Shown here one piece after another: positions 1 to 64,000 of a DNA stretch of 64,000 bases. The notes under the pieces were generated by a model that was not told the origin of the DNA, made no database searches, and worked only from the letters and a program-made list of their open reading frames with translations. The stretch is from NCBI RefSeq assembly GCF_003428645.1, contig NZ_QVQH01000006.1:124001-188000 (forward strand). The letters are read 5' to 3'. How positions within the stretch are numbered: position 1 is the first letter of the stretch; the number at the start of each line of letters is the position of its first letter. Source of the DNA: Geodermatophilus marinus. Lineage in GTDB: Bacteria > Actinomycetota > Actinomycetes > Mycobacteriales > Geodermatophilaceae. The translations under genes and the position numbers were made by a program.

Positions 1-1
1 C

Positions 2-319
2 TGGGCGGCCAACCGCACGGCGGCCGCGGTCACCGTGCGCGACCACGGGGTCGGCCTGTCCTCGGCGGAGGCGCAGCACGTCTTCGACCGGTTCTGGCGG
101 GCCGACCCCTCCCGCGTGCGCACGGTGGGCGGCAGCGGGCTCGGGCTCTCGATCAGCCTCGAGGACGCCCGCCTGCACGGCGGCTGGCTGCAGGTCTGGG
201 GGCAGCCGGGGGCCGGCGCGCAGTTCCGGCTGACGGTCCCGCTGACCGCCGGCGCCGACCTCACCAGCTCACCGCTGCCCCTGCGGCCGGTGGTGCGCCG
301 GGTCGGGGAGCGGCGGTGA
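2..319 (+). CDS. mtrB: MtrB sensor histidine kinase, C-terminal end (5' part outside window)
   Basis: Only the last ~105 residues are present, in the frame that begins at base 2. They are the C-terminal half of a HATPase_c domain: the G1 box DHGVGLS, an F-box region FDRFWRAD, and the G2 box GGSGLGLSI. The downstream partner is lpqB, overlapping by 4 bases (GTGA). This is the conserved actinobacterial order mtrA-mtrB-lpqB, so the kinase is called MtrB, the membrane sensor that phosphorylates the response regulator MtrA to coordinate cell-wall metabolism and division. The family call from the ATPase motifs is certain. The MtrB identity rests on the neighbour lpqB and is very likely. Confidence 0.9.
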
Positions 320-2034
320 GCCGCCCGGCCGCCGTCCGCGCGGCGGTGCTCGCGGTGCTGCTGGCGGTCCTGACCGCCTGCTCCACGGTGCCGACGGCGT
401 CCCCGACGGTGCAGATCACCCAGCCGCCCACGCGCCCCGACGGCCTCGTCGGCATCGAGCCCCTGTCGCCGGAGCCCGGCGCCGCCCCCGAGGAGGTCGT
501 GCGGAGCTTCCTCGACGCCGCGGCCAGCACCGTGCGCGGCCACCCGGTCGCGCGCGAGCACCTCGCCCCCGAGGCGGCCGGGTCCTGGTCCGACGAGGCC
601 GGCATCACCGTCATCGGGCAGGACTACGCCACGGTGACCACCGACGCGGGCACGGTGGCGGTGACCGCGGACCTGGTCGGCACCATCGACCAGCGGGGGG
701 TGTTCAGCGTCGCCGGCCAGGAGGTCTACACCCGCGACTTCACCCTGCAGCAGGTCGAGGGCGAGTGGCGGGTCACCAACCCGCCGGACGGCCTGGTGAT
801 CCTCGAGCCGGACTTCGAGCGGCTCTACGAGCGGCGCGACCTGTACTTCCTCGACCCCACCGGGCAGCGGGTGGTCCCCGACCCGCGCTACCTCATCCGG
901 GGCGAGGCCCAGCCCAGCCAGCTGGTGGGGCGGCTGGTCGACGGGCCGTCGGCGGTGCTCGCCGCCGGGGTGCGCAACGAGCTCGCCGGCGCCTCGCTGC
1001 GCAGCACCGTCGACGTCTCCGGGCAGACCGCGACGGTCGACCTCAGCGGCCTCGGCGACCTCTCGGCGGCCCAGGTGGCCGGGTTGTCGGCCCAGCTGGT
1101 GTGGACGCTGCGCCCGCTGGCCCGCTCGGTCGAGGTGCGCCGGGACGGCGAGCCGCTGCGGCCCGAGGGGGTCCCGGTGGTGCAGACCGTCGACGACTGG
1201 GCCGCCTACGGCCCCGACGGCGTCCCCGTCGACGCGGTCGGCCACTTCCTCCGCGACGGCGCCCTCCTCACCGTCGCCGACGCGCCGGCGCCCGGGCCCG
1301 CGGGTGCCGGCGCCTACGGGCTGACCAGCGCCGCGGTGGCCGCGGACGTCCGCACCGGTGAGCTCACCGAGATGGTCGGCACCGCGGTGGCCGGCGACCA
1401 GGTGACGCTGCTGGCCGGCGACTACGGCGGCGAGCTGTCGCCCGTGCTGTCCGGGGGCAGCTTCACGGCGCCGACGGTGGCCGCCATCCGCTCGGAGTTC
1501 TGGCTCGTCCGGGACGGCGCCGCCGTCGTCCGGCTGCCCGCCGACGGCACCCCGCAGGCCGTGAGCGCCCCGACCCTCGCCGGCCTCGGCCGCACCACGG
1601 TGCTCCAGCTGTCCCCCGACGGGGTGCGGGCCGCCGTCGTCGTCGCCGGGCCGCAGGGGGACACCCTCTACGTCGGCACCGTGGTGCGCGCCGAGGACGG
1701 CCCGGTCGCCCTGCGGGACCTGCGGGCGGTCGCCCCCGGCCTCACGCAGGTGGTCGACGTGTCCTGGCGGACGGCGGGCAGCCTCCTGCTGCTGGCCGGC
1801 GACAGCGCCGAGGGGCGGGTGGTCCCGTACCTGGTGGGGGTCGACGGCTGGGACCTGACCAGCGTGGCCACCGCGGGGCTGCCCAGCCCACCCGGCCGGG
1901 TGGCGGCGGCTCCCGGCCGGCCGCCGCTGGTCAGCGCGGACGGGACCATCTGGCAGTTCGTCAACGGCACCTGGGTGACCATCCTGCGCGGGCAGCAGCC
2001 GCTGCGCGGCGACGAGCCCTTCTACCCGGCCTGA
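316..2034 (+). CDS. lpqB: LpqB lipoprotein, GerMN domain
   Basis: A 572-residue secreted lipoprotein. The N-terminus is a basic, hydrophobic signal peptide ending in the lipobox LTAC (Cys about residue 22), so it should be lipidated and anchored outside the membrane. The middle holds a GerMN-type domain (about residues 200-290) and the C-terminal half resembles the LpqB beta-propeller. In mycobacteria LpqB binds MtrB and modulates MtrA signalling. The GTG start overlaps the mtrB stop (GTGA), indicating translational coupling. Length matches the family. A CCGTCCACAG motif lies just after the stop. Confidence 0.93.
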
Positions 2035-2054
2035 GCCCGCCGTCCACAGATCCC

Positions 2055-2861
2055 GTGCGGGCCTGGCCCGGCTCCCGGCCGGTGGGGACGCTGCCCGCCG
2101 TGCGGACGGGGCTGGCGGCGGCGCTGGCCGACCTGCTCCTCCCGCGGGTCTGCGCCGGGTGCGGGGTCCCCGGCGCGGTCCTCTGCCGGCCGTGCGCGTC
2201 CTCGCTGGCCGTGCCGCACCTCGCCCAGCCGCGCCGCTTCCCGGCCGGCTTCCCGCCCACGGTGGCCGCCGGCCGCTATGCCGGCCCGGTCCGCCCGGCG
2301 GTGAACGCCTTCAAGGAGCACGGCCGGGCGGAGCTCGCCCGGCCGCTGGGCGCGGCGCTGGCCCTGGCGGTCGCCGCCGTCCGCTCCGGCCTCGACGACC
2401 CCGGCGCGCCGGTGCTGCTGGTGCCGGTGCCCAGCAGCGCCGCGGCCCTGCGCGCCCGCGGCCGCGACCACGTCCGGGAGCTGGCCGCGCGGGCCGCGAC
2501 GGAGCTGCGCGCCGCGGGGGTGCCGGCCTCGGTGGCGCGGCTGCTGCGGCGCGTCGGCCGGGCCCGCGACTCGGCCGGGCTGACCGCCGCCGAGCGCCGG
2601 GCCAACCTGGCCGGGACGCTCCGGCTGCGACCCGGCGCCCTGCCGCCCGGCGCCGCCCTCGTGGTCGTCGACGACGTCGTGACCAGCGGCGCGACGCTCA
2701 CCGCGGCGGCCGGCGTGCTCGCCCCGCTGGCCGCCCCGGGCGGGCCGCCGGTGCTCGCCGCGGTGGTGGCGGCGACCCCGCGACGCACCCCGCGCGGCAC
2801 CTCGCCGGGGAAGCCGCACCGGGCTCGAGATCGACTGTCGGGGCAGGGGGGCGGCGACTAG
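2055..2861 (+). CDS. ComF-family phosphoribosyltransferase-like protein
   Basis: A 268-residue ComF-family protein. The N-terminal part carries a four-cysteine zinc-binding module (CAGCG then CRPC). The C-terminal half is a type I phosphoribosyltransferase fold with the PRPP-binding loop VVVDDVVTSGATL near residues 204-216. ComF in transformable bacteria helps DNA uptake through the competence pseudopilus system. In actinobacteria the homologue sits between lpqB and hpf (Rv3242c position in M. tuberculosis) and its job is not settled. The GTG start at 2055 is the only start before the cysteine module. It lies 20 bases after lpqB, so it is probably in the same operon. Confidence 0.85.
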   Translation: MRAWPGSRPVGTLPAVRTGLAAALADLLLPRVCAGCGVPGAVLCRPCASSLAVPHLAQPRRFPAGFPPTVAAGRYAGPVRPAVNAFKEHGRAELARPLGAALALAVAAVRSGLDDPGAPVLLVPVPSSAAALRARGRDHVRELAARAATELRAAGVPASVARLLRRVGRARDSAGLTAAERRANLAGTLRLRPGALPPGAALVVVDDVVTSGATLTAAAGVLAPLAAPGGPPVLAAVVAATPRRTPRGTSPGKPHRARDRLSGQGGGD

Positions 2862-2895
2862 CGTGGACCAGATCACAACCCGACCGGGAGGTCTC

Positions 2896-3570
2896 ATGGA
2901 GATCGTGGTCCGTGGCCGCAACGTCGAAGTGCCCGAGCACTACCGACAGCACGTGGAGGACAAGGTCGGCTCGCTCGAGCGGTTCGACGGCAAGCTGAAG
3001 ATCCTGCGCATCGACGTGGAGCTCTTCCACGAGAAGAACCCGCGCCAGTCCGAGAAGTGCCAGCGGGTGGAGATCACCCTCCGGGGCAAGGGCCCGGTCG
3101 TCCGCGCCGAGGCGGCCGCGGCGGACTTCTACGCCGCGCTCGACCTGGCGACCGGCAAGCTCGACCACCGGCTGCGCAAGGCGGCCGACCGCCGCCGCGT
3201 GCACCACGGGCGGCGCACCCCGGCCACCGTCCGGGTCGGCGGGGGCGGTGACGCCGGCGTCCTCGAGGCCCTCGACCGGGACCGCCGGCTCGCCGAGGGC
3301 CCGCACGTCACCGACCTCGACGAGCACCTGCCGGGGCGGATCGTCCGGGAGAAGCACCACCCGGCCACCCCCATGACCGTCGACCAGGCCCTCCACGAGA
3401 TGGAGCTGGTCGGCCACGACTTCTTCCTCTTCCAGTGCGCCGACACGGGGCAGCCGACGGTCGTCTACCGCCGGCACGCCTACGACTACGGCCTCATCCG
3501 GCTCGTCGACCCCGCGCTCGACGGGACCGGCGCGCAGCGTGCGGCGCAGCCCGCCGCCGCTCCCCTCTGA
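2896..3570 (+). CDS. hpf: Ribosome hibernation promoting factor, long form
   Basis: A 224-residue long-form HPF. The N-terminal S30AE domain (MEIVVRGRNVEVPEHYR onward) binds the decoding region of the 30S subunit, and the C-terminal domain (from about residue 160, HHPATPMTVDQAL) mediates 100S dimerisation of idle ribosomes. An in-frame GTG exists at 2863, but I chose ATG 2896 because it has GGGAGG four bases upstream and matches the usual N-terminus. A -10-like TAGCGT at 2859-2864 suggests its own promoter with a short leader. M. tuberculosis has the homologue Rv3241c in the same place, upstream of secA1. Confidence 0.93.
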   Translation: MEIVVRGRNVEVPEHYRQHVEDKVGSLERFDGKLKILRIDVELFHEKNPRQSEKCQRVEITLRGKGPVVRAEAAAADFYAALDLATGKLDHRLRKAADRRRVHHGRRTPATVRVGGGGDAGVLEALDRDRRLAEGPHVTDLDEHLPGRIVREKHHPATPMTVDQALHEMELVGHDFFLFQCADTGQPTVVYRRHAYDYGLIRLVDPALDGTGAQRAAQPAAAPL

Positions 3571-3615
3571 CCGGCCGGGGCGGGCGCGCCGGCGGTGCGC
3601 CCGCCCCGGTGACCG

Positions 3616-4188
3616 TCACCCGCCGGGCAGCCGCCCGTAGAGCACCGCGTCGGCCCGGCCGCCGCCCCGGAGGTCCAGGGCCGCGCGGACCACGCCCTCG
3701 CGGACGAACCCGGCGCGCACCGCCACCGCCTGCGACGCGGTGTTGCCCACGTCGACGAACAGGTGCACCCGCGGGGCGCCGAGCCCGAGCGCCCAGTCGG
3801 CCAGGGCGTGCGCGGCCTCGGCCGCGTAGCCCCGCCCGCGCGCCCACGGGGCGGTCCAGTAGCCGATCTCCGGTCCGAGCCGCCCCTCGCGCAGGTGCAC
3901 GCCCGCCGAGCCGACCAGCCGGCCCCCGGCCTCGACGACGACCGGCATGCCCCGCCGCCCGGCGCGCTCGGCCGGGGCGGCCTCGGCCACCCACGCCCGG
4001 GCGTCGGCCCGCGTGTAGGGCACCGGCAGCGCGCTGAGCCAGCGCTGCGTCTCGGGGTCCTGGCAGGCCGCGAGCACGGCGTCCTCGTCGTCCGGCCGGT
4101 GGGGGCGCAGCACCAGCCGCGCGGTGCGCACCACCTCGGTCGTGAGGTCGATGCCGTCGAGGTCCACGCCGCCGGGGTCGAGGGTCAC
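3616..4188 (-). CDS. GNAT-family N-acetyltransferase (RimJ/RimL type)
   Basis: A 190-residue GNAT protein of the RimJ/RimL subgroup. Visible features are the opening TARLVLRPHRPDDEDAV, the beta-4 strand LGPEIGYWTAPWARGRGYA with the acetyl-CoA pyrophosphate loop ARGRGYA, and the late NTASQAVAVRAGF segment. It should transfer an acetyl group from acetyl-CoA to an amine, but the substrate cannot be told from the sequence. It lies 4 bases downstream of the PPOX-type gene on the same strand and is probably cotranscribed with it. It runs convergent to hpf with a 45-base gap. Confidence 0.85.
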   Translation of the reverse strand: MTLDPGGVDLDGIDLTTEVVRTARLVLRPHRPDDEDAVLAACQDPETQRWLSALPVPYTRADARAWVAEAAPAERAGRRGMPVVVEAGGRLVGSAGVHLREGRLGPEIGYWTAPWARGRGYAAEAAHALADWALGLGAPRVHLFVDVGNTASQAVAVRAGFVREGVVRAALDLRGGGRADAVLYGRLPGG

Positions 4189-4192
4189 CCGG

Positions 4193-4591
4193 TCATGCTC
4201 CGGCGTTGCCCAGGACCCGGTCGACCGATATCTCCAGCACCACCCGCGCCGGGTTCTCCCGCGGCTGCCGGTACCGGCGGGCGTAGCGCTCCTCGGCGTC
4301 GGCCACGGCCGCCGGGTCGTCCCGGACCACCGCCGTCCCCTCCAGGGTCAGCCACCGGCGGCCGTCGACCTGGCAGACGGCCACCCGGGAGCGCCCGCCG
4401 CGGACGTGCCGGGCCTTGGCCGAGGTGCCCGAGGTGATGACGCGGGCGGTGCCGGTGTCGGCGTCGTAGGTGACCCCGACCGGCACCACGTGCGGGCTCC
4501 CGTCGGCGCGCAGGGTGGTCAGCGTCGCCAGGTGCCGCTCGGTGAGGAAGTCCAGCGCCGCGGGGCCGAGGGTGCGGGGGTCGGAGGCCAC
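4193..4591 (-). CDS. PPOX-class F420-dependent oxidoreductase
   Basis: A 132-residue split-barrel flavin/F420-binding protein: [19 protein letters not shown], a strand ending [16 protein letters not shown], and [13 protein letters not shown]. These match the small PPOX-class F420-dependent oxidoreductases of actinobacteria, which reduce small substrates with F420H2. The open frame extends far upstream, but only the GTG at 4591 gives the family N-terminus. It has no Shine-Dalgarno site; a -10-like TAATCT ends 8 bases before it, which suggests a leaderless mRNA. It is divergent from the SDR gene with 43 bases between the start codons. Confidence 0.85.
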
Positions 4592-4598
4592 GGGGACG

Positions 4599-4604
4599 AG
4601 ATTA
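4599..4604 (-). promoter_or_regulatory. -10 element of leaderless promoter for PPOX gene
   Basis: TAATCT on the minus strand. The GTG of the gene starts 8 bases beyond it, where transcription would begin. This layout recurs at several genes in the window. Confidence 0.5.
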
Positions 4605-4634
4605 GATCGTGCGCCACCTGGGCATCCGGCGGTC

Positions 4635-5336
4635 GTGGAGCTCTCGGGTGCACGGGTCCTCGTGGCCGGGGCCACCGGGGCGCTGGGCGGGGCGCTGGCC
4701 CGGGGCCTGCACGGCGCCGGCGCGCGCGTGGCGCTGACCGGCCGGGACGCCGGCCGGCTCCGCGCCCTGGCCGACGAGCTGGGCGGGGCGCCCACGGCCA
4801 CCGCCGACGTCGTGGACGTGGCCGCGGTCCGCGCCGCGGTCGAGGCCGGGGTGACGGCGCTCGGGGGGCTGGACGCCGTCGTGGTCGCCTGGGGGGTCGT
4901 GGCCTTCGGCCCCGCGGCCGAGGCCGACGACGCGGTGACCGAGGAGCTGTTCGCGGTCAACACGCTGGCGCCGATGAGCCTGGTGCGGGCGGCGCTGCCG
5001 CACCTGCCCGACGGCGGGGCGGTGGTCCTGCTGTCCGCGGTCGTGGCCGACGCGCCGACGCTGCAGATGGCGGAGTACTCGGCGAGCAAGGCGGCGCTGT
5101 CGGCCTGGGCCGGGGTGCTGCGCCGGGAGGTGCGCGCCCGCGGGGTGGGCGTGCTGGACGTCCGGCCGCCGCACATCGACACCGGCCTGGTCGACCGCGC
5201 GCTCGCCGGGCGGCCGCCGCGGCTGCCGCCCGGGCACGACCCGGAGGAGCTGGTCGGCGCGGTGCTCGAGGCGCTCCGCCAGGGCAGCCGGGAGGTCGTG
5301 CTCGACCCGCGGGCGGGGCAGTTGGTGCACCGCTGA
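4635..5336 (+). CDS. Short-chain dehydrogenase/reductase (SDR) family protein
   Basis: A 233-residue classical-type SDR. The Rossmann glycine motif GATGALGG is near residue 11, the structural NTLAP motif near 115, and the active-site YSASK near 155. These mark it as an NAD(P)-dependent oxidoreductase. The opening [19 protein letters not shown] supports the GTG start at 4635; the frame is open further upstream but without family similarity. The substrate is unknown. It is transcribed away from the PPOX gene and towards secA, 66 bases upstream of it. Confidence 0.88.
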
Positions 5337-5390
5337 GCAGCGCCGGGCGCGACGCCGGTCCGGCGTCGGCAGCCCGCGGCCCCGGCCGCC

Positions 5391-5396
5391 TACTCT
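5391..5396 (+). promoter_or_regulatory. -10 element of leaderless secA promoter
   Basis: TACTCT ends 7 bases before the GTG of secA, so a transcript starting at the usual distance would begin at the start codon. No Shine-Dalgarno site precedes secA. Confidence 0.55.
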
Positions 5397-5402
5397 GGAC
5401 CG

Positions 5403-8534
<3,132 letters not shown>

Positions 8535-8542
8535 GCGAGGAC

Positions 8543-8578
8543 CGTCCTCCCCGCCCCTCGCCGGGGGCGGGGAGGACG
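8543..8578. terminator. Terminator-like hairpin between convergent secA and Rv3235-like gene
   Basis: A perfect 15-bp inverted repeat (8543-8557 with 8564-8578) around a 6-base loop. It sits 9 bases after the secA stop and 8 bases before the end of the convergent gene, so it could stop transcription from both sides. There is no T-tract, as is common in very GC-rich actinobacteria. Confidence 0.75.
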
Positions 8579-8585
8579 AGACCGG

Positions 8586-9116
8586 TCAGCCCACCTGCAG
8601 GGCGGTGCACCGCCACCGGCCGTCCACGCCCTCCAGGCGCGCGGCGACCGCGTGCGCCCGGCCGGACCGCCGGGCCACGGCGCTGACCTCGGCCACGCCG
8701 TCCACCGGCTCGCAGACGTGCACCGGGCCGAGCAGCACCGGGGCGGTGCCCCCGGCGCACCACCGGGGGCGCCGGCCCCGGGTGAGGGCCGCGTGCACGC
8801 CGACCGATGTCAGCCCCTGCACGTGGGCCAGGGGGCGCAGGCCGGCCAGCCCCTCCAGGGTCAGGACGAACAGCTGCCGCCCGGTGCGTGCGGGGTCGGG
8901 CAGGTCGGCCCGGGAGGACCACGTGTGCTCGGGGTCCCGCTCCTCGTCGCGCGGCCGCGGGCCGGGGCGGTGCCGGGGACGCGGCACCGGGGCCCCGGGG
9001 ACCAGCAGCCGGAGCACCGGCTCGGGGCTCAGCGGCGGCTGCGGCGTGGGGACGACGGCCAGCCGGAGGGTGGCGGTGCGCAGCGGGGTCTCGGCGGGGG
9101 TCGGGGTCGCGGTCAT
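8586..9116 (-). CDS. Rv3235-family protein of unknown function
   Basis: A 176-residue protein. The N-terminal ~65 residues are Pro/Arg-rich and probably disordered. The C-terminal ~110 residues are the Rv3235-type domain (RTGRQLFVLTLEGLAGLRPL, then a compact strand-rich segment ending WRCTALQVG). The family is conserved in actinobacteria near secA1 and has no established function. The open frame runs far upstream, but ATG 9116 is chosen because it overlaps the stop of the upstream LysM gene (ATGA). The two are therefore translationally coupled. Confidence 0.75.
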   Translation of the reverse strand: MTATPTPAETPLRTATLRLAVVPTPQPPLSPEPVLRLLVPGAPVPRPRHRPGPRPRDEERDPEHTWSSRADLPDPARTGRQLFVLTLEGLAGLRPLAHVQGLTSVGVHAALTRGRRPRWCAGGTAPVLLGPVHVCEPVDGVAEVSAVARRSGRAHAVAARLEGVDGRWRCTALQVG

Positions 9117-9934
9117 CGGCCGTCCTCGGGTCGTGGCGGTTCCGGGTTCCCGGGCCGGTGCAGCACCTGGCCCGGCAGCAGGAGGTCGGGATCGGGCCCG
9201 ATGACCGCCGCGTTGAGCCGCCACCACGCGTGCACGGCGGCGGCCACCTCGGCGGCGCCGGGGGTCCGGCCCGAGCGGGCGAGCAGGTCCGCGGCGGCGA
9301 TGTCCCAGAGGCAGTCCCCGCGGAGGACGACGTGCTCGCCGCGCACCGGACCCGGCGGCCCGGGCGCCTCGGTCGCCGGGACGGGCGGGGTGGCGGGGGG
9401 CGCGGGCCCGGCCGCGGGCGGTCCGGCCCCCGGCCAGTCGGGCACCGGCCCGGTCGTGGGGACCGCGGGCGCGGGCGCCTCCGCGGTGGCCGGCGCCGGC
9501 GACCCTGCGGTCGTCGCCACCGCGGGGACGGCGGCCACGGCGCGGGGCGCGGGGCCCGTCCCCGTCGCCGGTCCGCAGCCGGCCAGCACCGGTCCCCCGG
9601 CGAGGAGGCCGACGCCCAGGGCCAGCGTCGCGGCCCGTCGCGCGCCCGCGGGGAGGACGACGCGGGTCAGCCCCCGTGCCACCCCGCCGAGGACCCCGGG
9701 CAGCGCCGACAGCGCGGTGAGCGCGAGGCCCAGCGCGCCCCAGGCCCACGCCGTCCACGCCAGGCCGGCCACGACCGACAGCAGCAGGTGGTCCGGGCCC
9801 ACGACGTCGGCGGCTCGCCAGGGGCCGGTCGCGGCCGCGGTGGTCACCCAGGAGAGGTCCGGGGTGACGGCCCGCAGCACCAGCGCCAGCAGGCCCATCG
9901 CGGTCGTCGTGGCGACCAGTCGGCGCATCGACAT
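9113..9934 (-). CDS. Membrane protein with C-terminal LysM domain
   Basis: A 273-residue protein with hydrophobic segments near residues 6-22, 50-80 and 99-118. An Ala/Pro-rich linker follows, then a C-terminal LysM-like domain (about 215-268, HVVLRGDCLWDIAAADL to LLPGQVLHRP). LysM domains bind peptidoglycan, so the protein probably displays this module at the cell wall. The start at ATG 9934 is preceded by GAGGAG at 5 bases; an upstream in-frame ATG at 10003 would run through the promoter repeats and is rejected. It heads a two-gene operon with the Rv3235-like gene and is divergent from the Sm-like gene. Two 10-bp-period direct repeats lie upstream. Confidence 0.75.
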   Translation of the reverse strand: MSMRRLVATTTAMGLLALVLRAVTPDLSWVTTAAATGPWRAADVVGPDHLLLSVVAGLAWTAWAWGALGLALTALSALPGVLGGVARGLTRVVLPAGARRAATLALGVGLLAGGPVLAGCGPATGTGPAPRAVAAVPAVATTAGSPAPATAEAPAPAVPTTGPVPDWPGAGPPAAGPAPPATPPVPATEAPGPPGPVRGEHVVLRGDCLWDIAAADLLARSGRTPGAAEVAAAVHAWWRLNAAVIGPDPDLLLPGQVLHRPGNPEPPRPEDGR

Positions 9935-9973
9935 GTCGGCTCCTCGCTCGGGACGGGATGGTGACCAAAGCAT

Positions 9974-9992
9974 GCAAATGCACGCAAATGCA
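9974..9992. promoter_or_regulatory. Direct repeats GCAAATGCA at 10-bp period upstream of LysM gene
   Basis: GCAAATGCA occurs at 9974-9982 and 9984-9992, one helical turn apart. It is an AT-richer island in very GC-rich DNA, between the divergent LysM and Sm-like genes. The embedded TGCACGCA recurs upstream of the nearby BldC-like gene. It may be a binding site for that protein, whose family binds direct repeats. Confidence 0.45.
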
Positions 9993-10031
9993 AGAGTTGG
10001 CACCCTCTAGGCTGTGGACGGAGGTGTGCCG

Positions 10032-10598
10032 ATGCGCTGGCAACGACTGTTCGCCGACCTGCAGGCGGAGTTCGAGGAGGCGGCAGCCGCGGCCGAGCGG
10101 GCCGAGGACGGCTCGCGGCGGCGGGCGGAGGTCGGCGGGGTGCGGCTCGCCGAGCGCCTCGCCGGGGCGGTCGGCCAGCCGGTGGCCGTGCGCTGCCGTG
10201 GCGCCGGGGAGGTGACCGGGCTGGTGCTCGACGTCGGGGCCGACTGGCTGCTGCTCCGCGACGACCAGCACCGGGAGGTGCTCGTCGCGGCGGGCGGGGT
10301 GACGGTGGTCGGCGGGCTGACCCGGCAGACCGTGCCCGCCGCGGCGGTGGCCGTGCGCGCCCGGCCGGACCTGCGGCGGGCGGTGCGGGCGCTGGTGCGC
10401 GACCGGGCCACGGTCCAGGTCGTGCTCGACGACGGGACGGCGCTGCTCGGCACCCTGGACCGGGTCGGCGCGGACTTCGTCGAGCTGGCCGAGCACCCGG
10501 CCGACCGGCCACGGCGGGCCGCGGAGGTGCGCGGCGTCCGCACGGTCGCGCTGGCGGCGGTGGCCGTCGTCCGGACGGTGCCGCCCTCGACCGGGTGA
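10032..10598 (+). CDS. Conserved hypothetical protein with two Sm-like repeats
   Basis: A 188-residue soluble protein, not assigned to a named function. Two similar strand-rich segments can be seen: about 45-80 (VGQPVAVRCRGAGEVTGLVL then VGADWLLLRD) and about 122-150 (RATVQVVLDDGTALLGTLD then RVGADFVELAE). They resemble Sm-like or SH3-like barrels. An acidic helical N-terminus precedes them. ATG 10032 is preferred over GTG 10014 because GGAGG lies 7 bases upstream. It is divergent from the LysM gene and convergent with the BldC-like gene 10 bases away. Confidence 0.7.
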   Translation: MRWQRLFADLQAEFEEAAAAAERAEDGSRRRAEVGGVRLAERLAGAVGQPVAVRCRGAGEVTGLVLDVGADWLLLRDDQHREVLVAAGGVTVVGGLTRQTVPAAAVAVRARPDLRRAVRALVRDRATVQVVLDDGTALLGTLDRVGADFVELAEHPADRPRRAAEVRGVRTVALAAVAVVRTVPPSTG

Positions 10599-10608
10599 CC
10601 GGGGGAGG

Positions 10609-10890
10609 TCAGCGCCGGCGGCGCCCCCCGGCCTCGGCCGACGGGCTCTCCACCGGCACCTCGACCGGCTCCGGCACGTCGGGGACCTCCGGCGGCACCT
10701 CGCCGCGCGCCTCGGCGTACTTGCGCGCGATGAAGCGCTCGAGCTCGTCGACCTCGACCCGCCACTGACCGCGGCCGCCGATCTGGATGGCGATGAGCTC
10801 CTTGCGGCGGACCAGCGCGTAGGCCTGGGACCACGAGACGGCGAGGATCTCCGCCACGTCGTCGAGGGTCAGGAAGCGCGGTGTGGGCAT
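10609..10890 (-). CDS. BldC-like (MerR-superfamily) helix-turn-helix DNA-binding protein
   Basis: A 93-residue protein. Residues 5-60 form a winged helix-turn-helix of the BldC/excisionase type (RFLTLDDVAEILAVSWSQAYALVRRKEL, then GGRGQWRVEVDELERFI). A Pro/Glu-rich tail and a terminal Arg cluster follow. In Streptomyces, BldC is a small MerR-like regulator that binds head-to-tail on direct repeats. The ATG at 10890 gives the typical N-terminus. The upstream region holds a GTCCACAC palindrome and two TGCACGC repeats at 10-bp spacing, so autoregulation is plausible. The homology is clear; the target genes are inferred. Confidence 0.85.
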   Translation of the reverse strand: MPTPRFLTLDDVAEILAVSWSQAYALVRRKELIAIQIGGRGQWRVEVDELERFIARKYAEARGEVPPEVPDVPEPVEVPVESPSAEAGGRRRR

Positions 10891-10950
10891 CGGTGGTCTC
10901 CCGTCCGGTCCGGCCCAGTCTGGCAGCCCCGTCCGGGTGGTGTGCGCGCT

Positions 10951-10972
10951 GTCCACACCCGAACGTGTGGAC
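10951..10972. promoter_or_regulatory. Palindrome GTCCACAC-N6-GTGTGGAC upstream of BldC-like gene
   Basis: A perfect 8-bp inverted repeat around CCGAAC, within the 191-base gap between the divergent bldC-like and SAF genes. It is an inverted pair of the CTGTGGACGG-type motif seen in other intergenic regions here. It may be an operator or a DnaA-box-like site. Confidence 0.45.
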
Positions 10973-10978
10973 GGCGAG

Positions 10979-10995
10979 TGCACGCGTCTGCACGC
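10979..10995. promoter_or_regulatory. Direct repeats TGCACGC at 10-bp period upstream of BldC-like gene
   Basis: TGCACGC occurs at 10979-10985 and 10989-10995, one helical turn apart. It shares TGCACGCA with the repeats upstream of the LysM gene, which makes it a candidate operator for the BldC-like protein. Confidence 0.45.
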
Positions 10996-11081
10996 ATGTC
11001 GCATCATCTGCGTCCTGTTCCCCCCGTCGGACGGCGGATCGCCCGCCGGTTCCGCCTGCCCGATCGAGAGGACCGCCCGCC

Positions 11082-12020
11082 GTGAGCGCGACGCGCACGA
11101 CGACCGTGCCGCCGGAGACCCCTGCGGCGACCCCGCCGGCGCCGCGCCGGGTGCGCCCGCCGCGCTGGCTGGACCTGCGCCTCGTGCTCGGGGTCCTCCT
11201 CGTGCTCGGGTCGGTCCTGGTGGGCGCCCGGGTCGTGGGCGCGGCCGACGCGACCGTCCCGGTGTGGGCCGCGGCGGGCGACCTGGCCCCCGGCACGGTG
11301 GTCGACGAGGCGGACCTCGTCGCGGTCGACGTGCGGCTGGACGACGCGGCGGGCGCCTACCTGGCCACCAGCACCCGACCCGGGGGGCGCACGCTCGCCC
11401 GCGCGGTCGGCGCCGGGGAGCTGCTGCCCCGCTCGGCGCTCGAGGAGCCGGCCCGGCTCGTGCAGGTGGCCCTGCCGGTGCAGGCGGGGTTCGTGCCACC
11501 GGGTCTGGACCGGGGGCAGGTCGTGGACGTGTACGCGGTGGCCGACCCGGCTGCGGGCGCGGTGGCCGCCGGTGCCCCCGGCGTCTCGCTGGTCGTCGGC
11601 CTGGCACCGGTGCAGGCGGTCTCCGGTCGCTCGGAGGGTGTGCTCTCGACGGCGACGACGACCGTCCAGGTGGTCGTCTCGGTGGCCGAGGACGACGCCG
11701 CGGCGGTGCTGGCCGCGATCGGCGGCCGGCCGCTCGTCGTGGTCGTGCACGACTCCGTCGACGCCGGCGAGGGGGCACCCCCGGCCGTGGGCGCGGCGGC
11801 CGCGCCGACCGCCGGGGCGACGTCGCGCGCCCCGGCCACCGGCGGGGCGGCCGCCCGCAGCGGGACGTCGGCGGCCCCGTCGACCGCCCCGTCGACCGCC
11901 CGGTCGACCGGCGGCGGGTCGGCCCGCACCGGGTCCCCGACGACCGCCCCGGCCGCGAGCGCGTCCCCCGCCCGCACCGGGACGTCCGCCCCGGCGAGCA
12001 CCACCCGGCCGGCGGGCTGA
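11082..12020 (+). CDS. SAF-domain membrane protein (CpaB/RcpC-like)
   Basis: A 312-residue protein. A Pro-rich cytoplasmic N-terminus (1-30) and one transmembrane helix (about 31-53, LRLVLGVLLVLGSVLVGARVV) are followed by a SAF domain (about 60-130, VPVWAAAGDLAPGTVVDEADL) and a Thr/Ser/Ala/Pro-rich tail. SAF domains occur in CpaB/RcpC, a periplasmic component of Flp/Tad pili. The gene overlaps the TadZ-like ATPase by one base (TGATG), but no TadA, TadB, TadC or pilin follows. GTG 11082 is chosen because the signal-anchor lies at a usual distance and GAGAGGA precedes it. The role is therefore inferred only as envelope assembly. Confidence 0.75.
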   Translation: MSATRTTTVPPETPAATPPAPRRVRPPRWLDLRLVLGVLLVLGSVLVGARVVGAADATVPVWAAAGDLAPGTVVDEADLVAVDVRLDDAAGAYLATSTRPGGRTLARAVGAGELLPRSALEEPARLVQVALPVQAGFVPPGLDRGQVVDVYAVADPAAGAVAAGAPGVSLVVGLAPVQAVSGRSEGVLSTATTTVQVVVSVAEDDAAAVLAAIGGRPLVVVVHDSVDAGEGAPPAVGAAAAPTAGATSRAPATGGAAARSGTSAAPSTAPSTARSTGGGSARTGSPTTAPAASASPARTGTSAPASTTRPAG

Positions 12021-13318
12021 TGGGCGTCCGGGTCTTCACCGCCGTCAGCGGCGGTGGCTGGGAGTCCGAGCTGGTCGGGGAGCTGGACCGGGCCGACCAC
12101 GGGGTGACCGTCGTCCGGCGCTGCGTCGACCTGGCCGAGCTGCTCGCCGCCGCTGCCACCGGCACGGGCCAGGCGGCGCTGCTGTCGGCCGACCTCCGCC
12201 GGCTGGACGGGGATGCGGTGGCCCGGCTGGCCGCCGCCGGCGTGGCCGTGGTGGGGCTGGTGGAGCGGGGCGACGAGCGCGCCGCCGAGCGGCTGCGGGC
12301 GCTGGGGGTCGAGCGGGTCCTGCCGGCCGACGCCGCCCCCGAGCAGATCGCCGCCGCCCTCCGCGCGGCGGTGGCCGGGGAGGTGCCCACCGGCCGGGAC
12401 GTCGCGGACCCGCTCGCGGCGCTGCCGGCCGCGCGCCGCCCGCGCGAGGAGCGGGACGCCGGGCCGGCGACGGGCCGGGTCGTGGCGGTGTGGGGCCCCA
12501 CGGGTGCTCCTGGCCGCACCACGGTCGCCGTGGGGCTGGCCGACGAGGCGGCCCGCCTCGGGGTGCGCACGCTGCTGGTCGACGCCGAGGTCTACGGCGG
12601 GGTGGTCGCCCAGGTGCTCGGGCTGCTCGACGAGTCGCCGGGGCTGGCCGGTGCCGCGCGCCAGGCCGCCGCGGGCGCCCTGGACACCGCTGCGCTGGCC
12701 CGGCTGTCCTGGACGGTGCGCCCCGGGCTGAGCGTGCTCACCGGGCTGGCTCGTGCGGACCGCTGGCCGGAGCTGCGCCCCCAGGCGCTCGCCGCGGTGC
12801 TGGCGCAGGCGCGCCGGGCGGCTGACCTGGTGGTGGTCGACTGCTCGTTCAGCCTGGAGGAGGACGAGGAGCTCTCCTTCGACACCGCGGCGCCCCGGCG
12901 CAACGGGGCCACGCTGACGGTGCTCGAGGAGGCCGACACCGTGCTGTGCGTGAGCGGCGCCGACCCGGTCGCCCTGCAGCGCAGCATCCGGGCGCTGGGT
13001 GACCTGCGCGACGCCCTGCCCGACGTCGAGCCGGTGGTCGTGGTCAACCAGGTGCGGCGCGGCCCCGTGCCGGGCGACCCCCGCCGGGAGATCGCCGCGG
13101 CGCTGGAGCGCTTCACCGGCCTCGGGGTCGCCGCCTTCCTGCCGGCCGACCGGCGGGCGACGGACGCGGCGCTGGCCGGTGGCCGGACGCTGGCCGAGGC
13201 GGCGCCCGGGTCGCCGCTGCGGGCCGCGCTGGGCGACCTCGCCGCCCGGATCGCCGGGAGCCCCGCCCCGTCGGCGCGCCGGGGACGCCGGCGGGCCGGG
13301 GTGCGCCGGTCGGTGTGA
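12020..13318 (+). CDS. TadZ/CpaE-like MinD-family P-loop ATPase
   Basis: A 432-residue protein. The N-terminal ~130 residues look like a receiver-like or atypical regulator domain (ALLSADLRRLDGDAVARL). The C-terminal part is a MinD/ParA-type ATPase (about 155-415) with GPTGAPGRTT at the Walker A position, DAEVYGG at A', and the LVVVDCS strand. Lysine of Walker A is replaced by Arg, so nucleotide use may differ from canonical MinD. TadZ/CpaE proteins place Flp/Tad machines at the cell pole. It overlaps the SAF gene by one base and must be translated with it. The rest of a Tad system is not in the window. Confidence 0.75.
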   Translation: MGVRVFTAVSGGGWESELVGELDRADHGVTVVRRCVDLAELLAAAATGTGQAALLSADLRRLDGDAVARLAAAGVAVVGLVERGDERAAERLRALGVERVLPADAAPEQIAAALRAAVAGEVPTGRDVADPLAALPAARRPREERDAGPATGRVVAVWGPTGAPGRTTVAVGLADEAARLGVRTLLVDAEVYGGVVAQVLGLLDESPGLAGAARQAAAGALDTAALARLSWTVRPGLSVLTGLARADRWPELRPQALAAVLAQARRAADLVVVDCSFSLEEDEELSFDTAAPRRNGATLTVLEEADTVLCVSGADPVALQRSIRALGDLRDALPDVEPVVVVNQVRRGPVPGDPRREIAAALERFTGLGVAAFLPADRRATDAALAGGRTLAEAAPGSPLRAALGDLAARIAGSPAPSARRGRRRAGVRRSV

Positions 13319-13397
13319 CCTCGCTCCGGGCGCGCCGTCCGGGTGCCGCGGGCAGGGCGGGGGCCGTAGCGTGGCGGGCCCGATCGGGAGGAGGCCG

Positions 13398-14780
13398 ATG
13401 GCCGAGCGGTTGACCACCCTGGACGCGTCGTTCCTGTACCTGGAACGGCCCGGGAGCCCGATGCACGTCTCCGGGGTGCTGGTGCTCGACCCGCCGCCGG
13501 GCGGTGTCGACGACGTCGCCGCGCTCGTCGAGGCGCGCCTGCCGCTGGTGCCGCGCTACCGGCAGCGGGTGCTCGAGGTGCCGGGGCACCTCGCCGACCC
13601 GGTGTGGGCCGACGACCCGGACTTCGACGTCGAGTACCACCTGCGGCGCTCGGCGGTGCCCCGCCCGGGCGCGCAGGTGCAGCTGCTGGACCTGGTCTCG
13701 CGCGTGACGTCGCGGCCCCTGGACCGGAATCGACCGCTGTGGGAGGTGTACCTGGTCGAGGGGCTGGCCGACGGCCGCATCGCGGTCATCACCAAGACCC
13801 ACCCGGCCCTCGTCGACGGTCTGGGCACGGTCGACATCGGGCAGGTGCTGCTGGACCCGGCGCCGGACGCCCCGGTGCCCGCCCCCGAGCCGTGGCGCCC
13901 GCGACGGCTGCCCAGCGGGGTGCAGCTCGTCGGCGAGGCGGTGGGGGAGTACGTGCAGCGCCCGTCGGCGGCCTGGGACGCGGCCCGGGCGGCGGTCACC
14001 GACGTGCGGACGACGAGCGCCCGGGTGACCCGGGTGGCCGGCGGGGTGCTGCAGGCGGCGCGGTCGGCGCTGTCCGCCGCGCCGCACAGCCCGCTCAACG
14101 CCGGCCGCGGCAGCCAGCGGCGGGTCGCGGTGGCGCGCGCGGACCTCGACGACGTCAAGGCGGTGCGCAAGGCGCACGGCGGCACGGTCAACGACGTGCT
14201 GCTGGCCGTCGTCTCGGGCGCGCTGCGCGACTGGTTGCTCTCCCGGGGGGAGGCGGTCCTGGGGTCCACGACCGTCCGCGCGCTGGTCCCGGTGTCGGTG
14301 CAGGGCGAGGGGGAGGACGCCCCCGGCAGCCGGGTCTCCAGCTACCTGGTCGACCTGCCGGTCGGCGAGCCCAACCCCCGGGTCCGGCTGGCGCGGCTGA
14401 GCTACGCGATGCGCGGGGTCACCCACCACGGCCGGTCCGTGGGGGCCGAGACGCTCATCGCCCTCACCGGGTTCGCGCCGCCCACGCTGCACGCGCTCGG
14501 GGCCCGCGCGGCCCGGGGGCTCAGCCGGCGGGTGGCCAACCTGGTCGTCACCAACGTCCCCGGCCCCCAGCTGCCGCTGTACGCCGCGGGCGCCCGCATG
14601 CGCGAGGTCTTCCCGGTCATCCCGCTGGCGCCCGGCCAGGGGCTGTCGATCGGCATCACCAGCTATGACGGCCGGGTCTTCTTCGGCCTGAACGCCGACC
14701 GGGACACCGTGGGCGACGTGGACGTGCTGGCCGACCTGCTGGAGCAGGAGGTCGGCGTCCTCGCCGGCACCGCGGGCTGA
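13398..14780 (+). CDS. Wax ester synthase / diacylglycerol acyltransferase (WS/DGAT family)
   Basis: A 460-residue acyltransferase of the bacterial WS/DGAT family, which makes triacylglycerols or wax esters from acyl-CoA at the membrane. It starts with the family signature LTTLDASFLYLERPGSPMHV. The acyltransferase motif, normally HHxxxDG, is HPALVDG near residue 135, so the second His is Pro. Late motifs NDVLLAVVSGALRDWL and VVTNVPGPQLPLY are present. ATG 13398 has GGGAGGAGG upstream and a -10-like TAGCGT at 13367-13372. Its C-terminal half is antisense to the in-frame extension of the FtsK-like gene. Confidence 0.88.
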   Translation: MAERLTTLDASFLYLERPGSPMHVSGVLVLDPPPGGVDDVAALVEARLPLVPRYRQRVLEVPGHLADPVWADDPDFDVEYHLRRSAVPRPGAQVQLLDLVSRVTSRPLDRNRPLWEVYLVEGLADGRIAVITKTHPALVDGLGTVDIGQVLLDPAPDAPVPAPEPWRPRRLPSGVQLVGEAVGEYVQRPSAAWDAARAAVTDVRTTSARVTRVAGGVLQAARSALSAAPHSPLNAGRGSQRRVAVARADLDDVKAVRKAHGGTVNDVLLAVVSGALRDWLLSRGEAVLGSTTVRALVPVSVQGEGEDAPGSRVSSYLVDLPVGEPNPRVRLARLSYAMRGVTHHGRSVGAETLIALTGFAPPTLHALGARAARGLSRRVANLVVTNVPGPQLPLYAAGARMREVFPVIPLAPGQGLSIGITSYDGRVFFGLNADRDTVGDVDVLADLLEQEVGVLAGTAG

Positions 14781-14879
14781 CCCTCGGCCCCCGGGCTGAC
14801 CCTCGGCCCCCCGGCCGCTCGAGGACCCGGGATACCGTCGTCCGTCCCGAGTCCGTCCCGTGATCGAGGAGTCCCCCGG

Positions 14880-15392
14880 GTGCGCGTGTACCTGCCTGCC
14901 ACCACCACCGCGCTGCGGACCCTGGTCGACGACGGCCGCCTGCCCGGTCCGCACACCGCCTTCGCCGTGACGCCGGGCCTGCGCTCCTCCTACCCGGTCA
15001 GCGACGCCGAGGCCGACACCGAGGAGCTCGAGTACGCCGCTCTGCTGGCGGCCGCCCGTGCGAGCCTGCGGCTGGTCGACGTGGACCCCTCGGCCGCCCG
15101 GCGGAGGGTCGTCGTCGCCGCCGACGTGCCGGACGCGCGCGTCGCCGAGCTGACCGACCCCGACGTCGACCACGGTGCGGTCCGGGTGGAGGACGACATC
15201 GCGCTCGGCGACGTCGCGAGCGCCCACGTCGACGGTGCCGAGGCCGAGGCCGACGTCTCGGCCGCGGTCGCGGTGGTGCTCGAGGCCGACCTCGGCAGCG
15301 AGGACGCCCAGTTCGTCGTGGACCAGGCGGAGGGGCACGAGCTCGCCTGGTACGCCCGGCAGGAGATCGGGGCCGTGCTCGAGCTGCTGTGA
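14880..15392 (+). CDS. DUF6912 family protein
   Basis: A 170-residue acidic protein (MRVYLPATTTALRTLVDDG, then FAVTPGLRSSYP, EELEYAALLAAARASLRL). This pattern is the actinobacterial DUF6912 family, whose function is not known. GAGGAG lies about 10 bases before the GTG and a TACCGT -10-like element at 14833-14838 gives it its own promoter. Its 3' end faces the FtsK-like gene on the opposite strand. No minus-strand stop codon exists in any frame between 15000 and the end of that gene. Confidence 0.75.
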   Translation: MRVYLPATTTALRTLVDDGRLPGPHTAFAVTPGLRSSYPVSDAEADTEELEYAALLAAARASLRLVDVDPSAARRRVVVAADVPDARVAELTDPDVDHGAVRVEDDIALGDVASAHVDGAEAEADVSAAVAVVLEADLGSEDAQFVVDQAEGHELAWYARQEIGAVLELL

Positions 15393-15395
15393 TGC

Positions 15396-18300
15396 CGGCG
15401 GCGGCCGTGCCGGGCGGTCGTCGGCCGGGGACCGCCCGGCGCCCGACCGCCGGGCCACCTGCACGCGGTGGACGGTCCCGGCGCTGACCAGCCACCCGGA
15501 CCCGGGGCGCACCGGCAGCAGGGTGCGGGGCAGGCGCACCCCCAGCAGGTCGCCGTCGGCCGGGCCGCCACCGAGGAACAGGCCGCTGCGCCGGCGCCGC
15601 AACGCCGGGACCGGCCCCTGGTAGCCGGCCGCGAGCGCACCGGCCGAACCGCCCACGAGGAACCCCAGCCGCCCGTCGAGGCCGCGGTCCGCGCCGAGCG
15701 CGAGCACCGGCGCGTCGCCGAGGGCGTCCAGGTCCTCCACGACGACGAGGCCCGGCCGGCCCGCGAGGCCCTCCAGCCAGCTCCCGAAGGCGGCGGTGTC
15801 GTCGGCGGGCACCTCCCGACCGGCGCCCGAGCCGCCCGCTGTCCCCGCGGCCGTGCGCACCACGCGGAGCGTGGGCGTCCCGAGCGCGGCGGCGTGGGCG
15901 GCGAGGTGGCGGACGGCGGTCCGCCGCCCGCTCCCGGGCAGACCGGCGACCAGCAGGCCACCCCCGTCGGCCAGGTCGACGCCGAGGACGGTCCCCTCGT
16001 CCCCGCCCGGCCCCACCGGAAGCCACGGCAGCTCACCTGCGGCGCGGGCGTCGTCCCCGGCGGCCGTGCTCCCGCCAGCCGCGTTCCCGGTGGCCGCGCC
16101 CCCGGTGGCCGTGCGCCGGGCGTCGGCCGGCTCCCGGGGCAGCGGCAGCACCGGCGCCGGGGGCAGCTCCGCCACGTGGAGGGCGTCCGGGTGGCGGCCG
16201 CGCCGGCCGGCCTCCGGCAGCGACCGGGGCAGCGCCAGCTGGCACTCCAGGCCCTCCTCGCCCAGCAGCGCTCGTCCGGGCGGGCGGTGCCCCGGCACGG
16301 CCCGTGCGGGGACCCCGGCGAGCACGTAGTCGGCCCGGTCGGCCAGCGGCAGCAGCAGCCGGGTGCCGACCGCGGCCGCCAGCCGGCTCCCGGGTACGAA
16401 CCGGTCACCGGTGAGCAGGCAGGTGAGGCCGGCGGCCGCCCCCTCCCGGACCAGCCGGGTCAGGGACGCGGCACCGCGACCGGGATCCCCGTCGTCGAGC
16501 TCGGCGCCGAGCGCCTCGACACCGTCCACGAGCAGCAGCAGCGCCGGGCGCGCCCGGTCCGGGTCCGCTCGCCGCGCGGCGACCTCCTGCCCCAGCCGCT
16601 CCACCAGCCGCACGGTGCGGTGCACCTCCCCGCCGCGCACCACGGTGCCCGCGTGCGGGAGGCCGGCGGCGTCCCGGGCCAGCCGGCCACCGCCGTGGTC
16701 GAGCACGTGCACGTGCAGCTCCTCGGGGGACCGGGCGGTGACCGCCTCGGCCAGGACCGCGCGCAGCCACGTGGTGCGGCCGCTGCGGGGACCGCCGACG
16801 GCCAGCCAGCTGCCGCCGCGGTCCGGGTCGAGCTCCAGCGGGTGCTGGGACTGGGACGCCGGGTGGTCCACCAGCCCGATCCGCAGCGGGCGAGCAGCCC
16901 CGGCCGGCTCCCCGAGCGGCAGGGCGGCCAGGTCGTCGGCCTGCACGCGGTCGGGCAGCGGCGGGCGCCAGGGACGGTGCGGTGGGGGGAGGCCCTCCTC
17001 CCGCGCCCGGCGGGCCAACGCGGGCACCGCCCGTGCCAGGTCGGAAGGCCCTCCGGGCTGTTCCGCGGCGGCCGCCGGGGGGCGGTCCGGCCACCGCCAC
17101 GGGGCCACCCGGACGGCGCCCCCCGCGGTGGGCGGGTGGCCGGCGACCCGCGCGACCTGCACCAGCTCGGGGGCCGCGCCACCCACCCGCACCAGCGCCC
17201 GGCCGGGGACGTCGGCGGGCAGCCACGCCGCGGCGGGCAGGCCGAGCACGTCCCGGGACTCGGCCTCGTCGGTGGTGCGCAGGCAGATGCGCAGGGAGCA
17301 GTTGGCCCGGATCTCGGGGGAGACCACGCCGGCCGGGCGCTGGGTCGCCAGGACGAGGTGGACGCCCAGGGAGCGGCCGCGCTGGGCGATGCCGACCAGG
17401 CCCGGGAGGAAGTCGGGCTGGTCCTCGGCCAGGCCGGCGAACTCGTCGACCACGATCACCAGCCGGGCGGCGTCGACGTCGGCCGGGAGCGCGGCGAGGT
17501 CCGCGACCCCGTGCCGGGCCAGCAGCCGCTCGCGCCGGGTCAGCTCGGCACCCAGCGACCGCAGGGCCCGGGTGGTCCCCGCCGAGTCGAGGTCGGTGAC
17601 CACCCCGACGGTGTGCGGGAGCCGTGCCGCCTCGGCGAACGCGGCGCCACCCTTGTAGTCGACCAGGAGGAAGGCGCACCGGTCCGGCGGGTGGGCCAGG
17701 GCGAGCCCCAGGACGAGCGTCTGCAGGAGCTCGGACTTCCCGGAGCCGGTGGTCCCCGCGACGAGCGCGTGGGGCCCGTCCCGGCACAGGTCGAGCGCGA
17801 GCGGGCCGGTGGTGGTGCGGCCGAGCGGGAACACCAGCGACCGGCGGTCGCGCGGCCACGTCCCCCCGGTGCTCCCCCCGGCCACGGGCGTCACGCCCGG
17901 CCGGGGCAGGTCGAGCAGGCGGACCCCCCGGGGCAGACCCCCACCCACCCGGGCCGGCTGCAGGGCGGCGAGCCCCCGGGCGACCTCGCCGGCGACCGCC
18001 GTCGCGAGCCGGTCGACGGTGACGCCGGCCCGGTCGGCGGCGTCGGGCACCGCGAGCAGCCCCGCGGACCCCGTCTCGCCCTCCAGCCGCAGCCGGGCGC
18101 CGGGGACCACCGGTGGCTCCCCGCCCGCACCCGCCCGGGCGAGGGTGAGGACCCGCCGCGACCGGGCCTCGCACAGGGCCGCGCGGGTGCGGGGGCCCAG
18201 CGGGCCGTCGACCACGACGACCGTCCAGCCGACCTGCCCGGGGGCGCCGGGGCCGGCGCCGCCCAGGGCGGTCACCCAGGCCAGGGCGGCGTCCTCGCCG

Positions 18301-19652
18301 GTGGCGGTGTGGACGGCCCCCGCCGGCAGGTGGGGGAGCCAGCGCAGCCACGACCACGAGTCCAGCCTGGGGCGCTCGACCAGCAGCGCCAGACGGAGCT
18401 GCCCGGGAGGGAGCAGGACGGCGAGCTGGGTGACCAGCGCGGCGACCACCCCGGTCGCCACGGGTTCCGGGCCGCTCACCCCCAGGCCCCCGGCGGCCGC
18501 GAGGTCCACGGTCACGGGCCGGCGGGCCGAGGCGGCGGGCCGCCGCTGTCCGTCGGCCTCCACGAAGGTGACCCGCGACGCCCCGGGGGCGCTCCCGATC
18601 CGGACCACGACGGCGTCGGGGTCCTCCGCGGCGCGCTGCCACAGCGGGGCTGTGCGCCGGCGGACGGCACCGCAGACCACGGCGAGGTCGGGGTGCTCCC
18701 GCTCGGCCGCGCGGTCGTCGTCCGCGACGGCCGCCGCGACGCGGTCCTCGGCCTCCTGCAGGGACGCCGCGTGCGCGCGGGCGGCGCGGCGTCCGGTCCG
18801 CCGCCCCGCCGACCGGTCGGCCAGCCAGGTGCCCACCCCGACGAGCGGGCCGAGCAGGCCGAACAGCAGGAGGACGGGTGACGACAGCACCCAGGCGAGG
18901 GTCAGCCCGGCGGCGCCGGGCAGGACCAGGGCGACCCAGGGGAGGCGGCGCGGCGGCGCCACGCCGGGTTCGGCGGGCAGGGCGACCTCGACCGGTTCAC
19001 CGCCGGGTGACGTCCGGGGCACCGGGTCCACGCGCACCCGCCCGCCCGGTGCCGGCGCGAGCCCGACCGGCAGGCCCTGCGGGCCGGCGACGGTGAGCGT
19101 GCTCGCCCCCACCCGCAGGAGCGCACCAGGCGGCCAGGCCCGACCCGCGGGGCCGACCGGGTCGCCACCGAGCGAGGTCCCGTTGGTCGACCCGAGGTCG
19201 CGCACCACCGGCCCGTCGGCACCCACCTCGACCAGCGCGTGGCACCGCGAGACGTCGGGGTCGTCGAGGGCGACGGTGGCCCCCGCCCCCCGGCCGACCA
19301 GGTGGCGGCCCCGGGTCAGCGCGGTGGTCTTCCCCGCCGACGGCCCGCCCACCACCCGCAGCTCCAGCGCGCTCACGGCCTCCGGCCGGCACGCGCCGGC
19401 GGCGGGACCGCCGAGGCCGAGCACCGCCCCGTGCGCGAGGGCAGGGTGTTCGAGGAGCGTCTCCGGGGGGAGCCGGGTCGGCCCGCTCCAGACCTCGCCC
19501 GGCCCGCTCCCGGGCAGCGACCCGAGCGCGGCCACCACGGCGTCGAGCCGCTCGCCGTCGTGCGCGGTGACGACCACGTCGTGCGGGCGACCGCCGACCA
19601 CGAGGGTCCAGCACCGGGTGACGGGCGGGGAGGAGGGCGGTCCGGCAGGCAC
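15396..19652 (-). CDS. FHA-domain FtsK/SpoIIIE (EccC-like) ATPase; 3' end has no stop codon
   Basis: About 1420 residues resemble a type VII secretion ATPase. In order: a ubiquitin-like N-terminus, an FHA domain (about 97-175; VGRG, DVSRCHAL, DLGSTNGTSL), two transmembrane helices (238-277), then three FtsK-like ATPase modules. Module 1 has an intact Walker A (GTTGSGKS, about 631) and Walker B VIVVDEFAGL. Modules 2 (GGPRSGRTT) and 3 (GLPGSGRRT) have Arg instead of Lys. The family end (VSAGTVHRVQVARR) falls near 15,450, but the frame stays open to 13113, through the antisense of two genes. The end given is therefore a domain limit, not a stop. GTG 19652 is preferred to GTG 19751 because the upstream stretch carries intergenic CTGTGGACGG motifs. 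Divergent from the WXG100 gene. Confidence 0.75.
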
Positions 19653-19701
19653 GCGCCCACCGTGCGGCCCCGGCCCCGGGGCTGCGGCGCCCGGGACCCG
19701 G

Positions 19702-19730
19702 CTGTGGACGGGCGGCCGCGCTGTGGACGG
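19702..19730. promoter_or_regulatory. Two CTGTGGACGG motifs between divergent FtsK-like and WXG100 genes
   Basis: CTGTGGACGG occurs at 19702-19711 and 19721-19730 as a direct repeat with a 19-base period. The same decamer or its complement recurs in other intergenic regions of the window. Confidence 0.4.
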
Positions 19731-19801
19731 GGCGCCGGCCCCCGGGGCCACCCGCCCTAGCGTCCGGACGACCGGGAGGTGCCCGGGCAGGAGGAGGACA
19801 C

Positions 19802-20095
19802 GTGAAGGTCGACATCGCCACGCTGCAGTCGATGGCGGGCCGCTGCCGCGCCGAGGCGGCCGACACCGCAGGTCGGCACGCCGCGCTCTCGGCCGGGCTC
19901 GACGGGTCGGTCCTGGACGGGTGGACCGACAGCCAGGCCGCGCTGCGGTTCGCCGAGCTGCACGAGCGGTGGCGGGCCAGCGCGCAGGGGGTGAGCGACG
20001 CGCTCACCGGGATGGGCACGCTGCTCGAGGGGGTGGCCGCGTCCTACCAGCAGCACGAGGCGGAGGTCGCGGCCCGCATCGGTGCGTTGCTGTGA
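19802..20095 (+). CDS. WXG100-family (Esx-like) protein
   Basis: A 97-residue protein of the right size and helical-hairpin pattern for WXG100 substrates of type VII secretion. The first helix spans about 5-33. The turn holds GWTDSQAALRF, where the usual W-x-G is W-T-D. A second amphipathic helix with LHERWRASAQGVSDALTGM follows. It has no clear C-terminal YxxxD/E signal; the end is EAEVAARIGALL. GTG 19802 is preceded by GGAGGA at 3-4 bases, and TAGCGT at 19758-19763 is a likely -10. It is divergent from the EccC-like ATPase, its presumed partner. Confidence 0.8.
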   Translation: MKVDIATLQSMAGRCRAEAADTAGRHAALSAGLDGSVLDGWTDSQAALRFAELHERWRASAQGVSDALTGMGTLLEGVAASYQQHEAEVAARIGALL

Positions 20096-20197
20096 CCGGC
20101 CACGGCCCCCTGCCCCGGCTGCCCTGACCGGCCACGCCGTCGGCGTGCCCGTCGACCGCGTCGCCGGGGCGCCGACGGCCTCCCCGCGTCCGCCGGG

Positions 20198-21139
20198 TCA
20201 GCCGGGGGGCGCGGCCGTCCTCGGCGTCCCGGCGGTCGTCCGGACCGCGGGCACCCGCTGCCGGACGGCCCCGGTGAGCTCGGGCAGCCGCTCCCACGGC
20301 AGCAGCGCGAGGATCGCCACGCAGTGCGGCAGGAAGATGATCCGGACGCTGGCGAAGACGGCCACGTGGAAGCCGAGGAGGAACACGACCAGGGCGATGC
20401 GGGCACGGTCGGACCGGGCCAGCAGCATCAGCGGTGCGGCGAACTCGAGGACGACGATCGACCACTGCGCGGCGACGAGCAGACCGGGTACCTCGAGGGT
20501 CCAGTCGGAGAACACCGTCCCGCGGCGGACGATGGCGCGGGCCAGCGTGGACCCGGTCGCCCAGTCCCAGCCGCCGAAGCGCATCTTCGCCCAGGCGGCC
20601 AGGAAGTAGGTGAGCATGATGGCCACGAAGACCGCGGCCACGGCCCAGCCGGCGGCCTCGGACGACCGGCGGTCCCGCCAGCGCGCCCGGCCGATGGTGG
20701 GCAGGACGGCGAGGACGACGAGGTAGGCGATGCGGTCGTGGTCGACCTTGCCGTAGCTCATCGCGATGACCATCCACTCGAGGTACAGCAGGAAGACCGC
20801 CGACCCCAGGAGCCGCGGTGCCCGCCCGGTCGCCGCGGCCAGCGCCGCGGCGAGGAGCGCCCACTGGACCACGTGCACGACGGTCGACGTGGGTGTCGGC
20901 AGCGGGAGCAGCTGACCGATGGTGAGCGGCTGGTAGTACTCGGTGGGGACGTCGGCGTGGGCGCGCACCCACGCGGTGGTGAGGAAGACGTCGACCGGGA
21001 TGAACAGGTAGGCGATGGTCCGGATGGCCGCGATGCGGGCGAGCGGCACCGGCCGGAACCACCAGGCCCACAGCCCGTGCGCCAGCGCCCGCCCGGTGCC
21101 GCCCCCCGGCCGCTCGACCGGTGCTGACGTACGGCTCAC
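20198..21139 (-). CDS. HTTM-domain (vitamin K gamma-carboxylase-like) membrane protein
   Basis: A 313-residue polytopic membrane protein with about six hydrophobic segments (for example AIRTIAYLFIPVDVFLTTAW, VVHVVQWALLAAALAAATG, AGWAVAAVFVAIMLTYFLA, IALVVFLLGFHVAVFASV). The arrangement fits bacterial HTTM-domain proteins, distant relatives of the vitamin K-dependent carboxylase. Their bacterial function is unknown. The GTG start overlaps the stop of the upstream small membrane protein (GTGA), so the two form a translationally coupled pair. Confidence 0.75.
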   Translation of the reverse strand: MSRTSAPVERPGGGTGRALAHGLWAWWFRPVPLARIAAIRTIAYLFIPVDVFLTTAWVRAHADVPTEYYQPLTIGQLLPLPTPTSTVVHVVQWALLAAALAAATGRAPRLLGSAVFLLYLEWMVIAMSYGKVDHDRIAYLVVLAVLPTIGRARWRDRRSSEAAGWAVAAVFVAIMLTYFLAAWAKMRFGGWDWATGSTLARAIVRRGTVFSDWTLEVPGLLVAAQWSIVVLEFAAPLMLLARSDRARIALVVFLLGFHVAVFASVRIIFLPHCVAILALLPWERLPELTGAVRQRVPAVRTTAGTPRTAAPPG

Positions 21140-21624
21140 GCGGTGCCCTCCAGGTCCTGGGCGACGAGGACCCGGTCGGTGGCCTCGCCGGTCCGCCGGC
21201 CGCCGGCGAGCTCGTAGCGGCGCTGCACGATGCGGACCTCCACGAGCTCCTCGGCGCCGGGGTGGTGCTCGGCGTAGGACTCCGCCAGCAGCGTGAGCAG
21301 CTCCGGCCGCTCGACCAGCCGCGGCAGCTGGCCCTCGAACTCCGCCCGGCGCAGCCCGACCTCGCCCCCGGAGAGCCGGACCTCGGCCCCGCTGTCGGTC
21401 ACCCCCACCACCCGCGTGGAGACCACGGGCGCGTTCGGGTCGGCCCGGGTGGAGTACATGCGGAACGGGCCGAAGGGGAAGTCGGAGTCGGTGCCCCAGA
21501 CGGTCCCGGCGAGCAGGAGGGCCAGGACCAGGGCGGTCGCCGCCATGCGCACCCTGCGGCCGACGGGGGACAGCGCCAGGACCCCGGTCTCCGCGGGGCC
21601 GCGCTCGGGAGGAACCGGTACCAC
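21136..21624 (-). CDS. Hypothetical membrane-anchored protein, partner of HTTM protein
   Basis: A 162-residue protein with one N-terminal transmembrane helix (about 27-43, MAATALVLALLLAGTVWG) and a C-terminal soluble part outside the membrane. The motif DFPFGPFRMYSTRADPNAPV just after the helix is typical of the small proteins encoded beside actinobacterial HTTM genes. GTG 21624 is taken as start; a later start at the helix is possible. No function is known. It is divergent from the MaoC gene. Confidence 0.65.
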   Translation of the reverse strand: MVPVPPERGPAETGVLALSPVGRRVRMAATALVLALLLAGTVWGTDSDFPFGPFRMYSTRADPNAPVVSTRVVGVTDSGAEVRLSGGEVGLRRAEFEGQLPRLVERPELLTLLAESYAEHHPGAEELVEVRIVQRRYELAGGRRTGEATDRVLVAQDLEGTA

Positions 21625-21762
21625 CGGGGCATCGTAGGATCAGCGCCCGTCCAGGTGGGTCACCGACGCCGCATCGTGGGCACCCCGGCCCACGCGCTCG
21701 GGGCCCCGCGCCCGCCGTCGCCGGGGTCCCGCGTCCGCCGTGTCGTCCCGGGGAGCGAGTTC

Positions 21763-22269
21763 ATGCAGTTCGGTCGTTACTACGAGGAGTTCGAGGTCGG
21801 GGCGGTCTACAAGCACTGGCCCGGCAAGACGGTCACCGAGTACGACGACCACCTGTTCTGCCTCATCACGATGAACCACCACCCGCTGCACATGGACGCG
21901 CACTACGCGGCGGAGACGACCGACTTCGGCGAGAACGTCGTGGTCGGCAACTACGTCTACTCCCTGCTGCTCGGCATGAGCGTGCCCGACGTGTCGGGGA
22001 AGGCCATCGCCAACCTGGAGATCGAGTCCCTGCGGCACGTCGCCCCGACCTTCCACGGCGACACGATCTACGGGGAGACGACCGTCCTCGACAAGACCGA
22101 GTCGAGGTCGAAGGACGACCGCGGGATCGTGCACGTCGAGACGATCGGCTACAAGCAGGACGGCACGGTCGTGTGCGTCTTCCGGCGCAAGGTCATGGTG
22201 CCCAAGCGGTCCTACGGCGAGAGCCGCGGCGGCGAGCAGCCGGGTCGCCCGGAGCCGGTCCGCCGCTGA
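21763..22269 (+). CDS. MaoC-family dehydratase (hotdog fold)
   Basis: A 168-residue single-hotdog MaoC-like protein. It has the N-terminal FEVGAVYKHWPGKTVTEYD, then NHHPLHMDAHYAAET with the hydratase-type D..H region, and LEIESLRHVAPTFHGDTI. Such enzymes hydrate enoyl-CoA thioesters in fatty acid or polyketide-like pathways; the substrate here is unknown. ATG 21763 is used although the frame is open back to 21121, because the upstream part lacks family similarity and overlaps the opposite-strand gene. GGGAGCGAG lies upstream as a weak Shine-Dalgarno site. Confidence 0.87.
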   Translation: MQFGRYYEEFEVGAVYKHWPGKTVTEYDDHLFCLITMNHHPLHMDAHYAAETTDFGENVVVGNYVYSLLLGMSVPDVSGKAIANLEIESLRHVAPTFHGDTIYGETTVLDKTESRSKDDRGIVHVETIGYKQDGTVVCVFRRKVMVPKRSYGESRGGEQPGRPEPVRR

Positions 22270-22323
22270 CCGGGGCCGCCACCCGGCCGGGCTGCCCCGA
22301 GCCGGTCCTCCGCGGGGCGGTCC

Positions 22324-23316
22324 TCACGGGGCGACCCGGGTCGCGAACCCGGCGTAGTCGAGCACCAGGCCCCCCGCGTCGACCGCCAGCTCGAAGGCGC
22401 CGTGGGCATCGTCGCGGTACTCCCACCGCCGGTCGGCCAGCCGGCGGTAGGTCTGGTCCACCCGGAGCACCCGCAGCCCGGGGACCTCGACCCAGGCGAC
22501 GGCCGAGGTGACCGCGTCCCCGACCGGCAGCGACGCCAGCCGGTTGATCGGGAAGGTGTTGGTCAGCGGGGTCGCGGCGACGTCGACGTCCGTGCAGCCG
22601 TCCAGCTCCGGGGCGCGCACGCCGTCGCGCCACCACCGTCGCCCGGTGTCGGCGGTCAGGCCCACCCGCCGCTCCCCGCCTGCGGCGAGCGACCAGACCT
22701 CGACGGCGCGGGTGGTCCAGCCGGGGTCCAGGTCGACGCGGAAGCCGCAGGCGAGCAGCGTTCCCGGTCCGGCCAGCACCTCGGTGCCGTGGCAGGTCCA
22801 GCCGTCGGCCCGCCGCTGCACCCGCGCCAGGCTGTGGCCGGCGTCCTCGTCGACCCGCCGCCAGGCGACCACCCGCACCCCGGGTTCCGCGGCCGGCAGC
22901 GCGCCCCACCCCTGCAGCGTCTGCACCAGCCGCGGTGTGCAGGGCAGCCGGTCCAGGGCGGCAGCGTCGGCCCAGGTCACGTCGTCGGCGTCGTCGCCGG
23001 CCGCGGGCGTGGCGGCGTCGTCGACGGGCGTGCAGGCGAAGTCGGTGACGTCGTAGACGACGGCACCGGAGGGGATGCGCACCGAGCCGACGACGTCCCC
23101 GACGTGCACGAGAAGCCCGGTCTCCTCGCGCACCTCGCGGGCGACGGCCTGCTCGAGCGTCTCGCCGGGCTCGACGCGGCCACCGGGCAGCGACCACAGG
23201 CCGCGGCCGGGCTCCTGCCCGCGCCGGACCAGCAGCAACCGGCCGGAGGCGTCGAGCACCACCGCACCGACGCAGGGCACCGCGGGTGGCTCCCCGCCGG
23301 ACGGGTCAGCGGTCAT
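22324..23316 (-). CDS. NUDIX hydrolase fused to putative glycolipid-binding domain
   Basis: A 330-residue two-domain protein. Residues about 12-140 are a NUDIX hydrolase with an intact Nudix box ([14 protein letters not shown] then [11 protein letters not shown]). Residues about 150-330 match the putative glycolipid-binding family (PF06475): W.....[49 protein letters not shown]. The two are one continuous frame without a start codon suggesting separate proteins. Nudix enzymes cleave nucleoside diphosphate derivatives; what the fused domain adds is unknown. ATG 23316 is chosen over GTG 23364 because it directly precedes the Nudix fold. Confidence 0.8.
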
Positions 23317-23390
23317 CCCCGGGAGCGTAGGGGGCGACCGCCACGCCCCGCGCTTGACGAACACCCCTCCGGCCAGGACGGTGAGTCGCG

Positions 23391-24014
23391 ATGTCTGCCT
23401 CCACGGTGTGCCCGCGCTGCGGGGAGCGGCCGGTCGTCCGCCCCGGGGAGGCAGGCCAGGCCTGGTGCCACGTGCACGGCGCGGTGACGCCCCTCCACCA
23501 CACCCTGCTCGTCGCCCACGACGCGATCAGCGCCGTGACCGCCGACGCGCGGGTGCCGGCCTGGGTGCCCGACCCCATGCCGTCGGGCTGGTCGGTGACC
23601 GGCATGGCCTGGGGCGGCGAACCGGGCGCGCGGGCCATCGTCATGGACTGCGCCGGCCCGGCGCCGCTGGGCGGGGCGGCCGAGCTGGTGCTCGTGGCCG
23701 AGGAGCCGGGCACCGGCGTGGGGTGCGGGTACGCGGGGCTGCCGGGCCTGGACCCCGGCGACGTCATCACCGGCCCCTCCTCGGCCGACGTCGAGGCCGC
23801 CGGGCAGCGCGCCCCGCTCTGGGCCGTGCCCACCAGCGACGACCGCGCGGCCTTCGTCGGGGAGGCCTACGGCGTGTGGCTCTGGCTGGTCATGTGGCCG
23901 ATGTCGGCGGCCTGGCTGCTCGCCGAACGCCTGGTGCTGCTCGACCTCCGGGACCGGGTCTACCCCGACCTGCCCCTCGGGCCGCCCAGCGAGCACCTCC
24001 TGCCGGGCCGGTAG
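23391..24014 (+). CDS. DUF6758 family protein
   Basis: A 207-residue protein. The N-terminus has a small zinc-ribbon-like module (CPRCG, then WCHVHG). The rest is the actinobacterial DUF6758 pattern ([43 protein letters not shown]) with a hydrophobic segment near 160-180 ([17 protein letters not shown]). In related actinobacteria it sits beside a PH-domain protein and a PHP gene, as here. The function is unknown. ATG 23391 gives the family N-terminus. Confidence 0.75.
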
Positions 24015-24145
24015 CCGGCCCCGGCCCGCGCCCCCCCGGTGCTGCGGCGTGTCCCCGTGGAGGACCCTGGGACGTGTGTTACCCATGGGGCTCGCCCGGT
24101 GAGGACGGACCGCCCGGCCTGCCCACGACGCACCCGGAGGTGACG

Positions 24146-24304
24146 GTGAACCTGAAGAAGGTCCTCACCTGGCTGGTCGTGGCCTTCGTCCTCTTCTACC
24201 TGATCCAGGCGCCGGAGAGCTCCGCCGACCTCGTGCGCAGCGCCGGGGAGGCGCTCGGTGCGGCCGCGACGTCGCTGGCCACGTTCGTGCAGGGCCTGGT
24301 GTGA
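24146..24304 (+). CDS. Small single-helix membrane protein
   Basis: A 52-residue protein with one hydrophobic helix (about 6-21, LTWLVVAFVLFYLIQAP), a short polar segment and a small amphipathic C-terminus. GTG 24146 has GGAGG 5 bases upstream. The N-terminus NLKKVLTWLVVAF is typical of a small conserved actinobacterial protein found upstream of the PH-domain gene. No function is known. Confidence 0.65.
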   Translation: MNLKKVLTWLVVAFVLFYLIQAPESSADLVRSAGEALGAAATSLATFVQGLV

Positions 24305-24337
24305 GCGCGGCGTCGGGCCGCGGCGCCTGACGGCGGC

Positions 24338-25033
24338 GTGACCGGGCCGGGCGCACCCGACGGGGGAGGCGGGCGCCGGCCCCGGTGGAGCAAGGACGCC
24401 GACAAGTACCTGCTCCCGCACGAGCAGCCCCCGGTGGTGGCCACCCGCCGGCACTGGGCGGTGCTGCTGCTCCCGGTGACCAAGGCACTCCCCGCCCTCG
24501 TCGTCGGCTGCTGGCTGCTCCTGCTGGACCCGGACAACCGGGTCTCCAGCAGCGCCGGCCTCCTGGTGCTCGTCGGTGCGCTGGGCTACCTGGTCCTGCG
24601 CGCGGGGGAGTGGTGGATGCGGCACTTCATCGTCACCAACCGGAGGGTGCTGCTCACCACGGGGATCGTCGTCCGCACCGTGGCGCTGCTGCCGCTGCGC
24701 CGGATCACCGACCTCACCTACAAGGAGACGCTGCTGGGCCAGCTGCTCGGCTACGGCACGTTCCGGTTCGAGTCGGCCGGCCAGCAGCAGGCGCTCTCCG
24801 AGATCACCTTCCTCCCGCACGCCGACGTGCTCTACCGGGACGTCAGCGACCTGCTCTTCGGCCCCGACGGCGCCGATGCCGGCGACGACGAGGGCAACGC
24901 CGACGCGCCCCGGCCGCCCGCCGGGGCAGCTCCCGGGGGCCGGCGGGACACCGAGCCGATCCCGCGGGTCCGCCGGCAACCGCCCGGCACCCGGCGGGTG
25001 GCCGGCCGCCGGGTGGGGCAGGGTGACCGCTGA
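24338..25033 (+). CDS. PH domain-containing (bPH2) membrane protein
   Basis: A 231-residue protein. The N-terminal cytoplasmic part (about 1-45) holds KYLLPHEQPPVVATRRHW. Two transmembrane helices follow (about 45-65 and 73-90), then a bacterial PH domain (bPH2, about 95-170: FIVTNRRVLLTTGIVVRT, LPLRRITDLTYKETLLG, GYGTFRFESAG). The last 60 residues are acidic and Arg/Pro-rich. Its role is unknown, probably envelope-related. Its stop overlaps the start of the PHP gene by one base (TGATG). Confidence 0.83.
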   Translation: MTGPGAPDGGGGRRPRWSKDADKYLLPHEQPPVVATRRHWAVLLLPVTKALPALVVGCWLLLLDPDNRVSSSAGLLVLVGALGYLVLRAGEWWMRHFIVTNRRVLLTTGIVVRTVALLPLRRITDLTYKETLLGQLLGYGTFRFESAGQQQALSEITFLPHADVLYRDVSDLLFGPDGADAGDDEGNADAPRPPAGAAPGGRRDTEPIPRVRRQPPGTRRVAGRRVGQGDR

Positions 25034-25890
25034 TGCTGATCGACCTGCACACCCACTCCTCGGTCTCCGACGGCACCGAGTCACCGGCCGACCTCCTGGC
25101 CGCCGCCCGGGCGGCCGGGCTGGACGTCGTCGCGCTCACCGACCACGACACCACGGGCGGCTGGGCGGAGGCCGAGCGGTCCCGCCCCGCAGGGCTCACG
25201 GTCGTCCCCGGCATGGAGCTGTCCTGCCGCTGGTTCCCGTCCGGGGCTCCGCCGATCAGCGTGCACCTGCTGGCCTACCTGTTCGACCCCGACCACCCCG
25301 CGCTGGCCGCCGAGCGCGCCCGGCTGCGCACCGAGCGGCTCGACCGGGGGGAGCGGATCGTCGCCGCGCTCGCCGCGGCCGGGTACCCGGTGGTGTGGGA
25401 GGAGATCGTCGAGCGCTCCGGCGGTGGGGTGGTCGGCCGGCCGCACGTCGCCCGCGCCCTGGTCGAGGCCGGCGTGGTCGAATCGGTCGACGCCGCGTTC
25501 TCCGACCTGCTGCACCACCGCAGCCCCTACTACGTCGCCAAGGCCGACACCGACGTCCTCGACGGCATCGCCCTGGTGCGGGCCGCCGGCGGCGTCCCGG
25601 TGTTCGCCCACGGCCTGGCCACCCGGCGCGGTCGGGTGGTGGGCGACGAGGCGATCGCCACCATGGTCGCCGCGGGCCTGCTGGGCCTCGAGGTCGACCA
25701 CCCCGACCACACCCCGGAGGAGCGCGCCCACCTGCGCGGGCTGGCCGCCGACCTGGGCCTGCTGGTCACCGGCTCCAGCGACTACCACGGCACCAACAAG
25801 ACGACGCCGATCGCCGCGTGCACCACCGACCCCGCGGGGTGGGAGGCGGTGCAGGCGGCCGCGACCGGCGCCGCGCCGTACCGGGACTGA
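25033..25890 (+). CDS. PHP-domain metal-dependent phosphoesterase (RNase AM-like)
   Basis: A 285-residue PHP phosphoesterase. Metal-binding motifs are DLHTHSSVSDG (4-14), LTDHDTT (about 35), GMELSC (about 61), HLLAY (about 77) and the C-terminal GSSDYHG (about 252). The family includes RNase AM (YciV/TrpH), a 5'-3' exonuclease acting on short RNAs and 3',5'-bisnucleotides, which is the best guess for function. ATG 25033 overlaps the PH-domain stop by one base, so the two are coupled. Confidence 0.87.
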   Translation: MLIDLHTHSSVSDGTESPADLLAAARAAGLDVVALTDHDTTGGWAEAERSRPAGLTVVPGMELSCRWFPSGAPPISVHLLAYLFDPDHPALAAERARLRTERLDRGERIVAALAAAGYPVVWEEIVERSGGGVVGRPHVARALVEAGVVESVDAAFSDLLHHRSPYYVAKADTDVLDGIALVRAAGGVPVFAHGLATRRGRVVGDEAIATMVAAGLLGLEVDHPDHTPEERAHLRGLAADLGLLVTGSSDYHGTNKTTPIAACTTDPAGWEAVQAAATGAAPYRD

Positions 25891-25916
25891 CCCGCCGGCC
25901 CGCCGGGGGGCGCGGC

Positions 25917-25922
25917 TAGCGT
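25917..25922 (+). promoter_or_regulatory. -10 element of leaderless promoter for RecB-like nuclease
   Basis: TAGCGT ends 7 bases before the GTG at 25929. No Shine-Dalgarno site precedes the start codon, consistent with a leaderless transcript. Confidence 0.5.
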
Positions 25923-25928
25923 GGCGGC

Positions 25929-26771
25929 GTGGGGAGCGCACAGCTGGAGATGCCGGGCATGCCGCGCCGCCTGTTCCCGGCCACGCCGAGCAAGCTGGCG
26001 ACGTTCAGCGACTGCCCCCGGCGGTACCGGTTCGCCTACGTCGACCGGCCGACGCCACCCCGCGGCCCGGCCTGGGCCCACAACAGCATCGGGGCGGCCG
26101 TGCACGCCGCGCTGCGTTCCTGGTGGGAGCTGCCGGTGCCCCGGCGCACGGCCGGCGCCGCCCGCCAGCTGCTGTACACGGCCTGGTCGCCGGCGGGTTT
26201 CCGGGACGCCGAGCAGTCGGACCGGTGGCGGGCGCGGGCGGCCGGCTGGCTGACCGAGTACGTGGCCGGTCTCGACCCCGCCGACGAGCCGGTCGGCACC
26301 GAGCGGCAGGTCGCCGCCACGACCGAGCGGCTGGCGCTCTCCGGGCGGATCGACCGCATCGACCAGCGCGGCGACGAGCTGGTCGTCGTCGACTACAAGA
26401 CCGGCCGCAGCGTGTGCACCGACGACGAGGCGCGTGGCTCGGCTGCGCTCGCGGCCTACGTGCTGGGGGTGCGGCGGACGCTGCGCCGGCCCTGCCGGCG
26501 GGTCGAGCTGCACCACCTGCCCAGCGGGACGGTGGCCGCCTTCGAGCACACCGACCGGTCCCTGGCCAACCACGTCCGCCGCGCCGAGGACGTCGCCGCC
26601 GACATCGGCGCCGCCACCGCCGCGCTGGCCGAGGGGCGGAGCCCGGACGACGCGTTCCCCGCGACCCCGGGCCGCCAGTGCGGCTGGTGCGACTTCCGGC
26701 CGAGCTGCCCCACCGGCCAGGCGGCGACGCCGGCGCGGGAGACGTGGAGCTTCCTCGCCGACGAGGCCTGA
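25929..26771 (+). CDS. RecB-family PD-(D/E)XK nuclease
   Basis: A 280-residue stand-alone Cas4/AddB-like RecB nuclease. The family opening ATPSKLATFSDCPRRYRFAYV, the GAAVHAAL helix, the catalytic region ELVVVDYKTG (near 155) and the C-terminal CGWCDFRPSCP are all present. Four cysteines (one N-terminal, three C-terminal) fit an Fe-S cluster like that of AddB/Cas4. It should cut DNA from an end; no helicase partner is adjacent. It shares this nuclease type with AdnA and AdnB farther downstream. GTG 25929 is supported by a -10 element at leaderless distance. Confidence 0.87.
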   Translation: MGSAQLEMPGMPRRLFPATPSKLATFSDCPRRYRFAYVDRPTPPRGPAWAHNSIGAAVHAALRSWWELPVPRRTAGAARQLLYTAWSPAGFRDAEQSDRWRARAAGWLTEYVAGLDPADEPVGTERQVAATTERLALSGRIDRIDQRGDELVVVDYKTGRSVCTDDEARGSAALAAYVLGVRRTLRRPCRRVELHHLPSGTVAAFEHTDRSLANHVRRAEDVAADIGAATAALAEGRSPDDAFPATPGRQCGWCDFRPSCPTGQAATPARETWSFLADEA

Positions 26772-26786
26772 CCGTCCCGGGCTGCC

Positions 26787-27668
26787 TCAGGCGCCGACCG
26801 GCCGGGCCCGGGCGACCCGGTCGAGCGCAGCCCGGACGATCGGTGACCACCGGACCCGTTCCGGCAGCGCCGAGAGGGTGGTCCGGAAGGCCCGCAGCGC
26901 CCGGGTGGCGGCGGCGTCGGTGACCGCCAGACCCGGCATCGAGAAGTGCTGCCGCGCCCAGGCGGGCAGCAGCGCGAAGCCGAGCGTCGCGAAACCGCCC
27001 CAGGCCGGCCGGGCCGGGGTGAGGACCTGGACCCAGCCGGGCATCGGGGGCAGGAAGAGCCGGCGGACCCCCTCGACCGCCGCGGGCGTCGCCCGGAGCG
27101 CCGGCCGGATCGCGGTGAAGTAGGCGTCGAGCTCGGCCACCGACCGGGGGACCAGCGACGGGGGCACCCCGACCAGCGCCGCGGACGCCGCCTGCTCGGC
27201 CACGTAGCGGTCGGCGTCGCGGCCGGTGAGCGGGACGCCGGCCCGCCGCGCCGTCGTCAGCAGCGACTCGACCTCGCAGTTGTGCACCCACTGCAGCAGG
27301 TCCGGGTCGTCGACCCGGTAGGCCCGCCCGGTGGTCCCCTCCACCCCGGACATCGTGCGGTGCAGGCCGCGGACCCGCGCCGCCGCCCGCCGCGCCTCGG
27401 CGCGCGTCCCGAAGGTCAGCGTCTCGACGTACTGGCCGGTGCGGGTCATCCGCATCCACCACTCGTCGCGGAAGCCGGCGGAGTTGCGGGCGACGCCGTC
27501 CATGGCGACCGGGTGCAGGGCCTGGAGCATGAGCGCGCGCAGGCCTCCGACGGAGTAGCTGGGGTCGAGGTGGATGCGCCAGGTGACGCTGCCCGGGCCG
27601 TAGAAGCCGGTCCGGTCCTGCTCGGCGGTCCACTCGTCGGGGGAGGGGAGCGGGGCCAGCCGGCTCAC
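26787..27668 (-). CDS. Oxygenase MpaB family (DUF2236) protein
   Basis: A 293-residue protein matching the DUF2236/MpaB family: GSVTWRIHLDPSYSVGGLRALMLQALHPVAM, then RTGQYVETLTFGT and VHNCEVESLLTTARRAG. Family members are related to rubber oxygenase (latex-clearing protein), which binds b-type haem; the conserved His in LQALHP and in WVHNCE are candidate ligands. The substrate is unknown. The GTG start overlaps the stop of the upstream hydrolase (GTGA), showing coupled translation. Confidence 0.85.
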   Translation of the reverse strand: MSRLAPLPSPDEWTAEQDRTGFYGPGSVTWRIHLDPSYSVGGLRALMLQALHPVAMDGVARNSAGFRDEWWMRMTRTGQYVETLTFGTRAEARRAAARVRGLHRTMSGVEGTTGRAYRVDDPDLLQWVHNCEVESLLTTARRAGVPLTGRDADRYVAEQAASAALVGVPPSLVPRSVAELDAYFTAIRPALRATPAAVEGVRRLFLPPMPGWVQVLTPARPAWGGFATLGFALLPAWARQHFSMPGLAVTDAAATRALRAFRTTLSALPERVRWSPIVRAALDRVARARPVGA

Positions 27669-28630
27669 GGCCGCACACCCACCGAGGCCCAGAACCCGAC
27701 CAGCACCTCGACGGTCCGCACCGGGTTCTCGACGGCGGGGGAGTGCACCGCCCCGGGGATGACCGCGTAGCGGGCACCGAGCCGGGTGGCCATGTCGGCC
27801 TGCGCCGCGGGTGCCCAGGCGTCGTCGGCGGACCCGTGGGCCACCAGCACCGGCACCCCGGTCGCGGCGAGCTCGGCGACGCGGTCGGGCTCGGCCGTCA
27901 TCGCGTCGGCCATCCCCCGCAGCCCGGCCTCGCTGTTGCGCAGGAAGCGGCGCGCGAGGAACTGCCGGGTCGGTTCGGGCACCAGCTGCGCCTGCGGGTC
28001 GGTCATCGCCAGCTGGTCCAGGGTCTCCTGCACCAGGACCAGCCCGCCCACGTCCAGCAGCGGGGCCAGGTGGGTGAGCAGGTCGGCGCGCGGGCCCACC
28101 AGCCGGGACGGCCCGGACCCGAGCAGGGTCAGCGAGCGGAACAGCTCCGGCGCGGTCAGGACGGCGGCCCGGCCGACCAGCCCGCCGAAGCTGTGCCCCA
28201 CCAGGTGCACGCCCGACGGCGACCCGACGTCCAGCTCCCGGCCGACCGCGACCACGTCGCCGGCCAGCTCCTCGACGCCGTACCGGGCGGGGTCGTCGGG
28301 GCCCGGCGACTCGTACTGGCCGCGCTGGTCCAGGGCCACGACGCGGTAGCCGGCCGCGCGGAGGGGGCGCAGCAGCGGGGCGAAGTCCTCCTTGCTGCCG
28401 GTGTAGCCGGCCACCAGGAGGACGGTCCCGGCCGCGGCGTCCCCACCGGTGTCCAGGCCGGCCAGCGGCCCGGCGCCCCCGGTGAACGTCCGGTGCCGGG
28501 CGTCGTGCTCGGCCAGCTGCCGCAGGTCGTCGGGCGCGATGGCGAGGCCGCCGTCGGCGGCGGTGACGAGGCCGCCGTCGGCGGCGGCGGTGGCGAGGTC
28601 CTCCTCGCCGGGGCTCCCTGGCAGTGGCAT
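27665..28630 (-). CDS. Alpha/beta hydrolase
   Basis: A 321-residue alpha/beta hydrolase. The oxyanion region VLLVAGYTGSKEDFAP, nucleophile elbow GHSFGG (about 165), acid HGSADDAW and catalytic His in VIPGAVHSPAVENP are visible. It is a soluble serine hydrolase of unknown substrate. The first ~40 residues hold a short repeat (ADGGLVTAADGGLAIA) caused by a small tandem duplication in the DNA. ATG 28630 is the first reasonable start. It is coupled to the MpaB-type oxygenase by a 4-base overlap. Confidence 0.85.
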   Translation of the reverse strand: MPLPGSPGEEDLATAAADGGLVTAADGGLAIAPDDLRQLAEHDARHRTFTGGAGPLAGLDTGGDAAAGTVLLVAGYTGSKEDFAPLLRPLRAAGYRVVALDQRGQYESPGPDDPARYGVEELAGDVVAVGRELDVGSPSGVHLVGHSFGGLVGRAAVLTAPELFRSLTLLGSGPSRLVGPRADLLTHLAPLLDVGGLVLVQETLDQLAMTDPQAQLVPEPTRQFLARRFLRNSEAGLRGMADAMTAEPDRVAELAATGVPVLVAHGSADDAWAPAAQADMATRLGARYAVIPGAVHSPAVENPVRTVEVLVGFWASVGVRP

Positions 28631-28662
28631 GCGCCCAGTCAACCCCGCGCAGGCGCCGCCGG

Positions 28663-29766
28663 TCAGCCCCAGGTGGTGACGCGGTCCGCCTGCCGGGTGA
28701 GCAGCACCGGGCCGAGCCGGTCCACCAGGCCGGCACCGGCCAACCCGGGCGCGGCCGAGCGGCCGGTCTGCGCGCCGCCCGCGAGGTCGCGCAGCACCAC
28801 GGCGCCGGCCTCGGGCACGGCGACGACCCCGTCCGCGGGCGCCTGCGGGCTGGGGGACGGCAGGCCCTCCGCCGGTGCCTCCCAGCGCACCGCGCCGGCC
28901 GGGTCCACGGCCGAGACGGTGCCGTCGGCCAGCACCAGGGTGGTGTCCCCGACCGCGGAGACGAGGACGTCGTCCCCGCCGGCGTCCAGGGTCCCGGTCG
29001 GGCTCCCGTCGGGGGCGGCGAGGAACTCCACGCCGGTGTCCCCGGCGACCACGACGAGCTCGGAGACGGCGGCCAGGGTGCTCGTCGGGTCGGTCAGGTC
29101 CCGGGTCCAGCGCGGCGTACCGTCGAAGGCGTCGAACAGCCGCAGCTGCGGGGGCGCCGTCCGGTCGCAGTGCTGGAGGACGACGACGCCGGCGGGGCCC
29201 GCGTCCGCCCCGCCCACGGTGCACCCCTCGGGGGTCGACTGCCGCCACCGGGTGCCACCGGCACCGGGGTCGAGGGTCACCACGCCGGTGCTGCCGACGG
29301 CGAGGACCACACCCCCGGTCGCGTGCAGCCGGACGCCGGCCTCGTAGGTGACGTTGCGGGTCCAGGCGCGCACACCCGTGCCGGCCTCCAGGGCCACCGC
29401 CTCGTCGCAGCGGCCGGTGGTGCGGAAGACCGCGACCACCCGCCCGTCGACGACCACGGCGTCGCACAGCCGGGCGTTCGCCCGCGTGTAGCGCCACGCC
29501 TCGGCGCCCGTGACCGGGTCCAGTGCCCGGACCCCGTGCGGGCCGGCGACCAGGGCGCGGGCGCCGGCGACGTCCACCGGGCCGGTCGCCTGCGCGGTCC
29601 AGCGGACGCCGAGGGTCGCCGGCAGGTCGCCGGCGGGGGCCTCCACCGCGGGTGCGGTGGTGCTGACCGTGGCCGCGGCGTCGGACCCGCGCCAGAGCAG
29701 GGCGGCCGCCACGACCAGCGCCAGCGCCGCCGCCGTCCAGGCCCACACCCGCAGCGGCGGTCGCAT
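28663..29766 (-). CDS. PQQ-like beta-propeller membrane-anchored protein (Rv3212-like)
   Basis: A 367-residue protein. An N-terminal membrane anchor (about 7-25, VWAWTAAALALVVAAALLW) is followed by an extracytoplasmic beta-propeller of the PQQ-like type with repeats such as GVRALDPVTGAEAWRY, VALEAGTGVRAWTR and VVTLDPGAGGTRWRQ. M. tuberculosis has a similar protein, Rv3212, next to rhlE (Rv3211), the same arrangement as here. The function is unknown. ATG 29766 has GGAGG 9 bases upstream; an adjacent in-frame GTG (29769) is equally possible. Confidence 0.8.
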   Translation of the reverse strand: MRPPLRVWAWTAAALALVVAAALLWRGSDAAATVSTTAPAVEAPAGDLPATLGVRWTAQATGPVDVAGARALVAGPHGVRALDPVTGAEAWRYTRANARLCDAVVVDGRVVAVFRTTGRCDEAVALEAGTGVRAWTRNVTYEAGVRLHATGGVVLAVGSTGVVTLDPGAGGTRWRQSTPEGCTVGGADAGPAGVVVLQHCDRTAPPQLRLFDAFDGTPRWTRDLTDPTSTLAAVSELVVVAGDTGVEFLAAPDGSPTGTLDAGGDDVLVSAVGDTTLVLADGTVSAVDPAGAVRWEAPAEGLPSPSPQAPADGVVAVPEAGAVVLRDLAGGAQTGRSAAPGLAGAGLVDRLGPVLLTRQADRVTTWG

Positions 29767-29819
29767 CACCGACCACCTCCACGTGACCCGTTCCGAGCGG
29801 GCAGGAACTGACGGGCGAC

Positions 29820-29874
29820 GGCCCCCCTGCGGGGGCCCGGCGCGAGCTCGCGAGCGACGGGGGGCAGGGGGGCC
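29820..29874. terminator. Terminator-like hairpin downstream of DEAD-box helicase
   Basis: An 11-bp inverted repeat (29820-29830 with 29864-29874; GGCCCCCCTGC and its complement) encloses a 33-base loop that contains CGCGAGCTCGCG. It lies 4 bases past the helicase stop on the minus strand and upstream of the propeller gene. Confidence 0.65.
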
Positions 29875-29878
29875 TCCG

Positions 29879-31414
29879 TCAGGCGGCGGGCTCGGCCGAG
29901 CCGCGACCGGCCCCGCCGCGGCGGCGGCGCCGGCGGCGACCCGAGCGCTCCGAGCCCTCGCCGGAGGAGCCGGAGGGCGCGTCGGCCCCGGCCGGCGGGG
30001 CACCCTCGGGGGCGTCGGACCCGGTGCCGGCGGCCGCGGCGGCCGCGCCACCACCGCGGGTGCGGCGGCGCGGGCGGCCCGAGCGCCCGCCGGCCGGCTT
30101 CGCGTCGTCCTCGCGCGCGGGGCCGCGGCTCCCGGAGCGGGTGCGCTTGCCGGTCTCCTCGAGGTCCTCGACCACCTCGGCGTCGAGCCCCTCGCGGGTG
30201 CGCTGCGCGCGCGGCAGCCGCCCGGTGGCGCCCTCGGGCACGTCGAGGTCGGCGTAGACCCACGGCGAGGTCGAGTAGGTCTCGGCCGGCTCGTCGAAGT
30301 CCAGGTCGAGCGCCTTGTTGATCAGCTGCCAGCGGGGCACGTCGTCCCAGTCGACGAGCGTGACCGCGACGCCCTCCTGCCCGGCGCGGCCGGTGCGGCC
30401 GATCCGGTGCACGTAGGTCTTCTCGTCCTCGGGGCACTGGTAGTTGACGACGTGGCTGACGCCGGAGACGTCGATCCCGCGGGCGGCGACGTCCGTGGCG
30501 ACCAGGACGTCGACCTTGCCGCTGCGGAAGGCGCGCAGCGCCTGCTCGCGGGCGCCCTGGCCGAGGTCGCCGTGCACGGCCGCGGCGGCGAAGCCGCGGT
30601 CGACCAGCTCGTCGGCCACCTTCTGCGCGGTGCGCTTGGTGCGGCAGAAGACCATCACCAGGCCGCGGCCGCGGGCCTGCAGCACCCGGGCGAGCAGCTC
30701 GGGCTTGTCGAGGTTGTGCGCCCGGTACACGTACTGCGTCGTCTGCGGGACGGTCGAGCCCTCGTCGTTGCCGTGCGCGCGGATGTGCGTCGGCTGGGTC
30801 ATGAACGCCCGCGCCAGGTTCACGATCGGGCCGGGCATGGTCGCCGAGAACAGCATCGTCTGCCGCTGCGCCGGGACCATGCCGAGGATGCGCTCGATGT
30901 CGGGCAGGAAGCCCAGGTCGAGCATCTCGTCGGCCTCGTCGAGGACCAGCGTGCGGACCTTGCCCAGGATCAGGTGGCCCTGCTGGGCGAGGTCCAGGAG
31001 CCGCCCGGGGGTGCCGACGACGACGTCGACGCCGGACTGCAGCGCCTGCACCTGCGGCTCGTAGGCGCGGCCGCCGTAGATGGCCTGCACGCGGGTGCCG
31101 CGCCGCGAGCCGGCGGTGGACAGGTCACGGGCGACCTGCACGCACAGCTCGCGGGTCGGGACGACGACCAGCGCCTGCGGGACGCCGTCGCCCCCCTCGG
31201 CGGCGGGGACGACGCGCTGCAGCATCGGGACGCCGAAGCCGAGGGTCTTGCCGGTGCCGGTGCGGGCCTGGCCGATGAGGTCGTTGCCGGCCAGGGCCAG
31301 CGGGAGCGTGAGCTCCTGGATGGCGAAGGTCCGGGTGATGCCGACGTCGGCGAGGGCCTCGATGATGCCGGGGTGGACGTCGAAGTCGCTGAACAGCGGG
31401 GCGTCCTCGGTCAC
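29879..31414 (-). CDS. DEAD-box RNA helicase (RhlE-like); possible CTG start at 31522
   Basis: At least 511 residues. Motifs: Q-motif FAIQELTLPLAL, Walker A ARTGTGKT, DEAD (LVLDEADEML), SAT, and the C-terminal HRIGRTGRAG. The tail is basic and Gly/Arg-rich (ends GGAGRGS). It unwinds RNA structure in ribosome assembly or decay. It matches rhlE/Rv3211 by position. GTG 31414 is the first standard start, but has no Shine-Dalgarno site. The frame continues upstream for 36 acidic, coding-like residues to a CTG at 31522 (LNQDHTPSTPDLEHAE) preceded by AGAGGCGAG; the protein may start there (547 residues). Confidence 0.92.
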   Translation of the reverse strand: MTEDAPLFSDFDVHPGIIEALADVGITRTFAIQELTLPLALAGNDLIGQARTGTGKTLGFGVPMLQRVVPAAEGGDGVPQALVVVPTRELCVQVARDLSTAGSRRGTRVQAIYGGRAYEPQVQALQSGVDVVVGTPGRLLDLAQQGHLILGKVRTLVLDEADEMLDLGFLPDIERILGMVPAQRQTMLFSATMPGPIVNLARAFMTQPTHIRAHGNDEGSTVPQTTQYVYRAHNLDKPELLARVLQARGRGLVMVFCRTKRTAQKVADELVDRGFAAAAVHGDLGQGAREQALRAFRSGKVDVLVATDVAARGIDVSGVSHVVNYQCPEDEKTYVHRIGRTGRAGQEGVAVTLVDWDDVPRWQLINKALDLDFDEPAETYSTSPWVYADLDVPEGATGRLPRAQRTREGLDAEVVEDLEETGKRTRSGSRGPAREDDAKPAGGRSGRPRRRTRGGGAAAAAAGTGSDAPEGAPPAGADAPSGSSGEGSERSGRRRRRRRGGAGRGSAEPAA

Positions 31415-31836
31415 CGGGGCGCCGCCGAGCTGCTCGACGGCCTGCTCGAGCTGCTCGGGGGCCGGCGCGCCGGTCTCGGCGTGCTCGAGGTCGGGGGTGC
31501 TGGGGGTGTGGTCCTGGTTCAGTGTTCTCGCCTCTGGTCTGCTGGGGGACGCCTCCGCGGCGGGCGGGGTCCGGCCGCCGGAGCACGCGTCCCGGTCGGG
31601 TGTCGCGGGAGCGGTTCCAGCGCCGACGCGGCCAGCAGACCGGGCGTCACGCGCCCGGGAGACAGCCCTCGGGGCGTCGTCCAGCGGTCGTCAGCGCACA
31701 GATACACGAGCGGACCCGGGGGCCCGCGCATTCCCATGGTAGCCGGTGCAGCCGATAACCTCGGCGCGCCGCGCTGCCTCCCCCCGCGGGACCACCCGTC
31801 CGGGGCAGGCGCGGCCATCCACGGGGAGGGAGACCG

Positions 31837-32493
31837 GTGACCGAGCATGCGGTGGACCAGCGTGCCGTCGTCGACCTGCTGGGCGTGCTGGCCTACGCCG
31901 AGCTGACGGCCTTCGACCGGCTGGCCGAGGACGCGCGGCTGGCGCCGACGCTGGAGGGGCACGCGGCGCTGGCCCGGATGGCCGCCGCCGAGCTCGGGCA
32001 CCACGGCCGGCTCACCGCGCGGCTGGCCGAGCTGGGTGCCGACCCCACCGCCGCCATGACCCCCTTCGTGCGGGCGCTGGACGCCTTCCACGAGAGCACC
32101 CGGCCGCGCACCTGGCTGGAGGGGCTGGTCAAGGCCTACGTGGGCGACGGGCTCGCCGCCGACTTCTACCGGGAGGTCGCCGCCTTCCTCCCGGACCCCG
32201 ACCGCGGCCTCATCCTCGAGGTGCTCGCCGACACCGGGCACGCGGACTTCGCCGTCCGGGAGGTGCGGGCGGCCATCGCCTCGCACCGGACGGTCGCCGG
32301 CCGGCTGGCCCTGTGGGGCCGGCGGCTGGTCGGCGAGGCGATCAGCCAGTCCCAGGCCGTCATCGCCGAGCGCGACCAGCTCGCCGAGCTGATCATCGCG
32401 GGCACCGGCGACCTCGCCGGGGTGGCCCGCCTCGTCGACCGCATCACGGCCGCGCACACCGAGCGGATGCGCACCCTCGGCCTCAACCCCTGA
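31837..32493 (+). CDS. Ferritin-like protein, MiaE-like (DUF4439/MiaE_2 type)
   Basis: A 218-residue four-helix ferritin-like protein. Iron ligands are likely in AYAELTAFDRL (about 20), AAAELGHHGRL (about 50), GDGLAADFYREV (about 105) and DTGHADFAVREVR (about 135). It resembles tRNA-(ms2io6A) hydroxylase MiaE, a di-iron oxygenase, and corresponds to Rv3210c in M. tuberculosis by position and length. Whether it hydroxylates tRNA here is unknown. GGGAGGGAGA lies just before the GTG. It is convergent with DUF3107 across a strong hairpin. Confidence 0.8.
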   Translation: MTEHAVDQRAVVDLLGVLAYAELTAFDRLAEDARLAPTLEGHAALARMAAAELGHHGRLTARLAELGADPTAAMTPFVRALDAFHESTRPRTWLEGLVKAYVGDGLAADFYREVAAFLPDPDRGLILEVLADTGHADFAVREVRAAIASHRTVAGRLALWGRRLVGEAISQSQAVIAERDQLAELIIAGTGDLAGVARLVDRITAAHTERMRTLGLNP

Positions 32494-32495
32494 CC

Positions 32496-32534
32496 GGAGT
32501 GGATCCGTCGGCGTCACGCCGACGGATCCACTCC
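32496..32534. terminator. Perfect 18-bp inverted repeat between convergent genes
   Basis: Arms 32496-32513 and 32517-32534 pair perfectly around a TCA loop. It starts 3 bases after the MiaE-like stop and ends 16 bases before the DUF3107 stop, so it probably acts as a bidirectional terminator. It contains BamHI-type GGATCC in each arm and lacks a T-tract. Confidence 0.8.
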
Positions 32535-32550
32535 GCTCACGGGTGCGGGC

Positions 32551-32787
32551 TCAGGCCCCGGCGATGAAGCCGACCCTGCGCTGGTCGGCCTGCGCGATCT
32601 CCACGTAGGCGATGCGGTCGACCGGGACGAGGACGCGCCGGCCCCGCTCGTCGACCAGGGTGAGCAGGCCGTCCTTCGTGGCGCCGGACATGGCCTTGGC
32701 CACCTCCGCGGCGATCTCGTCGGGGGTCTGCGGGCTGTCGATGACCAACTCACGGGGGGAGTGCTGGACACCGATCTTGACTTCCAC
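32551..32787 (-). CDS. DUF3107 family protein (Rv3208A/TB9.4-like)
   Basis: A 78-residue protein, full length for DUF3107: EVKIGVQHSPRELVIDS, then a helix TPDEIAAEVAKAM and strands LLTLVDERGRRVLVPVDRIAYVEI. It is widespread in actinobacteria next to a TetR gene and a DUF3152 gene, as here. The function is not known. GTG 32787 has GAGGAGG about 8 bases upstream. A TAGCGT (minus strand, near 32825) is a likely -10. Confidence 0.9.
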   Translation of the reverse strand: MEVKIGVQHSPRELVIDSPQTPDEIAAEVAKAMSGATKDGLLTLVDERGRRVLVPVDRIAYVEIAQADQRRVGFIAGA

Positions 32788-32883
32788 TCGGGATGCCTCC
32801 TCGGGTTGCGCGGCTGCCGACCACGCTAGTCCAGCGCTCCCCGGGGCGACCCGGCACGCGCCTGCGCCGTCAGCGAACGGCGC

Positions 32884-33531
32884 TCAGCGCCCGGGCTCGC
32901 CGTCCCCGAGCCGGGGGAAGCGGGAGATGCCGCGCCACGCCAGCGCGGTCAGCAGCTCGACCGCCTCGTCGCGGGAGACGCTGCCCTTGTTCGGCAGCCA
33001 CCACCGCGCGCTGCTCTCGGACAGCCCGGTGAGGCCCGAGGCGAGCAGCAGCGAGCGCTCGCGGTCCAGCCCGGTGTCGGCCTCGATCACCTCGGCGATC
33101 GCCTCCACGCAGGCGCGGTGCCCGCGGTCGGCGAGCTCCCGGACGTCGTCGTCGTTGCGCAGGTCGGACTCGAAGACCAGCCGGTAGGCCTCGCCCTCGG
33201 CGTCGATGAAGTCGAAGTAGGCCCCGACCGCGCCGTTGACCCGCGTCCGGTTGTCGTCGGTGCCCGCCATCGCCGCGCGCACCCGCTCGGTCAGCGCGGT
33301 GACCTGCTGCTCCAGCAGCGCCAGGTACAGCTCCCGCTTGCCGGGGAAGTGCTGGTAGAGCACCGGCTTGCTGACCCCGGCGCGGTCGGCGATGTCGTCC
33401 ATGGCCGCGGCGTGGAACCCCTGGGCGACGAAGACCTCCTGCGCCGCCTGCAGCAGCTGCAGCCGGCGGGCGCTGCGCGGCAGGCGCGAGGACCGCCGGA
33501 CGGGCGCGGGGATGGACCGGGGCAGCTGCAT
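32884..33531 (-). CDS. TetR-family transcriptional regulator
   Basis: A 215-residue TetR regulator. The helix-turn-helix covers about residues 22-68 (LLQAAQEVFVAQGFHAAAM, then DDIADRAGVSKPVLYQHFPGK). The C-terminal ligand domain contains RLVFESDLRNDDDVRELAD. It corresponds to Rv3208 by position. The 68 bases between it and the divergent hydrolase hold an imperfect palindrome GTTACC-N4-GGTCAC at 33543-33558 overlapping its own -10 (TAACAT), so it probably regulates itself and perhaps the hydrolase. The ligand is unknown. Confidence 0.9.
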   Translation of the reverse strand: MQLPRSIPAPVRRSSRLPRSARRLQLLQAAQEVFVAQGFHAAAMDDIADRAGVSKPVLYQHFPGKRELYLALLEQQVTALTERVRAAMAGTDDNRTRVNGAVGAYFDFIDAEGEAYRLVFESDLRNDDDVRELADRGHRACVEAIAEVIEADTGLDRERSLLLASGLTGLSESSARWWLPNKGSVSRDEAVELLTALAWRGISRFPRLGDGEPGR

Positions 33532-33542
33532 GACGCGCAGAT

Positions 33543-33558
33543 GTTACCGGCGGGTCAC
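33543..33558. promoter_or_regulatory. Candidate TetR operator GTTACC-GGCG-GGTCAC
   Basis: Imperfect inverted repeat, 5 of 6 positions symmetric, between the divergent TetR and hydrolase genes. It overlaps TAACAT on the minus strand (33541-33546), the probable -10 of the TetR gene. Confidence 0.4.
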
Positions 33559-33586
33559 CCGGAGCGCGGCCCGGCGGGTGCTCACC

Positions 33587-33592
33587 TACCGT
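33587..33592 (+). promoter_or_regulatory. -10 element of leaderless promoter for alpha/beta hydrolase
   Basis: TACCGT ends 8 bases before the GTG at 33600. No Shine-Dalgarno site is present. Confidence 0.5.
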
Positions 33593-33599
33593 CGGCCCC

Positions 33600-34658
33600 G
33601 TGCCCGAGGCCACCCCACCCGGAGCGCGGGCCGGCCCCGGGAGTCGTCCGGCGCGGTTGTCCGCCACCCGGCTGCCGCGGCCCGGCGCGCTCCCGCCACC
33701 GTGGCCGGGAGGGCCGGTGCGCGTGCGCGGCGGCGAGGTCTTCGTCCGGCGGACGCCGTGGACCGGGCCGGTCGTCCAGGCGGGGGACGACGCCCCGCGG
33801 GAGCGGGCGCTGTACGTGCACGGCCTCGGCGGCGCGTCGACCAACTGGACCGACCTGGCCGCGCTGCTGGCCGTCCGCTTCGACGGGTGGGCGCTCGACC
33901 TGCCGGGCTTCGGCCGCTCGCACCCGCCGGCCCGCCGGTCCTACTCCGTCCGCGGTCACGTCGCGGCGGTGCTCGACGTCCTCGGGTGCGTCGCCGCCGA
34001 GCCGGGGCCGGGCGAGGGCCGGCCGGTCCACCTGGTCGGCAACTCCCTCGGCGGGCTGGTGTCGCTGCTGGCCGCCGCCCGCCGGCCCGACCTGGTCGCC
34101 ACCCTGACCCTCGTCTCGCCGGCGATGCCGGTCTACCGGGTGCCGGAGGCGTTCAGCCGCGAGCTGCTGCTGCTCCTCCTCCCCGGCGTCCCGGCGCTGG
34201 CCGACCGGCGGATGGCGCGGGTGACCCCGGAGCAGCAGGTCCGCGGGATGGCGCAGATGTGCTTCGGGGACCCGCGCCGCATCCCGCGGCAGCGGCTGCA
34301 GCAGGTGCTGGAGGAGATGCGCGAGCGCACGGAGCAGCCGTGGGCGACGGCGGCGCTGACCCGCAGCATGCGGGGGCTCATCCGCTCCTACCTGCGCGTC
34401 GGCCCGGCCGGGGCGTGGCGGACCGCCGCGCGGCTGCACCTGCCGAGCCTGGTGGTGTGGGGCGACCGCGACCGGCTGGTCAGCCCCGCCCTGGCGCCGC
34501 GCCTGGCGGCGGCGCTGCCGGACAGCCGCCTGCTGCTGCTCGAGGGCGTCGGGCACGTGGCGATGATGGAGGCGGCCGAGCCGACCGCCCGGGCCGTCCT
34601 GGCCCTCGCGGAGGACGTCGCGGGAGGGGGCGGCGCGCCCCGGCCGTCGAAGTCCTGA
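33600..34658 (+). CDS. Alpha/beta hydrolase (LipV-region)
   Basis: A 352-residue alpha/beta hydrolase. HGLGGASTNWTDL is the oxyanion loop, GNSLGG (about 145) the nucleophile elbow, VVWGDRDRLV (about 285) the acid, and EGVGHVAMMEAAEP (about 315) the catalytic His. A Pro-rich N-terminus of ~45 residues precedes the fold. The substrate is unknown. M. tuberculosis has a hydrolase (LipV, Rv3203) in the same conserved cluster, but orthology is not certain. It is divergent from TetR and may be controlled by it. Confidence 0.85.
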   Translation: MPEATPPGARAGPGSRPARLSATRLPRPGALPPPWPGGPVRVRGGEVFVRRTPWTGPVVQAGDDAPRERALYVHGLGGASTNWTDLAALLAVRFDGWALDLPGFGRSHPPARRSYSVRGHVAAVLDVLGCVAAEPGPGEGRPVHLVGNSLGGLVSLLAAARRPDLVATLTLVSPAMPVYRVPEAFSRELLLLLLPGVPALADRRMARVTPEQQVRGMAQMCFGDPRRIPRQRLQQVLEEMRERTEQPWATAALTRSMRGLIRSYLRVGPAGAWRTAARLHLPSLVVWGDRDRLVSPALAPRLAAALPDSRLLLLEGVGHVAMMEAAEPTARAVLALAEDVAGGGGAPRPSKS

Positions 34659-34745
34659 CGGGTCATCACCGAGACGAGTCGGTCCAGCACGCGCCGTGTG
34701 GAACGGGTCTCCACGGGAGCCCGTCGTCCGTGAGAGCCTGGGCCG

Positions 34746-35750
34746 GTGACCCCCGCGGACGCAGCCGCCGACCGGGGGCCGGCCCAGCGACGGGGGACGC
34801 CCGGGCGGCGGCCGGCCGTGCAGTCGGCGAGGCCACCGGTCCCGCCCTCAGCGGGCCGCCGGGGAGCGGGTGAGCGGCCCGCGCCGCCACCGCCCCGCCG
34901 TCCCGCCGGTCGCCCGCGGCCGCCCGGCCGGGCCCGCCGGTTCGTCCACCGCTGGGGCTGGCGCGCCTACGCCATCCCGCTGCTGACCGTGGCCACCGTC
35001 CTGGCCCTCGCGGACCTCGCCCTCGGCGGCCGGGGCGCCGGCGGGGTCGCCGACGCGGGCACCCCCACGGCGACGGCGGCCGCGACGCCCCCCGCGGAGG
35101 TGGAGGCGGCCGGGACCACGCCCGCACCCACCGCCGCGAGCGCCTCCGGCACGGCCGAGGGGGATGCCGGGCCGACCGCGACCGAGGCCCCGCCGTCCGG
35201 GGGGCCCGCCTACGTCGAGCAGGGGGCCGGGACGGTCACCGTCGTCCCCGGGAGCTCCGGGGTGTACGGCAGCGGCCCGCTGCAGCGCTTCGTCGTCGAG
35301 GTGGAGGACGGCACCGGCGTGGACGGCGCCGCGTTCGCCGCCGCGGTGGAGGCCACCCTGGGCGACCCGCGCTCGTGGGGTGCCGGTGGCCGGATGTCCT
35401 TCCAGCGGGTCGGGCCCGAGCAGGTCGCGGCCGGGGAGTACGACTTCCGGGTCAGCCTGGTCAGCCCCGGCAGCATGGAGACCTACTGCCCCGGCGTCGG
35501 CACCGGCGGGTACACCTCCTGCCGCTACGGCGAGCGCGCCGTCATCAACCTGGCCCGCTGGGAGACCGCCGTCCCGCACTACGACGGCGACGTCGCGACC
35601 TACCGGCAGTACGTGGTCAACCACGAGGTCGGCCACGCGCTCGGCAACGGCCACCAGCCCTGCCCGGGCCCCGGCCTGCCGGCCCCGGTGATGCAGCAGC
35701 AGACCCTCGCCCTGGAGGGCTGCACGAAGAACGCCTGGCCCCACCCCTGA
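34746..35750 (+). CDS. DUF3152 domain protein, putative secreted zinc metalloprotease
   Basis: A 334-residue protein. A Pro/Arg-rich N-terminus of ~75 residues precedes one membrane anchor (about 77-93, YAIPLLTVATVLALADLAL). A Thr/Ala-rich linker and the DUF3152 domain (about 165-334) follow. That domain contains the zincin motif HEVGHALGNGH near residue 300. Cysteines in ETYCPGVGTGGYTSCRYG and QPCPG...LEGCTK probably form disulfides. It should be a membrane-anchored extracytoplasmic protein. It matches Rv3207c by order (next to moeZ). The substrate is unknown. Confidence 0.87.
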   Translation: MTPADAAADRGPAQRRGTPGRRPAVQSARPPVPPSAGRRGAGERPAPPPPRRPAGRPRPPGRARRFVHRWGWRAYAIPLLTVATVLALADLALGGRGAGGVADAGTPTATAAATPPAEVEAAGTTPAPTAASASGTAEGDAGPTATEAPPSGGPAYVEQGAGTVTVVPGSSGVYGSGPLQRFVVEVEDGTGVDGAAFAAAVEATLGDPRSWGAGGRMSFQRVGPEQVAAGEYDFRVSLVSPGSMETYCPGVGTGGYTSCRYGERAVINLARWETAVPHYDGDVATYRQYVVNHEVGHALGNGHQPCPGPGLPAPVMQQQTLALEGCTKNAWPHP

Positions 35751-35828
35751 CGCCGCCCGACCCGTGACCCCGGCGGCGCACCGGCCGGGGCATGTGCCGG
35801 GAGCGCCGGCGGCGGGTAGGGGGACGGC

Positions 35829-36023
35829 ATGGACACCATCTCCCTGGGCAAGTCGGGACTGAAGGGCTGGCGCGCACGCGTCGCCGACACCGTGGCGCCC
35901 CCGGTGGCGCGGCGGGCCGGGGTCGCCGACGACGACGTCCGCGCGGTCATCGGTGCGCTGTTCTTCGCGCTGTCGGTCGTCTACGTCGTCGGCACGGTGA
36001 AGCGGATGGCCGCCCGCAGCTGA
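35829..36023 (+). CDS. Small membrane protein of unknown function
   Basis: A 64-residue protein with a basic N-terminus (KSGLKGWRARVADTV) and one transmembrane helix (about 38-56, VRAVIGALFFALSVVYVVG) ending in a basic KRMAARS. ATG 35829 follows GGTAGGGGG. Codon usage fits its neighbours. I do not recognise a family. It lies between DUF3152 and moeZ on the same strand. Confidence 0.6.
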   Translation: MDTISLGKSGLKGWRARVADTVAPPVARRAGVADDDVRAVIGALFFALSVVYVVGTVKRMAARS

Positions 36024-36135
36024 GCCGCCGCGGGCCGCGGACGGGGCCGCCCCGGGAATCAGGCGGGGCAGCGCGCTGTTGTGCCCACGAACGCTGGCCC
36101 CGCGGGCCGATGTCGAGGAACCCAAGGAGCCGCTC

Positions 36136-37296
36136 GTGTCCCTGCCACCCCTGGTGGAGCCCGCCGCCGACCTGTCGATCGACGAGGTCCGCCGCTACAG
36201 CCGGCACCTGATCATCCCCGACGTCGGGATGGAGGGTCAGAAGCGCCTGAAGAACGCCAAGGTGCTGGCCGTCGGCGCCGGCGGCCTGGGGTCGCCGGTG
36301 CTGATGTACCTCGCCGCCGCCGGTGTCGGCACGCTCGGCATCGTCGAGTTCGACGTGGTCGACGAGTCGAACCTGCAGCGCCAGATCATTCACGGCGCCT
36401 CCGACGTGGGCCGGTCCAAGGCCGAGAGCGCGCGCGACTCGATCCGGGAGATCAACCCGCTGATCGACGTCCGGCTGCACGAGACGCGGCTGGACAGCGA
36501 CAACGTGATGGAGATCTTCGGCCAGTACGACCTCATCGTCGACGGCACCGACAACTTCGCTACGCGCTACCTGGTCAACGACGCCTGCGTCCTGCTCGGC
36601 AAGCCCTACGTCTGGGGCTCGATCTACCGGTTCGACGGCCAGGTGTCGGTCTTCTGGGACGAGCACGGGCCCAACTACCGCGACCTGTACCCGGTGCCGC
36701 CGCCGCCCGGGATGGTGCCCAGCTGCGCCGAGGGCGGCGTGCTCGGGGTGCTGTGCGCGACGATCGGGGCCATCCAGGCGACCGAGGCGGTCAAGCTGAT
36801 CACCGGCGTCGGCGAGACGCTCCTGGGCCGGCTGATGGTCTACGACGCCCTGGAGATGACCTTCCGCACCATCACGGTGCGCAAGGACCCGGAGGCCGAG
36901 CCGATCACCGGGCTCATCGACTACGAGACCTTCTGCGGCGTCGTCTCCGACGAGGCCCAGCAGGCGGCCGCCGGCTCGACGATCACCGTCGACGAGCTCA
37001 AGGACATGATGGACGCCGGCAAGGACTTCGAGCTCATCGACGTCCGGGAGCCCAACGAGTACGAGATCGTGTCGATCCCCGGCGCGACGCTCATCCCCAA
37101 GGACGAGATCCTCTCCGGCCGGGCCCTGTCCTCGCTGCCGCAGGACAAGCCGATCGTGCTGCACTGCAAGACGGGGGTCCGCTCGGCGGAGGTGCTCGCC
37201 GCGGTCAAGAACGCCGGCTTCTCCGACGCGGTCCACGTGCAGGGTGGCGTGACCGCGTGGGCCACGCGGATCGACAAGACCCTGCCCACCTATTGA
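36136..37296 (+). CDS. moeZ: MoeZ: adenylyltransferase/sulfurtransferase
   Basis: A 386-residue fusion of a MoeB-type E1 domain and a rhodanese domain. GAGGLGSPV (about 50) is the nucleotide motif; DESNLQRQI and DGTDNFATRYL follow; SCAEGGVLG carries the conserved Cys. The rhodanese active-site loop is HCKTGVRSAE near residue 345. MoeZ activates ThiS/MoaD/CysO-like sulfur carriers as adenylates and loads sulfur, serving molybdopterin, thiamine, cysteine and siderophore pathways in actinobacteria. The zinc CxxC pairs of E. coli MoeB are absent. GTG 36136 has AAGGAG 6 bases upstream. A terminator hairpin follows. Confidence 0.93.
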   Translation: MSLPPLVEPAADLSIDEVRRYSRHLIIPDVGMEGQKRLKNAKVLAVGAGGLGSPVLMYLAAAGVGTLGIVEFDVVDESNLQRQIIHGASDVGRSKAESARDSIREINPLIDVRLHETRLDSDNVMEIFGQYDLIVDGTDNFATRYLVNDACVLLGKPYVWGSIYRFDGQVSVFWDEHGPNYRDLYPVPPPPGMVPSCAEGGVLGVLCATIGAIQATEAVKLITGVGETLLGRLMVYDALEMTFRTITVRKDPEAEPITGLIDYETFCGVVSDEAQQAAAGSTITVDELKDMMDAGKDFELIDVREPNEYEIVSIPGATLIPKDEILSGRALSSLPQDKPIVLHCKTGVRSAEVLAAVKNAGFSDAVHVQGGVTAWATRIDKTLPTY

Positions 37297-37306
37297 TCAT
37301 CGGCCC

Positions 37307-37349
37307 CGTCCCTCCCCGCGGCGCGCGGAGCGCGTCGTGGGGAGGGACG
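37307..37349. terminator. Terminator-like hairpin after moeZ
   Basis: An 11-bp perfect inverted repeat (37307-37317 with 37339-37349, CGTCCCTCCCC and its complement) around a 21-base loop that can itself fold (CGCG...CGCG). It lies 10 bases after the moeZ stop and is followed by GGTCCTTTCC. Confidence 0.75.
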
Positions 37350-37378
37350 CGGTCCTTTCCCCGGGGGCCGGGGTGCGT

Positions 37379-37978
37379 GTGACTGACCGCATGCCCGAGC
37401 CCGGCCACGCCGGCCTCCTGCTGCTGTTCCAGCGCGCCCAGGCCCAGTTCACCGACCGCGTCGACGCCGTCGAGCCGGGGGAGTGGGAGGCCCCGGCCCT
37501 GCCGGGGTGGAGCGTCGCCGACCTCGTCGCGCACCTGACCGGTGAGCAGCTGTGGGTGCCGCCGCTGCTGGCCGGGGAGCGGGTGGACGACGTCGCGCCG
37601 CGCATCCCCACCGGCACCGGGCAGTTGCTCGGGTCCGACCCGCTGACCGCCTGGGAGAGCGCGGCCGACACCGCGCTCGCCGCCTGGGCCGACCCCGCCG
37701 TCCTGCACCGCACGGTCGGTCTCTCCTCCGGCCCGACGCCGGCCGCGGCGTACCTGACCGAGATGACCGCGGACCTGACCGTGCACGCCTGGGACCTCGC
37801 CCGGGCGGTGGGCGGCGACACCCGCCTGGACCCCGAGCTGGTCGCGGCGGCCACCCGGTACGCGGAGGAGCGCCTGGGACCCGACGGGATCCCGGGCCTC
37901 GTCGGCCCCCCTCTGCCCGCCCCGCCCGGCGCCGACGCGCAGACCCGCCTGCTCGCCCGGTTCGGCCGCCGCGGCTGA
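37379..37978 (+). CDS. DinB-like/TIGR03086-type mycothiol-dependent maleylpyruvate isomerase fold protein
   Basis: A 199-residue protein of the DinB/MDMPI-N fold: WEAPALPGWSVADLVAHLTGEQ (about 40-60, with a metal-binding His), then the late EMTADLTVHAWDLARAVGG (about 120-138, second His). This metal-binding four-helix fold is common in mycothiol-using actinobacteria; members include mycothiol-dependent isomerases and S-transferases. The exact reaction is unknown. Possible starts are GTG 37379 and ATG 37391; an upstream GTG at 37337 would lie in the moeZ terminator. Confidence 0.78.
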   Translation: MTDRMPEPGHAGLLLLFQRAQAQFTDRVDAVEPGEWEAPALPGWSVADLVAHLTGEQLWVPPLLAGERVDDVAPRIPTGTGQLLGSDPLTAWESAADTALAAWADPAVLHRTVGLSSGPTPAAAYLTEMTADLTVHAWDLARAVGGDTRLDPELVAAATRYAEERLGPDGIPGLVGPPLPAPPGADAQTRLLARFGRRG

Positions 37979-38063
37979 CGGCGGGCGACCCGGCGGGGCG
38001 GGTCGGCGGTACGACGCCCCCGCTTCGGCCTAAGCTGCGCGGACGTCGACAGGAGGGGACCCC

Positions 38064-39059
38064 ATGAGTCAGCCACCGGGCCAGGGCCCGCACGGGCAGC
38101 CCGGACAGGGTGGGTGGGGGCAGCAGCCTCCCGGGCAGGGTGGCTGGGGCCAGCCCGGCCAACCGCAGCAGCCGGGGCAGCCCGGCCCGTACGGGCAGCC
38201 GCAGCCCGGCCCCTACGGCCAGCCGGGTCAACCCGGGCAGCCGGGCCAGTACGGCCAGCCGGGTCAGTACGGGCAGCCCGGCCAGCCCGGCCAGTACGGC
38301 CAGCCCGGCCAGTACGGACCCACCGGGCCCGGCGGCCCGCCCGGGCCCTACGGCCAGCCGCAGCAGTACGGCGCGCCGCCCGGACCCGGCGGCGGCGGGG
38401 GCAGGCGCGGGCTGGTGATCGGCATCGTGGCCGCCGTCCTGGTGGTCGCGGTGGTGGGCGTCGTCCTCTGGCTCACCCTCGGGGGCGACGACGGGGAGCG
38501 GACGGCCACCACCGCCACGCCGAGCGCCACAACCGGCGCCACCACCAGCAGCGCGGCACCGACGACCACGACCGCACCGCCGCCGACCACCACCGCGCCA
38601 CCGAGCGAGCCGATCCCGGGCAACACGGACTTCCTGGGGATCCTCCCGGCGGACTTCACCGACTGCGAGCTCGCCGACCCGGCCGGTGACGGGGACCTCG
38701 CGCACGCCACCTGCGGTGCCAGCACGACGCAGCCGGGGCCGCAGCAGGCCGAGTTCTACCTCTACCCCGACCAGCAGACGCTGGACACGGTGTTCACCAA
38801 CGACGTCTCCTCCGCCGGGATCACCGACATCCCGCAGGGGCAGGACTGCACCACAGCGACCGGCGTGACCTCCTGGCAGTCGGAGGACAACACCGGTCTG
38901 GTGGGGTGCACCATCGACTCGGAGAACGGTGCGGTGGTCATCTACTGGACCGACGACGCCGCGCTGGTCGAGGGCATCGTCGCCGCGCCGGGCACCACCC
39001 AGGCCGACCTGGCGGCGCTGTACCAGTGGTGGACGACCAACAGCAACTACCTGCTGTGA
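38064..39059 (+). CDS. Gly/Pro/Gln-rich single-pass membrane protein
   Basis: A 331-residue protein. Residues 1-115 are a low-complexity tail built from [10 protein letters not shown]-like repeats. One transmembrane helix follows (about 118-140, [24 protein letters not shown]), then a Thr-rich linker and an extracytoplasmic domain (about 190-331) with four cysteines (DCEL, ATCGA, DCTT, GCTID) that probably form two disulfides. The last domain resembles the sensor-like C-terminal parts of actinobacterial envelope proteins, but I do not assign a family. SD GGAGGGG at 8 bases; TAAGCT near 38031 may be a -10. It overlaps the ATL gene by GTGA. Confidence 0.75.
38090..38370 (+). repeat. Coding tandem repeats (GQPGQYG-type) in the membrane protein gene
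   Basis: Degenerate in-frame repeats of about 15-24 bases encoding Gly-Gln-Pro-Gly-Gln-Tyr units. Such arrays change length easily by slippage and encode a disordered cytoplasmic tail. Confidence 0.75.
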
Positions 39060-39388
39060 GCCCGGCGGAGGCGCCCGGCGGACCGCGGTCCCCGGGCGCC
39101 TCCGCGCACCCGGAGGACGTCGACGAGGCCGTGTTCGACGCCGTCGAGCGGATCCCGGCCGGCCGGGTGAGCACCTACGGGGCCGTCGGCCGGCTCGTGG
39201 GGGTGGGGCCGCGCCGCGTGGCCCGGGCCCTCTCCCGGGGCGGTGCGGCCGTCCCCTGGTACCGGGTCGTGCGGGCGGACGGCACCGCGGCCGAGCCGGT
39301 CCGGGCCCGCCAGCTCGAGCTGCTCGCGGGCGAGGGTGTGCCGGTGCGGGGGAGCCGGGTCGACCTCGCCGCCGTCGGCTGGCCCTGA
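39056..39388 (+). CDS. Alkyltransferase-like (ATL) protein, MGMT family without catalytic Cys
   Basis: A 110-residue MGMT-fold protein. The helix-turn-helix with the arginine finger is seen in [18 protein letters not shown] and [11 protein letters not shown]. The active-site motif PCHRV is PWYRV here: Cys is replaced by Trp, the hallmark of alkyltransferase-like proteins. ATLs bind O6-alkylguanine without removing the alkyl group and flag the lesion for nucleotide excision repair. GTG 39056 overlaps the upstream stop by 4 bases. M. tuberculosis has a homologue (Rv3204) in the same cluster next to adnAB. About 20 residues before the fold are Pro/Gly-rich. Confidence 0.88.
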
Positions 39389-39453
39389 GCCGTCCGCCAC
39401 ACGCCGGGCCCCGCGTCCGCCGAGCGTCGGCCACCCGTGCTCCAATCGCGGGC

Positions 39454-42400
39454 GTGGTGCATCGGGGGGAGACGGCGGGCGGGACCGGGCCGGTGCGCCG
39501 GGACCCGGCCGCGCCGGTGTACCGGCTGGTCCACCCCGCGACGGCCCCGGCCGCACCGCCCCGGCTCGACGCGACCCAGCAGGCCGTCGTCGACCACCCC
39601 GGCGGCCCGCTGCTGGTGCTGGCCGGGCCGGGCACCGGCAAGACCACCACGATCGTCGAGGCGGTGGCCGCCCGCATCGACCGCGGGGTCGACCCCGAGC
39701 AGGTCCTCGTCCTCACCTTCAGCCGCAAGGCCGCCGCCGAGCTGCGCGCGCGGGTCACCGCCCGCGTCGCCCGCACCATCCGCGAGCCGCTGGCCCGGAC
39801 CTTCCACTCCTACGCCTACGGCGTCCTCCGCCGGGCGGCGCTGCTGCGCGGCGAGGCCCCGCCCCGGCTGCTCACCGCGGCCGAGCAGGACGCCGTGGTC
39901 GCCGCCCTGCTGCGCGGGGACCTCGAGGAGGAGGGGGCGGTGCGCTGGCCGGCCACCCTGCTGCCGGCGCTGGGCACCGCGGGGTTCCGCGCCGAGCTGC
40001 GCGACCTGCTGCTGCGCGCCACCGAACGCGGCATCGGCCCGGAGCTGCTGGCCGCCTGGGGTCGCGAGTCGGGGCACGAGGCGTGGGAGCACGCGGCGGC
40101 GTTCCAGGAGCAGTACGAGGCCGTCACCGCCTTCGCGACCGCCGGGCGCGGGGACGCCTCCGGCTTCGACCCGGCCGAGCTGGTCCGCGAGGCGATCGCC
40201 GAGCTCGCCGCCGACCCCGAGCTGCTCCGCCAGGAGCAGGAGCGCGCCCGGTGGCTGTTCGTCGACGAGTACCAGGACACCGACCCCGCCCAGGTCGAGC
40301 TGCTCGACCTGCTCGCCGGTCGCGGCGGGAACCTGGTCGCCGTCGGCGACCCGGACCAGGCCATCTACGCCTTCCGCGGCGCCGAGCCGCGGGGCATGAC
40401 CGAGTTCCCCACCCGGTTCCGGCACGTCGACGGCCGCCCCGCCGCCCGGCTGTCGCTCGGGGTCTGCCGGCGGATGGGGCCCGAGCTGCTCCGCGTCAGC
40501 CGGGTGGTCGCCGACGGGCTCCCGGGCCCGTGGGGGCACCGCCGGCTGCGCGCGGCCGGGAGCGGGCCCGAGGGCGCCGCCGAGGTGCACGTGTTCGGGT
40601 CCGCGGCGGTGGAGGCGGCCTACCTGGCCGACGTCCTGCGCCGCGCGCACCTCCTCGACGGCGTCCCGTGGGGGGAGATGGCCGTCGTCGTCCGCACCGC
40701 GCAGGCGCTCGTCCCGCTGCGCCGTGCGCTGACCTCCGCCGGGGTGCCGGTGGAGGTCGCCTCCGACGAGCTGCCGCTGTCGGCGCAGCCGGCCGTCGCG
40801 CCGTTCCTCACCGCGCTCGACGCCCTGCTGCCGGACGCCGACGGCAGCCCGCCCGGCCTGGACGAGCCCGCCGCCGAGGCGCTGCTGACCTCGGCCCTGG
40901 GCGGCGCCACGGTGCTCGACCTGCGCCGGCTGCGCCGCGCCGTCCGGATCGCCCTGGCGCAGCAGGGGGTGGACGCCGCCGAGCGCGGCGCCCCGCTGGC
41001 CACCGCCGTCTCCGACGAGCTGCTGCTCGACCGGCTGCCCGAGCACGTCGCCCGCCCGGCCCGGCGGGTCGCCGGCGTGCTCGCCGCGGGCCGGGTCGCG
41101 CTGGCCGCCGACGGCTCCGCCGAGGACGTGCTGTGGGCGATGTGGCAGCGCAGCGGGCTGGCCGGGCGCTGGGCGCGGGCCAGCGCGGCCGGGGGCGCCG
41201 CGGGCGCGGTGGCCGACCGGGACCTCGACGCGGTGGTGGCGCTGTTCGACGCCGCGGCCGGCTTCGTCGACCGGCTCCCGTCGGCCGACGTGCGCGCGTT
41301 CCTGGCCCACCTGTCGGCCCAGGAGCTGCCCGGCGACACCGGCGCGGCGCGCGGGCGGGCCGAGACGGTCCGGCTGCTCACCGCGCACGCCGCCAAGGGC
41401 CTGGAGTGGGACGTCGTCTGCGTCGCGGGGGTGCAGGAGGGGGTGTGGCCCGACCTGCGGGAGCGCGCCTCCCTGCTCGGCACCGAGGTGCTCGTCGAGC
41501 GGGTGGCCGGGGTCGACGCCGCCGCCGTCGACCGGCGCAGCCTGGCGCTGGCCGAGGAGCGCCGGCTGTTCTACGTCGCGTGCACCCGGGCCCGCGCCCG
41601 CCTGGTCGTCACCGCGGTGCAGGGCGCCCTGGACGGTCCGGACGCCGGGGCGGCCCCCTCCCGCTTCCTCGACCTGGTCGTCCCGCCGCCCGACGACGGG
41701 CGGCCGCTGACCGAGCTGCCGCGCTCGCTCACCCTGCCGGCCCTCGTCGCCGAGCTCCGCCGGGCGCTCACCGACCCGCACACGCCCGCCGGGCGCCGGT
41801 CGGCGGCGGCCGCGGTGCTGCGCCGGCTGGCCGCCGAGGGGGTCCCGGGCGCCGCACCGGCCGACTGGTGGGGCCTGGCCCCGCTGTCGGACGACGCACC
41901 CCTGGTGCCACCCGCCGAGCTGGTGCGGGTGCGCCCGTCGGCCGTCGAGACCTACCAGCGCTGCCCGCTGCGCTGGGTGCTCGGCGCGGTCGGTGCCGAG
42001 GCGTCCCCCGACACCACGCGGACCGTCGGCTCGGCGGTGCACGCGGTCGCGCAGCGGGTCGCCGAGGGGCTGCCCCCGGCCGAGGCGGGCGACGCCCTGG
42101 CCGCCGAGCTCGACCTGCTCGACCTCGGCCCCGGCTGGGCCGACCAGCGGCAGCGCACCGCCGCGCAGGAGATGCTCGACCGGTTCCTGCGCTGGCACGC
42201 GGCCAACCGCCGCGAGCTGGTCGCCGCCGAGGCCGACGTCGACGTCGTCGTCGGCCGGGCCCGGATCCGCGGCCAGGTGGACCGGCTGGAGCGCGACGAG
42301 CAGGGCCGGCTCCTGGTCGTCGACCTCAAGACCGGCCGCACGGCGGCCAAGGACGTCGAGCAGCACGGCCAGCTCGCCGCCTACCAGGTCGCGGTCGCCG

Positions 42401-42666
42401 CCGGCGGGTTCGCCGAGCACGGCACGGTCCCCGGCGGTGCCGCCCTGCTCCAGGTGGGCACCGGGGCGAAGGCCCGCGAGCAGCGCCAGGAGCCGCTGCC
42501 GGCCGACGTCCCGCTCGAGGTGACACCGGCCGGGCAGCTGGTCGCCGAGGTCGGCGAGGGCATGGGCGCCGCGGCCTTCGAGGTGCGCTCCGGCGCGCAC
42601 TGCCAGCGCTGCCCGGCCCGCCGCAGCTGCCCCCTGCACGAGCGCGGCCGGCAGGTGACCGGGTGA
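39454..42666 (+). CDS. adnA: AdnA: helicase-nuclease subunit of the AdnAB DSB-resection complex
   Basis: A 1070-residue UvrD-like helicase with a C-terminal RecB-type nuclease. Walker A GPGTGKTTT (about 57), motif II DEYQDTD (about 270), GDPDQAIYAFRG, TAHAAKGLEWD (about 645) and ACTRARARL (about 710) form the motor. The nuclease has VVDLKTGRTA (about 953). Cysteines in RCPLRW (about 835) and CQRCPARRSC (about 1050) would hold an Fe-S cluster. AdnAB resects double-strand breaks in mycobacteria. The order adnA-adnB with a GTGA overlap matches Rv3202c-Rv3201c. The start is GTG 39454 or 39457; the frame is open further upstream but runs into the ATL gene. Confidence 0.92.
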   Translation: MVHRGETAGGTGPVRRDPAAPVYRLVHPATAPAAPPRLDATQQAVVDHPGGPLLVLAGPGTGKTTTIVEAVAARIDRGVDPEQVLVLTFSRKAAAELRARVTARVARTIREPLARTFHSYAYGVLRRAALLRGEAPPRLLTAAEQDAVVAALLRGDLEEEGAVRWPATLLPALGTAGFRAELRDLLLRATERGIGPELLAAWGRESGHEAWEHAAAFQEQYEAVTAFATAGRGDASGFDPAELVREAIAELAADPELLRQEQERARWLFVDEYQDTDPAQVELLDLLAGRGGNLVAVGDPDQAIYAFRGAEPRGMTEFPTRFRHVDGRPAARLSLGVCRRMGPELLRVSRVVADGLPGPWGHRRLRAAGSGPEGAAEVHVFGSAAVEAAYLADVLRRAHLLDGVPWGEMAVVVRTAQALVPLRRALTSAGVPVEVASDELPLSAQPAVAPFLTALDALLPDADGSPPGLDEPAAEALLTSALGGATVLDLRRLRRAVRIALAQQGVDAAERGAPLATAVSDELLLDRLPEHVARPARRVAGVLAAGRVALAADGSAEDVLWAMWQRSGLAGRWARASAAGGAAGAVADRDLDAVVALFDAAAGFVDRLPSADVRAFLAHLSAQELPGDTGAARGRAETVRLLTAHAAKGLEWDVVCVAGVQEGVWPDLRERASLLGTEVLVERVAGVDAAAVDRRSLALAEERRLFYVACTRARARLVVTAVQGALDGPDAGAAPSRFLDLVVPPPDDGRPLTELPRSLTLPALVAELRRALTDPHTPAGRRSAAAAVLRRLAAEGVPGAAPADWWGLAPLSDDAPLVPPAELVRVRPSAVETYQRCPLRWVLGAVGAEASPDTTRTVGSAVHAVAQRVAEGLPPAEAGDALAAELDLLDLGPGWADQRQRTAAQEMLDRFLRWHAANRRELVAAEADVDVVVGRARIRGQVDRLERDEQGRLLVVDLKTGRTAAKDVEQHGQLAAYQVAVAAGGFAEHGTVPGGAALLQVGTGAKAREQRQEPLPADVPLEVTPAGQLVAEVGEGMGAAAFEVRSGAHCQRCPARRSCPLHERGRQVTG

Positions 42667-45600
42667 GCCAGCTCTCCTTCGACGACCTGGTCGCCGGGGA
42701 GGCGCCGTCCCCAGCCGAGCCGCGCCGGCTGCTCACCCCCGCGGAGGTCGCCGCGCGCTGCGGGCTGTCCTACGCCCCGTCGGAGGAGCAGGCCCGCGTG
42801 GTGGCCGCCCCCGCCGACCGGCCGCTCGTGGTCGTCGCCGGCGCCGGGTCGGGGAAGACGGAGACGATGGCCGCCCGGGTCTCCTGGCTGGTCGCCAACC
42901 GGGTCGTCGAGCCCGACGCGGTGCTGGGGCTCACCTTCACCCGCAAGGCCGCCGGCGAGCTCGCCGAGCGGGTGCGGCTGCGGCTGGCCGCCCTGGCCCG
43001 CCACCCCGACACGGAGCCGGAGCTGCGGGAGCGGCTCGCGGTGGCCCAGCCGACGGTGTCCACCTACCACGGGTACGCCGCCTCGCTGGTCGCCGAGCAC
43101 GGCCTGCGCATCGGCGTGGAGCCCGGCGCGGGCGTGCTCGGCCCGGCGATGTGCTGGGGCCAGGCGACCGGTGTGGTCACGGCCTGGACCGGTGACATGG
43201 CCGACGTCCCCTTCTCGCTGCTCACCACGGTCGAGGACGTGCTCGCCCTCGCCGCGGAGATGGGCGAGCACGACGTGACGCCCGAGGCGCTGCGGACCTG
43301 GACCGCCCGGCTGGAGGCGCGGCTGGCCTCCTACCCCGACGCCCCGCGCAAGAAGGGCCCCTACAAGGACGTGCTCGACGTCCTCGCCCGGCAGCGTGCC
43401 CGGGTGGCCCTGCTGCCGCTGGTGGAGGCATTCGAGGCGCGCAAGCGGGCGATGGGGTCCATCGACCACGCCGACCAGGTCGCCTCCGCCGCCCGGGTCG
43501 CCGTCGCCGCCCCGGAGGTGGGCCGCCGGGAGCGGGCCCGGTGGCGGGTGGTGCTCCTCGACGAGTACCAGGACACCAGCGTCGGCCAGCTGCGCATGCT
43601 CGAGGCGCTCTTCGGCGGCGCCACCGGCCACCCCGTGCTGGCCGTCGGTGACCCCCGCCAGTCGATCTACGGTTGGCGGGGCGCCTCGGCCGGCACGATC
43701 GAGCGCTTCGCCCGTACCTTCCCGGGCACCCCCGGGCGGCCCGCGGAGCGGCTCACCCTGGCCACGAGCTGGCGCAACGACGCGGCCGTCCTCGCGGCGG
43801 CCAACGCCGTCTCCGCGACCCTGCCGGAGCCCGAGAACCCGCTGCCGGACCTCGCACCGGCCCCCACTGCCGGGCGCGGCGCCGTGACCGCGGGGCTCTA
43901 CGCCACCGTCGCCGAGGAGACCGCCGCCCTGGCCGACCGGCTGGCCGCCTGCTGGCACGGCACCGACCCGGTCGTCGGCCGGCGACCGGACGGCCGGCCG
44001 CCGACGGTCGCCGTCCTCGCCCGGACCCGCAAGCAGCTGCCCGGCATCGCCGCGGCCCTCCGCGAGCGCGGCCTGCCGGTCGAGGTGGTGGGGCTCGGTG
44101 GCCTGCTGGAGGTCCCGGAGGTCTCCGACGTGGTGGCGACCCTCACCGTGCTGATCGACCCCACGGCCGGTGACGCGCTGGGCCGGCTGCTGACCGGTGC
44201 CCGGTGGCGGGTCGGCCCCCGGGACCTGGCCGCGCTGGAGGCCCGCGGTCGGGCGCTGGTGCGCGCTCGCCGCGCAGCCCCCGGGGAGCCCGCCGAGGGG
44301 GAGCCCGCGGCGCCGCCCGAGCGCGGCAGCATCGTCGAGGCGCTCGACGACCCGGGGGACCCCGCCGCCTACTCGCCGGCCGGCTACGCCCGGCTGCGCC
44401 GGCTGGGCGCCGAGCTCTCGGCCCTCCGCGGCCGCCTCGGCGAGTCGCTGCCCGACCTCGTCGACGAGGTGGCCCGCACCCTCGGCCTGGAGACCGAGCT
44501 GGCCAGCGCCCCGGAGGTCAGCCCCGCCGGGGCGCGGGCGCACCTCGACGCGCTGCACGCCGTCGCCGCCGACTTCACCGAGCTGGCCGACCTGCCCTCG
44601 CTGCCGGCCTTCCTCGGGTACCTCCGCGACGCGGAGGAGCGCGAGCGCGGCCTCGAGCCGGGCGAGGTCGCCGTCAACCCCGAGGCGGTGCAACTGCTCA
44701 CCGCGCACTCGGCCAAGGGGCTGGAGTGGGACGTCGTGGCCGTCCCCGGCATGACCGCCGACCAGTTCCCGGCCCGCTCGCAGGCCGGTGACTCCTGGAT
44801 CAGGGACCCCGGCGCGGTGCCGGTCGACCTGCGCACCACCGATCGCGCGGAGCTGCCGCAGTGGCGGCTGCCCGTGCCCGGGTCGGGCGACCAGGCGGCG
44901 GTGAAGGCCTCCCTGGAGGAGTACGTCGAGGAGTGGAAGGCCTTCGGCCTCGGCGAGGAGATCCGGCTGGGCTACGTGGCGGTGACCCGGGCCCGGCACC
45001 TGCTGGTCTGCTCCGGCAGCTGGTGGCGCGAGGGCCTGCGGCCCAACGGGCCGTCCACGCTGCTGGAGACGGTGCGGGAGGCCTGCGAGGCCGGCGCCGG
45101 CACGGTCGTCGCCTGGGCGCCGGCGCCGGAGGAGGGCGCGGAGAACCCCGCGCTGGCCGAGTGGCCCGTCGGGGTCTGGCCTGCCGACCCGCTGTCGTCC
45201 GGCCGGCGCCGGGCGCTCACCGCCGCGGCCGAGCTGGTCGCCGGCACCCCGCCGCACCCGCTCGACGCCGAGGCGGCGCTCGGCGGGGACCCCGTCGTCG
45301 AGCAGTGGGTGCGCGACGCCGACCTGCTGCTGCGCGAGCGCGCGGCGGCGGCCGCCCCCGCGGTCGACGTCCCGCTGCCGGCGCACCTGTCGGTCTCCGC
45401 GCTGGTCACCCTCCGCCGCGACCCGGCCGAGCTGGCCCGCCGGCTGCGGCGCCCGATGCCCGCCGCGCCGGCCCCGCAGGCCCGCCGGGGGACGGCGTTC
45501 CACACCTGGCTGGAGGAGCGCTTCGGCGCCGCCCGGCTGGTCGACCTCGACGCGCTGCCCGGCTCCGGCGATGCGCTGGCCGCGCCCGACAGCGCGCTGG

Positions 45601-45971
45601 CCGAGCTGCAGGAGGCCTTCCTCGCCGGCGAGTGGGCCGACCGCCAGCCGCTGGAGGTGGAGGTGCCCTTCGAGACGCCGCTGGGCCCGCTGACCCTGCG
45701 CGGGCGGATCGACGCGGTCTTCGCCGACGGGGACGGCGGGTACGAGGTGGTCGACTGGAAGACCGGCCCGCCGCCGACCGGCCGGCAGCTCGCCGCCGCC
45801 GCCGTGCAGCTGGCCGCCTACCGGCTGGGGTGGGCGCGGCTGACCGGGGTCCCCGTCGAGCGGGTCAGCGCCGGCTTCCACCACGTGGCCGCGCGGGTCA
45901 CCGTGCGGCCGGTCGACCTCCTCGACGAGGCCGGCCTGCTGGCGCTGGTCACCGGTACCGCGGAGGAGTGA
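42663..45971 (+). CDS. adnB: AdnB: helicase-nuclease subunit of the AdnAB complex
   Basis: A 1102-residue helicase-nuclease. Walker A GAGSGKTETM (about 59), motif Ia TFTRKAAGEL, motif II LDEYQDTS (about 300), GDPRQSIYGWRGAS, TAHSAKGLEWDVV (about 680) and VTRARHLL (about 775) are complete. The C-terminal PD-(D/E)XK nuclease has GTAFHTWLEERFG (about 945), GRIDAVFADGDGGYEVVDWKTG (core DWKTG near 1033) and a QLAAYRLGW helix. In mycobacterial AdnAB, AdnB is the lead translocating motor. GTG 42663 overlaps the adnA stop (GTGA), ensuring equal synthesis. Length fits Rv3201c. Confidence 0.93.
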   Translation: MSQLSFDDLVAGEAPSPAEPRRLLTPAEVAARCGLSYAPSEEQARVVAAPADRPLVVVAGAGSGKTETMAARVSWLVANRVVEPDAVLGLTFTRKAAGELAERVRLRLAALARHPDTEPELRERLAVAQPTVSTYHGYAASLVAEHGLRIGVEPGAGVLGPAMCWGQATGVVTAWTGDMADVPFSLLTTVEDVLALAAEMGEHDVTPEALRTWTARLEARLASYPDAPRKKGPYKDVLDVLARQRARVALLPLVEAFEARKRAMGSIDHADQVASAARVAVAAPEVGRRERARWRVVLLDEYQDTSVGQLRMLEALFGGATGHPVLAVGDPRQSIYGWRGASAGTIERFARTFPGTPGRPAERLTLATSWRNDAAVLAAANAVSATLPEPENPLPDLAPAPTAGRGAVTAGLYATVAEETAALADRLAACWHGTDPVVGRRPDGRPPTVAVLARTRKQLPGIAAALRERGLPVEVVGLGGLLEVPEVSDVVATLTVLIDPTAGDALGRLLTGARWRVGPRDLAALEARGRALVRARRAAPGEPAEGEPAAPPERGSIVEALDDPGDPAAYSPAGYARLRRLGAELSALRGRLGESLPDLVDEVARTLGLETELASAPEVSPAGARAHLDALHAVAADFTELADLPSLPAFLGYLRDAEERERGLEPGEVAVNPEAVQLLTAHSAKGLEWDVVAVPGMTADQFPARSQAGDSWIRDPGAVPVDLRTTDRAELPQWRLPVPGSGDQAAVKASLEEYVEEWKAFGLGEEIRLGYVAVTRARHLLVCSGSWWREGLRPNGPSTLLETVREACEAGAGTVVAWAPAPEEGAENPALAEWPVGVWPADPLSSGRRRALTAAAELVAGTPPHPLDAEAALGGDPVVEQWVRDADLLLRERAAAAAPAVDVPLPAHLSVSALVTLRRDPAELARRLRRPMPAAPAPQARRGTAFHTWLEERFGAARLVDLDALPGSGDALAAPDSALAELQEAFLAGEWADRQPLEVEVPFETPLGPLTLRGRIDAVFADGDGGYEVVDWKTGPPPTGRQLAAAAVQLAAYRLGWARLTGVPVERVSAGFHHVAARVTVRPVDLLDEAGLLALVTGTAEE

Positions 45972-46064
45972 GCGGCCGGCGGACGGGCCGGGGTCAGCCG
46001 TCGAGGAGCAGGTCGGACTGCCGGACCGGCGCGCCCCCGGGTGCTCGGGGCGCGGCCGCGGGGG

Positions 46065-46901
46065 TCACGCCGAGGCGATCCGGTCCAGGACGGCGGCGGC
46101 GAGCGCGTCGGGGGCCTCCTCGGGGATCCAGTGGCTGACCCCCGGCAGTGCGACGAAGCGGAAGTCGCCGGTCACGCAGCGCCCGCACCCCTCGGCGGCG
46201 GCGCGGCCGATGGCGACGTCGCCGTCGCTCCACACGTAGGTCGTGGGCACCGCCACCGGGTCGACCGGCGTCCCCGTGCTCATCGCGCGGTACCAGTTGA
46301 GCGCAGCGGTCAGCGCCCCGGGCGCGGACAGCACCGCCACGTACTGGTCGGCCGCCTCGGCGGGCACCGCGTCGCCGAGCATGCGGCGCAGCCGCCGCGC
46401 GCCGTCGGCCAGGAGCACCTCCTCGGCCTTGCCCTCCTGCCAGAACAGCCGGATGTAGCCCGAGCGCTCCTTCTGCTCGGGGTCGGTGCGGTAGGCCTCG
46501 GTGAACGCGGTCGGGTGCGGCACCGACACCGCGGTCAGCGACCGCACCCGGTCGGGGTGCCAGGCGGCCAGCGCCCACGCGGCGTTGGCGCCCCAGTCGT
46601 GCCCGACCACGTCGGCGACCGGCACCTCCATCGCGGTCATCAGGTCCGCGGTCACCTGGGCCAGGTTGGGCAGCGCGTAGGCCTCCACCTCGGCCGGCCG
46701 GGCACCGGGGGAGTAGCCGAGCTGGTCGACGGCGTAGGTCCGCAGCCCCGCCTCGGCCAGCCGGGGCGTCACCGCCGCCCACGACAGCGACGTCTGCGGG
46801 AAGCCGTGCAGCAGCACGACCGGCCGACCGTCGTCCGGACCGTCGGCCCGGACGTCGAAGGTGAGGTCGCCGACGTCCACCTGCAGCAGCTCTCCGGGCA
46901 T
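46065..46901 (-). CDS. Alpha/beta hydrolase, epoxide hydrolase-like
   Basis: A 278-residue hydrolase. The oxyanion motif HGFPQTSLSW, nucleophile elbow GHDWGANAAW (Asp nucleophile, about 100) and late GVSHWIPEEAP with the catalytic His are those of soluble epoxide hydrolases and haloalkane dehalogenases. The Trp after the nucleophile is shared by both groups, so the substrate class is open. It is convergent with adnB and divergent from the M20 peptidase. In M. tuberculosis no such gene lies between adnB and nudC. Confidence 0.85.
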   Translation of the reverse strand: MPGELLQVDVGDLTFDVRADGPDDGRPVVLLHGFPQTSLSWAAVTPRLAEAGLRTYAVDQLGYSPGARPAEVEAYALPNLAQVTADLMTAMEVPVADVVGHDWGANAAWALAAWHPDRVRSLTAVSVPHPTAFTEAYRTDPEQKERSGYIRLFWQEGKAEEVLLADGARRLRRMLGDAVPAEAADQYVAVLSAPGALTAALNWYRAMSTGTPVDPVAVPTTYVWSDGDVAIGRAAAEGCGRCVTGDFRFVALPGVSHWIPEEAPDALAAAVLDRIASA

Positions 46902-46944
46902 GGCCGCGACGCTAGCCCCGGCGGACGACGTCCGCGCGCGCCGC

Positions 46945-46950
46945 TACCGT
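46945..46950 (+). promoter_or_regulatory. -10 element of near-leaderless promoter for M20 peptidase
   Basis: TACCGT ends 9 bases before the GTG at 46959; no Shine-Dalgarno site is visible. Confidence 0.4.
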
Positions 46951-46958
46951 CGGACGCC

Positions 46959-48374
46959 GTGGCCAGCCCTGAACGCGACTTCGTGACCGCGCACCTCACC
47001 GACCTGCACGCCGACCTCGACGCCTGGCTGCGCATCCCGTCGATCTCCGCCGACCCGGCGCACTCCGGCGACGTCGCCGCCAGCGCCGCCTGGCTCGCCG
47101 ACGCGCTGCGTCGCACCGGGTTCCCCACCGTCGAGGTCTGGGAGACCCCCGGCGCGCCCGCGGTGTTCGCCGAGTGGCCCGCCGGTGACCCGGCGGCCCC
47201 CGTGGCCCTCGTCTACGGCCACCACGACGTGCAGCCGGTCGACCCGCTCGAGCTGTGGGAGCACCCGCCGTTCGAGCCGACCCGGGTCGAGGGCCCCGAC
47301 GGGCCGGAGCTGCACGCCCGCGGGGCCATCGACGACAAGGGCAACGTCGCCTTCCACCTGCTGGGCATCCGCGCCCACCTGGCCGCGACCGGGCGCACCA
47401 GCCCCGCCGTCACCGTCAAGCTGCTGGTCGAGGGGGAGGAGGAGTCCGGGTCCCCCCACTTCGCCGCCCTGCTGCGCGAGCGCGCCGACCGGCTGCGCTG
47501 CGACGTCGTCGTGGTCAGCGACACCGGGATGGCCGCGCCGGACGTCCCGAGCGCCGTCGTGGCGATGCGCGGGCTCGCCGATGCCGAGATCACCCTGCGC
47601 GGACCGGCCGTCGACCTGCACTCCGGCTCCTTCGGCGGCGGGGTGCCCAACCCGCTGCACGCGATGGCCCGGCTGATCGCCGCGCTGCACGACGACCAGG
47701 GGCGGGTCACCCTGCCCGGCTTCTACGACGCGGTCCGGCCGCTCACCGACCGGGAGCGCGAGCTCATGGGCCGGGTGCCCTTCGACGAGGCCGCCTGGCT
47801 GGCCGGCCCGGCCGCCTCGCGCACCGCGACCGGCGAGGCCGGGTTCAGCACGCTGGAGCGCATCGGCGCGCGGCCGACCGCGGAGGTCAACGGCATGTGG
47901 GGCGGCTACACCGGCCCCGGCCACAAGACGATCGTCCCCGCCGAGGCGCACGCCAAGATCACCTTCCGGCTGGTGCCCGACCAGCGCCCCGCCGACCTCG
48001 CCGAGCAGGTGAAGGGGTGGGTCGCGGCGAACCTGCCCGAGGGGATCCAGGCCGACGTCCACGTCCCCGCGGGCGGGGTCTCGCCGTGCGCCAGCGACCT
48101 CGACTCCCCGGCGATGGACGCGTTGCTGGCCGCCATCGGGCAGGCCTTCGACACCGACCCCGCCGACGTCCTCTTCACCCGCGAGGGCGGCAGCGGCCCC
48201 GAGGCCGACCTGGTCGAGGCCCTCGGCGCGCCGCTGCTGTTCCTCGGGGCCGGGCTGCCGACCGACCGCATCCACTCCCCGAACGAGCGGGTCCTGCTGC
48301 CGATGCTGCACCGCGGCGCGGAAGCGGCGGCCCACCTGTGGCGGGAACTGGCCGCCGTGCCGGTCGTGCGCTGA
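46959..48374 (+). CDS. M20-family dipeptidase/peptidase
   Basis: A 471-residue M20 metallopeptidase. Metal-binding and catalytic motifs: VYGHHDVQPVD (about 87), ARGAIDDKGN (about 120), VEGEEESGS (about 157, catalytic Glu) and VVVSDTGM (about 185). The late GGSGPEAD and HSPNERV (about 443) complete the site, and a dimerisation lid lies between. These are two-zinc cytosolic dipeptidases. GTG 46959 gives the family N-terminus. The frame is open far upstream, but that part is antisense to the hydrolase. Confidence 0.9.
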   Translation: MASPERDFVTAHLTDLHADLDAWLRIPSISADPAHSGDVAASAAWLADALRRTGFPTVEVWETPGAPAVFAEWPAGDPAAPVALVYGHHDVQPVDPLELWEHPPFEPTRVEGPDGPELHARGAIDDKGNVAFHLLGIRAHLAATGRTSPAVTVKLLVEGEEESGSPHFAALLRERADRLRCDVVVVSDTGMAAPDVPSAVVAMRGLADAEITLRGPAVDLHSGSFGGGVPNPLHAMARLIAALHDDQGRVTLPGFYDAVRPLTDRERELMGRVPFDEAAWLAGPAASRTATGEAGFSTLERIGARPTAEVNGMWGGYTGPGHKTIVPAEAHAKITFRLVPDQRPADLAEQVKGWVAANLPEGIQADVHVPAGGVSPCASDLDSPAMDALLAAIGQAFDTDPADVLFTREGGSGPEADLVEALGAPLLFLGAGLPTDRIHSPNERVLLPMLHRGAEAAAHLWRELAAVPVVR

Positions 48375-48397
48375 GCCCGAGCGGGCCGCCGCCGTCC

Positions 48398-48403
48398 TAG
48401 GGT
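48398..48403 (+). promoter_or_regulatory. -10 element of leaderless promoter for DUF2510 protein
   Basis: TAGGGT ends 7 bases before GTG 48410, with no Shine-Dalgarno site. Confidence 0.5.
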
Positions 48404-48409
48404 GTCGCC

Positions 48410-49276
48410 GTGACCGGACCTGGACAGCCGAGCGCACCGGCGGGCTGGTACCCGGACCCGGACGGGACGCCGGGGACCGCGCGGTGGTGGAACGGCCTGA
48501 GCTGGTCGGACGTCACCACCCCGGCCGGGCCCGGGGTGCGGGTCCAGGCGGTCGCCGTCCAGACCCCGCCGGCCGCCCCGCCGGCCGCCCCGCCGGTGGC
48601 TTCGGCCCGCAGCCGCACCCCGTGGGTGGTCGGTCTCTCCGTGGTCGCCGTCGTCGTGCTGGTCGTCGTCGGTCTGGTGGTCGGGCTCCCCACCGGTGGG
48701 GAGGACCCCGACCCGCCGGTGGCCGGCCCCGCCGCGCCCGCGGGCCCGACCTTCCCGCCCGGCACGGTGCGGATCGTCGACGAGGCCGCCGGCATCGCCT
48801 ACCCGTTCCTCGGCGAGGGCTGGTACGAGTACGACCTCGGCCCGGTGCTGGAGACCACCGCCGTGGCCGGGCAGTTCTTCACCACCCAGGACCTCACCCC
48901 CGACGGCGGCACCTTCATCGCCCAGTGCACCTCCGGGCCGCTCGCCCCCGAGTTCGGGTACGCCGGCCCCGCCACCCTGCAGGGCACCCTCGCCCAGGTC
49001 GCCGACAGCGTGCGGCTCAACTACTACCCCGGCCCCAACGAGCGCCGGGTGCTGCGCGACGAGGGGCTCACCGTCGACGGCGCCCCGGGCCACGTCCTCG
49101 TGTTCGACCTGACCTGGGACGTCGAGGGGTACGACGCGACGGGGGAGCGGGCCGCGCTGCTGCTCGTCGACGTGGGGCGGGACGCACCGGCGCTGCTCTA
49201 CCTCTCCATCCCCAACACGCACGCCGAGCTCTACGGCGTCATCGACCGGGTGATCGGCGCCGTCGAGGTGCTGTGA
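48410..49276 (+). CDS. DUF2510 membrane protein
   Basis: A 288-residue protein. Residues 9-35 are a DUF2510 module (APAGWYPDPDGTPGTARWWNG). A Pro/Ala linker precedes one transmembrane helix (about 70-92, VVGLSVVAVVVLVVVGLVVGL). A ~190-residue extracytoplasmic domain follows (GIAYPFLGEGWYEYDLG, then YYPGPNERRVLRDEGL, VFDLTWDVEGYD). DUF2510 is common at the cytoplasmic end of actinobacterial envelope proteins. The outer domain is not recognised. A tandem repeat array begins soon after the stop. Confidence 0.75.
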   Translation: MTGPGQPSAPAGWYPDPDGTPGTARWWNGLSWSDVTTPAGPGVRVQAVAVQTPPAAPPAAPPVASARSRTPWVVGLSVVAVVVLVVVGLVVGLPTGGEDPDPPVAGPAAPAGPTFPPGTVRIVDEAAGIAYPFLGEGWYEYDLGPVLETTAVAGQFFTTQDLTPDGGTFIAQCTSGPLAPEFGYAGPATLQGTLAQVADSVRLNYYPGPNERRVLRDEGLTVDGAPGHVLVFDLTWDVEGYDATGERAALLLVDVGRDAPALLYLSIPNTHAELYGVIDRVIGAVEVL

Positions 49277-49299
49277 GCTCTGTCATCGGTCGGCCTACC

Positions 49300-49613
49300 G
49301 GCCTCCGACCGCGGCCACGTGCCGTCCCCGGCCCGCGCGGAGCCGCTCTGCCGCGTCCCTCCTCGCCGGACCCTGCGGGCCCCGCTCGTCGGTCGCCGAC
49401 CGCGGCCGGGTGCCGTCCCCGGCCCGCGCGGAGCCGCTCTGCCGCGTCCCTCCTCGCCGGACCCTGCGGGCCCCGCTCGTCGGTCGCCGACCGCGGCCGG
49501 GTGCCGTCCCCGGCCCGCGCGGAGCCGCTCTGCCGCGTCCCTCCTCGCCGGACCCTGCGGGCCCCGCTCGTCGGTCGCCGACCGCCGCCGGGTGCCGTCC
49601 CCGGCCCGGGCGG
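49300..49613. repeat. 91-bp tandem repeat array (about 3.4 copies), intergenic
   Basis: Units begin at 49319, 49410, 49501 and 49592 (exact 91-base spacing). The first three are essentially identical; the fourth is a partial copy ending near 49613, and part of a unit precedes the first (from about 49300). Each unit contains the hairpin CGGTCG-C-CGACCG. 91 is not a multiple of 3, so the array is non-coding. It fills most of the 415-base gap between the DUF2510 and M16 genes. No spacers or insertion-sequence ends are seen. Confidence 0.9.
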
Positions 49614-49679
49614 GTCGTCGGCGCCGCACCGAGGTGCCGGGCCTCCCCGCTCGGCGCGGGAGGTCCCCGGGGCAGCGGC

Positions 49680-49685
49680 TAGTGT
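49680..49685 (+). promoter_or_regulatory. -10 element of leaderless promoter for M16 peptidase operon
   Basis: TAGTGT ends 7 bases before GTG 49692; no Shine-Dalgarno site. Confidence 0.5.
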
Positions 49686-49691
49686 CGGGTC

Positions 49692-51002
49692 GTGACAGCA
49701 GCTGCTGCCGACCTCATCCTCCGGCACCCGGTCGAACGCTTCCGGCTCGACAACGGCCTGCGGGTCGTCGTCGCCCCGGACCGCAGCGTCCCCGTGGTCG
49801 CGGTGACGGTCTCCTACGACGTCGGGATGCGCAACGAGCCGGAAGGCCGCACCGGGTTCGCGCACCTCTTCGAGCACATGATGTTCCAGGGCTCGGCGCA
49901 CGTGCCGAAGATGGAGCACGCCCGCCTGGTCCAGGCCGCGGGCGGCACGTTCAACGGCTCGACGCACCAGGACTACACCAACTACTACGAGGCGCTGCCG
50001 GCCGAGGCGCTGGAGCGGGCGCTGTTCCTCGAGGCCGACCGCATGGCCGCCCCGGCGATCACGCCCGAGAACCTCCGCAACCAGATCGACGTGGTCAAGG
50101 AGGAGATCCGGGTCAACGTGCTCAACCGGCCCTACGGCGCCTTCCCCTGGCTGCAGCTGCCGCAGATCGCCTTCGAGAGCTTCGCCAACACCCACGACGG
50201 CTACGGCTCCTTCGTCGACCTGGAGTCCTCGACCGTCGAGGACGCCCTGGACTTCTTCCACCGCTACTACGCCCCGGGCAACGCCGTCCTCTGCCTCGGC
50301 GGCGACCTCGACGTCGCCGAGACCGAGCGGCTGGTGCAGCGCTGGTTCGGCCCCATCGAGGCGCGCGACGTCCCGCCGACGGCGGCCACCGGCGAGCCGT
50401 CCCCGACGGCGGTCCGCCGCGACGTGGTCGAGGACCGCCTGGTGCCCACCCCGGCGCTCGCGCTCGGCTGGCGGGTGCCCGACCCCGTGGGCGACCTCGA
50501 CACCTACCTCGGTACCGTGCTGCTCGCCGAGCTGCTCAGCGAGGGCGACGCCTCGCGGCTGGAGCGCCGGCTGGTCCACGACGACCGCATCGCGGTCGCG
50601 CAGAGCAGCTACGTCGGGCTCTTCGGGGACCCCTTCGACGTCCGGGACGCCACGCTGCTGACCACCCAGGTCCACCACCCCGCCGCCGTGCCGGCCGACG
50701 ACGTCATCGCCGCGGTGCACGACGAGGTCGGGCGGATCGCGACCGAGGGCGTGGGCCCCGACGAGCTGGCCCGGGTGCAGGCCCGGACCGAGGCCCAGCT
50801 GCTCCGCCAGGCCGACTCCGTGCTCGGCCGCACCCTCGCCTTCGCCGCCGCCGAGCTGGTCCACGGCCGCGCCGAGCTGGCCGGCGAGCTGGCGGCCCGG
50901 CTGGCGGCGGTCACCCCCGAGCAGGTGCAGGTGGCCGCCCGCGGACTGGACCCGGGCACCGTGGCGGTGCTGGAGCTGCGTGCCACCGGAGGTGCCCGAT
51001 GA
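49692..51002 (+). CDS. M16-family zinc peptidase, catalytic subunit
   Basis: A 436-residue M16 (pitrilysin/processing-peptidase) protein with the inverted zinc motif HLFEH near residue 58 and the downstream Glu region VVKEEIRVNVLNRPYG. The N-terminal half (PVERFRLDNGLRVVV, YDVGMRNEPEGRTGFAHL) is typical. It is probably the active half of a heterodimer with the next gene, which lacks the motif. The pair degrades peptides in the cytoplasm. The stop overlaps the next start (ATGA). The start is the first GTG after the -10 element. Confidence 0.9.
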   Translation: MTAAAADLILRHPVERFRLDNGLRVVVAPDRSVPVVAVTVSYDVGMRNEPEGRTGFAHLFEHMMFQGSAHVPKMEHARLVQAAGGTFNGSTHQDYTNYYEALPAEALERALFLEADRMAAPAITPENLRNQIDVVKEEIRVNVLNRPYGAFPWLQLPQIAFESFANTHDGYGSFVDLESSTVEDALDFFHRYYAPGNAVLCLGGDLDVAETERLVQRWFGPIEARDVPPTAATGEPSPTAVRRDVVEDRLVPTPALALGWRVPDPVGDLDTYLGTVLLAELLSEGDASRLERRLVHDDRIAVAQSSYVGLFGDPFDVRDATLLTTQVHHPAAVPADDVIAAVHDEVGRIATEGVGPDELARVQARTEAQLLRQADSVLGRTLAFAAAELVHGRAELAGELAARLAAVTPEQVQVAARGLDPGTVAVLELRATGGAR

Positions 51003-52363
51003 CCGCGCCGGACCTCCTCCCCCCGCTGGGCGAGCCCCGCCCGCAGCCGGAGCTGGCCGTCACCGAGGAGACCCTGCCCAGCGGGCTGCGGCTGGTCGTC
51101 GTCCCGCGGCCGGGCGTCCCGCTGGTCGAGCTCCGGCTGCGCGTGCCCTTCGCGGCGGCCACACCACGGGGCGCCGCGCAGCACGTGGCGCGGACCTCGG
51201 TGCTCTCCGGCGCCGTGCTCCTGGGCACGGGCGCGCACGACGCCACCGACATCGCCATGCTCGTGCAGGAGCACGGCGGCGAGCTCTCGGTGTCCGCCGA
51301 CCCGGACCGGCTGCTGTTCTCGACCACCCTGCTGGCCGAGGGGCTGGCACCGGTGCTCGGGGTGCTCGCCGAGGTGCTCACCGGCGCCACGTACCCGGCC
51401 GACCGCGTCGAGGCCGAGCGGGCCCGCGTCGCCGAGCGGATCGCCATCGCGCGCTCCCAGCCCGGGGTCGTCGCGCGCACCGCGCTCGCGGCCCGCCGCT
51501 ACGGCACCCACCCCTACGCCGAGCAGCTCCCGGCCGTCGAGCTGGTCGCCGGCGTCCGCAGCCAGGCGCTGCGCAAGCTGCACCGCGAGCGGGTGCTGCC
51601 GGCGGGCAGCACGCTGGTCCTCGTCGGCGATCTCGACCCGGCCGCCGCGGTGGACGCCGCCGGTGCCGCGCTGGCCGGCTGGACCGGTGAGGGGACCGCG
51701 GTGGCCGCCCCGCCGGCGCCGCAGCTGGCCGCCGGCCACCTGGAGCTGATCGACCGGCCGGGGGCGGTCCAGTCCAACCTGCGGCTGGGTGGGCCGGCAC
51801 CGCAACGCACCGACCCCGACCTCCCCGCGGCCCGGCTGGCCGCCATGGTCTACGGCGGCTACTTCTCCTCGCGCCTGGTCGAGAACATCCGCGAGCGCCG
51901 CGGCTACAGCTACAGCCCGCGCAGCGCCGTGGACCACTTGGCGGCCGCGTCGTCCCTCCTGGTGGAGGCGGACGTGGCCACCGAGGTGACCGCGCCGGCG
52001 TTCCTCGAGACCTGGTACGAGCTGGGCCGCATGGCCACCACCCCGGTGACCGAGGCCGAGCTGGACGCCGCCCGCCGCTACGTGCTGGGCAGCATGGCCC
52101 TGTCGACGGCGACGCACGCCGGCCTGGCCAGCACCCTGTCGGCCCTCGTGGGGTCCGGCCTGCCGCCGGGCTGGCTGGCCGAGCACCAGCGGGCGCTGGC
52201 CGGGGTGACGGTCGAGGAGGTGCAGGCCGCGGCCCGCCGCTACCTGTCCCCGGCGGCCCTCACCGCGGTCGTCGTCGGCGACGCCGAGCGGGTGGCCGAC
52301 GAGCTGCGCGCGCTGGGCCCGGTCGACGTCCGCGCCTCGGCCTCGGACGGCGCGCCGGCGTGA
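50999..52363 (+). CDS. M16-family peptidase, non-catalytic partner subunit
   Basis: A 454-residue M16 fold (EETLPSGLRLVVVPRPGVPLVELRLRV at the start; YGGYFSSRLVENIRERRGYSYSPRS near 285 forms the conserved R/Y pair). The zinc motif HxxEH is missing: the equivalent region reads GAAQHVARTSV. It should be the inactive partner that completes the chamber with the preceding subunit. ATG 50999 overlaps the upstream stop by 4 bases. The stop region overlaps the nudC GTG (52360) by 4 bases, joining nudC to this operon. Confidence 0.88.
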   Translation: MTAPDLLPPLGEPRPQPELAVTEETLPSGLRLVVVPRPGVPLVELRLRVPFAAATPRGAAQHVARTSVLSGAVLLGTGAHDATDIAMLVQEHGGELSVSADPDRLLFSTTLLAEGLAPVLGVLAEVLTGATYPADRVEAERARVAERIAIARSQPGVVARTALAARRYGTHPYAEQLPAVELVAGVRSQALRKLHRERVLPAGSTLVLVGDLDPAAAVDAAGAALAGWTGEGTAVAAPPAPQLAAGHLELIDRPGAVQSNLRLGGPAPQRTDPDLPAARLAAMVYGGYFSSRLVENIRERRGYSYSPRSAVDHLAAASSLLVEADVATEVTAPAFLETWYELGRMATTPVTEAELDAARRYVLGSMALSTATHAGLASTLSALVGSGLPPGWLAEHQRALAGVTVEEVQAAARRYLSPAALTAVVVGDAERVADELRALGPVDVRASASDGAPA

Positions 52364-53325
52364 GCGTCCCCGAGGGCGGGAGCACGGCCGCCGACAACCC
52401 GCAGCAGCCCACGGTGACCAGCTGGCCCGAGGGCTCGCGCCCCTCGCCGCCCGGCCCGGTGCCGCTGCTGTCCCGGGCGGCGCACGACCGCAGCCACCTG
52501 GCCCGCGCGCTGCCCGACCCGACGGAGGGCCGGCCGGTGCGGGTGCTGCTGGTCGACGAGCGCCGCACGGTGCCGGTCCACGAGGACGGCGAGCGGCCCC
52601 GGCTGCTCTGGGAGGAACGCGCCGGGCTGCCGGAGGGCGCGGTGTACCTCGGTGAGGCCGAGGGCGTCCCCTACGCCGCGGTCCGCGCCGAGCGCCGGCC
52701 GACCGTCGCCGGTCGTCCGGTGGACGGCTGGAACGGGCTGCGCGAGCTGGGCGCCGACCTCGACGACCTGGACGCCGGCCTGCTCGCCGAGGCGATCGGC
52801 ATCCTCGAGTGGCACGAGCGGCACCGGTACAGCCCGCTGTCCGGCGCGCCGACCACGGTGGAGCGGGCCGGCTGGGTGCGCCGCGACCCGGAGACCGGCG
52901 CCGAGCTGTTCCCGCGCACCGACCCGGCGGTGATCATGCTCGTGCACGACGGCGCGGACCGCTGCGTGCTGGGCCGCCAGGCGGTGTGGCCGCCGGGCCG
53001 GTACTCCATCCTGGCCGGCTTCGTCGAGCCGGGGGAGTCCGCCGAGGCCGCGGTCGCCCGGGAGGTGGCCGAGGAGGTCGGCGTCCGGGTCACCGACGTG
53101 CGCTACGTGGGCAGCCAGCCCTGGCCGTTCCCGCAGTCGCTGATGCTCGGCTTCACCGCGCGGGTGGAGGGCGACCCGACCCTGCGGCTGGACCCGACGG
53201 AGATCGAGGAGGCCCGGTGGTTCACCCGGGACGAGCTGCGCTCCGGGGACGGTCCGCGCGCGCTGCCCCCCGCGGTCTCCATCGCCCGGCACATCATCGA
53301 CCGCTGGGTGGCCGGCGAGCTGTAG
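52360..53325 (+). CDS. nudC: NudC-like NAD(H) diphosphatase, zinc cysteines lost
   Basis: A 321-residue protein with a complete Nudix box (GFVEPGESAEAA then AREVAEEVGV, about 225-247) and the NADH-diphosphatase motif SQPWPFPQS (about 252). It hydrolyses NAD(H) and NAD-capped RNA in E. coli; M. tuberculosis Rv3199c is the positional homologue. The zinc-ribbon region, which normally has CxxC twice, reads HRYSPLSGAPTT and has no cysteine at all in the protein. GTG 52360 overlaps the M16 stop by 4 bases. Confidence 0.9.
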   Translation: MSVPEGGSTAADNPQQPTVTSWPEGSRPSPPGPVPLLSRAAHDRSHLARALPDPTEGRPVRVLLVDERRTVPVHEDGERPRLLWEERAGLPEGAVYLGEAEGVPYAAVRAERRPTVAGRPVDGWNGLRELGADLDDLDAGLLAEAIGILEWHERHRYSPLSGAPTTVERAGWVRRDPETGAELFPRTDPAVIMLVHDGADRCVLGRQAVWPPGRYSILAGFVEPGESAEAAVAREVAEEVGVRVTDVRYVGSQPWPFPQSLMLGFTARVEGDPTLRLDPTEIEEARWFTRDELRSGDGPRALPPAVSIARHIIDRWVAGEL

Positions 53326-53337
53326 GGGGACGGGCCG

Positions 53338-53889
53338 TCAGGCGAGGCGGCCCCGGAGCACAAGCGCGGGCCGGTCGGGGGAGTCGGCCAGCACCACCGC
53401 GTCGGCGAGCGCGACGGGGTCCACCTCGTCGTCGTACCGGTCGAAGGCGGGCAGCTCCCAGGCCTGCTCGGGCGGCGTCCGGCGGCGTCGGGCGGCCGGA
53501 CCGACCCGCAGGTGGACGACGACGTCGAACGCCAGGCCCAGCCCCTGCAGCATCGCACCGGGCACCAGCAGCACGCCGCGGGTCGGTGCCGGACGACGGT
53601 CGGCTCGGGCGGCGCGGTCGGTCTCGACGTTCCACAGCACCGGCAGGTACAGCCCCGGGCCGCCCGGCCCCACGGGGTCGAGCACCTCCCGGGCCAGGGC
53701 GCCCGCGTCCAGCCAGTCGGTGTAGCGGGCGTCGGGGTCGGTGCGGCCGTGCTCCAGGCGGAGGGAGGCCGGGCGCAGGAAGCCCCCGGCGGGGACGACG
53801 GCCGCGCCCCGGCCCAGCGGCGGCAGCCGTTCGGCCACGGCGGCGGCGAGGACCTCCGGCGCGGCGACGTCGGGGCCGTCGACGGCCAC
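53338..53889 (-). CDS. Uridine kinase-like protein; possible CTG start at 53988
   Basis: At least 183 residues similar to actinobacterial uridine kinase-like proteins: VAVDGPDVAAPEVLA, FLRPASLRLEHGRTDPD, YTDWLDAGALAREVLDPVGPGG, and late RTPPEQAWELPAFDRYDDEV. The P-loop is degenerate, so ATP binding is doubtful. GTG 53889 is the first standard start, yet family-like residues (LTPQALADRLAGLLADL) continue upstream to a CTG at 53988. That CTG overlaps the upstream stop as CTGA, giving 216 residues. A 12-base gap separates its end from nudC, with which it converges. Confidence 0.75.
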   Translation of the reverse strand: MAVDGPDVAAPEVLAAAVAERLPPLGRGAAVVPAGGFLRPASLRLEHGRTDPDARYTDWLDAGALAREVLDPVGPGGPGLYLPVLWNVETDRAARADRRPAPTRGVLLVPGAMLQGLGLAFDVVVHLRVGPAARRRRTPPEQAWELPAFDRYDDEVDPVALADAVVLADSPDRPALVLRGRLA

Positions 53890-53984
53890 CCGCAGCGCGG
53901 CGGCGCCGGGGTCGGGGTCGAGGTCGGCGAGCAGGCCGGCCAGCCGGTCGGCCAGCGCCTGCGGGGTGAGCGGCTCCGGCCGGG

Positions 53985-54602
53985 TCAGGACCGGCTCTCC
54001 GCGGCCGCCCCCCGCCGGGTGCGGGTGCGGCTCCGGGCCGGGCGCTCGTCACCGGCGGCGGGCTCGCGCGGCGCCGGCGGCCGGGGGACGCTGCCACCAC
54101 CGGTCGGCGCCGCCGGCGCGGGGCGGGCGGCCAGCTCGTCGAGGACCTGGCGGGCCAGCTCCGGGACCGGCCGGCCGGAGGCCCGGGCGTTGCCGCGGAG
54201 CAGCTCGAAGGTGGCCCGCGGGGAGGTGCCGAGACGCTCGGCCAGGACGCCGATGGCGCGCTCGGTCGACACCCGGGCCGCGAGGGCGTGCTCCAGCTGG
54301 GCGACGGTGCGCTCCAGGGCGGCGATGCGGGCGTCCCGGGGGTCGACCTCGGGCTCCGGTGCGCCGGAGCCCCGGGCCGCGCGGCGCGCGGTGCGGTCGG
54401 GCTCCACGGGCGCGCCCAGCTCCTCGGCGACCAGGTCGGCGAGGGTCATGCCCTCCACGAGGTCCGCGACGTCCTCCGCGCGGCCCGGGGACAGCACCGA
54501 CCACCCGCGCTCGGTCCGCACCACCACGACCGACGGGGTGTCGGCCCGCAGGACGTCCTCCGGGCCGACGCCCGCGACGGCGATATCGACGCTCGTGCTC
54601 AC
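53985..54602 (-). CDS. ANTAR-domain protein
   Basis: A 205-residue protein. The middle (about 93-150) is a coiled coil plus ANTAR domain: RIAALERTVAQLEHALAAR, then STERAIGVLAERLGTSPRATF and FELLRGNARASGRPVPELA. ANTAR domains bind paired RNA hairpins and prevent transcription termination. The N-terminal ~60 residues are an unknown domain, not an obvious receiver, and the tail is Arg/Pro-rich. The GTG start at 54602 is the first in frame. The stop overlaps the candidate CTG start of the kinase-like gene. Confidence 0.82.
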   Translation of the reverse strand: MSTSVDIAVAGVGPEDVLRADTPSVVVVRTERGWSVLSPGRAEDVADLVEGMTLADLVAEELGAPVEPDRTARRAARGSGAPEPEVDPRDARIAALERTVAQLEHALAARVSTERAIGVLAERLGTSPRATFELLRGNARASGRPVPELARQVLDELAARPAPAAPTGGGSVPRPPAPREPAAGDERPARSRTRTRRGAAAESRS

Positions 54603-54724
54603 GTCAGCGGCCTCCGCAGGGTCGAGGGCCCGGTGGGACGGCCGGGCGCCGGCGGGCCGTCGTCCCGGCCCCGTGCACGACGATCATGCCTCTTGGCGCA
54701 CCGCGTGCGCGGGAACACTCGCCG

Positions 54725-54988
54725 TCATGCCCCGGCTTGCTGGGTGAGCTGTGCCTTCACCTGGTCGATCCCCGGGTTGGTCAGCGCGGTGCCGTCCGCG
54801 AACACCAGGGTCGGGACGGTGCGGTTGCCGCCGTTGGCCTGCATCACGATGTCGGCCGCGGCGGGCTCGCGCTCGATGTCGACCTCGGCGTAGTCGATGC
54901 CCTCGCGCTGCATGAGCTTCTTGAGCCGGACGCAGTAGCCGCACCACGGGGTGGTGTACATCGTCACGGCGGGGGTCGCAGCGCTCAT
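54725..54988 (-). CDS. mrx1: Mycoredoxin Mrx1 (glutaredoxin-like)
   Basis: An 87-residue glutaredoxin fold with the active site CGYC (MYTTPWCGYCVRLKK, about 16-19), the VDIEREP strand, cis-Pro region GNRTVPTLVFADG and a final helix. Mycoredoxin 1 reduces mycothiolated proteins in mycothiol-producing actinobacteria. It is adjacent to uvrD2, like Rv3198A in M. tuberculosis. ATG 54988 gives the usual length. Confidence 0.92.
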   Translation of the reverse strand: MSAATPAVTMYTTPWCGYCVRLKKLMQREGIDYAEVDIEREPAAADIVMQANGGNRTVPTLVFADGTALTNPGIDQVKAQLTQQAGA

Positions 54989-55134
54989 GGGGTCGGTGTC
55001 CTCCTGGTCGGGTGCGGGGGCGCGGCCGGTGCGGCCGCTGCCGTCCCCAACGCCGCGCCCCTGGGGATGCTTCCCCCGCCCGTCGGTGCCGGCTGGGAGG
55101 ATGGGCGGGCTGTCGAGGGAAGGCGGGGGAGCGG

Positions 55135-57159
55135 ATGTCGCAGATGGTCGGGGCGCCCGGCGCCGTCCGCGCGACCGGCGCGGAGGTGGTGCTCGCGCAG
55201 CTGGACGACGAGCAGCGCGCGGCGGCCTCCGCGGTCAGCGGGCCGGTCTGCATCCTCGCCGGGGCCGGCACGGGGAAGACCCGCACCATCACCCACCGGA
55301 TCGCCTACGGCGTGCACACCGGTGCGTTCGTGCCCGAGCAGGTGCTGGCGGTGACGTTCACCGCCCGGGCCGCGGGGGAGCTGCGCACCCGGCTCGGGGG
55401 GCTCGGGGTCGGCGGGGTGCAGGCGCGGACGTTCCACGCCGCCGCGATGCGGCAGCTGCGCTACTTCGCCCCGCAGGTGCTCGGGGGCCCGATGCCCGGC
55501 CTGGTGGAGAACAAGCTGCGGCTGGTCGCCTCCGCGGCGTCCCGGGCCCGGCTGACCACCGACCGGACCAGCCTGCGCGACCTCGCCGGCGAGATCGAGT
55601 GGGCCAAGACCACCCTCGCGACGCCGGAGGACTACCCCGCCCGGGCCCGCGCCGCCGGTCGCGAGCCGCCGTTCGAGGCGCCGGCGGTCGCCCAGGTCTA
55701 CGCCTCCTACGAGTCGGCCAAGCAGCGTGACGGCGTCCTCGACTTCGAGGACCTGCTGCTCGTCACGGCCTTCGCCATCGAGGAGCACGCCCCGGTGGCC
55801 CGCCAGATCCGGGCCCAGTACCGGCACTTCGTGGTCGACGAGTACCAGGACGTCAACCCGCTGCAGCAGCGGCTGCTCGACGCCTGGCTGGGCGGGCGGG
55901 CCGACGTCTGCGTCGTCGGGGACCCCAACCAGACGATCTACTCCTTCACCGGCGCGGACCCGGACTACCTGCTCGGCTTCGCCGACCGCTACCCCGACGC
56001 CGAGGTCGTCAAGCTGGAGCGCGACTACCGCTCGACGCCGCAGGTGGTGGCGCTGGCCAACAAGCTCATCGGGCAGGCGCCGCCGCGCAAGGGCCTCCCG
56101 GGGCTGCGCCTGCTCGGGCAGCGCGCCGAGGGGCCCGCGCCGCGGTTCTTCGAGCACCCCGACGAGCCGACCGAGGCCGCCGCCGTGGCGCAGGCGTGCC
56201 GGGCCCTGGTCGAGGCGGGGACGCCGGCCTCGGAGATCGCGGTCCTGTTCCGCATCAACGCCCAGTCCGAGGTGTACGAGAACGCGCTGAGCGCGGCCGG
56301 TGTGCCGTACGTGCTCCGGGGCGGCGAGCGGTTCTTCGAGCGCCCCGAGGTCCGGGAGGCCGTGCTGCTGCTGCGCGGGGCGGCGGCCGGTGGTTCGGAG
56401 CCGGGCGCCCTGGTGCCCACCGTCCGCGACGTGCTGGCCTCGACCGGCTGGGTCGAGCACCGCCCGCCGCCGGGTGGCGCCGCGCGGGACCGGTGGCAGT
56501 CCCTCGCCGCGCTCGTCGACCTGGCCGTCGACCTGGTCGCCGAGGACCCGACCATCGACCTGCCCGGGTTCGTCACCCACCTCGCCGCCCGGGCCGACGC
56601 CCAGCACGCCCCGACCGTGCAGGGGGTCACCCTGGCCTCGATGCACGCGGCCAAGGGCCTGGAGTGGGACGCCGTCTTCGTCGTGGGCCTGGTCGACGGC
56701 GTCCTCCCGATCGCCCAGTCGCTGTCGCGGCCGGAGGCGGTCGAGGAGGAGCGGCGGCTGCTCTACGTCGCGGTCACCCGGGCCCGCGAGCACCTGACGC
56801 TCTCCTGGTCCCTGGCCCGCAACCCCGGGGGGCGCCGGTCCCGGCCGCGCAGCCGCTTCCTCACCGGCCTGGTGCCCGAGTCCGCGCCGACCGCCGCTCC
56901 CGCCGCGCGCCGGCAGAAGCGGGCCAAGGTGGTCCTCGAGGGGGAGGCCGGCGAGCTGTTCGAGCGGCTCCGCGCCTGGCGCAGCGCCACCGCGCAGGCG
57001 GCGTCCGTGCCGGCCTACGTCGTCCTCACCGACGCCACGTTGCAGGCGATCGCGGAGAGCCGGCCCGGCACCCTGCGGGAGCTGGCCGCGCTGCCGGGGA
57101 TCGGGGCGCGCAAGCTCGAGCTCTACGGCGAGGACGTCCTCGCCACGGTGAGCGCTTGA
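55135..57159 (+). CDS. uvrD2: UvrD2 SF1 helicase with HRDC domain
   Basis: A 674-residue SF1 helicase. Motifs: Q-motif LDDEQRAA, Walker A GAGTGKTRTI (about 43), II DEYQDVN (about 235), III GDPNQTIYSFTGA, V MHAAKGLEWD (about 503), VI VTRAREHLTLSW (about 543). An HRDC domain ends the protein (about 595-670, VPAYVVLTDATLQAIAE to LPGIGARKLELYG). Mycobacterial UvrD2 has a tetracysteine module in the linker; here that linker contains no cysteine. UvrD2 is an essential 3'-5' DNA helicase in M. tuberculosis. ATG 55135 is in-frame and directly preceded by GGGGGAGCGG. Confidence 0.92.
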   Translation: MSQMVGAPGAVRATGAEVVLAQLDDEQRAAASAVSGPVCILAGAGTGKTRTITHRIAYGVHTGAFVPEQVLAVTFTARAAGELRTRLGGLGVGGVQARTFHAAAMRQLRYFAPQVLGGPMPGLVENKLRLVASAASRARLTTDRTSLRDLAGEIEWAKTTLATPEDYPARARAAGREPPFEAPAVAQVYASYESAKQRDGVLDFEDLLLVTAFAIEEHAPVARQIRAQYRHFVVDEYQDVNPLQQRLLDAWLGGRADVCVVGDPNQTIYSFTGADPDYLLGFADRYPDAEVVKLERDYRSTPQVVALANKLIGQAPPRKGLPGLRLLGQRAEGPAPRFFEHPDEPTEAAAVAQACRALVEAGTPASEIAVLFRINAQSEVYENALSAAGVPYVLRGGERFFERPEVREAVLLLRGAAAGGSEPGALVPTVRDVLASTGWVEHRPPPGGAARDRWQSLAALVDLAVDLVAEDPTIDLPGFVTHLAARADAQHAPTVQGVTLASMHAAKGLEWDAVFVVGLVDGVLPIAQSLSRPEAVEEERRLLYVAVTRAREHLTLSWSLARNPGGRRSRPRSRFLTGLVPESAPTAAPAARRQKRAKVVLEGEAGELFERLRAWRSATAQAASVPAYVVLTDATLQAIAESRPGTLRELAALPGIGARKLELYGEDVLATVSA

Positions 57160-57224
57160 TCCCCTGCTTTCCGTGACGGCGAACGGGTGACGGGGCTCAC
57201 ACCTCGCCCGCCGGGTCAATTGCG

Positions 57225-57254
57225 TTGACCGCCCTCGCGGGGCCGCCCTACTGT
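57225..57254 (+). promoter_or_regulatory. Promoter of whiB7 leader (TTGACC-N18-TACTGT)
   Basis: A -35 hexamer TTGACC (57225-57230) and a -10 TACTGT (57249-57254) with an 18-base spacer. The AT-richer TCAATT lies just upstream of -35, where WhiB7 is known to favour AT-rich DNA at its own promoter. Transcription would start near 57261, giving a leader of about 515 bases. Confidence 0.65.
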
Positions 57255-57343
57255 CCTCATCGCGCCTGGGGGAGTTCCCGGGCGCGCCAGACCCCGGTCC
57301 CGGCGCCCGCGCCGGCACCCGATCCCCGGAGAGGAGGGGAACG

Positions 57344-57634
57344 ATGATCACCACGATGACCGCTCTCGTCCCCTCCGCGGCCTCCTGGACGGGGAACCTC
57401 GCCGCGCGTCCGGCCGATCTCCAGGCCCCGTGCCCGGCCGCTCGTCTGCGCGCCCTGCCGCCCGTCGGTGCCGTCGCCCCCGAGGTGTTCGGCATCGCGC
57501 CCACCGCGGGTCGCCCCGACGGAACCGCCGTGCCCTCCGTGCCCGTCGCCGCCCAGTTCGGCACCCGTGAGCAGTCCTACACCCAGCACGACACGACCCC
57601 CGGGATCCACTCCCCGCGGAGACCGCTGAGCTAG
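57344..57634 (+). CDS. Leader ORF upstream of whiB7 (putative regulatory)
   Basis: A 96-residue open frame starting at an ATG with a strong GAGAGGAGGGG Shine-Dalgarno site. The product (MITTMTALVPSAASW...) resembles no family I know and is low-complexity in parts. Its stop codon lies in the loop of a 5-bp hairpin (TGAGC-TAGC-GCTCA, 57627-57640), 20 bases before the terminator-like stem. Codons 11-14 include an 11-base copy of one terminator arm. Position and features suggest a translated attenuator for whiB7, as known for whiB7/wblC leaders in mycobacteria and Streptomyces; function is inferred. Confidence 0.55.
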   Translation: MITTMTALVPSAASWTGNLAARPADLQAPCPAARLRALPPVGAVAPEVFGIAPTAGRPDGTAVPSVPVAAQFGTREQSYTQHDTTPGIHSPRRPLS

Positions 57635-57653
57635 CGCTCACCAGGTCCTCCTC

Positions 57654-57689
57654 GAGGCCGCGGAACCCGAACCCCGGGTCCGCGGCCTC
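57654..57689 (+). terminator. Attenuator-like terminator in whiB7 leader
   Basis: A stem of 11 perfect pairs (57654-57664 with 57679-57689) plus 3 inner pairs (CCC/GGG, one bulged A) and a 7-base loop, followed by TCTCTCGTT. It lies 20 bases after the leader ORF stop and 88 bases before the whiB7 GTG, so it would end transcription before whiB7 unless prevented. Confidence 0.75.
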
Positions 57690-57777
57690 TCTCGTTGCAG
57701 GCCGCGACACCCGGCCCGACCTCCGGTCGGCGGTTCCCCGCCGGCCGTGGACGAGACGAGTACGAGGAGGAGCGGCA

Positions 57778-58116
57778 GTGCAGCAGGCGATCGACCGCCC
57801 GTCGTCCCACCGCCGGCCGGGGCTCCCCCGGACCGGGGGCCCCCTGCCCCGACGGCCCGTGCGGGTTCCGCCGGCGCCGGTGCGCCGGCCCCTGCCGTGC
57901 CGGACCGACCCGGACCTGTGGTTCGCGGAGAGCCCGGCGCTGCTGGAGCAGGCCAAGACGCTCTGCGCGGAGTGCCCGGTCCAGGCGGCCTGCCTGGCCG
58001 GCGCCCTGGACCGCGGGGAGCCGTGGGGCGTCTGGGGCGGCCAGATCTTCGAGCGCGGGGTGGTCATCCCGCGCAAGCGCCCGCGGGGACGTCCCCGCAA
58101 GGTCATCGCCGCGTGA
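57778..58116 (+). CDS. whiB7: WhiB7-type Fe-S transcription factor
   Basis: A 112-residue WhiB protein. Four Cys ligands of the 4Fe-4S cluster are in PCRTDPDLWF (about 41), CAECPVQAAC (about 62-71), and the GVWGG turn follows (about 84). The AT-hook RGRPRK near the C-terminus marks the WhiB7 subclass, the activator of intrinsic antibiotic resistance genes. The N-terminal ~38 residues are Arg/Pro-rich. GTG 57778 has GGAGGAG 5 bases upstream. The neighbours uvrD2 and an AarF-type kinase are the same as for M. tuberculosis whiB7 (Rv3197A). The 3' end lies in a 26-bp repeat. Confidence 0.93.
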   Translation: MQQAIDRPSSHRRPGLPRTGGPLPRRPVRVPPAPVRRPLPCRTDPDLWFAESPALLEQAKTLCAECPVQAACLAGALDRGEPWGVWGGQIFERGVVIPRKRPRGRPRKVIAA

Positions 58117-58199
58117 GCGGCGGGACCGGCCTCGCCGCGTGAGCGGCGGGACCGGCCTCGCCGCGTGAGCGGCGGGACCGGCCGCGCCGCGTGAGCGGT
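58107..58199 (+). repeat. 26-bp tandem repeat (3.5 copies) over the whiB7 stop codon
   Basis: Copies start at 58107, 58133, 58159 and 58185 (partial). Each contains GCCGC-GTGA-GCGGC, a 5-bp hairpin with a 4-base loop, so the array makes a row of hairpins just after whiB7. The first copy holds the last codons and stop of whiB7. The array may act as a terminator. Confidence 0.9.
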
Positions 58200-58268
58200 G
58201 CGGCACCCCTGACCCATCGACCGACGCCACGGGCCCGCCCGGGCCCACCCGAGAACCGAGGAACCGCC

Positions 58269-58433
58269 GTGCACACCACCGAGTACCACATGGCCGTCGA
58301 CCGACTGCGCGAGCTGCGCGCCGAGGCCGACACCGCGAGCCGGGCGGCCCGCCTGCGCGCCGCCCGCCGCTGGGCACGCCGCGCGGAGTACGCGACCCGC
58401 CGGGCCGCGCGCGCCAGCGCCGCCGTCCGCTGA
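58269..58433 (+). CDS. Small basic hypothetical protein
   Basis: A 54-residue, Arg/Ala-rich, helical protein (MAVDRLRELRAEADTASRA then RRWARRAEYATRRAARAS). GAGGAA lies about 7 bases before GTG 58269. The composition is nucleic-acid-binding-like but no family is recognised. It could be spurious; a good Shine-Dalgarno site and its place after whiB7 are the main support. Confidence 0.5.
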   Translation: MHTTEYHMAVDRLRELRAEADTASRAARLRAARRWARRAEYATRRAARASAAVR

Positions 58434-58512
58434 CGGTCTCCCCGGCCGGGATCGGGCGTCCCGCACGCCCGGTCCCGGCCCGATCCGTCCTCCCGCGGGG
58501 CATGCTGGAGGG

Positions 58513-58710
58513 GTGCAGCCACCGGAGCTGACCTGCCGGCGCTGCGGCCGGTCCGGGCGGGCGGCCGACGCCGCGACCGGTTGGTCGTTGGACACCCCTC
58601 CGCGGCCGACGGGGTCGGCGGGCGGGCCGGCGCCCGGGCCGACGACGGCGCTGTGCCCGGACTGCGCCCGGGAGTGCGTCCGCGACCTGGAGGCCCGCCT
58701 GGACCCGTGA
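58513..58710 (+). CDS. Small zinc-ribbon protein
   Basis: A 65-residue protein with two Cys pairs (CRRCG near 8-12 and CPDCARECV near 48-55) around a Gly/Pro-rich loop, so it probably binds zinc. The function is unknown. The start is GTG 58513, just after GGAGG at 58508-58512. Confidence 0.65.
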   Translation: MQPPELTCRRCGRSGRAADAATGWSLDTPPRPTGSAGGPAPGPTTALCPDCARECVRDLEARLDP

Positions 58711-58754
58711 CACCGCGACCGGGGCACCGGTGACGGGCCGGCCGGTGGAGCCCG

Positions 58755-60077
58755 TCAGCCGGTGAAGCCCGGCAGCCACTCCTCGACGACGCTGCGGAAG
58801 TCACCGGCCGCGTCCAGCTGGCACAGGACGCCGATCGAGCCGATCGTCACGCGGTGGATGAGCAGGTAGGCCGGCGGCAGGTTGAGCATCCGGCCCAGGC
58901 GGCTGGCCTCGCTGCGCGGGTCCGCGACCCGGGCCGCCTGCTCCTGCATCCAGGCGCGCGTGAAGTGGAAGTGGTGGCCGGTGATCGGCTCCAGGAGCGG
59001 CAGCAGGTACTCGAGCACCCCCTGGGCGTCCACCGCCACGGTGGGCCGCACGAAGCCCTCGCCCCGCAGGTCGGCGAGCACGTCCTCGGCGCGCCCCTCG
59101 AGCGCCCAGCGCACCAGCCGGCCGATCGGCTCGGGGTGACCGTCGGGGAGCCGCGCGGTCGCGCCGAAGTCGATGACGCCGAGCCGGCCGTCGGGCACCA
59201 ACCGGAAGTTGCCCGGGTGCGGGTCGGCGTGCAGCAGCCCGGCGCGCTGCGGCCCGGAGAAGTGCAGCACGGCCATGAGCCGGCCCGCCCGGTCGCGCTC
59301 CTCCCGGGTGCCCGAGGCGATGATCCGGGAGAGCGGGGTGCCCTCCAGCCACTCGGACACGATCACCTTCGGGGCGCTCGCGACCACCCGCGGGACGACG
59401 ATCTGCGGGTCGTCGGCGTAGGCGGCGGCGAACCCGCGCTGGGCGTCGGCCTCGAGCCCGTAGTCGAGCTCCTCGACCACCCGGGCCTTGAGCTCGGCGA
59501 TCAGCGGCTTGACGTCCATGCCCGGGAAGAGCGCCGCGAACAGCCGCGCGAACCGCGCCAGCTGGTTGAGGTCGGCCATGAGGGCGGTCGCCGCCCCCGG
59601 GTACTGGATCTTGACCGCCACGTCGCGGCCGTCCCGCCAGGTGGCCCGGTGCACCTGGCCGATGCTGGCGGCGGCCGCGGGTAGGTCGTCGAAGTGGCGG
59701 AACCGCTCCCGCCACCGGCCGCCGAGCTGCTGGGAGAGCACCGCGTGCACGGTGCGCGCCGGCATGGGCGGCGCCTCCTCCTGCAGCTTCACCAGCGCCT
59801 CGCGGTACGGGGCGGAGACCTCCTCCGGCACCGCGGCCTCGAAGACCGACAGCGTCTGCCCCAGCTTCATCGCCCCGCCCTTGAGCTGGCCCAGGACGGC
59901 GAAGAGCTGCTCGGCGGTGCGCTGCTGCATCTCCGCGGCCACGGCGTCGGCCGACTGGCCGGAGAGCCGCTTGCCGATCCCCAGGGTGGCGCGGCCGGCC
60001 GCCCCCAGCGGCAACGAGGCCAGCCGTGCGGTCCGTGAGACCGACCCTCGCGGCATCTCACGTCCGGTCTCGCTCAC
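58755..60077 (-). CDS. AarF/ABC1/UbiB-family atypical kinase (Rv3197-like)
   Basis: A 440-residue ABC1 kinase-like protein. KLGQTLS (about 72, the KxGQ motif that blocks substrate-type kinase access), ASIGQVHRA (about 143), VAVKIQYPG (about 155, ATP Lys), LHADPHPGNF (about 283) and GVIDFGA (about 298) are all present. Rv3197, next to whiB7 in M. tuberculosis, is the homologue and belongs to the WhiB7 regulon. It is convergent with the small zinc-ribbon gene. GTG 60077 has GAGGAGAG upstream; earlier in-frame starts to 60278 lack similarity. Confidence 0.9.
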   Translation of the reverse strand: MSETGREMPRGSVSRTARLASLPLGAAGRATLGIGKRLSGQSADAVAAEMQQRTAEQLFAVLGQLKGGAMKLGQTLSVFEAAVPEEVSAPYREALVKLQEEAPPMPARTVHAVLSQQLGGRWRERFRHFDDLPAAAASIGQVHRATWRDGRDVAVKIQYPGAATALMADLNQLARFARLFAALFPGMDVKPLIAELKARVVEELDYGLEADAQRGFAAAYADDPQIVVPRVVASAPKVIVSEWLEGTPLSRIIASGTREERDRAGRLMAVLHFSGPQRAGLLHADPHPGNFRLVPDGRLGVIDFGATARLPDGHPEPIGRLVRWALEGRAEDVLADLRGEGFVRPTVAVDAQGVLEYLLPLLEPITGHHFHFTRAWMQEQAARVADPRSEASRLGRMLNLPPAYLLIHRVTIGSIGVLCQLDAAGDFRSVVEEWLPGFTG

Positions 60078-60228
60078 GCTCTCTCCTCGCTCGCGCGCGG
60101 CCGCGCCGGGGCACCGATCGGTGCCCCGGAGCCCAGGCCCTGACGCGCACCCCCCGCGGGTCCGCTGGCGCACACTGCCGCCATTGTCCCCCGACCGACG
60201 GGCCGGGCGCCGGGCGTGGTCGGTGACC

Positions 60229-61278
60229 TCATCCCCCCGGGGGCCGTGGCGGGCGGCACCGGCACTCGGGATGGGCACCCCAGCGCCGGCTCCGGGGGGT
60301 GAACTGGGGCGGCCGCAGCTCCAGGGTCGCCCCCAGCGTGACCGGGGCGCCGCCGCCGTCGACGTAGCCGAGGACCTGGACGGCGGCGGTCAGCGCGGTG
60401 AGCAGGCAGGTGACGGTGGCGCCGGCCGGTCGCGCATCGGTGGCGAGCTGCGCGGACAGCACCGGCCAGCGCGGGTCGGCGTCCCGGCGGAGCAGCTCCG
60501 CGCAGCGCAGGCAGCCGGTCCGGCCGGGGACGACGAGGGGGCCCACCACGCCGGTCTCCCCGCGGACGGTGGCGACCAGGTGGGCGACGCCGTCGCGCTG
60601 CAGGTCGGCCACGCGGGGGTCGGTGGACGCCCAGGCCCGGGTGAGGACGACCAGGTCGGCGGGCCCGGCCGGGGGCCGCAGGTCGGTCAGCGGGCTGGCC
60701 CGGCGGACGGCGTCGGCGGCGGCCAGGCCGCGGGGCCGGCCCTCGTCGGCGGCGTCCAGCCCGCCCACCACGGCGTCGCCCGCGGCGACCGGCCCCGTGT
60801 CGCGGACGTGCACCCGGCCCACGCCACTCGCGGCGAGGACGGCGGCCAGCGGGACCCCGACCCGGGTGGCGCCGTCGACCACGACGGTCGCCCGGCGGCG
60901 GGCCTGCCACCGGGCACCCCCGGTGGCCGTGGGGAGCTCGGCCGCCGCCCGCGCCGAGGCGGCGGGACCGGCGTCGGTGGCCAGCAGGTCCGCGGCCTCG
61001 AGGTCGACCAGCAACCCGGTGTCGACCAGCGCCCGCAGCACGGCGTCCACCGCGGTGGGGTCGTGCCCGTCGCGCACCGCGTCGGCGACCACGGCGCGCC
61101 AGGTGCGGCGGCCGTCGAGCCCGCGGAGCAGGCGCTCGAGCGCACCGGTGGCGGGGGAGACCACCACCCCGTCGGTCGAGTCGACGCCGCCCACCTGGAG
61201 GGCCGGACCGTCCGCGCCGCCGGGCAGGCGCAGCACCGGCACGGTCGGGGGCAGCAGCGGGTGGGAGGTGTCGGTCAC
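60229..61278 (-). CDS. ThiF/TOMM-type E1-like protein (Rv3196-like)
   Basis: A 349-residue protein. The N-terminal ~100 residues resemble the RiPP-recognition-like part of TOMM cyclodehydratases (LQVGGVDSTDGVVVSPATG, then VDAVLRALVDTGLLV). The C-terminal part is an E1-like fold: VVVDGATRVGVPLAAVLAASGVGRVHV has a degenerate nucleotide motif, and CLRCAEL with the final CRC triad (HPECRCRP) would bind zinc. TOMM E1-like proteins bind leader peptides for thiazole/oxazole formation. No YcaO protein or precursor is in the window. GTG 61278 lacks a Shine-Dalgarno site. Confidence 0.72.
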   Translation of the reverse strand: MTDTSHPLLPPTVPVLRLPGGADGPALQVGGVDSTDGVVVSPATGALERLLRGLDGRRTWRAVVADAVRDGHDPTAVDAVLRALVDTGLLVDLEAADLLATDAGPAASARAAAELPTATGGARWQARRRATVVVDGATRVGVPLAAVLAASGVGRVHVRDTGPVAAGDAVVGGLDAADEGRPRGLAAADAVRRASPLTDLRPPAGPADLVVLTRAWASTDPRVADLQRDGVAHLVATVRGETGVVGPLVVPGRTGCLRCAELLRRDADPRWPVLSAQLATDARPAGATVTCLLTALTAAVQVLGYVDGGGAPVTLGATLELRPPQFTPRSRRWGAHPECRCRPPRPPGG

Positions 61279-61328
61279 CGGGGGAGGGTGGCAGGGGCCG
61301 GACCGGTCGCGGGGCCGTCGCCCGGGGC

Positions 61329-61338
61329 CTGTGGACGA
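61329..61338. promoter_or_regulatory. CTGTGGACGA motif upstream of ThiF-like gene
   Basis: A DnaA-box-like decamer in the 146 bases between the ThiF-like and DUF5679 genes; one of the recurring CTGTGGACGG-type motifs. Confidence 0.3.
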
Positions 61339-61424
61339 CGACGGCGGCGCCCGCGGTGCGGTGCGCCGCCGTCGGATCCGTCCCGCGCCCCGCCGCGGGC
61401 CTGCGGGGGGGGGCTCCTCCCGGC

Positions 61425-61577
61425 TCAGGCCTTGCCGAGGATCCGGTTCATCTTGGTGCCGCAGACCGGGCAGGTGCCCTGGGCCATGCGGCGGCCCGAC
61501 TCGCTGACCTTGACCTCGCCGTCGAAGTCCCGCTTCTCCTTGCACTTCACGCAGTAGCCGTTGTAGCTGTCCGCCAC
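61425..61577 (-). CDS. DUF5679 small zinc-ribbon protein
   Basis: A 50-residue protein with two CxxC pairs (GYCVKCK and GTCPVCG) and the DUF5679 pattern [24 protein letters not shown]. It is a short zinc ribbon conserved in actinobacteria with no known role. GTG 61577 has GAGGAGGGAG 5 bases upstream; upstream in-frame sequence to 62093 is not similar to the family. Confidence 0.85.
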
Positions 61578-61685
61578 GCTGCTCCCTCCTCGCGCTCCCC
61601 GGCGCCCGACCCGGGTGCCGTGGGGCGGAACGGTACCCGGGTCGCCGGACATGTCCCGGAGCCGACCGGGCGGTCGCCCGCGCCC

Positions 61686-61720
61686 GCTGTCCACGGCTTG
61701 TGGACAGCGGTGTGGACAGG
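61686..61720. promoter_or_regulatory. Cluster of three DnaA-box-like CTGTCCAC/GTGGACAG motifs
   Basis: GCTGTCCAC-N5-GTGGACAGC is a perfect 9-bp inverted repeat, followed 2 bases on by TGTGGACAGG. Each is close to the actinobacterial DnaA box TTGTCCACA. The cluster is far from any visible dnaA or oriC gene. Confidence 0.4.
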
Positions 61721-61952
61721 GTGGGGACCGCGGCCCCGGAGCTGTGCGGAACCGGGGGACGGGCCGGCCCCCGGCCGGGTGGGGGGCCCGGCGACACGCG
61801 TGCCCAGCTGCGGGTATCCGGTCCCCGGGGGCTGTGGACGGCGGTGGCCCACCCGGTCCCCCGACCCGCGCGGCCCGCCTGCGTGTCCACCGTCCGTGCG
61901 ACATGCACCCGAGCGGGTGCAGGGCCGGCTCACGCGGCGGCCGGCCGTCACC

Positions 61953-61958
61953 TACGGT
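61953..61958 (+). promoter_or_regulatory. -10 element of leaderless promoter for YgjP-type gene
   Basis: TACGGT ends 8 bases before GTG 61966; no Shine-Dalgarno site. Confidence 0.5.
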
Positions 61959-61965
61959 CTCCCCC

Positions 61966-62586
61966 GTGCCCGGTTCGACCCCCGACTCCCCGGACTCCCG
62001 CGTCCCGGCCGCTGCCCCGGCCCGGTCGCCGCGCACCGTCCCCGCGGTGCCCGATCGCGTCGAGGTCCGGCGCAGCACGCGCCGGCGTCGCACGGTGACC
62101 GCCTACCGCGAGTCGGGCCGCACCGTCGTCCTCATCCCCGCGGCCTTCACACCCGCGGAGGAGCGCCGCTGGGTGGCGCAGATGGTGGCCAAGCTGCAGA
62201 CCCGCGAGGAGCGCCGCCGCCGCTCGCTCGGCGGGGACGACGACCTCATGGCCCGGGCGCGGGCGCTGTCGCTGGCGCACCTGGACGGCGTGCCCGAGCC
62301 GGCCAGCGTCCGCTGGGTGGACAACCAGCAGCGCCGCTGGGGGTCGTGCACGCCGGCCGACCGCAGCATCCGGCTCTCCAGCCGGCTGCGCGCCATGCCC
62401 GAGTACGTCGTCGACTACGTCCTGGTCCACGAACTGGCCCACCTCGTCGAGCCCAGCCACTCGACGGCGTTCTGGGCGCTCGTGGCCCGCTACCCCCGCG
62501 CCGAGCGGGCGCGGGGGTTCCTCGAGGGGATCGAGCAGGCGTCGGGCGAGCCGGCCGGCCGCCCGGAGGGCGACGCGGTCGACTGA
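61966..62586 (+). CDS. YgjP-like (SprT/M48-type) metallopeptidase domain protein
   Basis: A 206-residue protein. The N-terminal ~30 residues are Pro/Ser-rich. The YgjP-like domain follows ([34 protein letters not shown] near 132) with the zinc motif [16 protein letters not shown] near 165. The family is a gluzincin-like metallopeptidase with few known substrates. GTG 61966 is supported by the -10 element; the frame is open further upstream without similarity. It converges with the DUF2342 gene, 80 bases away. Confidence 0.83.
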
Positions 62587-62666
62587 CCGTGCCGTGCGGC
62601 GGTCCGCCCGGGCGCCCGGCGGGCCGCACCGGGGCCGCCGGCCCCGGTGCGGGACGTGCCGTCGGG

Positions 62667-64000
62667 TCAGCCCTGCCCGTCCCGGCGGTCCGGGTCGTCG
62701 TCCCCGCCCCGTTCCGGGTCCCCGGGAGCGGAGCCGCCCGGTGCGCCACCCCCGGTGTCGCCGGGGGCGGCGTCCGCGCGGTCGTCGTCGCCGCCCTGCG
62801 GCTGGTCCCCGGTCTCGGCGGTGAGCGCCTGCAGCTCGTCGTCCAGGCCCTGGCGGGCCACGAAGTCGAGCGGCTCGTCGAGGTCGTCGGAGGTGGGCAG
62901 CAGGTCGGGGTGCGACCACAGCCGGTCGCGCGCCGCGCTGCCGTGCTGCTGGGCCATGGCCCCCCACACCGTCGCGGCGTCCCGCAGCCTCCGCGGCCGC
63001 AGTTGCAGGCCGACGAGGGTGGCGAAGGTCTGCTCGGCCGGACCGCCCGAGGCCCGGCGCCGGCGCATCGTCTCGGCCAGCGCGCCGTGGCCCGGGAGGC
63101 GCTCGGCGGCGGCCGCGGCGACCACCGCGTCCACCCAGCCCTCGACCAGCGCCAGCAGGGTCTCCAGCCGGCGCAGCGCCATCTGCTGCTCCGGCGTCTC
63201 CTCCGGCTCCAGCAGGCCGCTGCCGAGCAGCGCCTGGATGCTCTCGGGGTTGGTCGGGTCGATCCCGCCTATGGAGCCCATCGCCTCGGAGAGGCCGCGC
63301 TCGATCGCCTCCCGGTCGATGGTGATGCCGCGGGCGTAGGCGTGCACGGCGTCGGCCAGCTGCTGGCGCAGCCACGGCACGTGGGCGAACAGGCGCAGCG
63401 ACCCGGCCTCGCGCAGCGCCAGGAACAGCCGCACCTCGTCGGCGGGCCGGTCGAGGCCCGCCGCGAACTCGGCGACGTTCTGCGGCACCAGGACGCCGGT
63501 GCCCTCGGGGGCCAGCGGCAACCCGATCTCGGTCCCGGTGAGGACCTCTCCCGAGAGCCGGCCGAGGGCCTGGCCGATCTGCGCGCCGAACATGAGCCCG
63601 CCGACCCGCCCCATGATCCCGGCGAGCGGGCCGGCCATGGCCGCGGCCTCGGGCGGCAGGGCGCTGGTCATCGCGCCGGTCACCCGCTCGGCGAGGGGGT
63701 CGATCAGCCTGGCCCACTCCGGCAGGGTCTGCTCGAGCCACTCCACCCGCGACCAGGCCACGGCGCGCTCGACCCCGGAGGGCAGGTCGGTGACCTGGTC
63801 CAGCCACAGGTCGGCCAGGCGCAGCGCCTCGGTCGCGGCGCCCCGCTCGGCGTCGGACGACGGCTGCGAGCCGGTGGCCAGGGTGCTGATGGCCCCCTGC
63901 CGGGCGAGGTCCCAGTTCACCGGGCCGCCGGACCAGTTCATCAGCTTCTGCAGCTCGGCGAACAGCGGCATCTTGCCGAGCAGGTCCTCCGGCGTGCCGG
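62667..64000 (-). CDS. DUF2342 'zinc-dependent metalloprotease' family protein (Rv3195-like), 5' end outside window
   Basis: At least 444 residues; the N-terminus lies beyond 64000, because family-like sequence (PEDLLGKMPLFAELQKL) continues across the ATG at 63971. The core has LPEWARLIDPLAERVTGAM, FGAQIGQALGRLSGEVLTGTEIGLPL and RLFAHVPWLRQQL. The ~65-residue tail is Gly/Asp-rich and disordered. Rv3195 in M. tuberculosis is the homologue at the end of the same cluster. The expected ExxH-like metal motif near REAGSLRLF is not obvious, so the protease label is not supported by visible ligands. Confidence 0.85.
   Translation of the reverse strand, partial: GTPEDLLGKMPLFAELQKLMNWSGGPVNWDLARQGAISTLATGSQPSSDAERGAATEALRLADLWLDQVTDLPSGVERAVAWSRVEWLEQTLPEWARLIDPLAERVTGAMTSALPPEAAAMAGPLAGIMGRVGGLMFGAQIGQALGRLSGEVLTGTEIGLPLAPEGTGVLVPQNVAEFAAGLDRPADEVRLFLALREAGSLRLFAHVPWLRQQLADAVHAYARGITIDREAIERGLSEAMGSIGGIDPTNPESIQALLGSGLLEPEETPEQQMALRRLETLLALVEGWVDAVVAAAAAERLPGHGALAETMRRRRASGGPAEQTFATLVGLQLRPRRLRDAATVWGAMAQQHGSAARDRLWSHPDLLPTSDDLDEPLDFVARQGLDDELQALTAETGDQPQGGDDDRADAAPGDTGGGAPGGSAPGDPERGGDDDPDRRDGQG

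Follow-up and report, generated by a model that had tools for sequence, protein, structure and literature searches.

As judged from its sequence, the leader of whiB7 in Geodermatophilus marinus is a conserved transcription attenuator with two mutually exclusive predicted RNA folds, and this arrangement extends across the family Geodermatophilaceae and much of the order. In our structural model the conserved antiterminator is formed by the last ~11 codons of an upstream open reading frame (uORF) together with the hairpin around its stop codon, which pair with the left arm of the terminator. The analysis itself establishes the conservation of the leader, the predicted pairings and their covariation, and the conservation of a basic motif, +X+ (Arg/Lys-X-Arg/Lys), in the leader peptide. 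We regard the overall explanation, a uORF-coupled whiB7 attenuator with a +X+ sensor peptide, as probably right; its attenuator step appears likely, with only modest room for doubt, and ribosome arrest at the +X+ motif is plausible, at about even chances. WhiB7 is the master switch of actinomycete intrinsic resistance to ribosome-targeting drugs, and with the antiterminator strand and the arrest-like motif located, the question of what the uORF senses comes down to a few point-mutation tests.

Organisation of the whiB7 leader

All features of this locus described in the present section lie on the forward strand. The regulated gene, whiB7 (57778–58116), begins with a GTG codon and its product matches the WhiB family in Pfam (E = 8.7e-15); the search of NCBIfam gave no match for the WhiB7 protein. 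Its translation ends in an RPRGRPRK tail, which we take to be the AT-hook that marks WhiB7. The leader adjoins a gene for a UvrD-type helicase with an HRDC domain (uvrD2-like, 55012–57159), given here as context only.

The promoter proposed in an earlier, sequence-only reading of this DNA was found at 57225–57254 and is composed of a −35 element TTGACC (57225–57230), an 18-nt spacer, and a −10 element TACTGT (57249–57254). The −10 element is preceded by TCAATTGCG, in place of which many congeners have TTAATTGCG. The leader ORF with a strong Shine-Dalgarno site that this reading had described corresponds to a uORF of 96 codons (57344–57634), which starts at the ATG at 57344 behind GGAGAGGAGGGG and ends with the TAG codon at 57632–57634. 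As the same reading had it, the stop codon sits in the loop of a hairpin (UGAGC-UAGC-GCUCA, 57627–57640). The terminator-like stem that follows the uORF could likewise be located, with 57654–57664 as the left arm and 57679–57689 as the right arm; together with the TCTCGTTG tail it makes up the predicted intrinsic-type terminator (57654–57699). RNA of the terminator region folds with z = −4.99 (57620–57700), and the shorter stretch 57650–57700 with z = −6.37.

A consensus scanner run over 57150–57800 reported neither a promoter nor a terminator. Its cut-offs are at least 4/6 matches in the −10 hexamer and at least five T in the eight bases after a stem, and its silence is explained by TACTGT matching at 3/6 positions and by the TCTCGTTG tail being too T-poor. 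We obtained no Rfam match at gathering scores in the window (the whole 64-kb stretch of DNA that was analysed), and the uORF protein matched no known family in Pfam or NCBIfam.

Conservation of the leader in the family

We searched 112 genomes of the family for WhiB7 and identified a WhiB-type match in all of them (112/112, E ≤ 0.001). Usable upstream DNA was available for 102 of the 112, the other 10 being left out because the upstream sequence was missing or the only match was to a paralogue. The terminator stem was kept in every one of these 102 leaders, in 100 by a strict left-arm pattern and in two with CAGG rather than GAGG at the base. Its sequence, GGCCGCGG (left arm 57654–57664), hardly changes from one family leader to another. 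Many leaders of other actinomycete families have this stem too, or a GGCC-type stem like it, a degree of conservation stricter than base pairing alone needs.

A uORF was called in 100/102 family leaders, with an AGGAGG-like Shine-Dalgarno site and a stop codon 20–28 nt before the terminator arm; the two uncalled leaders (G004 and G065) did not satisfy the uORF rule, though both show an open frame. The length of the G. marinus uORF, which had been considered long for such a leader, proved to be ordinary: family uORFs span 63–134 codons (median 102, n = 100) and those of 30 other families 43–172 codons (median 83, n = 89). A promoter pattern of the type TTGAC-N17–21-TANNNT was present in 88/102 family leaders, in one of them (G105) far upstream only. 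Ten of the 14 leaders lacking this type of promoter are from congeners, and the alignment shows TTGCGCC as the −35 element in several.

The predicted antiterminator and its covariation

RNAalifold applied to alignment A1 returned the terminator and a two-pair hairpin with no covarying pair, and the terminator stem itself lends no covariation support because it is nearly invariant. Given this result, the antiterminator was tested by folding RNAs cut just beyond the left arm and loop of the terminator, the state in which the polymerase would present them, and by means of a covariance model trained on 40 of the 102 leaders. The cut RNA of G. marinus was predicted to form one nested hairpin, in which CGGG.UCC (57601–57608) pairs with GGA.CCCG (57662–57669), 57613–57624 pairs with 57644–57657, and the stop-codon hairpin (57627–57640) forms the tip. 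The predicted 5′ strand of the antiterminator (57601–57624) corresponds to uORF codons ~86–94, and its 3′ strand (57644–57669) shares sequence with the left arm and inner stem of the terminator. This helix is imperfect in G. marinus, with internal mismatches and an energy of −34.9 kcal/mol.

The same architecture was recovered in the minimum-energy folds of the cut family RNAs, where the upper helix between the uORF strand and the upper left arm (at least 5 nt) formed in 100/102 and the lower helix (at least 6 nt) in 102/102. We also folded 63 leaders from other families of the order, 10 of which had no recognised terminator; in 51 of the other 53, upstream sequence captured 6 nt or more of the left arm. 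The full-length minimum-energy fold holds the terminator in 86/102 family leaders, and the choice between the two folds must therefore be kinetic and be made during transcription.

Covariation supports the predicted pairing. In alignment A1, two-sided changes in the lower helix and the stop-codon hairpin together number 45, compared with 11.2 ± 3.1 in shuffled alignments, whereas pair types are no more numerous than in the shuffles (19 versus 20.3). Alignment A3 is composed of 57 matches to the model (38 leaders from the family, 18 of 29 offered from other families at E ≤ 0.02, and one match on the reverse strand). It has two-sided changes in 21/28 pairs and 138 such cells against 35.0 ± 5.7 in shuffles (0/500 as high), an effect size that is somewhat flattered since A3 was fitted to the covariance model; no register shift comes near the covariation of the predicted pairing. 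Searched against the G. marinus genome, the model gave one strong match of 84.7 bits, the next being at 24.0 bits (E = 0.64). It retrieved 19/63 leaders of other families at E ≤ 0.01 and, in a class-wide search, matched 9/197 genomes, six of them outside the order of G. marinus, so that it misses most whiB7 leaders.

The duplicated 11-mer

An attenuator with two competing pairings had been proposed from the sequence of this leader alone. Its class, its coupling to the uORF and the existence of two exclusive folds are upheld by their conservation; the strand assigned to the antiterminator is not, since the conserved one is the 3′ end of the uORF rather than an 11-mer nearer the start. The observation behind that assignment is correct: TCCGCGGCCTC, the right arm of the terminator (57679–57689), recurs exactly at 57374–57384, in uORF codons 11–14 (SAAS). 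This exact 11-mer arose in 5/4000 dinucleotide shuffles of the leader. Some internal 11-mer duplication was present in 240/1000 shuffles of such GC-rich DNA, and the one observed is accordingly notable only for hitting the terminator arm.

According to the explanation built on this repeat, the upstream copy would act as the antiterminator by pairing with the terminator left arm, and the ribosome would mask or free it. The two segments share exact 11-nt complementarity, the arm sequence is rare in shuffles, and the best duplex energy in G. marinus is stronger for the surroundings of the 11-mer (−33.9 kcal/mol) than for the uORF 3′ end (−28.9 kcal/mol). Against these points, the site has a different sequence in all 25 other congeners for which a uORF was called, mostly GCCCCCGCCGGGG or a near variant. 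Across the family an upstream copy of the arm was found over 11 nt in 2/102 leaders and over 10 nt in 12 more, at differing positions. The partner also lies ~270 nt away, inside the translated region, and a nested, covarying alternative is available. We rejected the 11-mer as a conserved antiterminator on account of the differing congeners and the rare and shifting copies, and consider this explanation very improbable; the copy at 57374–57384 is probably fortuitous. Its pairing is predicted to be thermodynamically feasible in G. marinus, where an additional species-specific role is possible.

In most congeners GCCCCCGCCGGGG occupies uORF codons 9–12 (peptide APAG), and it is absent from the corresponding segment of G. 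marinus (57368–57380). Ten of the 14 upstream arm copies fall in a single genus (g9), within RLRGL codons. In these ten genomes (for example, leaders L087 and L093 on the minus strand and L098 on the plus strand) the copy of the right arm spans 10 nt, and a peptide motif coincides with a possible RNA pairing.

A basic motif in the leader peptide

The leader peptides were analysed as uORF cores, that is, the peptide minus its last 16 residues. We identified the +X+ motif in 94/100 family cores, compared with 33.9 in composition-preserving shuffles, and in 48/53 non-redundant cores, compared with 16.7; six of the 100 uORFs have no +X+. The shuffles ignore relatedness, for which the non-redundant cores and the family weighting used below are partial remedies. 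No other spacing of basic residues was enriched in the 100 cores, adjacent pairs being present in 36 (33.9 in shuffles) and the next two spacings in 23 (33.4) and 30 (33.0). Arg-Leu-Arg (RLR) itself was found in 60/100 family uORFs against 2.3 in shuffles.

In G. marinus RLR is encoded by 57443–57451 (codons 34–36) and represents a candidate site of drug-dependent ribosome arrest. In the 60 family uORFs that carry it, RLR lies between codons 25 and 62, 96–240 nt before the stop codon (median 153), and the antiterminator 5′ strand of G. marinus begins 31 nt before the stop. Comparisons within genera showed that +X+ residues are kept as Arg or Lys in 734/842 cases (87%), compared with 846/1820 (46%) for other Arg and Lys residues, and other residues are identical in 13585/28875 (47%). 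The coding-like ORFs of the window showed no +X+ enrichment (90/156 windows of 80 residues versus 86.6). Frame +2, being saturated, offers no control for the motif.

A second peptide motif, GT-[GAR]-[LMV]-[PS], often following Gln, was identified in 67/100 family uORFs and is represented in G. marinus by GTAVP (57521–57535). It recurs from Geodermatophilaceae to distant actinomycete families.

The motif beyond the family

The comparison was extended to leaders from 12 other families of the order and from other orders, which together with the G. marinus family gave 189 uORFs from 31 families. Thirty of the 119 other leaders were left out, comprising 17 without a recognised terminator, eight without a called uORF and five that were too short or could not be placed. 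When each family was given equal weight, +X+ was present in 22.6/31 families against 10.5 ± 1.7 in shuffles (0/500 as high), and in 21.7/30 against 10.3 without the G. marinus family. Adjacent pairs (11.4 versus 10.8) and the next spacing (7.8 versus 10.4) were not enriched. The result was similar when only the part of the peptide between 70 and 16 residues from its end was used (19.8/31 families versus 9.2), where errors in the start codon matter little.

Variants of the motif in other families include RER, KLR, KHR, RVR and RKR. Outside the G. marinus family RLR itself shows hardly any enrichment, occurring in 3/52 uORFs against 0.9 (60/1000 shuffles as high) and, in another set, in 1/45 against 0.8. 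The motif was absent from the sampled uORFs of four families (f16, 0/5, and 0/6 in another set; f27, 0/2; f12, 0/1; f52, 0/1) and sparse in two (f5, 1/3; f10, 2/5).

A named set of leaders was also analysed. Of its 80 records, 15 from Geodermatophilaceae and a short one were left out beforehand; 28/64 loci were then dropped, 24 for want of a recognised terminator and four of a called uORF. In this set +X+ was present in 29/36 uORFs, including 18/19 from Nocardia, and RLR in the five Nocardia peptides listed. Weighted by genus, the motif reached 8.1/12 against 3.9 (1/400 shuffles as high); adjacent basic pairs were also raised here, to 6.5/12 genera against 3.8 (7/400).

Alternative explanations

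The uORF could be read as an ordinary small protein, with the terminator merely separating two transcription units and no ribosome-dependent switch. Its long open frame and the mean GC3 of 0.91 in the uORF cores speak for this reading. Differences between the cores of six close pairs, however, are spread evenly over codon positions 1, 2 and 3 (47, 62 and 48), unlike those of an ordinary protein, which argues that most of the uORF peptide is without ordinary protein constraint; moreover, the spacing between the uORF stop and the terminator is almost constant, and the end of the uORF covaries with the terminator arm. We consider this explanation highly unlikely. We view in the same way Rho-dependent polarity, according to which Rho rather than an intrinsic terminator would end transcription of untranslated uORF RNA. 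The T tract after the whiB7 leader stem is weak, and Rho shapes some Mycobacterium leaders, to go by the title of D'Halluin 2023 as cited in excerpts of PMC13236596. Under this mechanism, however, blocking translation would be expected to lower whiB7, the opposite of the induction reported for whiB7/wblC.

A more serious alternative, which we regard as a real but lesser possibility, concerns the peptide motif within the attenuator: +X+ may be unrelated to drug arrest and be kept for another function of the peptide or at the RNA level, for instance because the RLR codons pair with the terminator arm. In ten g9 genomes and the only g4 genome, the RLRGL or RFRGL codons do contain a 10- to 11-nt copy of the arm. 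Enrichment of the second motif (7.8/31 families versus 0.2) indicates that the peptide carries more than +X+, and in family uORFs the two-apart spacing is also raised, more weakly, for Gly (89 versus 68.5) and Thr (84 versus 70.6), with Pro and Ser depleted. Frame +1 likewise has a slight excess of +X+ (89 versus 77.0) and of adjacent pairs (86 versus 77.6). An RNA reason is at odds with the coding of the motif: 11 different 9-mers encode RLR in family uORFs, 34 of the 40 family uORFs that lack RLR use another +X+ (for example, RPR, RPK, KRR or RER), and the variants of other families do not resemble the terminator arm. Among basic residues, furthermore, it is only the two-apart spacing that is enriched in the family and family-weighted sets, adjacent pairs being raised as well in the named set.

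Proposed mechanism

We infer transcription of the leader from its promoter, translation of the uORF, termination, and a response of the leader to drugs. In the normal state of the proposed attenuator, a ribosome would trail RNA polymerase through the uORF and reach the stop codon in the apical hairpin. There it would cover this hairpin and the antiterminator 5′ strand (57601–57624), so that the terminator (57654–57689) would form and whiB7 would be off. If the ribosome stalled or slowed earlier in the uORF, or did not initiate, the strand at 57601–57624 would be left free; together with the stop-codon hairpin it would capture the terminator left arm and inner loop (57644–57669) once these were transcribed, allowing read-through into whiB7.

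The long uORF would serve as the sensor, and macrolide- or ketolide-bound ribosomes would be expected to arrest at RLR (codons 34–36). With RLR 96–240 nt and the antiterminator strand 31 nt before the stop, such an arrest would be far enough upstream to leave the strand free, and motif and geometry together suggest that a ribosome stalled by a macrolide or ketolide would switch whiB7 on. For actinomycetes at large we tentatively propose, at slightly less than even chances, that the whiB7/wblC leader peptide may be a nascent-peptide drug sensor rather than a generic gauge of translation speed. It would keep two motifs, +X+ and GT-[GAR]-[LMV]-[PS], in an otherwise drifting uORF; drugs of the exit tunnel, macrolides and ketolides among them, would arrest ribosomes at +X+, and the uORF 3′ end would disarm the terminator.

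Relation to known systems

The primary paper on the whiB7/wblC uORF attenuator is that of Lee, Lee and Roe (2022; Mol Microbiol 117:179). Excerpts of other papers describe uORF-mediated attenuation of whiB7/wblC in Mycobacterium and Streptomyces, in which the position of the ribosome chooses the fold (PMC11550727, PMC10727445, PMC13393426, PMC13236596), and the uORF and terminator of the whiB7 leader appear in excerpts of Dinan 2014 (PMC4128351). The arrangement in these excerpts is like that found here, with the same gene, a uORF followed by an intrinsic terminator, and an antiterminator formed from overlapping uORF and terminator sequence. The present analysis differs in addressing the Geodermatophilus-type leader and in deriving the antiterminator strand, its covariation and the +X+ and GT-[GAR]-[LMV]-[PS] motifs. 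The ilvB1 leader of Mycobacterium tuberculosis resembles the mechanism proposed here in that, by the excerpted account, a ribosome at the uORF stop blocks the antiterminator and an earlier stall permits it; it belongs to a different gene with a different uORF, and senses branched-chain amino acids through regulatory codons (PMC13236596).

The drug-dependent part of the proposal has its closest likeness in ErmDL, which also carries Arg-Leu-Arg in a leader peptide before a gene for resistance to ribosome-targeting drugs. In the excerpted text, the ErmDL site at which both telithromycin and erythromycin arrest ribosomes is Arg6-Leu7-Arg8, ribosome profiling identifies +X+ as the most frequent site of telithromycin arrest, and RLR is not strictly required for arrest by erythromycin (PMC8298421). 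Arrest on ErmDL occurs at codon 7, near the start, as described for an ermD reporter, whereas in G. marinus RLR occupies codons 34–36 of a 96-codon uORF, which would act through transcription attenuation. The attenuator class is thus already known, and a conserved motif resembling a drug-arrest site in its sensor peptide is possibly new. Among the matches listed, we recognised no title or opening of an abstract on +X+ in whiB7/wblC uORFs; subscription papers, Lee 2022 included, lie outside the scope of that statement, and novelty is not claimed.

Other features of the locus

Between the terminator and the start of whiB7 there is a second GC-rich hairpin (CCGGTCGGCGG...CCGCCGG, 57715–57750), which looks conserved in congeners. 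RNA from 57700 to 57760 folds at −33.4 kcal/mol (z = −1.91), and a role of the hairpin in whiB7 translation or in pausing is possible. At the other end of the gene, a 26-base tandem repeat (58106–58198; 3.6 copies, 98% matches) starts in the last codons of whiB7 and runs downstream, with the whiB7 stop codon inside its first copy.
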